Positions 1 to 45,964 of a DNA stretch of 45,964 bases are shown piece after piece. The stretch lies in the NCBI GenBank assembly GCA_031296075.1, contig JARLGK010000086.1, forward strand, positions 1-45,964, written 5' to 3'. This DNA comes from Candidatus Acidiferrales bacterium. GTDB lineage: Bacteria > Acidobacteriota > Terriglobia > Acidiferrales > UBA7541. Below the pieces are notes generated by a model. It saw only the letters and a program-made list of their open reading frames with translations. It did not search any database and had not been told where the DNA came from. A program made the position numbers and the translations under genes. How positions within the stretch are numbered: position 1 is the stretch's first letter; every line of letters starts with the position of its first letter.

Positions 1-100
1 ACACTGTGGCCCAGCGATTGGGGGTTCTTCTCCCAGCGGTTTTCATCGCCTGTTCGCAACGAAGCCTGTCCGTTCCGAAACCAGCAAAGCAGAACCTCGG

Positions 101-331
101 TCAGTTGGCGACCATAGTTCTATCCGGGACTCGTGGCCCATAGCTTTTTCTGATTATCCGAGAGGGCCTAGGGTCGGGTGGGCACACCCACTTGGCGTGG
201 GAAGCTCGCGGCACGCGTTCGCGCAGTGCTTTTCCTGCGGTCATCCTCTCCTTGACCGTCAGGCCGTAGAGCTTCGCGTCCTCGCGCGGAATGTTTTCGA
301 TCTTGGTCCGTCGTACCTTCGCGTTTTTCAA
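101..331 (-). pseudogene. DUF2252-like protein, N-terminal remnant
   Basis: A 76-codon reading frame carries the sequence AGKALRERVPRASHAKW followed by a Pro-Asp-Pro-Arg stretch. This resembles the conserved start of DUF2252 proteins, where an A-G-(K/R)-A-L-R-x-x-V-P-R-x-S-H-A signature precedes an arginine/tyrosine-glycine-arginine segment. DUF2252 proteins are normally around 400 residues, but this frame stops after residue 76. Another frame downstream on the same strand contains Tyr-Gly-Arg at the place expected for the family's next motif, which suggests a frameshift. The rest of the gene would lie left of the window. The function of DUF2252 is not established, although a kinase-like fold has been proposed. 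The match is from memory of the family pattern. Confidence 0.5.
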
Positions 332-592
332 TTCATTTCTCTTCGAATGATGTTGCTTGCCGTATAAAATGCCCCCCGGTGGCGGGCCCGGTCAAGTGGC
401 ATTGTCCAGGTATGGAATTTCCTCCAATCAGGTTGAGCTCTGAAAATCGACTTTTGACACGTATAAGAGCTCAAGGGCCGGCGCGCCATGAGTTGCTCAC
501 TAGTTTTGCGGTTCCGGATCAATGGTCCCAAGTCGTGAGTAATTGTCGGACCCGACCTGCCCGAGGTCATGCGGCTAACTCCTGATTAGTCG
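332..592. other. Intergenic stretch, no gene recognised
   Basis: This stretch lies between the DUF2252 remnant and the left inverted repeat. Short open frames exist on both strands but none has recognisable protein character, a ribosome-binding site or a family motif. It is probably decayed intergenic DNA next to a rearrangement junction at 593. Confidence 0.5.
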
Positions 593-807
593 TGCCGGTT
601 CAGACGGTCGACGCAACACCCTCTAAACAGTAGTTCCGATAATACGTTTCAGAGAAGACCGATCTATTGGGCTGCCCTCACTTAGACCTAATCAGGACAG
701 GGTTTTCTTTGAACCGACGCCCGCAATCGTATTTGGCCTTTAAACTCCGCGAGATAGACTTCGAGCCGGTGTCGCATCGACCTATTGAGACCACCGCGTT
801 AATCAGG
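593..807 (+). repeat. Left 215-bp inverted repeat of the receptor cassette
   Basis: Positions 593-807 are the reverse complement of 6748-6962 with about ten mismatches by hand alignment, six of them in the outer 200 bases. The match starts abruptly at TGCCGGTTCAGACGG on the outer side. On the inner side it fades past 807 into weak similarity. No coding frame was recognised inside this copy. The two copies point inward and enclose the genes at 1074-6558. Confidence 0.9.
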
Positions 808-1073
808 AATTAGCCGCGGGCAAGCTGACTCCGATGAACCGAACGGGTTTCGCGAGTGCTTTGAATCGCGACGCGAATCGCTCTCCACGTCACAACGCTC
901 TCACTTTGGTTTCATCAAACCTTCACACGTCTAAGCTTTAATGTACCGCTAGGACTCGTCGGAAACACACTTGGCGCGGGCTGCCCGGGGCGCTCGCCGA
1001 CGATGCCGGATGGTGGACAGTTCTCGAAATCTGTTCTCAATTCAGATTGCAGCACTCGAGGAGGAAACCGACT
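808..1073. other. Leader region upstream of the first TonB-dependent receptor
   Basis: No gene is seen here. The only clear signal is the ribosome-binding site GAGGAGG at about 1059-1065, some 9 bases before the ATG at 1074. I found no convincing -35/-10 pair. Confidence 0.45.
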
Positions 1074-4000
1074 ATGCGGATCCGTCGCCTGTGCGTGATT
1101 GTGTTTCTACTGATCGCTGGCGGCTTTCGTCCCGCTGCCGCTCAGACAGATCGCGCCAGCCTAGAGGGGACCGTAACTGATCCCGCCGGCGCAACGATCG
1201 CCGGCGCCAAAGTGACGACTACGGCGGTTGCCACCGCAGAGGTTCTAACGCGCACCACCAACGCCCACGGGTTTTATCGTTTTCCGGGAATCGCTGTTGG
1301 CGTGTATAGCGTGGAAGTCTCACGCGACGGATTCAGTACGAAAGTGATCGAGGATGTGGACCTGCAAGTTGGCGAAACGCACACGCTCGATGTGCCCCTC
1401 GCGCTTGGCAGAGTCTCCGAGCGCGTTGAAGTAAAGGCCTCCAACGAGCCCGCAGAACGCAGTACCGCTGCGGCTGCAACCGTCATTCGCGATGACCAGA
1501 TCGAGAACTTGCCCGTCAACGGTCGCGACTGGGCCAGCCTGACCTTGCTCGCTCCGTTTGCGCAAGACGACGGCGGCGGCGACCAGCGCACGATACGGTT
1601 CGCAGGACGAGCGCGCGACGACAACAATTTCAGTTTCGACGGAGTGGACGCTGGCGGAATTCAGGAACAGGCGCAAAAGTCTCAAACCAGGCTGCAGGTT
1701 TCCGAGGATTCCATTCAAGAATACCGGGTCAACAGCGCCCTTTACGACGCCGAATACGGCACGCAGGCGGGCGGGCAGATCAACGTGGTCACCAAGTCGG
1801 GGACGAACGACTTCCACGGGACTGTTTTCGGCTACTTGAGGAACTCCGTGCTGGATGCCCGCAATTTTAACGATCCGCCGACGATCCCTCCGTTTCGCAT
1901 GGGACAGTATGGTTTGACCATCGGCGGGCCAATCGTCAAGGACAAGACATTCTTTTTCATAGGCTACGAAGGCCTAAGGCAATTCCAGGGAACAACAGTA
2001 GTCGCCACAGTGCCCAATCCTGACTTTCTCAACCAGGTGCTGGTCACGGGCAACGGCGGCTCGGGACCGGCACCGAACATGTGCCCCATCCTCCAGTCCT
2101 ACCCTTGGCAGAAATCGATCGGGACGGTCGGAGGATGCGCACCGCGGTTTACTTTCGCAGACAGCTTCTTCAGCGCCGTATCAGGTGACGGACAGAGCTT
2201 CACGCACGTATCTCCCACAACGGTGCACGAAGACACCTGGCTGGTGCGGATTGACCATAAGTTCACCGACAAGACCACGCTCTACGGCCGCGCGCAACGC
2301 GACATTAGCCTGGTTGCCGGCCCGCAGGGCAACTTGTTTGACGAGCTGAGGACGATCAATCATCCGGCGAACTATTTCATCGCCCTACAGCACGTTTTCA
2401 CGCCGAATCTCGCAAATGAAGCAAAGGTTTACGTCAACCGCTCGCCCTTCCAGAATCCTCAAGCCAGCGTTCTTCATTATCAAGTCAACATGCTCGATTT
2501 CGAGCCCATCAACAACAACCAGGCGGACATTGAAATCGGGACGACATACGGCTTGATCGACAACCTGACCTGGACTCACGGCCGTCACACGTTCAAAACC
2601 GGGATGGAAATCCGCCGGGTTCGTCTCAATCAGGGCAAGACGGCCAGCAACACCCTTAGCTTCGGCAGCAACCCCCAGGAGGTGTTCAATGGTCAGGTCG
2701 ATCAAGTTAGCTTTACGGCTCCCTGGTGCTGCCACAAACTGCGGCGCGCCTTCTATATGCCGTACTTTGAGGACGAGTGGAAGATTACGTCCACGGTCAC
2801 GGCAAATCTGGGGATTCGCTACGAATACTACGGCGTTGCGAACGAGGCCGACGGTAGAACCACCGTGTTCGATTTGGACCAATTCCACGGCGTTTGCTTG
2901 GGACCGACGTCAACAAATATCGCACCGAGCCCGGGTCCCATCAATACTCCGGCCTGCCCGCGCAATCCAGCTCTGTACAACCCTGATTACCTGAACTTTG
3001 ATCCACGCGTAAGCCTGGCTTGGGCTCCGGGTGCTCTTCACAACAAAACAGTGATTCGTGCTGGCTTCGGCATCTATCACGGTGCCGCTCAAAACGACGA
3101 CCTGAATGCGGGACTTGAAAGCGACACGTTTACGGGGAATCTGCAGGGCCCCGTGACTCTGATCCCAGCCTTCGAGCAGACCGTCCCGGACCTGACAGGT
3201 TTCGCGAACGCCGCGAATGCTCCTCGCGCTCTGCAACGGCATGGCCGGCGGGATCTTTACGCCGAGGAATGGGGACTCACGGTCGACCACGAATTGCCCG
3301 CCGACTTCCTCTTCACGGCATCGTATCTGGGGACTCGTGGCGTAAGGCTGTTTTCGCGTGGCGCAGTCAATTTGTGCACCAGTCCGCCGGATGTAAACGG
3401 CAATTGCCCGCGGCCGCTGGACCAATTCTATCCAGGAGGAGATCCCTTCACGTCGGTCGACATAAAAAGCGACATCGGGTCGAGCACCTACCACGCTTTG
3501 GAGCTTTCGCTCGAGCGGCGATTCACCAACGGCTTTTCGTTTCAATCGCGCTATACGTGGTCCCACTCGATCAATGATGGTTCGATTGGAGGCGGCGAAT
3601 CGGTGGGCCCGCAAGACGTGAACTGCCTCAAATGCGAGATTGGACCGAGCATTTATGACGTTCGCCATAACTTCGTAACGGACACCGTTTACGAGCTTCC
3701 CATCGGACCGGGAAAGCCGTTCCTGCAAAATGACGGCGTGGCAGGGAAGCTTCTTGGAGGCTGGAGCGTGAGCGGCGTTGGTCTGTGGCACACGGGTCAT
3801 CCTCTGACGGTTCTGTTTGGCGTCCAGCCAAGCCAGGTCCCCGACGGCAATGACCAGCAGACTGCCGACCGCCCCGACGTGGTTCCGGGCGTGCCCCTTT
3901 ACGTTCCCGGAGGAGGACACAATGGTGTGCCACTGATCAACATCAACGCGTTCACAGCACCTCCGCTGAATCCCGCTGGACTGGGTTCCATGCCAACCGT

Positions 4001-4361
4001 CTTTCCGGGAGCCATCGCCCGATTCGGGAACGAACCGAATGGATTTATTCGGGCCCTTCCCTCCTGGCAAATTGACTTTGCGCTGACGAAGGAAACGAAA
4101 TTGACCGAGCGGTTCGCAATGGAGTTCGGAGTGGAGGCTTTCAACATCCTGAACCACACCCAGCTCGGCGATCCGAGCCTGCTAACAATTAACTACGGGC
4201 AGGCGACGCCGGGGGGGGCATTTACGCTGCTTCCGACGGATCAATTCTCCGTAATCAACAGGACGGTGAACTTCAACAACAACAACGACAACGCTGCATC
4301 GCCGAACACGGGCACCGGTTTGCCGCGGCAAATCCAGTTCATGCTGCGATTCAAGTTCTAA
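1074..4361 (+). CDS. TonB-dependent receptor with carboxypeptidase-regulatory-like domain
   Basis: This is a predicted outer-membrane receptor of 1095 residues. The start at 1074 is chosen because GAGGAGG lies just upstream and the protein then opens with a signal peptide (MRIRRLCVIVFLLIAGG, cleaved after a run ending AAAQ). Residues about 30-110 form a carboxypeptidase-regulatory-like Ig fold (LEGTVTDPAGATIAGAKV). A plug domain follows at about 120-230 (ENLPVNGRDW, then GGQINVVTKSGTNDFHG). The remainder is a beta-barrel ending in an aromatic residue (QFMLRFKF). This architecture is typical of large acidobacterial receptors thought to take up carbohydrate or other polymers with TonB energy, but the ligand cannot be read from the sequence. 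It is followed 34 bases later by a secreted phosphoesterase and then a beta-propeller protein, all on the same strand. Confidence 0.9.
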   Translation: MRIRRLCVIVFLLIAGGFRPAAAQTDRASLEGTVTDPAGATIAGAKVTTTAVATAEVLTRTTNAHGFYRFPGIAVGVYSVEVSRDGFSTKVIEDVDLQVGETHTLDVPLALGRVSERVEVKASNEPAERSTAAAATVIRDDQIENLPVNGRDWASLTLLAPFAQDDGGGDQRTIRFAGRARDDNNFSFDGVDAGGIQEQAQKSQTRLQVSEDSIQEYRVNSALYDAEYGTQAGGQINVVTKSGTNDFHGTVFGYLRNSVLDARNFNDPPTIPPFRMGQYGLTIGGPIVKDKTFFFIGYEGLRQFQGTTVVATVPNPDFLNQVLVTGNGGSGPAPNMCPILQSYPWQKSIGTVGGCAPRFTFADSFFSAVSGDGQSFTHVSPTTVHEDTWLVRIDHKFTDKTTLYGRAQRDISLVAGPQGNLFDELRTINHPANYFIALQHVFTPNLANEAKVYVNRSPFQNPQASVLHYQVNMLDFEPINNNQADIEIGTTYGLIDNLTWTHGRHTFKTGMEIRRVRLNQGKTASNTLSFGSNPQEVFNGQVDQVSFTAPWCCHKLRRAFYMPYFEDEWKITSTVTANLGIRYEYYGVANEADGRTTVFDLDQFHGVCLGPTSTNIAPSPGPINTPACPRNPALYNPDYLNFDPRVSLAWAPGALHNKTVIRAGFGIYHGAAQNDDLNAGLESDTFTGNLQGPVTLIPAFEQTVPDLTGFANAANAPRALQRHGRRDLYAEEWGLTVDHELPADFLFTASYLGTRGVRLFSRGAVNLCTSPPDVNGNCPRPLDQFYPGGDPFTSVDIKSDIGSSTYHALELSLERRFTNGFSFQSRYTWSHSINDGSIGGGESVGPQDVNCLKCEIGPSIYDVRHNFVTDTVYELPIGPGKPFLQNDGVAGKLLGGWSVSGVGLWHTGHPLTVLFGVQPSQVPDGNDQQTADRPDVVPGVPLYVPGGGHNGVPLININAFTAPPLNPAGLGSMPTVFPGAIARFGNEPNGFIRALPSWQIDFALTKETKLTERFAMEFGVEAFNILNHTQLGDPSLLTINYGQATPGGAFTLLPTDQFSVINRTVNFNNNNDNAASPNTGTGLPRQIQFMLRFKF

Positions 4362-4395
4362 CGGTCGCCGGACGGCACCGATTTTTGGAGCTGCC

Positions 4396-5340
4396 ATGAT
4401 AAGAAGCTTGATCGTCCTGTCTGGCTGTGTGGCGGGAGCGATTGCATTCGCTGGCTTGGATCAAACAAATTACGAGAGCGGAAGCCCGGGCTCTTCGATC
4501 GCTACATTACAAGTGACATCTTCGGCTTCGGCGAGTCGAGATCCCGTTCTCGTCGGTGCGGGCGATATCGCCGATTGCGCCGATCTTTCCGGGGCGAAGG
4601 CAACAGCTAATCTTATTGATGCAATTGGAGGTACCGTCTTCACCGCCGGGGACAATGCCTACGAGGAAGGAACTGCGCAACAATTTCGCGAATGTTACGG
4701 CCCGACCTGGGGACGGTTCAAGGCCCGTACGCGTCCTTCGCCCGGCAATCATGAATTTCATTCCAGCAGCGCGGCTCCCTATTTCGACTATTTCGGCGCG
4801 AATGCGGGTGACCCCAAGACGGGCTACTACAGCTACAATCTCGGCTCGTGGCACGTGATCGTCTTGAACAGCGAGTGCGTTGAGGTCGGTGGCTGCCAAG
4901 CCGGATCCGCCGAGGAGAAGTGGCTACGGGCCGATCTCGCCGCACATCCGGCTGTCTGCACCGTCGCCTATTGGCATAAACCACTATTTAGTTCCGGGGC
5001 AAAGCACGGGAATGATCCTGAGGTAAGACCCTTCTGGCGGGATCTCTACGAGTCGAAAGCTGCGTTAGTCATCAACGGCCACGATCATGATTACGAGCGC
5101 TTTGCACCCCAGGATCCTGATGGTCGGGCCGATCCCGCTCACGGCATTCGCGAATTCGTCGTCGGGACCGGCGGAAAGAGCCATCGGCCTTTCGCAACGC
5201 CGTTGCCCACCAGCGAAGTCCGCAACGCAGACACCTATGGAGTACTCAAATTGACCCTGCACGCGCATAGCTATGACTGGGAGTTTCTACCCGAAGCCGG
5301 AAAGGCGTTTCGTGATGTCGGGGCCGGCAGTTGCCAATGA
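4396..5340 (+). CDS. Secreted metallophosphoesterase
   Basis: This 314-residue protein belongs to the calcineurin-like / purple-acid-phosphatase-like superfamily. The metal-binding motifs appear in order: GDIADC near residue 56, GDNAY near 85, GNHE at 117-120, WHKP near 193 and NGHDHDYE near 227. Together they supply the usual Asp, Asn and His ligands of a dinuclear metal centre. An N-terminal hydrophobic segment (residues about 4-20) suggests export, so it probably acts on phosphoesters in the periplasm or outside the cell. The ATG at 4396 follows the receptor stop by 34 bases, so co-transcription is likely. Placement behind a TonB-dependent receptor suggests phosphate release from a substrate handled by that receptor, which is inference. 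The substrate could be a phosphomonoester or a phosphodiester. Confidence 0.85.
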   Translation: MIRSLIVLSGCVAGAIAFAGLDQTNYESGSPGSSIATLQVTSSASASRDPVLVGAGDIADCADLSGAKATANLIDAIGGTVFTAGDNAYEEGTAQQFRECYGPTWGRFKARTRPSPGNHEFHSSSAAPYFDYFGANAGDPKTGYYSYNLGSWHVIVLNSECVEVGGCQAGSAEEKWLRADLAAHPAVCTVAYWHKPLFSSGAKHGNDPEVRPFWRDLYESKAALVINGHDHDYERFAPQDPDGRADPAHGIREFVVGTGGKSHRPFATPLPTSEVRNADTYGVLKLTLHAHSYDWEFLPEAGKAFRDVGAGSCQ

Positions 5341-5502
5341 CGTACGTTCGCCGTTATCTCCTCCGTATAACACACGGCTATGCTCGCGGCCCGATCACCG
5401 GGATGTAGAATCGCTTCGATACAAATTGTCGACACGGTGGCGTGAAATTGGCACAAAGGGACACGGACTACAACGACAGTTAGCGTTGCGAGGGAGGTTT
5501 GT

Positions 5503-6558
5503 ATGAAGTTTTGTGGTCTCGGTCGTATGGCAAGTGGCGCGCTAATCGGCCTGCTCGGGAGCGTTTCGCTTTTGATCGCGGGAACGAATGCTTATCACCT
5601 ACTCAAGAAGTATAGCTTCAGCGCAGCCGAAGGCAGCACTCGAGAATACTTCGACTACATCACGGTCGATTCCGCCTCGCGACGCGTCTATCTTTCCCAT
5701 GGCACCGAAATCAAGGTTATTGACGCCGATGACGGCGCGCTGATCGGCAACGTCACGGGCCTGAAGCTCGATCACGGCGTCGCATTAGCCACGGAGTTCG
5801 GCCGCGGCTTCATTAGCGACGGCGTGCAAGGGAAGGTAACCGTTTTCGACCTGAAGACACTTATGGTAACGGGCCAGATCGATGCCGACAAGGACGCTGA
5901 CTGCGTCGTCTACGATCCCTTTTCGAAACGGGTCTTCGTCATGAACGGCGACCCTCACAATGCCACCGTCATCGACGCCAAGAGCGACGCCGTAGTCGGC
6001 AAGATTGACCTCGGCGGCGGACCTGAGTTTGCCGTCGCCGACGGCAAGGGGACGATTTACATCAATCTAGAAGACAAGAACGAAATCGTTGCGGTGGACT
6101 CTAGTTCCCTGAAAATCAAATCGCGCTGGCCGGTCGCTCCCGCCGGAGGGCCCACGGCTCTTGCCATGGACATTCGACACCACCGCCTCTTCAGCGCGGG
6201 CCGCGATCCCCAAATGCTCGTAGTGCTCGACTCCGACAATGGGAAGGTGCTCCAGTCATTCCCGATCTCCGGCGGCGTGGACGCCGCGGCCTACGACCCC
6301 GAAACAGGTCTGATCTTCGCTTCGACGCGCGAAGGCATGGTGCACGTGTTCCACGAGGATTCGCCCGACAAATTCATCGCAGTGGAGACCATCAAGACAG
6401 AAATTGGCGCCAAGACCATGGGGCTCGACACCAAGACCCACAAAGTATTCCTCGACACCGCGGATTTCGAGCCGGCGCCCTCCCCCACCGCGGATCGGCC
6501 GCACCCCAGGCCAGCCGCAATTTTGGGAACGTTTCATGTACTGGTTTACGGGAGATGA
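5503..6558 (+). CDS. Secreted YncE/YVTN-type beta-propeller protein
   Basis: This 351-residue protein has an N-terminal signal or anchor segment (hydrophobic residues about 10-28) followed by repeated blades of about 40-45 residues. Examples are DYITVDSASRRVYLSHG, DCVVYDPFSKRVFVMNG, TALAMDIRHHRLFSAG and AAYDPETGLIFAS. These repeats match the YncE/YVTN beta-propeller family, which is usually periplasmic and whose roles are mostly unknown. A good ribosome-binding site (GGGAGG) lies about 8 bases before the ATG. The gene lies 162 bases after the phosphoesterase on the same strand and inside the inverted-repeat segment. No catalytic motif is seen, so a binding or scaffold role is possible. Confidence 0.8.
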   Translation: MKFCGLGRMASGALIGLLGSVSLLIAGTNAYHLLKKYSFSAAEGSTREYFDYITVDSASRRVYLSHGTEIKVIDADDGALIGNVTGLKLDHGVALATEFGRGFISDGVQGKVTVFDLKTLMVTGQIDADKDADCVVYDPFSKRVFVMNGDPHNATVIDAKSDAVVGKIDLGGGPEFAVADGKGTIYINLEDKNEIVAVDSSSLKIKSRWPVAPAGGPTALAMDIRHHRLFSAGRDPQMLVVLDSDNGKVLQSFPISGGVDAAAYDPETGLIFASTREGMVHVFHEDSPDKFIAVETIKTEIGAKTMGLDTKTHKVFLDTADFEPAPSPTADRPHPRPAAILGTFHVLVYGR

Positions 6559-6747
6559 CGCGTTTCCAGGTCATCGCAAATCGCTGATTCCGCCAGATCG
6601 GGAGCCTGGCATCGCGCTGACCGTCGATTTACACGATAATTTTCGCGGGACGACGGCTGCTGGAGTCTGCAACCCTTTACTGCCGAAGCCTCCTGCTGAC
6701 CCCCCTCTCCTTTATGGAAGCTCTTTGACAGCAGCCCGTCGCTAGTG
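6559..6747. other. Intergenic stretch between propeller gene and right repeat
   Basis: No gene is recognised between the propeller stop and the right inverted repeat. Short open frames on both strands lack ribosome-binding sites and family motifs. No clear hairpin followed by a T-run marks a terminator. Confidence 0.45.
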
Positions 6748-6962
6748 CCTGATAAGTTCGGTGGTCTCAATGGGTCGATGCAACACCAGCTCGAAGTCTA
6801 TCTCGCGGAGTTTAAAGGTCAAATACGATTGCGGGCGTCGATTCAAAGAAAACCCTGTCCTGATTAGGTCTAAGTGAGGGCACCCCAATAGATCGGTCTT
6901 CTCTGAAACGTATTATCGGAACTACTGTTTAGAGGGTGTTGCGTCGACCGTCTGAACCGGCA
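6748..6962 (-). repeat. Right 215-bp inverted repeat of the receptor cassette
   Basis: This is the reverse-complement partner of 593-807. Its outer edge (CCGGCA, 6957-6962) falls inside the last codons of the following receptor gene. That gene's frame therefore continues for about 31 codons into the repeat before reaching a stop at 6870. No matching target-site duplication is visible in the few bases outside the two repeats. Confidence 0.9.
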
Positions 6963-9305
6963 TCTTTTTGAGGGAAAGTCGAAGCGCATGCCGAAGCGCC
7001 CCGCGATCGGCAATCCCCTCTGCGCTGGAGAGAGAGACGTGGCGGCAGTGGAAACATATTCCTGGTCGAAAAGATTTTCGACCGCCGTGAAGACCTCGAT
7101 TCCATGAGTCAAACTGCGCGACGCCATGGCGTCGAGAACGAAAAAGTTGCCCATCGGAAGTTGGTTTGTGTCGAACTGCATTCCGACCATGCGGCCCTCC
7201 ACCGAGAATGAGATCAGCGACGGATTCGTGTAGCGTGCCTGGAATGTGAGCTCATTGTGCGGGACCTGGGCTACCCATTGGTTCACGAGCGACGGTTGTC
7301 CGGGAGCGCTGATCACGGTTGCATCTACGTACTGATATCCGCCAGATAACTGCAGGCGATCGGTGATTCGCGCGAGCCAATCCAGTTCGAACCCGGGTGC
7401 GCTCGTGCGGCCTAAATTCGCGCGCACGAACGTGAAAGTATTGGCGGTAGGCGCCGGGCAGATTGCCGGGAGCGGCGTGACCTGACAGGAGACGCTGGAA
7501 ATTGGATTGATGATTTCATTGAAGAAAAACGATCCGTGAAATTGCAGCCGCCCGTTGAATTCTTGTGCCGCAATGCCTGCTTCGCCGCCGGTGAGCCGTT
7601 CGGCAGTCAGGTTCGCGTTGGCAACGGTCAGGTTGTTGGCTTGCCGGAACGATCGGTAAAGTTCGTTCAGCGTCGGCGCGCGAAACGCCCGATATACGGA
7701 CGCCGACCACGAAACATGCGAATTCACCTCATGGACCAGGCTCGCTCTGGGGCTGAAAGCCGTGTACGAGCGGCTGGCGTACGGAAGAGTGACGGTTGGG
7801 CCCGCAGGCGTAATGGGAACTGTGACCAGGAACGCATCGAAGTTCCGCCAATCGTCGAACCGCGCGCTCACCGCCAGCGTCCATCGCGGCGCGATTTGAA
7901 TGATGTCCTCGCCGAACACGCCGGCAGTACGCTGATGGCCGCCCGTTGCGGTATCCCTCAAATTGTTTCCAGTGATGGCCGAAAATATCTGCTCGTTGCT
8001 ATGGCCGAGTTCGACGTGTTCGTCGAATCCCGCCACCAGCGTTTGGCGTTTTCCCAACCCGCGCGACCAGACGGCCGAACCGCCGATGCCCTGCGCGGGA
8101 ACCGTCTGCAAATCCGTGAGGTGCTGGCTATTTTGATCCAGAGGGACGGAATCAAAGGTTTGGTGATAGGTCTGAAAGACCGCGTAAGAACGCAATTGCA
8201 GCGTGCCAAACGAACCAAAATCCAGATTCGCGCCCAGCGCTCCCTGGCCAAGGCGAATGCTGTTCGTCTGTCCAAATGTTCCGTTATTGCGCGAGTCGTT
8301 GAAATACCACCCGCGCGCAAAGGCTTCGCCGTCGGCGCCGATCTTGCGGGCGATCGTCAGATCGGCGGTGCCGTGCTGAGAATATGCATCCCTATCCACG
8401 CTGCCCTGGCTGGCTTCCGGAACGAGCGTGTAGCCATCCGTGTGAAACGCTTCGCCGGCAAACGTGGATTCCCAGCGCCCTATGCCGCCGCTCGCCGCGA
8501 GCGAGATGTCCTGCGTGTTTTGGTTGCCATAGGATGTTTCCAGCGATACGCCGCCATATTCGGCAGGCCGCGTGAGAAATTGGACCACGCCGCCCAACGC
8601 CTCGCTTCCGTACAGGCTGGATGCTCCCTCCTGCGCCACTTCGACGCTCGCGACTGACACGCTGGGAACGCGATCCCAATAAACCCAGGAGCCAAATGGA
8701 TCGTTCAGTGGGATGCCGTCCTCGAGCACGAGGGCGCGGCTTGCGCCGTTGGCCCCAAGCCCGCGGAGCGAGACTCCGAGCGTGGTCGGATTCGCGGTGC
8801 GGCTGCTGCTGCGTCGAAAGAGACTGAAGCCGGGAACCTGACGCAGCGCATCGTCCAGCGTCAGAGCAGGGGTTGCTCGCAGGTCCTCATGCATAAGCTC
8901 GATGTCGCTGACCGGCGCTTCTCCCAGCGGAGTCGCGGTGCGGGCTGCCGTCACCGTTACTCGCTGGTTCACGGAGAGAGGCTGCAGGACGATGCTGATC
9001 TGCACCGGCACTCCGGCGGCCGTCGTCCAAGTCTGTCGCGGTTCCTGAAAACCGTTCGCCGTGACTACGACGGTCCCGGACTTTTCGGACACGCCGTCGA
9101 ACGCGAATGCCCCCGATCTGTCGGTGGTCGTCGCTGCCGAATATGAATTGGCGCTGAGCTTGATCTGCGCCCCCGGCACGGAAGCGCCGCTCCCATCCCG
9201 CACCGCTCCTTCCACGCGAATCCCCTGCGCGAACACCCGCGGCGCCCCGGCGACCGCCAGCAACATCAACAGCGCAAAGCATCTTCCTGCCGCGATTGAC
9301 TTCAT
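6870..9305 (-). CDS. TonB-dependent receptor, C-terminus altered by the inverted repeat
   Basis: This is a predicted outer-membrane receptor of about 811 residues. The chosen ATG at 9305 begins a clean signal peptide (MKSIAAGRCFALLMLLAVAG, then VFAQG). An in-frame ATG 36 bases upstream is possible but lies almost on top of a TATAAT box. After an N-terminal carboxypeptidase-regulatory-like domain (VEGAVRDGSGASVPGAQI) comes a canonical plug (ALTLDDALRQVPGFSLFRR, then GVSLRGLGANGASRALVLEDG and SSLYGSEALGGVVQF), so it is closer to classic siderophore/cobalamin-type receptors than the receptor at 1074. The barrel should end near RFGMRFDF. Instead the frame runs on through about 35 arginine- and serine-rich residues, almost all encoded by the inverted repeat, so the natural stop has been lost. 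Whether the extended barrel still inserts is uncertain. It is transcribed away from the pqq operon. Confidence 0.85.
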   Translation of the reverse strand: MKSIAAGRCFALLMLLAVAGAPRVFAQGIRVEGAVRDGSGASVPGAQIKLSANSYSAATTTDRSGAFAFDGVSEKSGTVVVTANGFQEPRQTWTTAAGVPVQISIVLQPLSVNQRVTVTAARTATPLGEAPVSDIELMHEDLRATPALTLDDALRQVPGFSLFRRSSSRTANPTTLGVSLRGLGANGASRALVLEDGIPLNDPFGSWVYWDRVPSVSVASVEVAQEGASSLYGSEALGGVVQFLTRPAEYGGVSLETSYGNQNTQDISLAASGGIGRWESTFAGEAFHTDGYTLVPEASQGSVDRDAYSQHGTADLTIARKIGADGEAFARGWYFNDSRNNGTFGQTNSIRLGQGALGANLDFGSFGTLQLRSYAVFQTYHQTFDSVPLDQNSQHLTDLQTVPAQGIGGSAVWSRGLGKRQTLVAGFDEHVELGHSNEQIFSAITGNNLRDTATGGHQRTAGVFGEDIIQIAPRWTLAVSARFDDWRNFDAFLVTVPITPAGPTVTLPYASRSYTAFSPRASLVHEVNSHVSWSASVYRAFRAPTLNELYRSFRQANNLTVANANLTAERLTGGEAGIAAQEFNGRLQFHGSFFFNEIINPISSVSCQVTPLPAICPAPTANTFTFVRANLGRTSAPGFELDWLARITDRLQLSGGYQYVDATVISAPGQPSLVNQWVAQVPHNELTFQARYTNPSLISFSVEGRMVGMQFDTNQLPMGNFFVLDAMASRSLTHGIEVFTAVENLFDQEYVSTAATSLSPAQRGLPIAGRFGMRFDFPSKRCRFRRSTQHPLNSSSDNTFQRRPIYWGALT

Positions 9306-9349
9306 CCCGCACGACAGAGGTTTCTGTTGGCTTGGCTTCATGCGGCGTC

Positions 9350-9355
9350 ATTATA
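9350..9355 (-). promoter_or_regulatory. Possible -10 box for the receptor gene
   Basis: The minus strand reads TATAAT here, 45 bases before the preferred ATG at 9305. No good -35 hexamer lies 16-18 bases upstream. If used, transcription would begin near 9343. That makes the ATG at 9341 almost leaderless and favours 9305 as the start. Confidence 0.3.
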
Positions 9356-9471
9356 ACGTGGCGGCGGGACTCATGCGGGTGATTTGGTGACCCCCACCGG
9401 TCTCTGGGAAGGCTCAGAAACCGCGCTCCACTGACGTGCATGGGACAACTAACTTTCTGTCAAAATGGGAG

Positions 9472-9501
9472 TTGCCCGGCGCAAGCCCGTTGCGCTATAC
9501 T
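9472..9501 (+). promoter_or_regulatory. Candidate sigma-70-type promoter for the pqq operon
   Basis: TTGCCC (9472-9477) and TATACT (9496-9501) are spaced by 18 bases and lie about 63 bases before the pqqA start. They match the consensus at four and five positions. A second TATAAT at 9543-9548 is too close to the pqqA ribosome-binding site to be a likely -10. Confidence 0.35.
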
Positions 9502-9563
9502 TTTCGGATTGCGTCGATGTTTTTGGCGCGATGTTTCTTGGCTATAATCTAGGAGGAACGACC

Positions 9564-9641
9564 ATGGAATGGACCACACCTCAGCATGAAGTAGTCGACC
9601 TGAACTGCGAAGTCAGCTCCTACGCCAACGCTGAACTCTAG
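9564..9641 (+). CDS. pqqA: PqqA, PQQ precursor peptide
   Basis: This 25-residue peptide starts MEWTTP and contains Glu16-Val-Ser-Ser-Tyr20. The Glu-x-x-x-Tyr pair is the hallmark of PqqA: these two side chains are cross-linked by PqqE and finally become pyrroloquinoline quinone. A strong ribosome-binding site (AGGAGG, 9551-9556) lies 7 bases before the ATG. The stop is 7 bases before pqqB, the expected order. The C-terminal tail (YANAEL) lacks the arginine seen at the end of many proteobacterial PqqA peptides. It is short enough to be missed by automatic gene callers. Confidence 0.93.
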   Translation: MEWTTPQHEVVDLNCEVSSYANAEL

Positions 9642-9648
9642 TTCTTGA

Positions 9649-10575
9649 ATGCGTATTAAGGTCCTCGGCTCAGCCGCGGGCGGTGGGTTCCCGCAGTGGA
9701 ATTGCGGGTGCTCAAACTGCGACCACGCGCGCCGAGGACTGCATGGCTTCCGCCCTCGTACCCAGGCTCAAGTGGCTGTTTCCCCTGCTCCCGCCGCGTG
9801 GTTTCTCCCAAACGCTTCGCCCGACCTCCGTCAGCAGCTCTTGCAAGATCCTGAATTTGCCCCCGCTAAAAGCACGCGCGGCACGCCGGTCTCTGCCCTC
9901 ATTCTGATGAGCGCGGACGTGGATTGCGTGATGGGCCTTCTCCATCTGCGCGAGTTCCAGCCGCTGCGAGTGTACGCGACGCCGTCCGTGCTCCGCGTGC
10001 TGAAGGAGGAGAACTCTCTTTTCCGCAGCCTCGAGCGATCCGTGCCTCCGGTCCAATGGGAAGCCCTTCCGCTCGATCGGCCTGTCTCCGTCTTTCAGCA
10101 CGGTGAAGCGAAATCCATCCTGACCTGTAAAGCCGTGCCACTCGGAGGCGACTACCCGGATTACGTCAGCGCCGGCCTCCGAAAAAATCTGGCGAACGAC
10201 GAAGCCGTCATCGGTCTCGAATTCGTGCAGAACGGCAAGAAATTCTTCTACGCCCCAAGCCTTTCCGGCCGCGATGAAGCATGGAAATGCCATGCCAGGG
10301 AAAGCGATCTCGCGCTCATCGATGGCACGTTCTGGACCGACGACGAACTGATTGACGTCCGCGGCAGCGGCAAGACCGCCCGCCAGATCGGCCACGTCCC
10401 TCTTTCTGGACCGGGCGGAATGCTCGAACAATTTCCGCGTGACGCCAAAGGCCGCCGCGTTCTGATTCATTTGAACAACACCAATCCCGCGCTCGATGAA
10501 GCGAGCGCCGCGAGCGGAACTCTCCGCGACGCCGGCTGGGAAGTTGCTTATGATGGAATGGAGTTCGAACTGTGA
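9649..10575 (+). CDS. pqqB: PqqB, PQQ biosynthesis metallo-hydrolase-fold protein
   Basis: This protein has 308 residues, close to the usual length of about 300. The N-terminus MRIKVLGSAAGGGFPQWNC, followed by GCSNC, is the signature PqqB start. The protein has a metallo-beta-lactamase-like fold. In the family it acts on the cross-linked Glu-Tyr intermediate as an iron-dependent hydroxylase, and older work assigned it to PQQ export. The ATG at 9649 follows pqqA by 7 bases. The stop overlaps the pqqC start by the four bases GTGA, indicating translational coupling. Confidence 0.95.
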   Translation: MRIKVLGSAAGGGFPQWNCGCSNCDHARRGLHGFRPRTQAQVAVSPAPAAWFLPNASPDLRQQLLQDPEFAPAKSTRGTPVSALILMSADVDCVMGLLHLREFQPLRVYATPSVLRVLKEENSLFRSLERSVPPVQWEALPLDRPVSVFQHGEAKSILTCKAVPLGGDYPDYVSAGLRKNLANDEAVIGLEFVQNGKKFFYAPSLSGRDEAWKCHARESDLALIDGTFWTDDELIDVRGSGKTARQIGHVPLSGPGGMLEQFPRDAKGRRVLIHLNNTNPALDEASAASGTLRDAGWEVAYDGMEFEL

Positions 10576-11324
10576 GCGACGCCAACTCCAACGCGATGCT
10601 TCCCGAAGCCGACTTCGTCGCGCAGTTCCGCGCCATTGGCAAGGAGCGCTACCACCATCAGCATCCGTTCCACCTGCTGATGCACGAAGGAAAACTCACG
10701 CGTGGCCAGTTGCAGGCCTGGGCGCTGAACCGCTATTCCTATCAGAGCAGCATTCCCATCAAGGATGCAGCGATCCTCGCGCGCACCGACGATCCTGCGT
10801 TTCGCCTCGCTTGGCGCAAGCGCATTATCGACCATGATGGCGACGGCACGCGGCCCGGCGGAATCGAAAAGTGGCTGAAGCTTGTCGAGGCCACGGGCCT
10901 CACACGCGAAGAGGCGATTCGCGGCGATGGAATTCTGCCCGCGACAAAATATGCCGTCGGCGCCTACGTGGATTTCGTCAGCAAGCGCACGCATCTTGAG
11001 GCCGTGGCTTCCTCCCTCACCGAACTTTTCTCGAAGGATCTCATCACTCTGCGCGTGGACCGGCTGCGCGAGCATTACCCGTGGCTTTCCAGCGGCCTCG
11101 ACTATTTTCAGGGCCGCATGACGCAGGCGCCGGAAGACGCGACTTTCGCGCTCGCCTGGGTGGTCAAGCACGCGCGCAACCGCGAGGAACAGGAGCTCGC
11201 TCTCGCCGCGCTCCGCGCCAAGTGCGACATCTTATGGGCCATGCTGGATGCTCTCTATTTCGCGTACGTCGAGCCCGGCTGGCCGCCGCCGGGCGCATTC
11301 TGCCCCGCGAAGGAATCCGCGTGA
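10572..11324 (+). CDS. pqqC: PqqC, pyrroloquinoline-quinone synthase
   Basis: This protein has 250 residues, the normal length of the family. PqqC is a cofactorless oxidase that closes the ring and carries out the final multi-electron oxidation to PQQ. Recognisable features are the HQHPFH-like segment near residue 30, the motif ALNRYSYQSSIPIKDA, and a helical-bundle composition. The start is GTG at 10572, overlapping the pqqB stop. The end overlaps the GTG of pqqD in the same way, so B-C-D are translated as a coupled set. Confidence 0.95.
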   Translation: MSDANSNAMLPEADFVAQFRAIGKERYHHQHPFHLLMHEGKLTRGQLQAWALNRYSYQSSIPIKDAAILARTDDPAFRLAWRKRIIDHDGDGTRPGGIEKWLKLVEATGLTREEAIRGDGILPATKYAVGAYVDFVSKRTHLEAVASSLTELFSKDLITLRVDRLREHYPWLSSGLDYFQGRMTQAPEDATFALAWVVKHARNREEQELALAALRAKCDILWAMLDALYFAYVEPGWPPPGAFCPAKESA

Positions 11325-11599
11325 CGCCCGATCCAACCAAGCGCCCGCGCCTCGCGCCGGGCTGCCGCCTCAATGAAAAGTCTCAGCCGTCGCGCGTGCT
11401 CCTGATGCCGGAACGCGCGCTGCGGCTCAACGGCCCGAGCTTGGAAATCGTCGAGCGCTGCGACGGAAATCACACCGTGCAGCAAATCGTCGCGGACTTG
11501 CAGAAATTGTATTCGAAAGCGGCGCCGCAAAAAGTCGAGCAGGATATCCTCGGCTATTTGGAGCGCCTCCAGGAACAGCGCGCCCTGGATTTCGAATGA
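11321..11599 (+). CDS. pqqD: PqqD, PqqA-binding chaperone
   Basis: This 92-residue protein starts at the GTG overlapping the pqqC stop. PqqD binds PqqA and presents it to the radical-SAM enzyme PqqE. The family pattern is visible in the opening KRPRLAPGCRL, the central LLMPERALRLNGPSLEIVERCDG and the later VQQIVADL. A longer open frame extends upstream through pqqC but has no supporting protein features. PqqE follows only after 196 bases that hold repeat DNA. Confidence 0.93.
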   Translation: MTPDPTKRPRLAPGCRLNEKSQPSRVLLMPERALRLNGPSLEIVERCDGNHTVQQIVADLQKLYSKAAPQKVEQDILGYLERLQEQRALDFE

Positions 11600-11663
11600 A
11601 GCCAGTGGTGGGGAGCCATTTGTGTCCATTGAAATCATGCCGCGCGGCCGTGGTTTGCGTAGC

Positions 11664-11680
11664 GCCGGCGTCTCGCCGGC
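11664..11680. repeat. GC-rich hairpin downstream of pqqD
   Basis: GCCGGCG, a TCT loop and CGCCGGC form a perfect 7-bp stem. There is no T-run after it on either strand, so it is more likely a REP-type palindrome than an intrinsic terminator. It sits directly before the longer repeat at 11683. Confidence 0.6.
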
Positions 11681-11682
11681 TC

Positions 11683-11753
11683 TCGTAGGGGCACGGTCCG
11701 CCAATAATTCAGGGCGGATGCCCGGCGCCAATGCTTGGCACTGACTCGCCATT
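11683..11753 (+). repeat. REP-like repeat, long form, copy 1
   Basis: A stretch of about 70 bases begins TCGTAGGGGCACGGTCCGCC and continues to GGCGGATGCCCGGCGCC. It recurs at 13963-14033 in the same orientation with roughly 85-90% identity. Its arms (GGGGCAC and GTGCCC-like; CCGCC and GGCGG) can form a cruciform. Shorter relatives lie at 12964 and 16526. It separates pqqD from pqqE. Confidence 0.75.
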
Positions 11754-11795
11754 CGCGCTCCTAGCATCTAACAACGAGCGGTCGGTCGCTGCCCG

Positions 11796-12929
11796 ATGAA
11801 CACAATCTCAAATCCTCTCGCTCTTGTCGCCGAGCTGACTCACCGGTGTCCGCTGCACTGCGTCTACTGCTCGAATCCTCTGGAGCTGACCGCGCGAAGC
11901 CGCGAGGTTTCCACCGCCTCGTGGGCGCGCGTCCTGCGCGAAGCCGCCGAACTCGGCGTGCTGCAAGCTGACTTCACCGGTGGCGAGCCGCTGGCCCGTC
12001 CCGACCTGACCGAAATAATCCGCGCCGCGCGCGCCGCCGGCCTGTACGCCAGCATGATCACCTCGGGCTTGCCCCTCGATGAAAAGCGCCTCGAAGAGCT
12101 CGTGGCCGCGGGGCTCGACCATTTCCAGCTCAGTTTTCAGGGCGCGGAGGAAGAAGCCGCGCGTGAATTCTCCGGCACGCGCACGCACGCCCAGAAATTG
12201 CGCGTCGCCGAGTGGGTGAAGCGCCACCGCATTGGATTCACCCTCAATTTCGTGATTCATCGCGGCAACTTGCACCAGCTCGACGACATGATCGCGCTGA
12301 CGGAAAAAATCGCGCCCGGGCGCGTGGAATTCGCCCACGTCCAGTATTACGGCTGGGCGTTCGCCAATCGCGCGCGCCTGCTGCCCACGCGCGCGCAGCT
12401 CGATCGCTCGCTCGAAATCCTGAAAAAGGCGGAAGAGCGCCTGCGCGGCCGGATCAAAGTCGAATACGTCGTCCCGGATTATTATGCAAAGTATCCCAAG
12501 CCCTGCATGGGCGGCTGGGGACGCAAAGTAATCCTCGTCAAGCCCGATGGCGACGTGCTGCCGTGCCACGCCGCGAACGTCCTGCCGGGAATGACGTTTG
12601 AAAATGTCGCAAATCGTTCGCTCCGCCAGATTTGGGAAGAATCGGACGCGTTTCAGAAATTCCGCGGCGTGGATTGGATGCCCGACCTCTGCCGCACCTG
12701 CGATCGCCGCGAACAGGATTTCGGCGGCTGCCGTTGCCAGGCTTTTCTGCTGGCGCATGACGCCTCGACGACCGATCCGATCTGCTCGCTTTCACCGCAG
12801 CGCGGCATCGTGGACGCAATTCTCCGCGACGTGAACGCCGCCGCGCCCGGCGCAATCGCGCCGGAAACCACTGCGCCCGGTGCCGCCACTCCGCCAGCCG
12901 AGTGGCTGTATCGCCCCAATCCCGAGTGA
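11796..12929 (+). CDS. pqqE: PqqE, radical-SAM PqqA cross-linking enzyme
   Basis: This 377-residue protein forms the carbon-carbon bond between the Glu and Tyr side chains of PqqA. The radical-SAM cluster motif is C18-PLH-C22-VY-C25. The SPASM-type auxiliary-cluster cysteines appear in the C-terminal third (PKPCMGGWG, LPCHAA, LCRTCDRREQDFGGCRC). The length fits the family (about 370-390). The start ATG follows the repeat-bearing 196-base gap after pqqD, so pqqE may be less tightly coupled to B-C-D. The last 30 residues are alanine/proline-rich and look like a disordered tail. Confidence 0.95.
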   Translation: MNTISNPLALVAELTHRCPLHCVYCSNPLELTARSREVSTASWARVLREAAELGVLQADFTGGEPLARPDLTEIIRAARAAGLYASMITSGLPLDEKRLEELVAAGLDHFQLSFQGAEEEAAREFSGTRTHAQKLRVAEWVKRHRIGFTLNFVIHRGNLHQLDDMIALTEKIAPGRVEFAHVQYYGWAFANRARLLPTRAQLDRSLEILKKAEERLRGRIKVEYVVPDYYAKYPKPCMGGWGRKVILVKPDGDVLPCHAANVLPGMTFENVANRSLRQIWEESDAFQKFRGVDWMPDLCRTCDRREQDFGGCRCQAFLLAHDASTTDPICSLSPQRGIVDAILRDVNAAAPGAIAPETTAPGAATPPAEWLYRPNPE

Positions 12930-12963
12930 CGATTTGCGCCATTTTTCCGCGACGGTTTTGTAA

Positions 12964-12988
12964 GAGCACGGCATGCCGTGCCCGGCGC
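12964..12988. repeat. REP-like palindrome, short form
   Basis: GCACGGCATGCCGTGC at 12966-12981 is a perfect 16-bp palindrome followed by CCGGCGC. The outer arms match the ends of the repeats at 11683, 13963 and 16526. It lies between pqqE and the PilZ-type gene. Confidence 0.75.
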
Positions 12989-13076
12989 AGATGCTTGCCG
13001 CCGCGTCGCCATCAACCTCCGCCGCGCGGTATGTTATCTTTGAACCATTGGGGTTTGATCCCTTGAGGAGGACCGA

Positions 13077-13937
13077 ATGGCATCGGCGTCGTCCCGCCGC
13101 ACCGATCGCGTCTCGCTGACTCTGTTGCTCGAAGCTTCCGGCACCGACAGCAAGGGCCAGGAATTCAAATCGCCCGCTCGCACGCTGCTGATCAATCGCG
13201 GCGGCGCCGTAATTATCCTGGACCAGGTTTTGACGCCCGAGCAATTCGTCCACCTCCAGCGCAGGGCGCCGCACGAATCGCATCGCAAAGGCCAGGTCCG
13301 CGTGGTCGGCCAGTTCGGTCGGCAAAAGGACGGCTACCTTTACGGCATCGAGATGCCCGATCCGTCCATGGATCTGTGGGGAGTCGAATTCCCGGCGATT
13401 GCCGAATCCACCGAAGCCGTCGCGCGCATGCTGCTCGAATGCAGCTACTGCCGCAGCCGCGAAGTCGTGCACCTGAACGAGCTGGAGCTGCGCGCGTTTG
13501 AAACGAATCGCGGAATCGCGCGCCATTGCAAGACCTGCGGAGTGCCCAGCATCTGGACGCAGGCGCCCAACGAGGACGAGGACAAACTCGCGCCCCGCAA
13601 GCGGCGCGGCGCCGACGCCGCGGGCGCCGTTCCCGAAACGGGCGATCAGCGCGGCCGCGAGCGCCTGCGGCTGAAGACGCGCCTCACTGCCTGCATCCGC
13701 CAGCCCGGCGAGGACGATGAACTCGCCGTCTGCGAGGATATTTCTCCAGTCGGCATGTGCTTCCGCAGCAAGCGCCGCTACGCCGCCGACGCCGCGATTG
13801 ACGTTGCCGTTCCCTACTCGCCCGACGCCGCCAATATTTTTCTGCCCGCGCGCGTCGTCTACTCCGAGGAGATGCCCAAGGCCGGCCTGTTCCGCCACGG
13901 CACCGAATACCGCCGCATCGGCGCCCGCACCCGGTGA
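13077..13937 (+). CDS. Double PilZ-like protein with central zinc ribbon
   Basis: This 286-residue protein starts at an ATG preceded by GAGGAGG about 7 bases upstream. Residues about 8-110 resemble a PilZ domain: RRTDR gives the R-x-x-x-R motif and LINRGGAVI sits where the (D/N)-x-S-x-x-G motif is expected. Residues C122, C125, C151 and C154 (CSYC and CKTC) form a four-cysteine zinc ribbon. After a charged linker, residues about 210-285 form a second PilZ-like module (RGRERLRLKTRLTA, then CEDISPVGMCFRS). PilZ domains commonly bind cyclic di-GMP, and the second module keeps the DxSxxG-like pattern better than the first. The protein has no transmembrane segment. Its partner and output are unknown. 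Confidence 0.7.
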   Translation: MASASSRRTDRVSLTLLLEASGTDSKGQEFKSPARTLLINRGGAVIILDQVLTPEQFVHLQRRAPHESHRKGQVRVVGQFGRQKDGYLYGIEMPDPSMDLWGVEFPAIAESTEAVARMLLECSYCRSREVVHLNELELRAFETNRGIARHCKTCGVPSIWTQAPNEDEDKLAPRKRRGADAAGAVPETGDQRGRERLRLKTRLTACIRQPGEDDELAVCEDISPVGMCFRSKRRYAADAAIDVAVPYSPDAANIFLPARVVYSEEMPKAGLFRHGTEYRRIGARTR

Positions 13938-14353
13938 TCTCTCTTGCGGTTGCTGTCGCTGTTCGTAGGGGCACGGTCCGCCAATAAACCTAGGCGGATG
14001 CCCGGCGCCAAACCTTGGCAAACTCGCGCCATTAACTGCTTGTTTTGTAGCGGCCGCCTTTTCACCCTGAACGAAGTGAAGGGCAGGTGGGCAGCTTTGT
14101 TTCTTTCTCCGTGTGGCAAATACCGACCCTCGAAAAAGTGTGACACTTCGCAAGGGTGCCAATCCTTTGTCTTGAATGAGTTAGGCCGCAAGGGACTTGG
14201 CATGGTGTGACGGTTAATTCCGCGCGGAGCGCGCGGCGCATCGATCTCCCACGCTCATCCGCCATCCATTTTGGCGGACGACACTGGGAGTCCTGTCTGG
14301 TTGAGTGTCGATTAGACTTGGTCGCCATTGTTTATTTTCAGTGAGTTGCGGTG
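13938..14353. other. Repeat-bearing intergenic region
   Basis: No convincing gene is seen. The region starts with the second long REP-like repeat (13963-14033) and continues with AT-richer DNA of mixed character. Short open frames here lack start signals and family motifs. Confidence 0.5.
13963..14033 (+). repeat. REP-like repeat, long form, copy 2
   Basis: This is a direct repeat of 11683-11753. The first 24 bases and the segment GGCGGATGCCCGGCGCCA are identical, and differences fall in the loop and tail. It lies just after the PilZ-type gene. Confidence 0.75.
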
Positions 14354-14384
14354 ATTTCTAATCGCCACAGTGTCGATTAGAAAT
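14354..14384. repeat. Perfect 11-bp inverted repeat
   Basis: ATTTCTAATCG (14354-14364) and CGATTAGAAAT (14374-14384) are exact reverse complements separated by 9 bases. The right arm plus loop (GTGTCGATTAGA) also recurs directly at about 14305. It could be a protein-binding site or a mobile-element end. No gene starts nearby. Confidence 0.65.
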
Positions 14385-14674
14385 ACGCACGAGAGCGCAG
14401 CGCCGTGGTCGCAAAATGCCTCGCACTGTTTTCCCGTTCGCGGCCACCGAGTTTCGGTCATCGCTCGACTCCTTGCCTTCGTCATTCGAATGCGCACGCT
14501 CGAACATAGCACGGCGCAGAAGATATTTCAGTTGGACGAAAGTTCAAGAAAGGTACAGGTGGCCGTGCTGGCCGGGGAGAAGTCAGATTGTGATCGGAAT
14601 CGATCCTATGGAATGAATCAGGAAGGGAGCGGAAGCGAAAAATCCCCACGCTCACAAACCGAGCATTGGGCACC
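14385..14674. other. Intergenic stretch, no gene recognised
   Basis: Short open frames exist on both strands, but none has a family motif or clear start signal. The base composition is less GC-rich than the neighbouring operons, which suggests decayed accessory DNA. Confidence 0.45.
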
Positions 14675-14717
14675 CGCAAGATCTAGGGCCCGAACGTGTG
14701 CCACCCGTCGGATACGG
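14675..14717 (+). repeat. Direct repeat flanking the toxin/RAYT segment, left copy
   Basis: CGCAAGATCTAGGGCCCGAACGT and the following GCCACCCGTCGGA match 16465-16507 in the same orientation with about 80% identity. A partial third copy (GTGTGCCACCCGCCG) lies at 14746-14760. Together they flank the immunity gene, toxin tail and transposase. Confidence 0.6.
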
Positions 14718-14784
14718 AATTGACCGCTTGCGAGGGTTCCTAAAAGTGTGCCACCCGCCGAAAATCCAGTGAGCGTTGGAACGA

Positions 14785-15087
14785 TCAACCATAGATTTTA
14801 AGCCACCTGCCGCTATCCTCTTCGACGATGGCACTTAGAGCTCTCTCGATATTCTCAGTGGTCAGATATTTTACGAAGAGGATAGGTTGTCCGAAGAAGT
14901 AATCTACACCCTCGTTGTCCATGCACCAGAAGATGTTGTTGGGACTTCCCACTGTGAACGTAAATTCGCGGTCGTCTTCCAGAACGATGTGGACATCAAT
15001 GTTGTCGTTTTCAGGGTTTACTTCCGTAAGGTCAGACAGGTATTGAATTTTCCTTATGCCACCCCGCCAATTCGTTGACGAATCCAT
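14785..15087 (-). CDS. Probable immunity protein of a polymorphic toxin
   Basis: This 100-residue acidic protein starts at the ATG at 15087. A TTG five codons upstream overlaps the preceding stop and is an alternative. Features seen are VHIVLEDDREFTFTVGSP, then NIFWCMDNEGVDYFFG and LTTENIERALSAIVEEDSG. It has no signal peptide or membrane segment, and its composition is AT-richer than neighbouring operons. I do not recognise a named family with certainty. The assignment rests on size, acidity and position 11 bases downstream of a toxin-like C-terminal tail, the standard toxin-immunity order. It may be an orphan immunity gene. Confidence 0.5.
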   Translation of the reverse strand: MDSSTNWRGGIRKIQYLSDLTEVNPENDNIDVHIVLEDDREFTFTVGSPNNIFWCMDNEGVDYFFGQPILFVKYLTTENIERALSAIVEEDSGRWLKIYG

Positions 15088-15098
15088 AACTTTGGACC

Positions 15099-15287
15099 TC
15101 AATAGAGCTGCTCCAAGCGAGCGATTACTTTAGACTCATTCGCCTTACTAGCTTTCGCAAGAATTTCTATCCTCGCCCCCTGCTGCCTAAAAAAGACCCT
15201 AGCTCCATCTCTTGCACGGGCATAAGAAATCCCTTTGCCCAGGCTCTTCGTGGCGGGTGGCCCACCCTTTCGCGCGGCTTTTGCTTC
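15099..15287 (-). pseudogene. C-terminal tail of a polymorphic (Rhs/contact-type) toxin
   Basis: Between an in-frame stop just above 15287 and the stop at 15099 lies a 62-codon frame without a start codon. It reads GKGISYARARDGARVFFRQQ, then a segment with RIEILAKASKANE, ending ARLEQLY. The pattern of a glycine-rich lead, a basic strand, an IEIL-x-K-x-S-K-x-N motif and a terminal LY resembles the last 50 residues of Rhs-type toxins. I recall it as a recurring toxin tail but cannot name the family with confidence. The upstream part is replaced by a palindromic repeat (15249-15262, GGGTGGCCCACCC core), so the gene is truncated. It directly precedes the putative immunity gene. Confidence 0.5.
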
Positions 15288-15782
15288 TCATTGTATGGGC
15301 TTGACCGGCGACGCGGTGGGATGATACCACTTCGCCAGCTTTCCTTGGAGTCTACGCAGGCATTGCGGGCTGCCGTTCCGTCTCGTGCGATTTAGGGAAC
15401 TGACGTCGCAGCGCGGGCAAACAATATCACACCACGCGTAGTGATTCGTGGACACCGACCTAGATTGGGTGTCGCATCCCTTCGAATTGGGGAGGGTGCG
15501 CGAGGACATTGTGCCACGGGCGCGGGCCTTCTGTGAGCTGACATCGGCGCTGCTCCGGGCGTTGAGTGTGTGGGGAGTGAATCCGAGACGAGGATGGACG
15601 GCCTATCAATGCCGGCGATGGGCAGCGTTTTCTCGCGGACCCTTCGGAGCAACGAAGGGATGCGGCACCCCTTGAATGTAAATCCCGGCTCGAATGAACG
15701 CGGGTGTAAATCGGTAACATGCGGACGCGATTGGCGGATTGCGAAACAGATGCAACATCCTGCCAAATTCTGGAGTAATTGA
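15288..15782. other. Repeat-rich intergenic region before the RAYT gene
   Basis: No gene is recognised. The stretch holds the inverted pair 15467-15482 / 15655-15671 and a 7-bp-stem hairpin at 15640-15659 (CCCTTCG, 6-base loop, CGAAGGG). A short minus-strand frame near 15320-15509 has two cysteine pairs, but no start signal or family match. Confidence 0.5.
15467..15671. repeat. Inverted repeat pair upstream of the RAYT gene
   Basis: GGGTGTCGCATCCCTT (15467-15482) is the reverse complement, with one mismatch, of AAGGGATGCGGCACCC within 15655-15671. The arms enclose about 170 bases without a gene. They may be a REP pair of a second family or the ends of a small non-autonomous element. Confidence 0.6.
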
Positions 15783-16337
15783 ATGAAGAACCGACTGGAG
15801 CGGCGCTACGGAATGGGCCACCTGCACTTCATCACGTGCAGTTGCTACCGGCGCAAGCCGCTGTTGGGAACGGAGCGGGCGCGCAATCTCTTTCTCACGA
15901 TTCTGGACCAGGTTCGGGATCGTTGGGATTTCGGGTTGCAGGGTTACGTCGTGATGCCGGAGCACATTCATGTGATGATCACCGAGCCAAGAGTGGGAAT
16001 CCCCACGACGGTGATGCAGGTGCTGAAGCAACGGGTTTCTCGCGCGATGCACGGGCGGCGTCGAAGGAAACGCGCTGCACCGGGGCAAGGGCGGTTATGG
16101 GACGAAGCACCCTCCGCGAAGCGCCAGCCGTTCTGGCAACGGCGGTTCTACGACTTCAATGTGTGGAGCTGGAAGAAGAAGAACGAGAAACTGAACTACA
16201 TGCACTTCAATCCCGTGAAACGGGGACTGGTGAAACACCCGAAGGACTGGGTGTGGAGCAGTTTCGGTTTCTATTCAGGTGGAAAGGCGCATTCGTGTCC
16301 GCCGAATCCGGATTGGAAACCGAAGGTCAAAGGCTGA
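15783..16337 (+). CDS. REP-associated tyrosine transposase (RAYT, Y1 family)
   Basis: This 184-residue protein is of the IS200-like Y1 transposase superfamily, REP-associated subgroup. The HUH metal-binding motif is H61-I-H63 in VVMPEHIHVM. The candidate catalytic tyrosine is Y123 in FWQRRFYDFNVW, and the subgroup's C-terminal motif YMHFNPVKRGLV follows. RAYTs cut and join single-stranded DNA at REP palindromes and are usually single-copy domesticated enzymes. Several palindromes of matching type occur within 5 kb on both sides. The ATG is at 15783. There is no strong ribosome-binding site and no flanking insertion-sequence structure beyond the repeats noted. Confidence 0.9.
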   Translation: MKNRLERRYGMGHLHFITCSCYRRKPLLGTERARNLFLTILDQVRDRWDFGLQGYVVMPEHIHVMITEPRVGIPTTVMQVLKQRVSRAMHGRRRRKRAAPGQGRLWDEAPSAKRQPFWQRRFYDFNVWSWKKKNEKLNYMHFNPVKRGLVKHPKDWVWSSFGFYSGGKAHSCPPNPDWKPKVKG

Positions 16338-16464
16338 AGGGCAAGGAAACGGCAAGCACCCTCTCAATTGTGGCTCATGCTCCGAATGAAAGCGGGTGTG
16401 ATCTGGGCATGCGGGGACGGAAGCGACGGCGCGCGCAGGGCCTGAGGGTGGGCCACTCGCCACG

Positions 16465-16507
16465 CGCAAGGTCTAATGCCCGAACGTCGGCCACCTGCCG
16501 GACGGCT
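16465..16507 (+). repeat. Direct repeat flanking the toxin/RAYT segment, right copy
   Basis: CGCAAGGTCTAATGCCCGAACGT and the following GCCACCTGCCGGA match 14675-14717 in the same orientation. The pair brackets about 1.8 kb holding the immunity gene, toxin tail and RAYT. Confidence 0.6.
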
Positions 16508-16531
16508 TAAATTGAGCCAAGGAAGTGTGCC

Positions 16532-16551
16532 GGGCACGATATATCGTGCCC
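16532..16551. repeat. Perfect 20-bp REP-like palindrome
   Basis: GGGCACGATATATCGTGCCC is an exact palindrome, followed by CCTACGAA. On the minus strand it reads TTCGTAGGGGCACG, the same opening as the long repeats at 11683 and 13963, so it belongs to that family in the opposite orientation. It lies 195 bases after the RAYT stop. Confidence 0.8.
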
Positions 16552-16619
16552 CTACGAACGCGCCGGCCGGAGCGAAGCGCACACACAGGATTGTCTGTGC
16601 CACCAAGGCAACGGCAAGG

Positions 16620-17120
16620 CTATCCAACGGCCATGGGGGCGCGTTCGCGGCTGCGGCGCGCGTGGTAGTGCATGGCGATATTCAGGTAGACGTTTCCGTG
16701 GGGAGTTTCGAAGCACAGGATCGTCGCTTCGGAATCCTGGCCGGCTTTGGCGCACTGCTCTTCGGTCAACAGCGCCGGCGGATAAACTTTGAACTGAAAG
16801 CCGCGATCGTTGAGCTGCGTTACCGCGTTGCCGATCACCATGTTCGCCAGCTCGCAGACGGCTTCCGGAACGATCGGCTCGCCGGGATCGACTTCGGCTC
16901 CGGCGAGATAGCTCGCCACTTTCGCGGCGGCTTGCGGCTCCATATCGAGCACGATGCGCCCCTCGATCTGTCCTTTGAACATGACTTCGGCGGCGAGGCC
17001 TTTCTTGCGATAGCCGTCCTCTTCCATCGCGAGGTCGGCGATCTTCGCGGGCTCCTGCATCATTTCCGCGAGCACGGTATCGAGCGAGCCGATAAACGGC
17101 TGAATCAGATCCATCTTCAT
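16620..17120 (-). CDS. cheX: CheX-type CheY-P phosphatase
   Basis: This 166-residue CheX-family protein has the catalytic ExxN pattern in CELANMVIGNA. In the family this Glu/Asn pair positions water to dephosphorylate CheY-P. The N-terminal half (FIGSLDTVLAEMM, then AAEVMFKGQIEGRIVLDM) fits the CheX/CheC fold. Its start overlaps the cheY stop by ATGA, so the phosphatase is coupled to its likely substrate. It is the last gene of the minus-strand chemosensory operon. No CheZ, CheC or CheD gene is present here. Confidence 0.85.
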   Translation of the reverse strand: MKMDLIQPFIGSLDTVLAEMMQEPAKIADLAMEEDGYRKKGLAAEVMFKGQIEGRIVLDMEPQAAAKVASYLAGAEVDPGEPIVPEAVCELANMVIGNAVTQLNDRGFQFKVYPPALLTEEQCAKAGQDSEATILCFETPHGNVYLNIAMHYHARRSRERAPMAVG

Positions 17121-17569
17121 CGTACTTTCCCTTCTTCCACGGTGATGGTGGGCGGCGGGGTCACGCCGTCGTCGTTGAGTACGTAGCGGATGATTTCGTA
17201 GAGCGCGTCGGGCTTCACCGGCTTCTGCACGAAGTGTCGCGCGCCCTTCTGCAGCGCAGCCAGGATGTTGTCCTGGTAGCCGACCGAAGAGACCATCACG
17301 ACGCGCGCATCGGGATGTTCCTGGACGATGCGCTCGACCGCTTCGATGCCCTCCATCTGCGGCATGGTGATGTCCATCAGCACGATGTCCGGCTTCGTGC
17401 GCGTGTATTCAGTGATCGCCGTGCAACCGTCGCCAGCTTCGCCAGCGAGGCGTCCGCCGAACGATTCGATCATTTTCGCGAGGCTCTTCCGCGCGAAGAC
17501 CGAATCGTCCACGATGAGGTAGCGAACCGGCTGATTGTCTTTTCGGGTCAAAGCTTCAAACTGTTTCAT
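17117..17569 (-). CDS. cheY: CheY-type response regulator
   Basis: This is a 150-residue single receiver domain with a short N-terminal extension and a C-terminal tail. Conserved residues are the acidic pair in YLIVDDS (D21, D22), the phosphoacceptor D66 in IVLMDITMP, SS in VMVSSVG and lysine in VQKPVKPD. The start at 17569 has AGGAGA 5 bases upstream and overlaps the cheB stop as ATGA; a longer upstream frame lies inside cheB. It is presumably phosphorylated by the CheA of the same operon and dephosphorylated by the adjacent CheX. With no flagellar genes in view, its target is unknown. Confidence 0.9.
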   Translation of the reverse strand: MKQFEALTRKDNQPVRYLIVDDSVFARKSLAKMIESFGGRLAGEAGDGCTAITEYTRTKPDIVLMDITMPQMEGIEAVERIVQEHPDARVVMVSSVGYQDNILAALQKGARHFVQKPVKPDALYEIIRYVLNDDGVTPPPTITVEEGKVR

Positions 17570-18699
17570 GACGATCTCCTTCGAGAACTTGTTTCTCCGG
17601 CGGCCACACCGCTCGGAACAGCCGCCGGCTCGGCCTGCTGCGGCCGGTCGGGAAGACATTTCGCCTGCAGAGTGCTGGCAAGCGCGGAAAGCGAAACCAC
17701 GCGGCTGGCGAATCCGCGGGTGATTGCGGAGCGAGGCATGCTGTCCACGACGCAGGTGTCCGGACTTTGGGCCAGCGTCACGCCGCCCGCAGCTTGAATG
17801 GCGCCCATGCCCGCGGCGCCGTCCTCACCCATGCCGGTCATCAGCACCGCCACGGCTTTACTGCCAAACGTATGGGCCACGGAATGGAACAGCACATCGA
17901 CCGACGGGCGATGGCCGTTGACGCGCGGCTGGTCCACGAGAATGGCGACGTCGCCGTGCTCCATGTGGCAAACTTTCATGTGACGATTGCCCGGGCAGAT
18001 CAGCGCGCGGCCGGCAAGAAGCAAATCGCCGGATTGCGCCTCCTTCACTTCGAGCGCGGAGGATTCATCCAGCCGCCGCGCAAACATTTCCGTGAATCCC
18101 TCGGGCATGTGCTGCACGACCAGCAGGCATCCCGGAAAATCCTCCGGAAGCTGCGAAAAAAGATACTGCAGCGCGTTCGGTCCGCCGGTGGAAATGCCAA
18201 TGGCCACGATGCGCGAAGGCCAGCGCGGCTGATTGGGAAAGCTCCGCCGTTCCTTCCGCTTCGTCGGCGGCAGGGTGATGATCATTTTCGGCGCGCCCGA
18301 AGAGGCCGCGACCTTGATCTTGAGCGCCAGCTCGGAAGCAATCTGCTGCAGGTGTCCCGACGCGGCGTCCTGCGGCTTGGTGACGAAATCGAATGCGCCG
18401 AGGGAGAGCGCCTTGATGGTGAGCGAAGCGCCTTCCTCGGTATGCGCGCTGACCACGATGACGGGAACGTGATATTTGCGCGTGATCTGTCGCAGCATCT
18501 CGATGCCATCCATGCGCGGCATTTCGAGATCGAGCGTCACCACGTGCGGGCGAAGTTCCTGGATCTTGCGCAGCCCGATCAAACCGTCCATCGCCGTGCC
18601 CACGACTTCGATCGTGGGATCGTTTACGAGGATTTGCGGAATGAGCTTCCGCATCAGCGCGGAATCATCCACCACGAGCACACGGATCTTTTGGCTCAT
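17566..18699 (-). CDS. cheB: CheB, receptor methylesterase/glutamine deamidase
   Basis: This 377-residue protein has an N-terminal receiver (phosphoacceptor D57 in VVTLDLEMP, lysine in VTKPQ) and a C-terminal methylesterase domain. The catalytic Ser-His-Asp triad appears as GISTGGPN, VVQHMPEGF and GMGEDGAAGM. It demethylates or deamidates receptor glutamates and is activated by CheA. The start overlaps the cheA stop (ATGA) and the end overlaps the cheY start. The last 25 residues are serine/arginine-rich and probably disordered. Confidence 0.95.
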   Translation of the reverse strand: MSQKIRVLVVDDSALMRKLIPQILVNDPTIEVVGTAMDGLIGLRKIQELRPHVVTLDLEMPRMDGIEMLRQITRKYHVPVIVVSAHTEEGASLTIKALSLGAFDFVTKPQDAASGHLQQIASELALKIKVAASSGAPKMIITLPPTKRKERRSFPNQPRWPSRIVAIGISTGGPNALQYLFSQLPEDFPGCLLVVQHMPEGFTEMFARRLDESSALEVKEAQSGDLLLAGRALICPGNRHMKVCHMEHGDVAILVDQPRVNGHRPSVDVLFHSVAHTFGSKAVAVLMTGMGEDGAAGMGAIQAAGGVTLAQSPDTCVVDSMPRSAITRGFASRVVSLSALASTLQAKCLPDRPQQAEPAAVPSGVAAGETSSRRRSS

Positions 18700-20789
18700 G
18701 CCGTGGCTCCCAGCGGGGCAATCCGAGAGAGATGCGAGACAACTGCCGGAACGTTGAGGATCAGGACGACCGTTCCATCTCCGAGGATGGAAGCGCCGCT
18801 CACAATCGGAGACGTGACCAGCTGATCTTCGAGCGCCTTGATGACAAGTTCTTCTTCGCCCATGAGGCTATCGACCGCCAGGCCGAACTTGCGGCCGCCA
18901 GTGCCGATCACGATCACGAAAATACGCGCGGCGCGTTCGCCCACGGCGTGCGGACCAAGCCGGTCCAGCCGAACGAGCGTGAGAACCTGCTCGCGCAACT
19001 GAAACACCTCGTGGTCGTCGATGCGGTGAATGCCCTGCTCGGTGATCCGCGCGATTTCCGCGACGGAAGCAAGCGGCACGGCGTAAAGGCGTCCGTGGAC
19101 GCGGAACAAGAGCGCCCGAATGCTCGCGAGCGTGAGTGGCACGAGAAGCCGGAACGTCGTGCCCTGTCCGGGCGTGCTATGGAGCTCAACCGTGCCCTTC
19201 AAGGCTTCGAGCGAAGATTTGACTACGTCGAGACCGACACCGCGTCCGGAAATCTCGGTGACTTCGTCCGCGGTGCTGAGGCCCGGAGCGAAAATCAATT
19301 GGAGACTCTCCATCTCGTTGAGCTGATTGGCTTCCTGGGCCGAAAGTAGTCCGCGCTCGATGGCGCGGCGGACGATCTTTTCGCGGTCGAGTCCATGGCC
19401 GTCGTCGGACACTTCGATTACGACCTGATCTCCATCGTGATAGGCGTTCAGACGGATCGTGCCGCGCGCGGATTTTCCGGCCGCCTCGCGCTCCGCGCCG
19501 GTTTCGATGCCGTGGTCGGCGGCGTTGCGGACGAGGTGGGCGAGGGGATCGGATAGCGCATCGAGGATGCTCTTATCGAGATCGGTATTCTCTCCGGCGA
19601 GTTCCAGCACGATGTCCTTGTTGCGGAGCCGCGCGACGTCGCGGATGATTCGCGGAAAGCGGCGGAAAAGCTGCTCGACGGGAACCATGCGGATCTTCAT
19701 CACCGATTTCTGCAGCTCACCCAGCACGCGGGATTGAAACGCCAGCGCGTCCGCGAGTCTTCCGCGCAGCGGATCCTTGGAATGGCGGCGTTCGAATTCC
19801 GCCATGGCGCGCTGCAGCATGGATTTTCCGATGATCATTTCGCCGACCAAATTCATCACCGTGTCGATGCGGGTGGCGTCCACGCGAAGCATGTTTTCGG
19901 CGGCGGCGTGGGCGAGTCCCGACGATGCGGCGGGTTCGTGCGCTTCGTCTTCCTCGATGGGCACCGTAGCGGGCATGACCGGCTTGACGCCCGCCGAGAG
20001 CGCAGCGGCTTCCGACTCGATCAGGATGTCCAGCAAGTCGCGCGGCGGCGACTGCAACACGGGCGCCCGCTCGACGGAAATACTCGAAACCACGGACGGC
20101 ACGTGACAGCGCTTGCGGATCCAGTCCGCGGTTTTGGTGGTGGAGAGCGCCGCTCGAATGGACCGGGAATCTTCGGCTGACGCGCCGTCCTCGGGGCGGA
20201 TGGCCAGCACCCTGCCGGCTCCGTCGAGAGATTTGCGAGCCAATTCGAAAGCCGCCGCGGGAAGCAGCGCTTCCGGATCGAGCTGCAGCGCGATGTTGTA
20301 AACGTTTTCGCCGCGGCGCAGCGCTTCGACGATCATGAGGCGCTGGTATTCGCTCCATTCAAAGTTCGCCTCGGCGGGCACGTCTTGCGCCTGCGCCGCC
20401 GGCTTGTTGAGCAGCCGCCGGATATGCTCGTGCAGGGCGCCTCCGGCCGGCGGCTGCAAATTGTTGCGATAGGCCGCCAGCATTTCGTGAAACGTGTCGG
20501 CCGCGGTGAGAATCACCTCGGGGATCAGGCCCGCGTTCTGCTGGGCGAGTTCCGGAGTGAGCACGTCTTCTAGGTCGTGGGCGAGCTCGCTCAGCTCGCG
20601 ATAACCGCACGCAGCCGAGTCTCCCTTGAGCGTATGCACGGCGCGACGAACGTGCCGAAGCTGCTCGACATCGCCGGGACGCGCCTCGAGCGCCAGCCCC
20701 GCTTCGTTCATGCCCTGGAGGATTTCCTGGGCACTCTCGAAGAAGAGGTCGCGGAGCTCGGAGGACTGTTCGTCGGACGGAAAACTCAC
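18696..20789 (-). CDS. cheA: CheA, chemosensory histidine kinase
   Basis: This 697-residue protein has the standard CheA layout. An N-terminal HPt domain carries phospho-accepting H52 in AVHTLKGDSA. A poorly conserved middle region (about 130-270) may correspond to the CheY/CheB-binding domain. The dimerisation helices follow (RVDATRIDTVMNLVGEMIIG), then the ATP-binding domain with LVRNAADHGIE, DDGHGLD and GRGVGLDVV, and finally a C-terminal CheW-like regulatory domain. It phosphorylates CheY and CheB of the same operon. Start and stop both overlap neighbouring genes by four bases (cheR before, cheB after). Confidence 0.95.
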   Translation of the reverse strand: MSFPSDEQSSELRDLFFESAQEILQGMNEAGLALEARPGDVEQLRHVRRAVHTLKGDSAACGYRELSELAHDLEDVLTPELAQQNAGLIPEVILTAADTFHEMLAAYRNNLQPPAGGALHEHIRRLLNKPAAQAQDVPAEANFEWSEYQRLMIVEALRRGENVYNIALQLDPEALLPAAAFELARKSLDGAGRVLAIRPEDGASAEDSRSIRAALSTTKTADWIRKRCHVPSVVSSISVERAPVLQSPPRDLLDILIESEAAALSAGVKPVMPATVPIEEDEAHEPAASSGLAHAAAENMLRVDATRIDTVMNLVGEMIIGKSMLQRAMAEFERRHSKDPLRGRLADALAFQSRVLGELQKSVMKIRMVPVEQLFRRFPRIIRDVARLRNKDIVLELAGENTDLDKSILDALSDPLAHLVRNAADHGIETGAEREAAGKSARGTIRLNAYHDGDQVVIEVSDDGHGLDREKIVRRAIERGLLSAQEANQLNEMESLQLIFAPGLSTADEVTEISGRGVGLDVVKSSLEALKGTVELHSTPGQGTTFRLLVPLTLASIRALLFRVHGRLYAVPLASVAEIARITEQGIHRIDDHEVFQLREQVLTLVRLDRLGPHAVGERAARIFVIVIGTGGRKFGLAVDSLMGEEELVIKALEDQLVTSPIVSGASILGDGTVVLILNVPAVVSHLSRIAPLGATA

Positions 20790-21697
20790 TGCGCCCCCTC
20801 GAGCCGCTGGTAAACGGTCGCGTTGTTCTCGTGAATCATGTGAAATTTCGTGGTCAAGCCGAAAAGGCTTTCGGCGTGGCCGACGAAGAGATATCCATCC
20901 GGATTCAGGCAGCGGTGAAATTTGTCAATCAACCGCTTCTGCTCGGCTTCGTCGAAATAGATCATCACGTTGCGGCAGAAAATCACGTCATTGTGCTGCG
21001 GCAAGTATTCGGTTTTCAGGTTGTGAAAATCGAACTGCACGAGGCTTTTCAGCGCCGCTTTGATGGCGTATTTATCGCCGACTTTATCGAAATAACGCAG
21101 GCGGGTGGTGTAGTCCACGGTATCCATTTGATTTTCGGTGTACACGCCCTGCTGAGCGGTGAGCAGCGCGGCATAGCTGATGTCCGAAGCGATGATTTCG
21201 ACTTTCCAGGGAGGCGGAATCAACGGCTTCGGCGTCGGCATGTCGAAGGGAAGCGGATTGCGCAGGTAGTAGTAAGCCAGCGCGTCGCAGACCATGATCG
21301 CCAGCGTGTAGGGTTCCTGCCCGGTCGAGCAGCCGGCGCTCCAGATGCGCAGGGACCAGTCGCGGCGCTCCTGCTTTCGTTTTAGGATTTCCTCGAGTAT
21401 GACCTTCTGAAACAGGTCGAGCTGCGGGCGGATGCGGAAGAAGCTGGTTTCGTTGACCGTCAAATTTTCGAGCAGGGCGGCCAGCTCTTTTTTGCCTTCG
21501 CGGCTGGTGAGCAGGCGGTAGTAACTGTAAAACGAGTCGAGCTGGCAGGCTTTGAGGCGGCGCTGCAGACGGTCGCGGAGGAAATGCGTACGGCGCTCGT
21601 CAAAATACATGCCGCACTCCTGATAGACGAGCGTCTGCAAAAGCTTCAATTCCGGTTCCGTCAGCGGGACCTGCGTCGTGAGTGTGGTGGTGGACAT
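20786..21697 (-). CDS. cheR: CheR, receptor glutamate methyltransferase
   Basis: This 303-residue SAM-dependent methyltransferase has an all-helical N-terminal CheR domain (ending LTVNETSFFR) and a catalytic domain with the SAM-binding IWSAGCSTGQEPYTLA motif. DVIFCRNVMIYF and YLFVGHAESL mark the later conserved blocks. It methylates receptor glutamates, opposing CheB. Neither receptor in this window ends in a CheR-binding pentapeptide, so it probably acts without C-terminal tethering. It lies between cheW and cheA. Confidence 0.95.
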   Translation of the reverse strand: MSTTTLTTQVPLTEPELKLLQTLVYQECGMYFDERRTHFLRDRLQRRLKACQLDSFYSYYRLLTSREGKKELAALLENLTVNETSFFRIRPQLDLFQKVILEEILKRKQERRDWSLRIWSAGCSTGQEPYTLAIMVCDALAYYYLRNPLPFDMPTPKPLIPPPWKVEIIASDISYAALLTAQQGVYTENQMDTVDYTTRLRYFDKVGDKYAIKAALKSLVQFDFHNLKTEYLPQHNDVIFCRNVMIYFDEAEQKRLIDKFHRCLNPDGYLFVGHAESLFGLTTKFHMIHENNATVYQRLEGAQ

Positions 21698-21727
21698 GCG
21701 TTCCTCGATGAAAGTCCTGGGCCCAGC

Positions 21728-22228
21728 CTAGAAATCTCGTCCGGCGGTGCCCACGGGGACGGCGGCAGCGGAGTCCGCGACGTCTTCGAGGCGTTGAAGC
21801 TCTCCCCGCTGCAGAATCCGATTCAGATCGAGCAGGATGACCAGCCGCCCCTTCAACTTGCCAACCCCCGTGATGTAGTTCAGCTCGCCTTCCTTAAAGA
21901 CGTTGTGCGGCTCTTCTATTTCCGACGGTGGAATGCGCAAAACTTCGGAGGCGGAATTCACCAGCAGGCCGATCCTCCGCGTTTCCATCTCGACGACCAC
22001 GATGCGATTGGTCTTGTGAGGCTCGAACGTTTTTTCGCCGAAGCGCTTGCGCAAATCAACGACGGGAATAATCCGCCCACGCAGGTTGATGACGCCCTCG
22101 ATATAATCGGGCGCGTTTGGAACGGACGTAATTTCCGGGACGCGGACGATTTCCCGCACCATCGCAATCGGCAGTCCGAAGGTTTCCCGCCCGATCCGAA
22201 AGCCGACGACCTGGAGTTCCTTGTCCAT
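21728..22228 (-). CDS. cheW: CheW adaptor
   Basis: This 166-residue protein consists of one CheW domain that couples receptors to CheA. Typical segments are LQVVGFRIGRETFGLPI, IEGVINLRGRIIPVVDLRKRF and LIVNSASEVL-like strands (here LLVNSASEVLRIP). The start follows the mcp stop by 17 bases and the gene ends 30 bases before cheR. Confidence 0.95.
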   Translation of the reverse strand: MDKELQVVGFRIGRETFGLPIAMVREIVRVPEITSVPNAPDYIEGVINLRGRIIPVVDLRKRFGEKTFEPHKTNRIVVVEMETRRIGLLVNSASEVLRIPPSEIEEPHNVFKEGELNYITGVGKLKGRLVILLDLNRILQRGELQRLEDVADSAAAVPVGTAGRDF

Positions 22229-22245
22229 GATGGTTTTGTGAGTTT

Positions 22246-24243
22246 TCAGGAGCGGACCATTTCCGCATATTCCGCCCGCTCGTGGCGTTCCGGGGCCGAA
22301 CGGCGCCCGCCGGATTGCCGGTGGTCGGAATGAGACTCTTCCAGAGCGAAGCGATCCATCGAATCGAGCAGGTTGCGAGAGAGCTTGGACATCTGCTCGG
22401 CGGCCGCAGCGAGTTCGGTGGAACTGGATGTGGACTGCTGCACGAGCTCGCGCATCCGCTCCATCGAGCGAACGACGGCTTGCGCGCCCGAGGCCTGCTC
22501 TTCCACCGAGGAATTGATTTCCTGAGTGATTTCGGTGAGGCGGTTGGTGGCCTTGGCGATTTGAGCGGAGCCGCTGGACTGCTCCATGGTGGCGGCGCCA
22601 ATTTCCTGAGAAAACTTATAGACCTCGGAGACGACGTCGGAAATCTTATCGAGGGCGAGGCTGAGGTCCTTGTTGAGCACCAGCCCTTCCTGAACCATGG
22701 AGGTGCTCTTGTCCATGTTCTCGACGGCCTCGCGCGCTTCCTTCTGAATTCCCTGAATCAGCTCGGAAATTTCCTTGGTTGATTGCGTGGATTTCTCCGC
22801 GAGTTTCCGCACTTCCTCGGCAACGACGGCGAATCCGAGGCCATGCTCGCCGGCGCGCGCGGCTTCGATCGCGGCGTTCAGCGCAAGCAGGTTGGTCTGT
22901 TCGGCGAGATCGTCAATCACTTCGATGATCTTGCCGATGTCGTCGGCGCGGCGGCCGAGAACGTCGATGATTTCAGCCGAAGCCTGGATGGCGTGGCTGG
23001 TGCGATTGAGTCCTTCGGTGGCTTTGTCCATGGTGGCCATGCCGGTCTTGGCCTCTTCGCGGGAGCGGTGGGAGATGTCCACGAGCATCTTGGCGGTGTC
23101 CGCCACGCGCTGAATCGAAGTGACCATCTGGTCGATCGAGGAGGACGTTTCGGCGACGCTGGAGGCTTGTACCTGGGTGTTCTTCACGACGTTTTGCACG
23201 TTGACGCTCATCTCATGCATCGTGCTGGTGACTTCATCAATCGCCGAGGCGGCCTGCACGCTGACCTTGGCCGATTCATCGGAAGCGCTGGCCATCTGTC
23301 CCGCGCCGCTGGCCACCTGCGAGGCGCTGTCGCGCACCTGGCGAACGAGCTCGCGGAGTCCCTGGGTCATGCGCGCAAACGCTTTGGCCATGGTGTCCTG
23401 CTGCGAGCGAGGCTGGACGGCGACGAACAACTGGCCTTCGGCGATGGCCGCCGACACGCTGGCCATTTCTTTGAGGTGAACGATCATTTGGTTGAAATTC
23501 TGCGCGAGCACGCCGACTTCGTCGCTGCGATGGAAATCAATGGTCTGGTCGAGATCGCCGGAGGTGCCGATTTTGTGCGCCACTTCGATCAGGTGATTGA
23601 GCGGCTCCTTGATGGACTTTGCCGTGTAGTAGGCGACGAAACCTCCGAACACAACGCCCAGCAACGTCCCGAGCGTCATCACGATATTGCTGACCATCAA
23701 CGATGAAGACGAGGACGCGGTGGAATCTTCCTGAGCCTTGTGCACGGAGTGGCTGGCTTCGTCCAGGATCGTGGCCGAGCGGTTGATCCAGGAAGCCGGA
23801 TCGTGCTGCAGGTAGAAGATCTGCAAATCGGAGACGGTGGAGTCCCCGGAATCCACGGAATGGCGCTTGGCGATCATTTCCTTTGCGAAATTTTCGGCCC
23901 AGCCGCGTTCGTTGTCTTCGACCTGAGAGAGGGAAGAACGGAGCGCGGCGTCAGTGGCTTTGGTTTCGGCGGTCTTCAGGAGATCCTGCAATTCAGCGAC
24001 GCCCTTGTTGGTCTTTTCCTCGTCGCGCAGGTCACCGCTGAGAAGATAGTTGCCGAGGGAGAGGCGATTCTCGATCATTTTGTAGCGAACGCCTTCAATC
24101 GTCTGGACATCGGCAAGGGTGGAGGCAACCGCCGAGCGCGTGCTGTACTGGCGCATGACGGTGAAGATATTGATCACGAACAGAAACAGGATGACCGCCA
24201 GGATCGAGCCGAATCCCCAATAAAGTTTCTTGCCAATCGTCAT
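22246..24243 (-). CDS. mcp: Methyl-accepting chemotaxis protein
   Basis: This 665-residue transmembrane receptor has TM1 at about residues 8-30, a periplasmic region to about 185 that looks like a four-helix-bundle sensor, and TM2 at about 188-210. A HAMP domain follows (KEPLNHLIEVAHKIG, then RSDEVGVLAQNFNQM). The signalling hairpin is canonical ([19 protein letters not shown], then GFAVVAEEVRKLAEKS). The ligand is unknown. The C-terminus is a basic, probably flexible tail without a CheR/CheB-tethering pentapeptide. It is the first classical chemotaxis gene of the minus-strand operon, 63 bases after a tonB-like gene. Confidence 0.93.
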   Translation of the reverse strand: MTIGKKLYWGFGSILAVILFLFVINIFTVMRQYSTRSAVASTLADVQTIEGVRYKMIENRLSLGNYLLSGDLRDEEKTNKGVAELQDLLKTAETKATDAALRSSLSQVEDNERGWAENFAKEMIAKRHSVDSGDSTVSDLQIFYLQHDPASWINRSATILDEASHSVHKAQEDSTASSSSSLMVSNIVMTLGTLLGVVFGGFVAYYTAKSIKEPLNHLIEVAHKIGTSGDLDQTIDFHRSDEVGVLAQNFNQMIVHLKEMASVSAAIAEGQLFVAVQPRSQQDTMAKAFARMTQGLRELVRQVRDSASQVASGAGQMASASDESAKVSVQAASAIDEVTSTMHEMSVNVQNVVKNTQVQASSVAETSSSIDQMVTSIQRVADTAKMLVDISHRSREEAKTGMATMDKATEGLNRTSHAIQASAEIIDVLGRRADDIGKIIEVIDDLAEQTNLLALNAAIEAARAGEHGLGFAVVAEEVRKLAEKSTQSTKEISELIQGIQKEAREAVENMDKSTSMVQEGLVLNKDLSLALDKISDVVSEVYKFSQEIGAATMEQSSGSAQIAKATNRLTEITQEINSSVEEQASGAQAVVRSMERMRELVQQSTSSSTELAAAAEQMSKLSRNLLDSMDRFALEESHSDHRQSGGRRSAPERHERAEYAEMVRS

Positions 24244-24281
24244 TTTGAAAAGCCTCCGCTCCCCTGTCGTTCCAAACGCAC

Positions 24282-24299
24282 CCGCGCGCCGCCGCGCGG
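24282..24299. repeat. GC-rich hairpin between tonB-like gene and mcp
   Basis: CCGCGCG, a 4-base loop and CGCGCGG form a perfect 7-bp stem in the 63-base gap. No T-run follows on the minus strand. It could reduce read-through or stabilise mRNA ends, but there is no direct evidence for either. Confidence 0.4.
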
Positions 24300-24306
24300 A
24301 GGGCCG

Positions 24307-24660
24307 CTACTCTTGTCCGCTGAACGCGAATTCGACTATTTCCGTGGTTTCTTTCGGGCCTGGTTCAAAATGCCACTTCTTGAGAGCGTCGAGCGCGGCG
24401 TTGACCAGAAGCGGGCTGCCTCCCACCACTCGTGTGTTCACCACGTGGCCGTCGGCCGCGACCGTGGCCTCGATCTTGACCTTCCCGGTCACGTTCATTT
24501 GCTTGGCGAGCGCCGGATATTCCGGAGTGACCCTGGTACGGACCTTGCGCTTGGCAGCCTCGCTAGCGGCGTCTTGCGCGGACATTTTCAACGGCAGAAC
24601 GGCCGATCCTCCGAGAAGCAGCGCCAAACCTATGGATGCGATGATGACCCTGTTTTTCAC
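24307..24660 (-). CDS. Small TonB-C-domain protein
   Basis: This 117-residue protein has an N-terminal signal or anchor helix (residues about 5-25) followed directly by a TonB C-terminal domain. The motif order TPEYPALAKQMNVTGKVKIE, DGHVVNTRVVGGSPLL and ALKKWHFEPG is the family pattern. It lacks the proline-rich spacer of true TonB, so it is probably a periplasmic or inner-membrane TonB-like protein rather than a full energy transducer. It lies 63 bases upstream of the mcp gene on the same strand and may be co-transcribed. A link between a TonB-like domain and chemosensing is not established. Confidence 0.85.
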   Translation of the reverse strand: MKNRVIIASIGLALLLGGSAVLPLKMSAQDAASEAAKRKVRTRVTPEYPALAKQMNVTGKVKIEATVAADGHVVNTRVVGGSPLLVNAALDALKKWHFEPGPKETTEIVEFAFSGQE

Positions 24661-25001
24661 TGGTATGTTCCTCCCGAGACCCAGAACCCCAGCAGCAGAA
24701 AAGGCACGGGTAATGCCACGAGCGGGGGGCTCTGAGGCATGGTCTGTAATTCGTTACGGCCAGTTGTAAACAACAGATAACACAAGTGTTACTGGATTAC
24801 TTCTTTCGTCTGACGACGGCCGAGTCAGGCTCGCAGTGTCTCATCGGTGCGCATGGCGGCTGCTGGGGGTCTCAGGTTGCGACAGAGGGCGGATTGTCGG
24901 TTACGGCAACCGCAGCGGCGTGCTTGTTGACTCAAAATGAGATAACGCCGTAACGTCTTTAATTGTATAGGCGAAGCGCGCGCAAGCCCCCTATAACCTC
25001 C
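24661..25001. promoter_or_regulatory. Divergent control region between two chemosensory operons
   Basis: These 341 bases separate the minus-strand tonB/che operon from the plus-strand kinase operon and should hold both promoters. For the plus strand the best candidate is TTGACT (24927-24932) with TAACGT (24951-24956) at 18-base spacing; the -10 match is weak. Small inverted motifs (GTTG-TAAA-CAAC and AACAC-AA-GTGTT) at about 24762-24792 could be operators. No gene is seen. Confidence 0.35.
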
Positions 25002-26990
25002 ATGCGTGCACTTGAAAGAATTCGGGAAGTACCGTCTCGTCTCGATGGCTCGTTCGAGAGCCTGCTCGCGCAGTTTTCCGCCACCACACTTGAGCTGAAC
25101 CCATCTGTTGGGACGGTCGAGTTTGCCCGGCGGCTGACAACCCGCGCAGCAGAAATGCTGGGCGCGCGCGCGGTTGTGCTGGCGCTAGGCCGCGGCAGCG
25201 AATGGGAAATTGCCGCGCTGAGCGGGCCGGCCGACCGTTGGGAAAAGTTGGTTCAGGGCCGCCTGGCGGCTGCGTTGGGCGAGCGGGCGACTGTTCCGTC
25301 CGCCGCGCTGCAGTTTGGCACCGGCACGATGTTGCTGGGCCGCGAGCTGGCCGAATCGCTGGGATGGCGCGATTTAATCCTGGTGCGCCTGACGGAGAGC
25401 GAAGGCGAACTGCTGGGCGTGCTGTGCCTGGTGGACCTGGGCCGCGAGCTTTCCGCAACGGAAGGACAGCTCCTCGAAGCGCTGGCGAGCCACGCATCGG
25501 TGGCGCTCGAAAACGTGCGGCTGTTCTCACGGATCGAGCGGTCGCGAAAGCAATGGGTCGAGGATTTTGACGCCATCTCGGATTACATCGTGGTGCACGA
25601 TCATTCCGGGCGAGTGCTGCGGCTGAACCGCGCGCTCGCCGATCTGCTAGAAATGGGTCCGGCGGAAGCGGTCGGCCGGGACATCGGCAAACTGGAACTA
25701 CTGGCATCGCCGGCGCAGCCGGGGCGGTGTCCTTTCTGCCGCAACGCGCGAGCGGCGCTCGAGGAGTTCGTTCACGGGGCGGGCGAACGAACCTATCTGG
25801 TATCCACGTCGCGCATTCACGCCGGCGAAGAAGACGAAGGCCGCACGATCCACGTGTTGAAGGACATCACCGACCGGCGCGAGGCGGAGCGGCGCTACCG
25901 GCGCGAGCGCGATTTCAACCGCAACATCCTGAACAACACGCAGAGCATGATTCTGGTGCTCGACACCGTGGGACTGGTCAGTTACGCGAACCGGCGCTGC
26001 TTCGAAGCGGGATATCGCGAGCAGGATCTGCTGGGCCGGCCGTTGGTGGAAATGGTTCCGCAGGCGCGGCGTCCGGCGCTGGCCGAAGCGCTGGAGCGAA
26101 CTCTCGACGGGACCGCGGTGGAGAATCTGGAGCTGCCGATTTTTCGCGGCAACGGCACCGCCGGGCATTTCTCGATTAGCTTGAGTCCCATGCGGGACGA
26201 GCAGGGCGACATCAACAGCGTGGTCGTGGTGATGGCGGACATCACGGACGCCGCCGACCTGCAAGCGAAACTGATGCACACGGAGAAAATGGCGGCGCTT
26301 GGACAGCTCGTCTCCGGCGTGGCGCACGAAGTGAATAATCCCCTGGCGGCGATCGTGGGATTCACCGATCTGCTGCTCGAAAATCCCGCGGTGCCGGAAG
26401 AAGCGAAGGAAGAGTTGCGGGTGATTCTGCAGGAAGCGCAGCGAACGCGCGTGATCGTGCAGAACCTGCTCAGCTTCGCGCGGCACATGCCGGCGCAACG
26501 CGAGCCCGTGCGCGTGAACTCGGTGCTTCGGCAGACGTTGCAGCTTCGCGCCTACGACTTCTCGAATCACGGCGTCCAGATGACGGAAGGCTACGAGGAC
26601 GAATTGCCACTCACGATCGGGGACCCGCATCAGCTCCAGCAGGTCTTTCTCAATATCCTGAACAACGCCTACGACGCGATTCAGGAAGTGCGGCGTCCCG
26701 GAAAGATTGAGATTTCGACGTCGCATCGCGAGGGGCACGTGGAAATCGCGTTCCGCGACAACGGCCCGGGGATTTCGCATCCCGAGCGTATCTTCGATCC
26801 GTTTTTCACGACGAAGGAAGTGGGCAAGGGGACAGGCCTGGGGCTGAGCATCTGCTACGGCATCATTCGCGCGCATCAAGGCGAGATCGTCGCGCGGAAC
26901 AATGCGGACGGTATCGGCTGCACGTTTGTGGTTCGGCTTCCGGTGGCGGCGCAAGGAGCCGAATTACTGGTGACGGAGAGCGCGCCATGA
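25002..26990 (+). CDS. GAF-PAS-PAS sensor histidine kinase
   Basis: This 662-residue kinase starts at the ATG at 25002; a TTG 39 bases upstream is an alternative. Domains in order are a GAF-like sensor (about 30-175), PAS-like modules (about 190-300 and 305-415), a HisKA domain with phospho-accepting H442 in GVAHEVNNPLAAIVG, and an ATPase domain with NILNNAYDAI, RDNGPGI and GTGLGLSI. No transmembrane segment is evident, so it is probably cytoplasmic and senses an internal signal. A CPFC pair in the first PAS region could bind metal or respond to redox. Its stop overlaps the next receiver gene (ATGA), and the sigma-54 activator after that is the likely final target. Confidence 0.9.
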   Translation: MRALERIREVPSRLDGSFESLLAQFSATTLELNPSVGTVEFARRLTTRAAEMLGARAVVLALGRGSEWEIAALSGPADRWEKLVQGRLAAALGERATVPSAALQFGTGTMLLGRELAESLGWRDLILVRLTESEGELLGVLCLVDLGRELSATEGQLLEALASHASVALENVRLFSRIERSRKQWVEDFDAISDYIVVHDHSGRVLRLNRALADLLEMGPAEAVGRDIGKLELLASPAQPGRCPFCRNARAALEEFVHGAGERTYLVSTSRIHAGEEDEGRTIHVLKDITDRREAERRYRRERDFNRNILNNTQSMILVLDTVGLVSYANRRCFEAGYREQDLLGRPLVEMVPQARRPALAEALERTLDGTAVENLELPIFRGNGTAGHFSISLSPMRDEQGDINSVVVVMADITDAADLQAKLMHTEKMAALGQLVSGVAHEVNNPLAAIVGFTDLLLENPAVPEEAKEELRVILQEAQRTRVIVQNLLSFARHMPAQREPVRVNSVLRQTLQLRAYDFSNHGVQMTEGYEDELPLTIGDPHQLQQVFLNILNNAYDAIQEVRRPGKIEISTSHREGHVEIAFRDNGPGISHPERIFDPFFTTKEVGKGTGLGLSICYGIIRAHQGEIVARNNADGIGCTFVVRLPVAAQGAELLVTESAP

Positions 26991-27391
26991 CGGCGGCGAA
27001 TAGCGCGGCGACGCAAGCGAGGCCACGAATCCTGGTGATCGAAGACGAGCCATCCGTGGCTGCGTTCCTGCGGACTGCGCTCGAGCGGCATGGATACGAC
27101 GTGGTTCCGTCGCCATCAGCGGCCGCGGGTTTGCGATTGCTGGCGTCGAATGATTTTCGCGGAGTGATTTCCGACTTCCGCACGCCGGGCGGGATCAACG
27201 GCGCGGATCTGCACGATTGGGTTCGCCGGCACCGGCCGGAACTCGCCGCGCGAATTGTGTTTATTACCGGCGACACGGCCAGCGCGGAGACCATCGCTTT
27301 GCTCGCGCAGGACGGAACGCCGTGCGTCGAAAAGCCCTTCCGCGTCCAGGAGCTTCTGGCCGCAGTCGAGAAAACCATAGGAAAACCATGA
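26987..27391 (+). CDS. Single-domain response regulator
   Basis: This is a 134-residue receiver with IEDEPS acidic residues, phosphoacceptor Asp in GVISDFRTPGG and lysine in VEKPFRV. It has no output domain. It overlaps the kinase upstream and the NtrC-type gene downstream by four bases each, so the three form a phosphorelay-like unit. It may compete with or buffer phosphate flow to the NtrC-type regulator. Confidence 0.9.
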   Translation: MTAANSAATQARPRILVIEDEPSVAAFLRTALERHGYDVVPSPSAAAGLRLLASNDFRGVISDFRTPGGINGADLHDWVRRHRPELAARIVFITGDTASAETIALLAQDGTPCVEKPFRVQELLAAVEKTIGKP

Positions 27392-28788
27392 AGGAAGAGT
27401 CGCGACTTCGCTTTCTGATCGTGGATGACGAACAGAGCATCCGCCGGCTGTGCATGACGGTCGGCCAGGGTTTGAATCTTGTCTGCGCCGAAGCGGAAAC
27501 GGCCGAGGCCGCGCTCGTGTCGGTCGAGACGGCGCCTCCCGATATCGTGGTCACCGACTTGAAGCTGCCCAGCCTTTCCGGCACGGACTTGCTGCGAAAG
27601 ATCAAAGAGATGCTGCCGCGGGCCGAGGTGGCCATCATGACCGGGCACGGGTCGATCGAGTCCGCCGTGGAGGCCATGCGGGAGGGGGCGTACGACTATA
27701 TCGAAAAGCCGTTTCGCGTGGAGCGATTGCGGCAACTGCTGCAGCGGATGGCGGAAAAGGTGCGTCTGGTCACGGAAAATCAATTTCTGCGCGAGCGCGT
27801 GAACGCGGACACGCAACTCGACGGGATCACCGGCACATCCGCGAAGATTCAGGATGTACTGCGGATGGTCTCGCGGCTCAAGGACATTCGTACGCCAGTC
27901 CTCGTCACCGGTGAAAGCGGAACGGGGAAAGAGCTTGTTGCGCGCGCGATTCATTTCCGCGGGCCGCTGGCGCCGATGCCGTTTATCGCCGTGGATTGCG
28001 GCTCGCTGGTTCCGACGTTGATGGAAAGCGAGCTATTTGGCCATGAGAAGGGCGCGTTCACAGGCGCGCTGAGATCGAAGGCGGGGCTTTTTTACGCGGC
28101 GAACGGTGGCACGATTTTCCTGGATGAAATCGGCGAGTTGCCGCTGGAGCTGCAGGCGAAGCTGCTGCGCGTGCTGCAAGAAAAGGAAATTCGGCCGGTC
28201 GGAAGCAACGAAAAAGTGTCCGTGGACGTGCGCGTGATCGCCGCAACCAACCGCGAGCTCGAAGCGGCCTACCGCGCCGGCACGTTCCGCAAGGATCTAT
28301 ACTTCCGCTTGAACGTCGTCACCGTCCATCTGCCGAGCCTGCGCGAGCGCCGCTCGGATATCCCGCAGCTCGTACACTGCTTTCTGGACCGCTACGCTCC
28401 GGGCGAAAACATTCAGGTGGCTCCCGGCGCGATGAAAAGCTTCTTGCAATATGAATGGCCTGGGAACGTGCGGGAGCTTGAGAACTGCATTGCCCGCGCT
28501 CTGGCGCTGGGCGATCATCGGACTATTGATGTGGCGGACTTGCCGCCTGCGATTCGCGGCGCGGAGGATTCCGGCCTGACGCGCGAGGATGCAGCCGAGC
28601 TTTCCACTACGGCGCTCGCCGATCTGGAGCGCATGACAATCCTGCGCGTGTTCGAGCAGGCCGGAGGCGACAAAGCCCTTGCCGGTAAGATGCTCGGCAT
28701 CAGCCGCGCGACGCTGTATCGCAAACTCAAGCGCTACAATATCGCTTTGCGCTCCTCGCAAAAGGAACTGGTCGAAGCGGTCTCCTAG
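27388..28788 (+). CDS. NtrC-family sigma-54-dependent response regulator
   Basis: This 466-residue protein starts at the ATG overlapping the previous stop. It has an N-terminal receiver (D57 in IVVTDLKLP), a central AAA+ domain with Walker A GESGTGKE near residue 175 and the sigma-54-contacting GAFTGA loop near 222, and a C-terminal Fis-type helix-turn-helix ([16 protein letters not shown]). It activates transcription from -24/-12 promoters by remodelling sigma-54 RNA polymerase. A candidate -24/-12 element lies about 175 bases after its stop, in front of the chemosensory genes, making them plausible targets. Confidence 0.95.
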
Positions 28789-28963
28789 GCCGCTTTGAGA
28801 CTTCTCGTCGCATCGCGCCTTTCTCGATCAAAGATCGGCTGCCAAGCGCCGGCTTGAGACGAATCTGTGTCAGCTTGAGACAGACGACTAATCGGGCCGC
28901 TCGGGCCCGCCAGTAAGAGCAAGCTAGCGAACGACTTAGATTTCCTTTCACCCAAAAATCTTT

Positions 28964-28977
28964 GGCTGCCCTCGTGC
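28964..28977 (+). promoter_or_regulatory. Possible sigma-54 (-24/-12) promoter element
   Basis: TTGGCTGCCCTCGTGCA places GG and GC exactly 10 bases apart, the spacing of sigma-54 promoters (consensus TGGCAC-N5-TTGC). The TGGC and TGCA parts match; the middle does not match well. It lies between the NtrC-type gene and the next gene start at 29085. Confidence 0.3.
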
Positions 28978-29084
28978 AATTGTCGACGAGCCAGGCACAG
29001 GTGCATCTCGGTTTGGCGCAGCTGCTCCAACCTACCCGACCGGCGAGAGTTTCGGATCGGGCGGGCGAAAGGAACAGAAAACCT

Positions 29085-29435
29085 TTGCCAAGTGAAGCGG
29101 AAGTTGCGGCGGTTCTGTCGGATCTGACGTGTGTTGAGAAACTGGCGCAACTTTTTCCCGGTGTCTCACCGGTCCGGATTCCGGTGTGCGTCACAACCGT
29201 GGTTACCGGACGCCGACGGTTGCAGGAGCAGACAGTGATTGAGTTTGGGACGGCGCGCGAGGTTCTGTTCGCTTCGACGTTGCCGCTCGAATTCGAAGAC
29301 CAGGTGCGCCTGGTGAATTCGGATGGCTCGCTCGACGCCCGCGCCACGGTGGTTGCCGTGCGGTACCACGGCGGCCGCAAAGCCGTCGCGGTACGCTTCG
29401 TGGGCGAAGTCGGAAACTGGATCATCAAACCATGA
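29085..29435 (+). CDS. PilZ-like domain protein
   Basis: This protein has about 116 residues from the TTG at 29085, which has AAAGGA about 11 bases upstream; a frame extending to 28962 has no start signal. The C-terminal two thirds show the strand pattern of a PilZ domain: VLFASTLPLEFEDQVRLV, then ARATVVAVRYHGGRKAVAVRF. The canonical R-x-x-x-R and DxSxxG motifs are weak or absent, so cyclic di-GMP binding is uncertain. The stop overlaps the next gene (ATGA). Confidence 0.6.
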   Translation: MPSEAEVAAVLSDLTCVEKLAQLFPGVSPVRIPVCVTTVVTGRRRLQEQTVIEFGTAREVLFASTLPLEFEDQVRLVNSDGSLDARATVVAVRYHGGRKAVAVRFVGEVGNWIIKP

Positions 29436-31039
29436 CCCCAAAAACTCCGAGCACGACGATGAACCCTCCGCGTTCCGCGGAGAAAATGAACGAACGAAGC
29501 CCCGCCGATTTGGCGGCGCAGTGGCGGGAAGCGCGGCTCGTGTACCCGATCTACGCCGCGCTGGCCACGCAATTCGATCTCGCGCCGCTGCCGTACGCTT
29601 CCGGCGAGCTTCCGCCGGAGCGGCCCACGCGCGAAGCCTTCGATGGCGATCTGAAGTGGCTCGCGGCGCTGGACCAGAAAGTGCTGGCGTACCAAATCCG
29701 CCAGCTTCCGCCGCAGATTCTCAACGGGAGCGAAGAAGGCTTGCGCGCCCTAATTCACCGCCAACTGAGAAAGCCGGATAAGACGAACGCGGACCGCGAC
29801 AAGATTGACTTGCTGCTGGTGCAATATTTTGTGATGTGCGCGGCGGAGGATCTGCTTCACAAAGAGGTTGCGCTCAACGACGTGGCACGAACGCTGGCGC
29901 CTGTACTGGTCGAGGCGGATGCGACTCCGCTGGAATGGTGCGAGCCGCTCGAACAGATTCTTGAAAAGACGAAGCACTGTCAAAGTCTCCGCGACCTGAT
30001 GGAGGATGGTTTCATTGAGCAGGGGCGGATGCTGAAGGAGGCGGCCGGCGCGATGTTCTACGATCCCGCCGCGCTGGTAGCCTTCTGCCGATTCAACTTT
30101 CTTTTGCGGCGCGCATTCATCCGGATGCTCCATGCCGATTTGAGCGCGGTGCGGGAAGCCGTCGACTCGCTCGAAGCCAAGGGAGTGAAAACGGTGGATT
30201 GCCGCCGCGCCGATTTCTCCGCCGCGGAAACCACAACGCAGCTTCGATACTTCTGCCAAAACTGGCGGCAGCCGTTCCAAAAGGACTACACGGAAAACTC
30301 GGTCCGCCACTCGTTCGAGCAGCTCCTGGCACTACGCGCCGATCTGGAAGAAGCGCTCGGGCGCAAGCAATCCGGCACTAAATCAGCCTCCAAACCTGCA
30401 CGAGAAGATATAACCGTGGCGGCTCCCGAAGACGACATGCTGGCGATGATGAATACGACTCCCACCGACATGCGCAACGCTCCTGCCGTCCAGCCTCCGG
30501 CGCAGAAAAAACAAGAACTGCCCGTCGAGGATTGGGTCGAAGACAAACCGCAGGCAGCGCCGGTCGCCGCACAAGTCACCGGACAACAGCCGGCAAAACA
30601 CGCAGCGGATGTTCCCGCTGCTCCCACGGCCGCCGCGGAAGCGGGAAAGTGCCTCGAAGCCATCTGGGAACAGTTGATTGCCGCGCCCCCTTCGCGCGGC
30701 CGTTCGATGTCCACGGTGATTTTGCAGAATACGAAGGTGCTGCTCTCGTCGTGGGAAGTCGCGGCGTTTGTCGAAAAGGGGAGCCAGGAATCGGAGGACT
30801 TGCGGCGCGCCGTGGTGGCGCGCGCTATCCTCGCGCTCGCCGTTGAAAAGCGGAAGCGTTCCGGAGAAGAGAGCGCGCTGGCCTCGGCGCTGGTGCTGGC
30901 GCGCACCGAAGTTTCCTACTTCCAGGGCCGAGTCGAGCAGGCCAAGAAGGCAAAGAACACGGAAGCCGCCGTCAATCTCGGCATCAGCACCAAGCGCCTG
31001 CTCTCGTGCATGGAAGAAGCGGAAACACTTCAGTCTTAA
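29432..31039 (+). CDS. Unknown 535-residue protein of the chemosensory operon
   Basis: I do not recognise a family. The first 330 residues are largely helical in composition. Tryptophan/tyrosine-containing segments (AAQWREARLVYPIYAAL, then RYFCQNWRQPF) stand out. A low-complexity Pro/Ala/Gln linker spans about 350-400. The last 130 residues are helical (KCLEAIWEQLIAAP, then AVVARAILALAVEKRKRSG). There is no signal peptide or membrane segment. The start overlaps the PilZ-like gene stop, and a signalling pseudo-kinase follows 16 bases later. That placement suggests a cytoplasmic partner or scaffold of this chemosensory system, but this is only inference. Confidence 0.75.
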   Translation: MTPKTPSTTMNPPRSAEKMNERSPADLAAQWREARLVYPIYAALATQFDLAPLPYASGELPPERPTREAFDGDLKWLAALDQKVLAYQIRQLPPQILNGSEEGLRALIHRQLRKPDKTNADRDKIDLLLVQYFVMCAAEDLLHKEVALNDVARTLAPVLVEADATPLEWCEPLEQILEKTKHCQSLRDLMEDGFIEQGRMLKEAAGAMFYDPAALVAFCRFNFLLRRAFIRMLHADLSAVREAVDSLEAKGVKTVDCRRADFSAAETTTQLRYFCQNWRQPFQKDYTENSVRHSFEQLLALRADLEEALGRKQSGTKSASKPAREDITVAAPEDDMLAMMNTTPTDMRNAPAVQPPAQKKQELPVEDWVEDKPQAAPVAAQVTGQQPAKHAADVPAAPTAAAEAGKCLEAIWEQLIAAPPSRGRSMSTVILQNTKVLLSSWEVAAFVEKGSQESEDLRRAVVARAILALAVEKRKRSGEESALASALVLARTEVSYFQGRVEQAKKAKNTEAAVNLGISTKRLLSCMEEAETLQS

Positions 31040-31055
31040 GCCGCGCTAAGGAGTT

Positions 31056-31748
31056 GTGGAACCCTTGATCCCCTCGAGCGTCCTGATCGTTTCGGACGAC
31101 ACGGAATTCGCGCGCACCCTTACGGCGCGCTGGCAGGCGGAGCGGCACGTCCCGGAAATCACGCTGGTCACCAGCGGCGTCTGGCATCCCTCGAGCGCGT
31201 CAAATTACGATCTGGTCATCATCGGGCCTGTCCGCGACGGAAATCCTGCTTCGATCCTCGCCGCGGTAAATTCCTCGCCCCGCGCGGCGGCGATCTATTT
31301 TGCCGAAGAGGAAAAGAATATTCCCTCGCTTCACGCCGAGCACCCGCATCTGCTGATTGTTCCCCGGCAAGATGGCTGGGCGGGAACTCTGATCCTGATT
31401 TCGATTGAAGCGCTGCGGCGCGTCGAAGCGCTTCGTCGGGCGCAGCGCGCCGAAGGGCTGGCGCTCGCGTCGCAGGGTCACGCAACGCTGGGACGCTACA
31501 TGCTCGACATGCGTCCGAGCTTCAACAACGCGTTGACGTCCGTCCTGGGCAATGCGGACCTCCTGCTGCTGGAACCTGGACAGGCCACGGGCGAAAGCCG
31601 CGAGCAGATTCAGACCATCCATACGATGGCGCTGCGATTGAACGAAATCATGCAGCGATTCTCATCGCTGGCGACCGAGGTACGGGCCGGTGAGAAAGAA
31701 TCTCAAGCTGAGACGGAAGGCTCGTCGCATCGCCTGGTGAGCCGGTGA
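31056..31748 (+). CDS. Degenerate receiver plus pseudo-HisKA protein
   Basis: This 230-residue protein starts at a GTG preceded by AAGGAG. Residues about 7-115 look like a receiver fold (VLIVSDDTEFARTL), but the phosphoacceptor position is Gly57 (YDLVIIGPV) and the conserved lysine position is not kept. Residues about 135-205 resemble a HisKA dimerisation helix (RPSFNNALTSVLGNADLLLLE). The histidine that normally precedes NN by three residues is Pro154, and no ATPase domain follows. It can probably dimerise but neither accept nor donate phosphate in the usual way. A scaffold or phosphotransfer inhibitor role is possible. Confidence 0.65.
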   Translation: MEPLIPSSVLIVSDDTEFARTLTARWQAERHVPEITLVTSGVWHPSSASNYDLVIIGPVRDGNPASILAAVNSSPRAAAIYFAEEEKNIPSLHAEHPHLLIVPRQDGWAGTLILISIEALRRVEALRRAQRAEGLALASQGHATLGRYMLDMRPSFNNALTSVLGNADLLLLEPGQATGESREQIQTIHTMALRLNEIMQRFSSLATEVRAGEKESQAETEGSSHRLVSR

Positions 31749-31890
31749 TGAGCAGCCGCCGCACACCCGTAAACCGCACGAAATGCATGCGGTTGCAAAC
31801 CAGACGCCGGCCCGAAACACCGTGCGACAGGTGGCTAGGGAGTTGCAATTCTTTCTTCGGGGATTTGAGCGTGGAGGTGTGGAAGTGGTG

Positions 31891-32247
31891 ATGAAAGTCC
31901 TGGTGGTGGATGACTCGCCGGCGGAAATTCGCCTGCTTCAATCTGTTTTGCAGCAAGCTGGTTTTCATTCGGTGGCAATTTCCGATCCGACGAAGGTCGA
32001 AGAAAAAATCGAGGAAGAGCGCCCGAACGTGATCCTGCTCGACGTGGTAATGCCGCAGCGGAACGGCTTTCAAGTCTGTCGCGACCTGAAGAGCCAGGAG
32101 ATATACGCGAAGATTCCGGTAATTCTGGTGACATCGAAGACGGCGCCGAGCGACCGCTACTGGGGCGAGCAGCAGGGCGCCAACGGTTACATTGCGAAGC
32201 CTTTTACGCCGGATGAACTGATCAACGCCGTGAAGAGGTTTGAGTGA
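31891..32247 (+). CDS. CheY/PilH-type response regulator
   Basis: This 118-residue single receiver has KVLVVDDSPAEIRLL, phosphoacceptor Asp in VILLDVVMPQRNGF and lysine in YIAKPFTPD. The ATG at 31891 follows a GGAGG; an in-frame GTG 12 bases earlier is possible. All phosphorylation residues are present, unlike some neighbours. The stop overlaps the following cheW start. It resembles PilG/PilH-type regulators of twitching systems. Confidence 0.9.
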   Translation: MKVLVVDDSPAEIRLLQSVLQQAGFHSVAISDPTKVEEKIEEERPNVILLDVVMPQRNGFQVCRDLKSQEIYAKIPVILVTSKTAPSDRYWGEQQGANGYIAKPFTPDELINAVKRFE

Positions 32248-32774
32248 TGGCGATGGAGCCGGAAAACGCCGGGCTGGCCGTGGAACTCGACAATGGCGAG
32301 TTCCTGGAAAGCGAATTGTCGCCGGAGGAGCGCCGGCCCGAACGCCAGTACTGCGTTTTTCGCGCGGGCCGCGAGCGATTCTGCCTCAACGTGCTCGAAG
32401 TGGAGGAAGTGGTGGATTGGCCGATCGTGACGCGCATTCCGCTGGCGCCTTCGTTCCTGATGGGCGTTTTCAATCTGCGGGGCACCATCGTGCCGCTCAT
32501 GGATATCGCGTTTACGGAGGGACGCCGGCCGGGCCTGTTGCCGAAGCACGTGGTAGTGGCCGCGATCAAGGGCGACGCTCAACGCGAAGATCTGCGAATC
32601 GGCATCGCCGCCGATGAAGTGATCGGAACGTTCTCGGCGGCCGAGGAAGCTTTGCTCGATCAGGCTCCGGCGGAGGTGCCGCACTGCCGCGGAATGCTGC
32701 GGCACGAAGACCGGCTGGCGCTGGTCGTGGACCTGAGGCGCCTCACCGATGTGTTTCCCGTGCCGGTGATATGA
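32247..32774 (+). CDS. cheW: CheW adaptor, second chemosensory system
   Basis: This protein has about 175 residues. After 30 variable residues comes a CheW domain: [30 protein letters not shown] and [14 protein letters not shown]. It links the receptor and CheA of the plus-strand operon. The start overlaps the receiver stop, and the stop overlaps a 34-codon ORF (ATGA). Confidence 0.92.
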
Positions 32775-32875
32775 AACGGCGCGAAAAAGAGTTTGCGATG
32801 GACGAAATCGGCCCCGACATTTTCGAAGTCCGCTCCGGTTTGATGAGCGCACAAGTTCTTGGGAGGAAGTCATGA
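32771..32875 (+). CDS. 34-codon ORF bridging cheW and mcp
   Basis: The ATG at 32771 overlaps the cheW stop and its TGA at 32873-32875 overlaps the mcp ATG, both as ATGA. It therefore fills the gap exactly. The predicted peptide ([20 protein letters not shown], then a 14-residue tail ending GRKS) is charged and has no signal or membrane segment. The mcp ribosome-binding site (GGGAGG) lies inside its end. It may be a real micropeptide or simply a translation-coupling leader; no homolog is recognised. Confidence 0.4.
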
Positions 32876-34326
32876 AAGCTCGTTTGAGTTCGACAATCTG
32901 GTTGCTGGTCTTCGGGATCGGCGTGGCTCTATTCGGAGTTCTCGGCCTGGCATACCACGCGGGCAAGGAATCGGGCGGGCTGTCTCTGCTCGACGCGCCT
33001 TCTCTGCCGGGAAGCGCCAGCGGACCGTTGCTGGCCGCCATCGCCCTGGCGGTCGCCGCCGCCCTGGCGGTGATGTTCGTCCTGAGCAAGCGCGTGATCA
33101 CGCCGGTGAGTGAGCTCGCGAAATTCTCCGAGCGCCTGGTTGCCGGGGATGCGCGCGCGCGTGCGGAGTTCGATAGCGACGACGAGTTCGGTCAGATTGC
33201 GGAGAACTTGAATCGCAGCGCCGCGAAGGTCGCGCACGCCGTGACGAACCAGCAGGCGCAGGATTCGCTGCAGCGCAGCATCACCGACCTGCTCAGCACG
33301 ATCAATCAAGTGGCGCGCGGCGACCTGACCATCCGCGGCAAGGTCACCAACGACGCGCTGGGCAACGTCGTGGATTCGGTGAACTTCATGCTCGACAACT
33401 TTACCAAGGTTCTCGAGCGCGTCCGCAAGGCAGCCATTGACGTCAGCACCAGCGCCAATCAGATTCTCGAAGCGGCCGACGATATGACCGCCGGCGCCAC
33501 GCAACAGGACCAGGAAATCACGAACACATCGTCCGCCGTGGAAGAGCTTACGGTTTCGATGAAGCAGGTGTCGAACAACGCGGAAGCCAGCGCCGAAGCG
33601 GCGCGCCGCGCGCTCGACGCCGCCGAACAGGGCAACCGCGCCGTGAGCGATACGCTCGAAGGAATGCAGCGCATCCGCGCGTCGGTGCAGGCCACCGCGA
33701 AGAAGATCAAGTCGCTGGGCGACCGCTCCCTGGAAATTTCGGAAATCATCAACGTGATCAACGACATCACCGAGCAGACCAACCTACTCGCGCTCAATGC
33801 CGCGATCGAAGCAGCCCGCGCCGGTGAAGCCGGCCGCGGTTTCGCCGTGGTCGCGGACGAGGTTCGCAAGCTGGCCGAGCACTCCCGCAGCGCGACGAAA
33901 GATATCGCGGCGCTCATCAAGGCCATTCAGGCCGAGACGAACGAAGCGGTCGTCGTGATGGAAGAGGGCACGCGCGAGGTGGAAGTCGGCGCGAGCCTCG
34001 CGGATCAGGCGGGCAAGGCGCTCGAAGCAATTTCGAGCGTGGTGCGGCAATCCGCCGAGCTCGTGCAGGAAATTTCACTTGCATCGAAACAGCAGGTGCG
34101 CGGAACGGAAGGCGTCGCGAACGCCATGCAGATCATTTCCGGCATCACCCGGCAGACCACGCAGGGCGCGAAGCAGACGGCTGGGACGGTCGGGAACATG
34201 GTGAAGCTCTCCGAGCAGCTGAACGAAGCGCTGGCGCAGTTCCGCTCGCAGTCCGCGCGGGCCGGCGAATCCGCGCCTGCAACAGAAGAGACGCGGTCGA
34301 AAGAGCCAGTGGGGGCGCGCAGGTAG
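32872..34326 (+). CDS. mcp: Methyl-accepting chemotaxis protein with minimal periplasmic region
   Basis: This 484-residue receptor has TM1 at about residues 6-27 and TM2 at about 45-68, leaving only about 20 residues between them, so there is no sizeable external sensor. HAMP follows at about 70-125 ([17 protein letters not shown]), then a second HAMP-like or linker region ([19 protein letters not shown]). The signalling hairpin is canonical ([19 protein letters not shown], then [16 protein letters not shown]). Signals may enter through the membrane or through a partner, as proposed for some PilJ-like receptors. It sits between cheW and cheR of the plus-strand operon. Confidence 0.93.
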
Positions 34327-34384
34327 CGGCAAACTCCGCGAACCGGCGCCCGATACAAACGGACGCCGGCGCTGAACGCCGAAC

Positions 34385-35269
34385 ATGAAACAGCATCCCA
34401 TCGCGGCCGCCCGGCTCACCGAATCCGAGCTCGATCAGATTCGCACACTGATCGAACATCGCTCGGCGATTCTCTTCGATGCTTCGCGCGAGCGGTTTTT
34501 CTCGACGCACGTGCGCGAGCATCTCGCGGAGAAGGGCTTGGCCAGCGGGCACGAGCTGTTGAGCCTGGTGCGCGGGTCGAGCATCGAGTACGAAGCGCTG
34601 CTCGAGCGGCTGTTGACGCAGGAGACGTCGTTCTTCCGCTATCCGGCGGTATACGGAGCGCTCGAAACGAAGATCCTGCCGGAAGTGCAGGAGCGCAAGT
34701 TCTGGGAGAATCCGCGGACGCTGCGGATCTGGAGCGCTGGCTGCTCGACGGGCGAGGAGCCTTACTCGATCGCGATCAGCGTGTGCGAGGCGTTGAAATT
34801 CGCGGAAGCTTGGGAGATCGAGATTCTGGCCACCGACATCAGCCGGCGCGCGCTGCGGCACGCCGAACGCGGCGTCTACTCCAAGCGCAGCTTGCAGGAG
34901 GTGTCGCTCGGCCAGGTGGAGAACTATTTCACGGCGACGAAGCACGGCTATCAGGTGAAACCGCGCATCCGGCGGATGATTTCTTTCGTGCAGATGAATC
35001 TCGTCGAATCGGTTTACGTCGGCAAGATTGACTGCATTTTCTGCATGAACGTACTGATGTATTTCTCCGAGGAGCGCCGCCTGGCGATCCTGCGCCGCTT
35101 TTACGACGCGCTCGAGCCCGGCGGCTATTTCCTGCTGGGCCATGCGGAGACTCTGACGAACATACCCGTGAAATTCGAGCCGGTCGTCCTCGGCGATTGC
35201 CGCATCTATCGCAAGCCGGGTGCGGTGGAGGCGCGGCGCGCGCCCGCTCTTGTGGAAGGAGCCCTGTGA
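34385..35269 (+). CDS. cheR: CheR, receptor methyltransferase, second system
   Basis: This 294-residue protein has an N-terminal CheR helical domain ending LTQETSFFRYP and a SAM-binding IWSAGCSTGEEPYSIAI. CIFCMNVLMYFSEERR and YFLLGHAETL mark the later blocks. It probably methylates the adjacent MCP. The stop overlaps the GTG start of the large CheA, which indicates coupling. Confidence 0.95.
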   Translation: MKQHPIAAARLTESELDQIRTLIEHRSAILFDASRERFFSTHVREHLAEKGLASGHELLSLVRGSSIEYEALLERLLTQETSFFRYPAVYGALETKILPEVQERKFWENPRTLRIWSAGCSTGEEPYSIAISVCEALKFAEAWEIEILATDISRRALRHAERGVYSKRSLQEVSLGQVENYFTATKHGYQVKPRIRRMISFVQMNLVESVYVGKIDCIFCMNVLMYFSEERRLAILRRFYDALEPGGYFLLGHAETLTNIPVKFEPVVLGDCRIYRKPGAVEARRAPALVEGAL

Positions 35270-38241
35270 ACGGGCCCAATCAAGAATCGATCGAGCTGTT
35301 CCTCCAGGAGGCTTCCGAGAACCTCCAGTATCTGCGGGAGTATTCCGGGCTTTTGCAGGAGTCGCAGACCAAGCCGGAGGACCTCGAAAAGCTCTACATC
35401 GCTGCGCACACGCTCGCGGGCACGTCGGCGAGCTACGGCTTCCCTGAATTTTCCGAAGTCGCCGCGAAAATGGCGCACATCTTTCACTACGCCATGAACG
35501 CGACGCTCACGGCCGACATGCACGGCCCGCTCACGGAATTTCTGTCCGACGCGATTTCCGTGCTCGAGTTCGACCTCCTGCAAATTAGTTCGAGCGGCAC
35601 GGAAACGTCCGCCGATATTGTCGCGTTCAAGCAGCGCTATGCGTTCGCGTTTCCCGCGGCGCCTCCCGCGGAAACGGAAAACGAGCCGGCCGCGGACTCG
35701 CCGGGCGCCGGCGAACCCATTCCGGCCGTCTTCCCATCCACTTCGTTCGTGGACCGCCTCCCTGAGGATGGCGAAGTCCCCGACGAAGTGCTCGAGTTCT
35801 TCATTCCCGAAGCCGAGGAACATTTGCAGGCGGTCACCGAATGCCTGCTCGCGCTAGAGGGGAATCCCAACGCGGACGAGATCAACCGCCTGTTTCGCGC
35901 GATGCACACCGTAAAAGGCTCCGCCGCGCAGGTCGGTCTGCACCGGCTCTCCGCGGTGGCCCATCGCGTCGAAGATATGATCGGACGCCTGCGCGACGGC
36001 GTGTTGCAGCCCAGCTCCGAGATCGTGGACCTGTTCCTCCAGTCCGTGGATGTGCTCAAGCAATTTCTCCACCGCCAATGGCCGAGCGATGCCGAAATGG
36101 CCGCCGCCGTTGATCCGCTCCTCGCGCGCATCGCGGAACTCGCGCCCGAAGAGGCAGCCGAGGAAAGCGGTGAATCCGAAGCTGCGCCCCGAGTGGAAGT
36201 GCTCGCGGTCGGGACATCTCCGGTTGCGGCGCCGGCGCGCGCCGCCGCGGCGCAGGCTTTGCCGCAGGCCAAATCCGTGCGCATTTCGCTCGAGTGGCTC
36301 GACCGCATGATGAACGCCGTCGGCGAACTCGTCATCAACCGCACGCGCATGCTGGGCCGTCTCACCGAACTGGCCAAGCTCGTTGAGGTGTTGCAATTTT
36401 CAAAGGCGCGGCTGGCGGGCAAGGTCTCGGATTTCCAGGAAAAGCATGAGTACAGCCGCATCTCGAGCACACTCGTGCCCGGCGGACAGGCGCTGCAGAA
36501 AGACACGTTCCGCGGGCACGGCAACGCTCTCTCGCCGATCACGACCAACGACCTGCTCGAGTTCAGCGATCTCGAGATGGACCGCTACGATGACGTCAAC
36601 ATCCTGTCGCGCTCGCTGACCGAAATTTCGGCCGACGTCAGCGAGGTTCTGACGCAGCTCGAGGGTTTCATGGGGCGCGTGGATTCGGATATCGACGAAT
36701 TCACGAAGCTCGCGCACCACTTACAGGACGAAATCACCGCCGCGCGAATGGTGCCCATCGGCAATCTCTATACGCGCCTTTCGCGCACGGTCCGCGACGC
36801 CGTGAAGGCCGCCGGGAAGCCGGTGGATCTCTCGCTGGAAGGCGCGGAAACCGAACTCGACAACAACATCGTCCAGCACATTTCCGATCCGCTGATTCAT
36901 CTGGTGCGCAACGCCGTGGCTCACGGAATCGAGGATGTCGAGACGCGCAGCCGCGCCGGAAAGCCCGAAAAAGGCCGCATCGCGGTGCGCGCGTATCACC
37001 GCGGCAATCATATCTTCATCGAAGTGGAAGACGACGGCCGCGGCATTAATTACGAAAGCGTGCGCCAGAGCGTCGTGGATTCTGGCGCGATGTCTTCGAT
37101 CGCCGCATCCGAGTTGTCCGAACGCGAACTGCGCGAATTTCTCTTCCGCCCGGGCTTTTCAACGGCTTCCTCCACGTCGGAGCTGGCCGGAAGGGGCGTT
37201 GGCCTCGATGTGGTGCGTTCCAACGTCCACGCGCTCAACGGCGAAATCGAAGTTCGTTCGGAAAAGGGCCGTGGCGCATGCTTCACCGTGAAAGTGCCGC
37301 TGACGCTGATCATCTCGCAAGCGCTCTTCATCCGCTGCGGCACATCCGTCTTCGCATTTCCGCTCGCCGTGGTGGACGAAATCCGCCGCCTGCGCCCTGA
37401 AGAGATCGAGGACGTCGGCGGAAAGCTTTTCACGCGCGTGCGCGACGTGGTCACCGAAATTGTGCGTCTCGATCTGCAGCTCGCGCTGCCGCCGCTCGAA
37501 CCGCTCAACGGCTACTTCCACATGGTGATCGTGAAAGTCGCAGGGCGCCAGGTGGGCGTGGTTGTCGAGGAAGTCCTCGGCAAGGACGAAATCGTCATCA
37601 AGAATCTGGGCGACTACCTCCGCCGCGTGAAGCTGTTTCCCGGCACCACGATCGCTTCGGACGGCAGCCTGATCCTGTTGATTGACTTGAACCGGCTGGT
37701 CTCCGCGGATACCGCTGAACGCCACGCACTGCCGGCTTCCTCGCCCGCGGCGCGCGTGTTTGCGCCGGGCGCCGAAGCGGTCGCCGCAGGCAGCATTCCT
37801 TCCGAAGCCGTGGACGCGATTGAAAACGATCGCGTCGTAGTGGTCGCGGACGATTCGATCAGCGTGCGCAAATTCGTGGGCCGCATGCTCGAGAAGGCCG
37901 GCTACCGCGTGAAGCTCGCTTCCGACGGACTGGAGGCTTCCGAAGTCGTCGCGCAGGTTGGCTGCCATTTGGTGATCACCGACCTCGAAATGCCGCGCAT
38001 GAATGGTTACGAGTTGATGGCTCATTTGCGGCAGAATCCGGCGACGCGAAAGATTCCCGTGCTCGTGGTTACTTCACGCGCCGGGGCGAAACATCGCGAC
38101 CGCGCCATGAAAGAAGGCGCTTTGGGATTCCTGACGAAACCCGTGCAGGAAGATCAATTGATTGCGACCGTTGAAAGCCTGATTGGTTCCGATACGCCGA
38201 AAGGTCGGCCCGCGGTCCGCGTGCCGGTGCGGCAGGATTGA
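35266..38241 (+). CDS. cheA: Hybrid CheA with two HPt domains and a C-terminal receiver
   Basis: This 991-residue protein starts at the GTG overlapping the cheR stop; an upstream in-frame start inside cheR is unlikely. HPt1 has H48 (AAHTLAGTSASYG) and HPt2 has H214 (AMHTVKGSAAQVG). The dimerisation region follows at about 345-370 (VRISLEWLDRMMNAVGELVI), then the kinase domain (LVRNAVAHGIED, EDDGRGINYE, GRGVGLDVV), a CheW domain and a REC domain with D906 (VITDLEMPRMNGYE) and lysine (LTKPV). This ChpA/PilL-like layout is typical of type IV pilus or non-flagellar systems. The fused receiver may act as a phosphate sink or feedback element. Confidence 0.95.
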   Translation: MNGPNQESIELFLQEASENLQYLREYSGLLQESQTKPEDLEKLYIAAHTLAGTSASYGFPEFSEVAAKMAHIFHYAMNATLTADMHGPLTEFLSDAISVLEFDLLQISSSGTETSADIVAFKQRYAFAFPAAPPAETENEPAADSPGAGEPIPAVFPSTSFVDRLPEDGEVPDEVLEFFIPEAEEHLQAVTECLLALEGNPNADEINRLFRAMHTVKGSAAQVGLHRLSAVAHRVEDMIGRLRDGVLQPSSEIVDLFLQSVDVLKQFLHRQWPSDAEMAAAVDPLLARIAELAPEEAAEESGESEAAPRVEVLAVGTSPVAAPARAAAAQALPQAKSVRISLEWLDRMMNAVGELVINRTRMLGRLTELAKLVEVLQFSKARLAGKVSDFQEKHEYSRISSTLVPGGQALQKDTFRGHGNALSPITTNDLLEFSDLEMDRYDDVNILSRSLTEISADVSEVLTQLEGFMGRVDSDIDEFTKLAHHLQDEITAARMVPIGNLYTRLSRTVRDAVKAAGKPVDLSLEGAETELDNNIVQHISDPLIHLVRNAVAHGIEDVETRSRAGKPEKGRIAVRAYHRGNHIFIEVEDDGRGINYESVRQSVVDSGAMSSIAASELSERELREFLFRPGFSTASSTSELAGRGVGLDVVRSNVHALNGEIEVRSEKGRGACFTVKVPLTLIISQALFIRCGTSVFAFPLAVVDEIRRLRPEEIEDVGGKLFTRVRDVVTEIVRLDLQLALPPLEPLNGYFHMVIVKVAGRQVGVVVEEVLGKDEIVIKNLGDYLRRVKLFPGTTIASDGSLILLIDLNRLVSADTAERHALPASSPAARVFAPGAEAVAAGSIPSEAVDAIENDRVVVVADDSISVRKFVGRMLEKAGYRVKLASDGLEASEVVAQVGCHLVITDLEMPRMNGYELMAHLRQNPATRKIPVLVVTSRAGAKHRDRAMKEGALGFLTKPVQEDQLIATVESLIGSDTPKGRPAVRVPVRQD

Positions 38242-38242
38242 G

Positions 38243-39358
38243 ATGATGAAGGCGCCCGACAAAAAAATCCGCGTGCTCGTGGTGGATGACTCCGCCTTCA
38301 TGTGCAAGGTGTTGCAGGAGATCATCAACTCCGACCCGCAGCTCGAGGTCGTGGGTCAGGGCCGCGACGGCCGCGACGGCGTCGCGCTGGCGGAATCGCT
38401 GTGCCCCGATGTCATCACCATGGACATCAACATGCCGCACGTCGATGGTTTGCAGGCGACCGAGTTGATCATGACGCAGCATCCGCGCCCGATCGTGATC
38501 GTGAGTTCGGAATCGCGCGAAGGCGCGGCGAGCACGCTGAAGGCGCTGGAACTGGGCGCGATTGATTTTGTGCCCAAGCCTACGAGCGGCATTGATCTGG
38601 ATATGAAAACGGTGCGCGAGGAATTGACGCGCAAGCTCAAGCTGGCCGCCAAGGTTCGCGTGGTCCGCACTGCGACCCGCTCGAGGATTACTGCGGCTCC
38701 CGCGCCCACCCTTGGTGCTGCTGATTTTTCTGGCGCGGTCGCGTCGTCCGCCCAGAATGGCGGAAAGATTCCCATGGTTGTGATCGCCGCTTCCACCGGT
38801 GGTCCGGCGGCGGTCACGCGCGTCGTGGCGAGCCTGCCAAAAGATCTTCCCGCGGCCGTATTCCTGGTGCTGCACATGCCGGCGGCATTCACCAAGCAGT
38901 TCACGATGCAACTCGCGGAAGTGACTTCGCTGTCCGTCAAGGAAGCGGAAAACAACGAAACGCCTCAGCCGGGAACGATCTATTTGTGCCCGGGCTCGCA
39001 CCACCTGCGGCTTTCCTTCGGCGGAAAGATTTCACTCGATCCCGGTCCACGCATCGAAGGCTATCGTCCCTGCGCCGACGTCGCGCTCGAGACAGTTGCC
39101 TCGTATGCACGCGCGCTGACCGTGGGCGTGGTCCTCACCGGCATGGGCAACGACGCGGCCAAAGGCGTCAAGATGGTGAAGGCCGCGGGCGGCTACGTTC
39201 TCGCCCAGGACGAAGCGACGTCCGTGATTTTCGGCATGCCCGCGGAAGCGATCCAGACGGGAGTTGTGGACGAAGTGCTTCCGCTCGATAGCATCAGCGC
39301 GGCGATTGAAAAGCGCGTCGCCAAATTGTGCCGCCTGGCCCCGGTGGCCACCCGATGA
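38243..39358 (+). CDS. cheB: CheB methylesterase, second system
   Basis: This protein has about 371 residues; two ATGs (38243, 38246) are both usable. The receiver has VITMDINMP and VPKPTSG. The esterase domain has the triad in AASTGGPAA, LHMPAAFT and GMGNDAAKG. It lies directly after the CheA stop. It ends by overlapping the next CheW-like gene (ATGA). It opposes the CheR of this operon. Confidence 0.95.
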   Translation: MMKAPDKKIRVLVVDDSAFMCKVLQEIINSDPQLEVVGQGRDGRDGVALAESLCPDVITMDINMPHVDGLQATELIMTQHPRPIVIVSSESREGAASTLKALELGAIDFVPKPTSGIDLDMKTVREELTRKLKLAAKVRVVRTATRSRITAAPAPTLGAADFSGAVASSAQNGGKIPMVVIAASTGGPAAVTRVVASLPKDLPAAVFLVLHMPAAFTKQFTMQLAEVTSLSVKEAENNETPQPGTIYLCPGSHHLRLSFGGKISLDPGPRIEGYRPCADVALETVASYARALTVGVVLTGMGNDAAKGVKMVKAAGGYVLAQDEATSVIFGMPAEAIQTGVVDEVLPLDSISAAIEKRVAKLCRLAPVATR

Positions 39359-39888
39359 AGTCCACGGGCGAACAAGACGCAAAATCGCGCCGCGCGCGCG
39401 GGCCGCAAACGGTCGTTCTCTTCTTCGTGGCCAATCAGATGTTTGCCATTGCAGCGGACTACGTGCAGGAAATTCGCAGCACGGACAGCCTGGCGGGCGC
39501 AGCCAATGAGATCGATAATCCGGAGCTGGCCAAAGTGCGTCATACCCTTGAGCGCGGCCACCGGACCTACTACGTGGTGAATGCCGGAATGCATTTCGGT
39601 CTCCCGGTTACGCGCCCAGCGCTGGTCTTAATCCTCAGGCAATTTCGGGCGGCCTTGCTGGTGGATCGCATTGATCGCATGGCGGAAATTTCGGGCGTGT
39701 ATCCGCTTCCGCTGGCATTCGCGGGCGACGAGCGCCGCTGGTACCGCGGCCTGGCCTACCTGGATGATTCCGTGATTCCCGTGGTTGAGCCAACCGGGTT
39801 TCTGACGCCCGAGGAATTTCAGCGGCTCGATCGCGCCTCAGCGCTGGCCGCGTCGCAACGCGAGCCGGAAGCGGCGGTGCAGGCATGA
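39355..39888 (+). CDS. Divergent CheW-like protein
   Basis: This 177-residue protein starts at the ATG overlapping the cheB stop. CheW-type strands are seen in VLFFVANQMFAIAADYVQEI and ALLVDRIDRMAEISG, and SVIPVVEPTGFL matches the C-terminal strand. The usual N-L-R-G-x-(I/V)-(I/V)-P loop is replaced by an unusual segment (MHFGLPVTRPALVLILR), so it may not bind CheA in the standard way. It overlaps the next CheW gene by four bases. Confidence 0.75.
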   Translation: MKSTGEQDAKSRRARGPQTVVLFFVANQMFAIAADYVQEIRSTDSLAGAANEIDNPELAKVRHTLERGHRTYYVVNAGMHFGLPVTRPALVLILRQFRAALLVDRIDRMAEISGVYPLPLAFAGDERRWYRGLAYLDDSVIPVVEPTGFLTPEEFQRLDRASALAASQREPEAAVQA

Positions 39889-40382
39889 GCATCGCCGAAA
39901 ACGCGAGAGAAAACTCGTTCGTACTGCTGCACATCGGCGACCGGCGCGTCGCGCTCCCTGCGGGCCTGGTGGCCGAACTGGCGCCGCCCGTGCGGCTGCA
40001 CGCATTTCCGCATACGTCAAAGCTGATTACCGGAGTGATCGTGCGCCGCGGTCGGATCGTGCCGGTGTACGACGCGGGCCTCGTGCTGGGTAGCAGGAGT
40101 TCCTCTTCCTCGCATCGTTTCTACTTGATTGCGCGGCGCCAGATTGGCCAGGTGAGCGAACTGGGCGCGATTGCCGTGAACGGCGAATGCGAGCTGGCCA
40201 CCGGCGAAATGCAACCGCCGGCCATGGATCGGCCGGCATACGTCGCGGGAACGCTCGCGGTCGGTGAGGATTCACTCGATGTATTGAACCTTGACGGGCT
40301 CACTGGTTCCTACTCCGCTGCGGCGGGCGAATCGCTCCATGCGGAGGCGCATCAATTCCACGGCTCGGAGGCGAGCCGATGA
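39885..40382 (+). CDS. CheW adaptor, third copy
   Basis: This 165-residue protein is a CheW domain with FVLLHIGDRRVALPAGLVAE and GVIVRRGRIVPVYDAGLVLG. The loop R-R-G-R-I-V-P is closer to the CheW consensus than in the preceding gene. The C-terminal part is shortened and ends in a polar tail. Start and stop overlap neighbouring genes. Confidence 0.85.
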   Translation: MSIAENARENSFVLLHIGDRRVALPAGLVAELAPPVRLHAFPHTSKLITGVIVRRGRIVPVYDAGLVLGSRSSSSSHRFYLIARRQIGQVSELGAIAVNGECELATGEMQPPAMDRPAYVAGTLAVGEDSLDVLNLDGLTGSYSAAAGESLHAEAHQFHGSEASR

Positions 40383-41197
40383 ACGCGCCCGCGAATCTCC
40401 CGAAAATATTGCTGATTGACAGCAATGTCTACTTCGCGAAGCGACTGGGCGACGCTCTGAAACAGCAAGGCTTCGATGTGGTTCCGAGCACTCAGGGCAC
40501 GTACGCGCTCACGATGCTCGAATGGAATGCGCCCGCCGCGATTGTGTGCGCCACAAACCTTCGCGAGATGGGTGCATACGAAATGGCTCCCATTCTCCGC
40601 GCCGATCCGAAGACATCCTCCATACCGCTCATCGCCGTGGGCAGCGGAGGAGGTCAGGCGCTTCTCGAAGCGTATCGAGCGGGCTGCGATGACTACGTGG
40701 ACCGCCACCTCCCGCCCGCGGATATCGCCGCGCACATCAGAAGTTTTCTGGTGAGCCGCCAGGACGGTTTTCAACCAACGCAGATGCTTTCGACGGCGGA
40801 AACGGCGCTCAGTGGCAGCCTTTCGCATCTCGATCTTCCCGGCGTGATGCAGATGCTAGGCCAGTCTCGTCAGACCGGCGCGCTGCACATCAACGCAGCC
40901 GATACCGACGGGATCATCTTCTTCGAGGGCGGCGAAATCTTTCATGCGGAATGCGGCATGTTTTTTGGAGACGAAGCCGTCACGCAGATCGTGAAGACTT
41001 GCCAAAGCGCCACAGCCGGAGTGTACAAATTCGTGTACGGGGCCACCGCCGCGCAGCGCACCGTGCTGCGTTCGGCCACCGATCTGCTTCTCGACGCCAT
41101 GCGCGAATTCGACGAAGACCAACGTGAAGAAGAAGACCAGCGCGAGGCGGAGAAGAATCACCCGGAAACCGATCACGCGGAAAAGGAGTCGTCATGA
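40379..41197 (+). CDS. Degenerate receiver fused to DUF4388/PATAN domain
   Basis: This 272-residue protein has an N-terminal receiver fold (KILLIDSNVYFAKRL) in which the phosphoacceptor position is Ala58 (AIVCATNLREMG) and the conserved lysine position is Arg (YVDRHLP). Residues about 140-245 form a DUF4388/PATAN domain (LSGSLSHLDLPGVMQMLGQ, then IIFFEGGEIFHAECG), a module found on regulators of pili, gliding and related outputs. A very acidic tail (EDQREEEDQREAEKNHPE) follows. It probably cannot be phosphorylated on the receiver. It lies between the CheW gene and a full receiver protein. Confidence 0.8.
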   Translation: MNAPANLPKILLIDSNVYFAKRLGDALKQQGFDVVPSTQGTYALTMLEWNAPAAIVCATNLREMGAYEMAPILRADPKTSSIPLIAVGSGGGQALLEAYRAGCDDYVDRHLPPADIAAHIRSFLVSRQDGFQPTQMLSTAETALSGSLSHLDLPGVMQMLGQSRQTGALHINAADTDGIIFFEGGEIFHAECGMFFGDEAVTQIVKTCQSATAGVYKFVYGATAAQRTVLRSATDLLLDAMREFDEDQREEEDQREAEKNHPETDHAEKESS

Positions 41198-42009
41198 GCG
41201 AAACCGAAACCCTCACGGCTGCTCGCGTTCCAACCGTCTATTTTATTGACGATAGCGCGACCATGCGCGAGGTGATTAAGATCGCCTTCCGCAAGGAAAA
41301 CATCCACATCGTCACCTGCCCCGATGCCGCCACGGCGATCGCGCAGTTTGGCGAGACGGCGCCGGATGCCGTCATCACCGACGTTATCATGCCCGACAAG
41401 GATGGCTACGAGGTCTGCCATTTCATCAAGCAGCACGAACAGCTCGGCCGTACGCCCGTGATCCTCATGTCCGGAGTCGTGAACCGCGCTGTTGCTGAAA
41501 AAGCGATGGCCGTTAAAGCCGACGAGCTGATTCGCAAGCCATTTCAGCCGCAGGATCTGATCGCTCGCGTGAAGAATCTGCTGAACCCGAGATCAGCGGG
41601 GGTGAGCGCCGTCGACGCTTCCGCGAACGAATCGCCCGAAGTGTCGCGCGTTTCTTCGCAGGTTTTGTCCGGCTTGTTCTCGGCAGGTCCCGCGCCCTCG
41701 GCTCCTTTCAGCCCTGCCCCTGCAGCTCCGCGAGCGGCGAGCGCGCCTGTCGTCGTGGCACCGAGGCCGAACATGCCTCCGCCAGCCGCTGCTCCTGCGC
41801 CTCTTCAGGCAGCGCGTCCTGCACCGACGGTTGCCGCGCCGACCGTAGCTCCCGCATCGGTGTCCGCATCAGCGGATGTTCAGAAGCTGCGCAATGAAAT
41901 TCGCCGGCTCGAGCTCATGATCAAGAAACTGCAAGCCGAACTCGAAGCCGAGCACAAGTATTGCGAGGCTCTCGAGGCCCATTTCAAGACGATTCAGGAA
42001 TCCGAATAA
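41194..42009 (+). CDS. Response regulator with disordered linker and coiled-coil tail
   Basis: This 271-residue protein has a complete receiver at residues about 13-130 (YFIDDS, AVITDVIMPDKDGYE, LIRKPFQPQD). A Pro/Ala-rich linker of about 90 residues follows. The last 45 residues have the heptad-like composition of a coiled coil (LRNEIRRLELMIKKLQAEL). It probably oligomerises through this tail. The long linker suggests that the receiver can swing between partners. It is the last receiver of the plus-strand operon. Confidence 0.85.
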   Translation: MSETETLTAARVPTVYFIDDSATMREVIKIAFRKENIHIVTCPDAATAIAQFGETAPDAVITDVIMPDKDGYEVCHFIKQHEQLGRTPVILMSGVVNRAVAEKAMAVKADELIRKPFQPQDLIARVKNLLNPRSAGVSAVDASANESPEVSRVSSQVLSGLFSAGPAPSAPFSPAPAAPRAASAPVVVAPRPNMPPPAAAPAPLQAARPAPTVAAPTVAPASVSASADVQKLRNEIRRLELMIKKLQAELEAEHKYCEALEAHFKTIQESE

Positions 42010-42178
42010 GCGGCACTTTCCCCGGCGGTACTTTGCCGATTCGTGGGCAATGCGGTGTTGCTCCAGTGAAACTGGCACTTCCCGCGGCTTGACCCGCATC
42101 GACCCACGCTCTAATCTGTACTCACCTCTCACAGTCAGGCGGTCGGAGTTCGTCTAGGCGCATTGTTTTGGAGGTTAG

Positions 42179-43126
42179 ATGGGGCGCCGCAGCGAACAAC
42201 GCATCGCCATCTCCTTTCCGATCACCGTTCGCGGTTCCGATTCGCGCGGGAATCAATTTACCGTTGCCACGGAGACGTTCGATATCAGTCTGTCCGGTGC
42301 GTCTTTGACTGGTCTGAACACGATCACGGAACCCGGCGGGAAGATCGAGATCGAGTCTGGGGATCAGAACGCCTGGTATAGAGTGCAGTGGGTCGGGAAC
42401 AGCGGCAGCTCCAAGGCCGGACGTATCGGCGTTCGTTGCCTTGAGCCCGGCAAGTACATCTGGGGCGTTCCTGCGAAGGCGTCGGAGCCGGACACCTACG
42501 ATCCATCGAAGCTGGAGCCCTTGCCGCGACGACCCTCCGAATCGGCGGGCACGTACGCAACGCCGACTTCGTTCGGCGGAGATGAGCGCCGAAAGTTCGC
42601 GCGTCACGCCTGCCGGATTGAAACGCAAGTGGGCACCGAAAACGGTTCCATCGGCGTGCCCGGAACCATCACGGATGTTTCACTCGGCGGGTGCTACGTC
42701 GAGATGCTTTCTCCGTTGCCCGTGGATTCGACGATTCATTTGTCTCTCAATCCAGGAACTGCGACTCTGCACATGTCGGGCAAGGTGCGGTCGTCGCAAG
42801 TGGGGCTGGGGATGGGCGTATCGTTCACTGGGATGGGGCCGGAAGATTTCGAGAAGCTGTGGCGGTTCGCTCCGCCTACTGCCGACGCTCCGGCGCACGC
42901 AAAGGCGCCACCGATGCGGCCTGCGCCATTGCGCGAAAGCGCCCTGCCTCGAAACGACGTCGCGGGAGCGACTGCGCGTTCGTACGCCACAGCGGAATCC
43001 GGCTCCTTCGATTTGTCGTCGACCGCGGAAGCGCTGGATGCAGTCGTCCGGCTGCTGTTGAGCAAGGGAGTCTTCACGCAGGGCGAGCTCGCCGAAGTGC
43101 TCGAGAAGGCAAAGATCGTGAAGTGA
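42179..43126 (+). CDS. Tandem PilZ-domain protein
   Basis: This 315-residue protein starts at an ATG with GGAGGT about 6 bases upstream. PilZ 1 (residues about 2-95) has RSEQR and DISLSGASL; PilZ 2 (about 135-225) has RRKFARH and DVSLGGCYV. Both match the R-x-x-x-R and (D/N)-x-S-x-x-G motifs, so cyclic di-GMP binding is likely. A variable linker and a C-terminal helical segment (DAVVRLLLSKGVFTQGELAE) follow; the latter may be a partner-binding helix. It follows the receiver gene by 169 bases and may be transcribed separately. Confidence 0.85.
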   Translation: MGRRSEQRIAISFPITVRGSDSRGNQFTVATETFDISLSGASLTGLNTITEPGGKIEIESGDQNAWYRVQWVGNSGSSKAGRIGVRCLEPGKYIWGVPAKASEPDTYDPSKLEPLPRRPSESAGTYATPTSFGGDERRKFARHACRIETQVGTENGSIGVPGTITDVSLGGCYVEMLSPLPVDSTIHLSLNPGTATLHMSGKVRSSQVGLGMGVSFTGMGPEDFEKLWRFAPPTADAPAHAKAPPMRPAPLRESALPRNDVAGATARSYATAESGSFDLSSTAEALDAVVRLLLSKGVFTQGELAEVLEKAKIVK

Positions 43127-43160
43127 TTCTTCCGGCTGGCCCGATTTCGCGGCTTGCGCA

Positions 43161-44057
43161 TCAATCGAGACCTTGCGCGTGCAGGAATTCGCGCGCCACT
43201 TCGCTTGCGTCGCGGCCCTCGCCGGCCACCGCGTAATTCATCTTTTGCATTTGCGCGTTTGTGATCTTGCCGGCCAGCTCGGCGATGGCGGCGCGCGCCT
43301 CCGGATGCCGCGCGAGAGTGCCTTCCCGCACGATCGGCACGGCTTCATACGGCGGGAAGTAGTGCTTGTCGTCCGCCAGAATGACCAAATCGCGGGCGGC
43401 GAGCAATCCGTCGGTCGAGTTTCCCGCGACGAGATCCACCTGCTTGTCGAGCAGCGCGCGATAGAGCAGGCCGAGATCCAGAATCCGCGGTGGCGCGGAG
43501 AATTGCAATTCGTACGCGCGCGCCAGGCCGGGATAACCGTCCGGGCGCTCCATGAACTCATAGCCGAAACCGGCGCGCCAGTCGCGGGTGAAAGGGACGG
43601 CGCTTGAGAGGGTGTTGAGATGCAGGCGGCGGGCGTCTTCACCGCGGATGACGATTGCGAATGTGTCGTCGAAGCCGAGCGACGGCATCACTTCAAACTG
43701 AAACCGCTTCTTGTACTCCGATTGGACTTTGCCGAAGACGGCGGCGGGATCGCTTTCGACCGGATCGTGCAGGATCGCGGTGAGAGCCGTGCCGGTATAT
43801 TCGACATAGGTGTCAATGCGGCCCGCCAGAAGCGCCTGCTGGCAGATATAACTGCCGGCGAGATAGAAGCGGCGCTCGACGCGCAGGTGCGTGCGCGCTT
43901 CGAGATGCTGCGCCAGAATTTCGCCGAGAAGCGCCTGCTCGGGGAAATTCTTCGAGCCGACGACGATGGTGTCGCTGTTGCGCGCGCTGCAGCCGATCAC
44001 GAAAGCTGCGAGGAAGCAAATGGCGGCTGGCAATAGGCGCGCGCGGAGGGATTTCAT
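43161..44057 (-). CDS. OpuBC-type substrate-binding lipoprotein
   Basis: This 298-residue periplasmic binding protein belongs to the glycine betaine/choline/proline (OpuAC/QAT) family. The N-terminus has a hydrophobic segment and a lipobox-like FVIGC with the cysteine at about residue 23. Family segments are VVGSKNFPEQALLGEI, DTYVEYTGTAL and LVAGNSTDGLL. It delivers a compatible solute to the adjacent permease. The exact substrate is unknown. It follows the permease by 7 bases. Confidence 0.88.
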   Translation of the reverse strand: MKSLRARLLPAAICFLAAFVIGCSARNSDTIVVGSKNFPEQALLGEILAQHLEARTHLRVERRFYLAGSYICQQALLAGRIDTYVEYTGTALTAILHDPVESDPAAVFGKVQSEYKKRFQFEVMPSLGFDDTFAIVIRGEDARRLHLNTLSSAVPFTRDWRAGFGYEFMERPDGYPGLARAYELQFSAPPRILDLGLLYRALLDKQVDLVAGNSTDGLLAARDLVILADDKHYFPPYEAVPIVREGTLARHPEARAAIAELAGKITNAQMQKMNYAVAGEGRDASEVAREFLHAQGLD

Positions 44058-44064
44058 CGTGATG

Positions 44065-44700
44065 TCACCGCGCGGGCCGCAGACGGCGTTCGAGGACGCT
44101 GACGAAAAAATCGGCCAGCAGAGCGAGGGCAGCCGCGGGAATCGCTCCCGCGAGGATGAGTTGGTTGTTCACCAGCGCGAGGCCGCGAAAGATGAATTCA
44201 CCCAATCCCCCCGCGCCAACGGCGGCGGCAATTGTGGCGACTCCAATAGTCAGGACGGTTGCGACGCGTATTCCCGCAAGAACGGTTGAAAGCGAGAGCG
44301 GCAACTCGACTTGAAAGAGAATCTGGCGCGGAGTCATGCCCATCCCGCGGGCGGCCTCGCGGACGGCGGGGTCCACGCCGGTAATTCCCGCGGCGGTGTT
44401 TCGAATGATGGGCAGCAGGGCGTAGAGCGTGAGCGCGGTGATGGCGACTCGGTCGGCGCGGTCACCGAGCCAAGGAACCGGAAGCAAGAATCCAAGCAGC
44501 GCGAGACTGGGAATCGTCTCGGCGACATTGGCGCTGCCGAGGATTGGTTTCGAAAGCCACGGCCGCCGCGCGACGAGAATTCCGAGTGGAACGCCGATGG
44601 CGATGGCCAGCAGCATCGTGGCGCCGACGAGCCAGACGTGCTCAAGCGTCGCTTGCAGGATTTCGCCGGCATGCTGGGAGAAGAATCCCACTTCGTTCAT
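44065..44700 (-). CDS. OpuBB-type ABC permease
   Basis: This 211-residue membrane protein has about five or six hydrophobic segments and the inner-membrane transporter motif in the cytoplasmic loop (REAARGMGMTPRQILFQVELP). It forms the channel of the betaine/choline-type importer. Its start overlaps the ATPase stop (ATGA), and the binding-protein gene follows. Confidence 0.9.
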   Translation of the reverse strand: MNEVGFFSQHAGEILQATLEHVWLVGATMLLAIAIGVPLGILVARRPWLSKPILGSANVAETIPSLALLGFLLPVPWLGDRADRVAITALTLYALLPIIRNTAAGITGVDPAVREAARGMGMTPRQILFQVELPLSLSTVLAGIRVATVLTIGVATIAAAVGAGGLGEFIFRGLALVNNQLILAGAIPAAALALLADFFVSVLERRLRPAR

Positions 44701-45479
44701 TGGCCCCTCTCAAATTCTTCCAAGGCGTGCAACTGCGCAACATACGCGGCCGCGACGGGCTCGCTCGAATGCAAGAAATCCTTCGGCGAATAGAGACCCT
44801 TGAGAGCTCCGTCTTCGATCAGGCCGATGCGGGTGCCGAGCAGCAGGGCTTCGCTGGTATCGTGCGTCACGATGACGATGGTTTTCTTGAGGCGTTCCTG
44901 AAGCGCTAGGAATTCACGGCGAATTTCCATGCGCGTGAGCGGGTCGAGCGCGCCAAAGGGCTCGTCCATCAACAGAATCGGCGGATCGGCGGCGAGAGCG
45001 CGCGCGACGCCGATTCTCTGGCGCTGGCCGCCGGAAAGCTCGTGCGGGTAGCGCCGCAGGAATTGCGCCGCATCGAGGCCGACGAGCGCGAGCAATTCCT
45101 GCGCCCGCGAATGGATTCGCTCCGTCGGCCACCCCTCAAGTCGCGGAACGAGAGAAATATTCTGCTCGACGGTGTAGTGAGGAAACAGTCCGGTCTCTTG
45201 AATCACGTAACCGATGTGGCGGCGGAGAGCGATGGCGTCCCAGTCGAGAGTGGAGCGGCCTTCGACGAGCACTTGGCCGTTGGTTGGCTCGGCGAGGCGG
45301 TTGATGAGCTTGAGCGCCGTGGTTTTTCCCGCGCCGCTGCGGCCAAGAAGAACCAGGGTCTCGCCGCGCCGCACCGTGAAGCTCACGTTTTGCAACAGGA
45401 CCTGACCGGCGGGCAGACGGTAACCGGTGTCGCGAAATTCGATAATGGCTTCGGGGCCGGCGCTCGTGTCGATGCTCAT
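44697..45479 (-). CDS. OpuBA-type ABC transporter ATPase
   Basis: This 260-residue ATPase starts at the ATG at 45479. A longer frame upstream lies inside the glycosylase gene and is a shadow. Walker A is LLGRSGAGKTTAL, the signature is LSGGQRQRIGVARAL, and Walker B is ILLMDEPFGALD, followed by the H-loop in VIVTHDTSEAL. No C-terminal CBS pair is present, unlike many OpuAA/ProV proteins. The start overlaps the uracil-DNA glycosylase stop by ATGA. Confidence 0.92.
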   Translation of the reverse strand: MSIDTSAGPEAIIEFRDTGYRLPAGQVLLQNVSFTVRRGETLVLLGRSGAGKTTALKLINRLAEPTNGQVLVEGRSTLDWDAIALRRHIGYVIQETGLFPHYTVEQNISLVPRLEGWPTERIHSRAQELLALVGLDAAQFLRRYPHELSGGQRQRIGVARALAADPPILLMDEPFGALDPLTRMEIRREFLALQERLKKTIVIVTHDTSEALLLGTRIGLIEDGALKGLYSPKDFLHSSEPVAAAYVAQLHALEEFERGQ

Positions 45480-45964
45480 GGGGAGGGGGCCATCCCGAGG
45501 TATCGCCGGATGTCGCTCAGAACGCGTGACAGCATAGCCTGTGTGAGCCTGCCGGTGAACGTATTTTGCTGGCTCGGATGGTAGGAAACGAAGAGGCGCG
45601 GCAGATCGCCATGCATCGCGTAACTGGCGCCGTGGGAGAAGGGAAACGCCGCGGCACTCTCGATCCGTCCCAGATCCTTGAGCAGGTTGAGGTACGCGCG
45701 CATGGCGATTCCGCCGAGCGCGAGCACCGCGTGCGGGCGAAGGATTTCGAGCTCGCGTTCGAGATAGGGACGGCAATTCGCGAGCTCCTCCGGCAGCGGC
45801 TCGTTGGCCGGCGGCGCGCAACGAAGCGCCGCGGTCACGTAGGCGTCTTCGAGCACGAGACCGTCGCCGCGGTCCGTCGAGACCGGTTGATTGGCGAAGC
45901 CGGCGCGATGAAGACCCTCGTAGAGAAAATCGCCCGAGCGGTCCCCGGTAAACATGCGGCCGGT
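45476..45964 (-). CDS. Type-5 uracil-DNA glycosylase (UdgB), partial
   Basis: The C-terminal 160 or so residues of a family-5-type glycosylase are present; the N-terminus lies beyond the window edge. Recognisable segments are MFTGDRSGDFLYEGLHRAGF, TAALRCAPPANEPLPEE, and SYHPSQQNTFTGRLT, the last containing the histidine of the second catalytic motif. The family removes uracil and related bases from DNA to start base-excision repair. The frame remains open into the last bases of the window, so the first methionine in view is internal. The stop overlaps the transporter ATPase start, an odd coupling of repair and osmolyte genes. Confidence 0.85.
   Translation of the reverse strand, partial: TGRMFTGDRSGDFLYEGLHRAGFANQPVSTDRGDGLVLEDAYVTAALRCAPPANEPLPEELANCRPYLERELEILRPHAVLALGGIAMRAYLNLLKDLGRIESAAAFPFSHGASYAMHGDLPRLFVSYHPSQQNTFTGRLTQAMLSRVLSDIRRYLGMAPSP

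Follow-up and report, generated by a model that had tools for sequence, protein, structure and literature searches.

IS30, of the IS30 family of insertion sequences (E. coli IS30 and its relatives), duplicates 2 bp of target on insertion and prefers as targets near-palindromic hot spots and its own inverted repeats (PMC9333248). Active IS30 junctions, in addition, yield insertions, deletions and inversions (PMC9333248). The locus described here lies in a window of 45,964 nt, the whole stretch of DNA analysed, from the genome of a Candidatus Acidiferrales bacterium, and consists of two long inverted repeats that form the ends of positions 593-6962. We consider that the two arms are copies of one non-autonomous IS30-family MITE and that they enclose ordinary genes of the chromosome, neither transposing nor inverting, a reading to which we assign a probability of about 0.86.

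The inverted repeats and their family

A repeat search of the window returned an inverted pair of 229 nt (593-821 and 6734-6962, 94% complementary), and no other inverted pair longer than 36 nt was found in 12 kb. Alignment of the arms places the repeat unit proper at 203 bp with 6 mismatches, its inner edge lying at ...GAGACCACC (795 and 6760). The inverted repeats reported in the earlier note are therefore real, and their sharp outer edge was correctly placed, at TGCCGG on either side; the length and identity given there, 215 bp at about 95%, come close to the values for the core and the pair. Past the inner edge, an extra 15-26 bp of weaker similarity corresponds to the target half-site TTATCAGG...TAG. 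The inner flanks in this stretch resemble each other weakly (TTAATCAGGAATTAGCCGCGGG versus CTTATCAGGCACTAGCGACGGG) and are insertion target outside the repeat; the similarity extends to 229 bp because a target half-site is common to the inner flanks of both copies. A longer unit (573-815), in which the outer TAATCAGG motifs were taken as terminal repeats, was ruled out because independent copies begin sharply at 1 and stop sharply at 203, exactly where the 2-bp duplications sit, and because the outer motif varies more.

Table 1 Features of the locus (window coordinates).
Feature	Position	Strand	Remarks
Left half of target palindrome at copy 1	571..592	+	GCGGCTAACTCCTGATTAGT + CG; half-site consensus from flanked copies
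MITE copy 1 (left arm)	593..795	+	203 bp, ends TGCCGG...GACCACC; register 1-203 as in ~20 full-length copies elsewhere; IS30-like termini
Right half of target at copy 1	796..817	-	GC + GTTAATCAGGAATTAGCCGC on + strand; GC does not match CG opposite
TonB-dependent receptor, CarboxypepD_reg + OMP_b-brl_4	1047..4361	+	Pfam; enclosed, outside the element
Calcineurin-like metallophosphoesterase	4396..5340	+	Pfam PF00149; 78% homologue in G004 beside propeller gene, without MITE
YncE-like beta-propeller	5503..6558	+	Pfam; relatives 73-81% identical in other Acidobacteria MAGs without MITE
Target half-site, inner side of copy 2	6738..6759	+	GTCGCTAGTGCCTGATAAGT + TC (GA in element orientation)
MITE copy 2 (right arm)	6760..6962	-	203 bp, 97% identical to copy 1; GA/GA 2-bp duplication
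Second TonB-dependent receptor (receptor 2), stop codon displaced by MITE copy 2	6870..9341	-	Native end ...FDFPSKR, then 30 MITE-encoded residues

The repeat is not restricted to this site, as the earlier note had considered it might be, but occurs across the bacterial family. A first search matched it in 16 of 61 relatives' genomes, and a family-wide search in 37 of 89 genomes and 5 of 13 genera, where about 20 full-length copies keep the exact register 1-203. Multiple copies are dispersed in unrelated contexts. The source genome carries two further copies, on C176 (72-73% identical) and C28 (~75%), both older than the window pair.

The parentage of the element can be read from its ends and its interior. 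In relatives, some matches consist of the two ends alone, ~1.2 kb apart, with a transposase gene between them. Intact IS30-type transposases are present in G001, G006 and G009 (scores over the cut-off of the NCBIfam IS30 model NF033563), and an intact copy with HTH_38 and rve domains is found in G023 (Pfam). Over 27 bp the MITE end is 89-96% identical to the ends of the intact elements of G001, G009 and G023; read inward, the G001 element has TGCCGGCTCAGACGGTCGACGCAACACT at its 3' end, where the window has TGCCGGTTCAGACGGTCGACGCAACACC. No transposase gene lies within the window copies, whose interior is derived from the parent element: translated MITE copies encode a decayed transposase C-terminus (residues ~332-385, the last ~55 residues). 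This remnant is seen in copies from G070 (62% over 32 aa, E 1e-8), G106 and G001 (~41% over 54-55 aa, E ~1e-7) and on C176 of the source genome (57% over 61 aa), and as a weak match in the window copies (E 0.002). Because the arms share their ends with transposase-bearing elements and retain this decayed C-terminus, we identify them as internally deleted IS30-family elements, that is, MITEs. No intact IS30-family transposase was found in the source genome, a MAG that is 89% complete, which counts against this identification; the MITE is presumably mobilised in trans by such an enzyme.

Target sites of the two copies

With the unit set at 203-209 bp, both flanks are available for 30 copies. In 23 of them the two 2-bp flanks are identical, whereas re-pairing the flanks in 20,000 shuffles gave a mean of 6.3 and a maximum of 14. 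The next 10-15 bp outward form palindrome half-sites on both sides (left consensus ..A.tTcCCGATAAg), and this palindromic target resembles the IS30 hot spot. An exact search for unoccupied target palindromes found none, which carries no information because chance alone would supply hardly any. A transposase acting in trans would recognise the ~27-bp terminal repeats, place the element in the middle of a degenerate palindrome, approximately CnAnnTCCkGATAA-NN-[2 bp]-NN-TTATCmGGA, and duplicate the central 2 bp; by such events two related copies could have come to sit 6 kb apart in opposite orientation.

The right copy is flanked by GA on both sides and by one good half-site, and judging from these flanks it appears to be a plain solo insertion. 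The absence of a target duplication, which the earlier note had reported, therefore applies to the segment as a whole (CG versus TC) but not to the right copy alone. This insertion has altered the end of receptor 2. The C-termini of 8 homologues end in a short basic tail (for example ...FPRRR or ...FPKR before the stop), and the window protein reads ...MRFDFPSKR before continuing into the MITE. Since removing the MITE and one GA does not bring back a stop at the native end, the loss of a few bases there as well is possible.

Both half-sites of the left copy are good, but its 2-bp flanks disagree (CG/GC), which suggests, and we infer, an origin in later recombination between copies, in IR-targeted insertion without duplication, or in an assembly join. 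For this copy alone, and compatibly with the MITE explanation, we entertain tentatively, without favouring it, that the left junction arose as a chimera or by recombination, the DNA left of 593 and that right of 795 having been joined via two different MITE copies, either in the cell or by the assembler. The flanks, GT-CG before the element and GC-GT after it, are halves of two palindrome types, copies flanked by GC/GC carrying GC-GT on the right, and one MITE copy in G009 (C113, L194) mixes the two types reciprocally to the left window copy. The contig also ends 592 bp left of copy 1, and in other genomes contig breaks coincide with copies of the MITE. Six other copies of the 30, however, have mismatched 2-bp flanks too, so imperfect duplications are not rare. 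The suggestion of a relic of duplication or inversion survives in part, as rearrangement is possible at the left copy, whose flanks mismatch, while inversion between the arms is unsupported, since it would break the matched GA/GA.

Sequence beyond the two copies was compared with that of relatives. Window 1-592 has no match in the relatives examined; on its minus strand (104-391), a reading frame resembles by eye the start of a DUF2252-type protein and is then broken, with no Pfam match. To the right, receptor 2 and its pqqB/C/E-like neighbours are conserved in G001. These neighbours (9649-12929) comprise Lactamase_B_2, TENA/PqqC-like and radical SAM/SPASM genes, a pqqB/pqqC/pqqE-like set divergent from receptor 2 and found in the same order in G001:C29 (L143). 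A search by synteny found no empty MITE site, since each relative examined has different DNA downstream of receptor 2.

Enclosed genes and origin of the segment

Pfam confirms the enclosed genes as the earlier note named them: a TonB-dependent receptor, a phosphoesterase and a YncE-like propeller. G004 has receptor, phosphoesterase and propeller in the same order without the MITE, its receptor being of a different subtype. There (G004:C29, L151 6708-13959) the trio runs in one direction and adjoins a HAMP/HisKA sensor kinase, which suggests a regulated uptake operon. Near propeller homologues in other Acidobacteria MAGs no MITE was found, save for one 25-bp terminal match (L034).

Of the 4 copies detected in the source genome, the two most similar sit within 6 kb of each other, and the chance of one random copy falling so near another is ~0.4% (2 x 5.97 kb / 3.19 Mb). 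This closeness, which also counts against our reading, suggests some linkage, a local hop or joint arrival. MITE pairs a few kb apart recur in either orientation (for example G110:C2, G106:C241, G022:C77 and G081:C4), and for this reason the clustering looks like a habit of the MITE and not of the enclosed genes. One such pair (G110:C2:50073-51995, L208) is inverted, with copies 1.5 kb apart and arms 81% identical, around one gene whose product looks like a metalloprotease of the M50 type bearing CBS domains.

The two window copies probably inserted separately. The alternative of a composite transposon, in which the 6.4-kb segment arrived as one unit through the action of a transposase on the outer ends of the two MITEs, is unlikely, even though the outer ends of both arms are intact IS30-type termini and the window copies are sisters (97%) where other copies in the genome reach ~72-76%. 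The segment has a GC content of 0.57-0.59, slightly below that of the genes to its right (0.61-0.63), its receptor has no close homologue in 19 congeners (best ~33%), and MITE-bounded mobilisation of other genes has been described for other families (PMC10969869). We nevertheless reject it because the outer 2 bp should match but are CG and TC, leaving no duplication around the whole segment; in addition, the outer right flank lacks a clear target half-site, and a GA/GA duplication brackets the right copy by itself, on its inner and outer sides, as expected of a solo insertion. No second copy of the whole unit was found in the source genome (G000), nor the same unit at another site or in another genome, the G004 trio being without the MITE. 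The broader proposal, that receptor/phosphoesterase operons travel among Acidobacteria in a composite transposon formed by two IS30-type MITEs, with transposase in trans, we hold to be slightly more improbable again. What stands of the non-autonomous mobile cassette that had been suggested is the mobile, non-autonomous nature of the repeats; the unit that moves, however, is the single 203-bp arm and not the 6.4-kb segment.

Least probable is an invertible segment, in which recombination between the arms flips 796-6759. RecA could recombine inverted repeats of 203 bp that are 97% identical, but the present orientation keeps the GA/GA match, whereas flipping would leave flanks of CG/GA and GA/GC, with no match at either copy, and Pfam identifies no site-specific recombinase gene within the segment. 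We reject inversion because the matched GA/GA would have to be coincidence; the duplications and target half-sites lend no support to the switch that the earlier note had proposed.

Relation to described elements

Once the arms are recognised as MITEs, the repeats are accounted for and neither a cassette nor a phase switch is claimed in error. The analysis also contributes, from uncultured Acidobacteria, an IS30-derived MITE family whose palindromic target and 2-bp duplication are defined, and an example of a MITE displacing a stop codon and lengthening an outer-membrane receptor by 30 residues. The window element is like the IS30 family in its terminal repeat pattern, 2-bp duplication and near-palindromic hot-spot targeting, and its family's transposase remnant belongs to that same family; unlike IS30, it is 203 bp long, has no coding capacity and must be moved in trans. 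With bacterial MITEs generally (PMC10969869) it shares a short length, terminal inverted repeats, derivation from an internally deleted IS and dispersal, and it is otherwise an ordinary MITE, although the text of that review mentions neither IS30 nor Acidobacteri-. The placement of two miniature elements on either side of host genes is similar to that of Tn3-derived TIMEs (PMC4133298) and of the MITEs flanking blaPER-1 (cited in PMC10969869). Compared with these TIME- and MITE-bounded elements, the window segment differs in having no target duplication around the whole.
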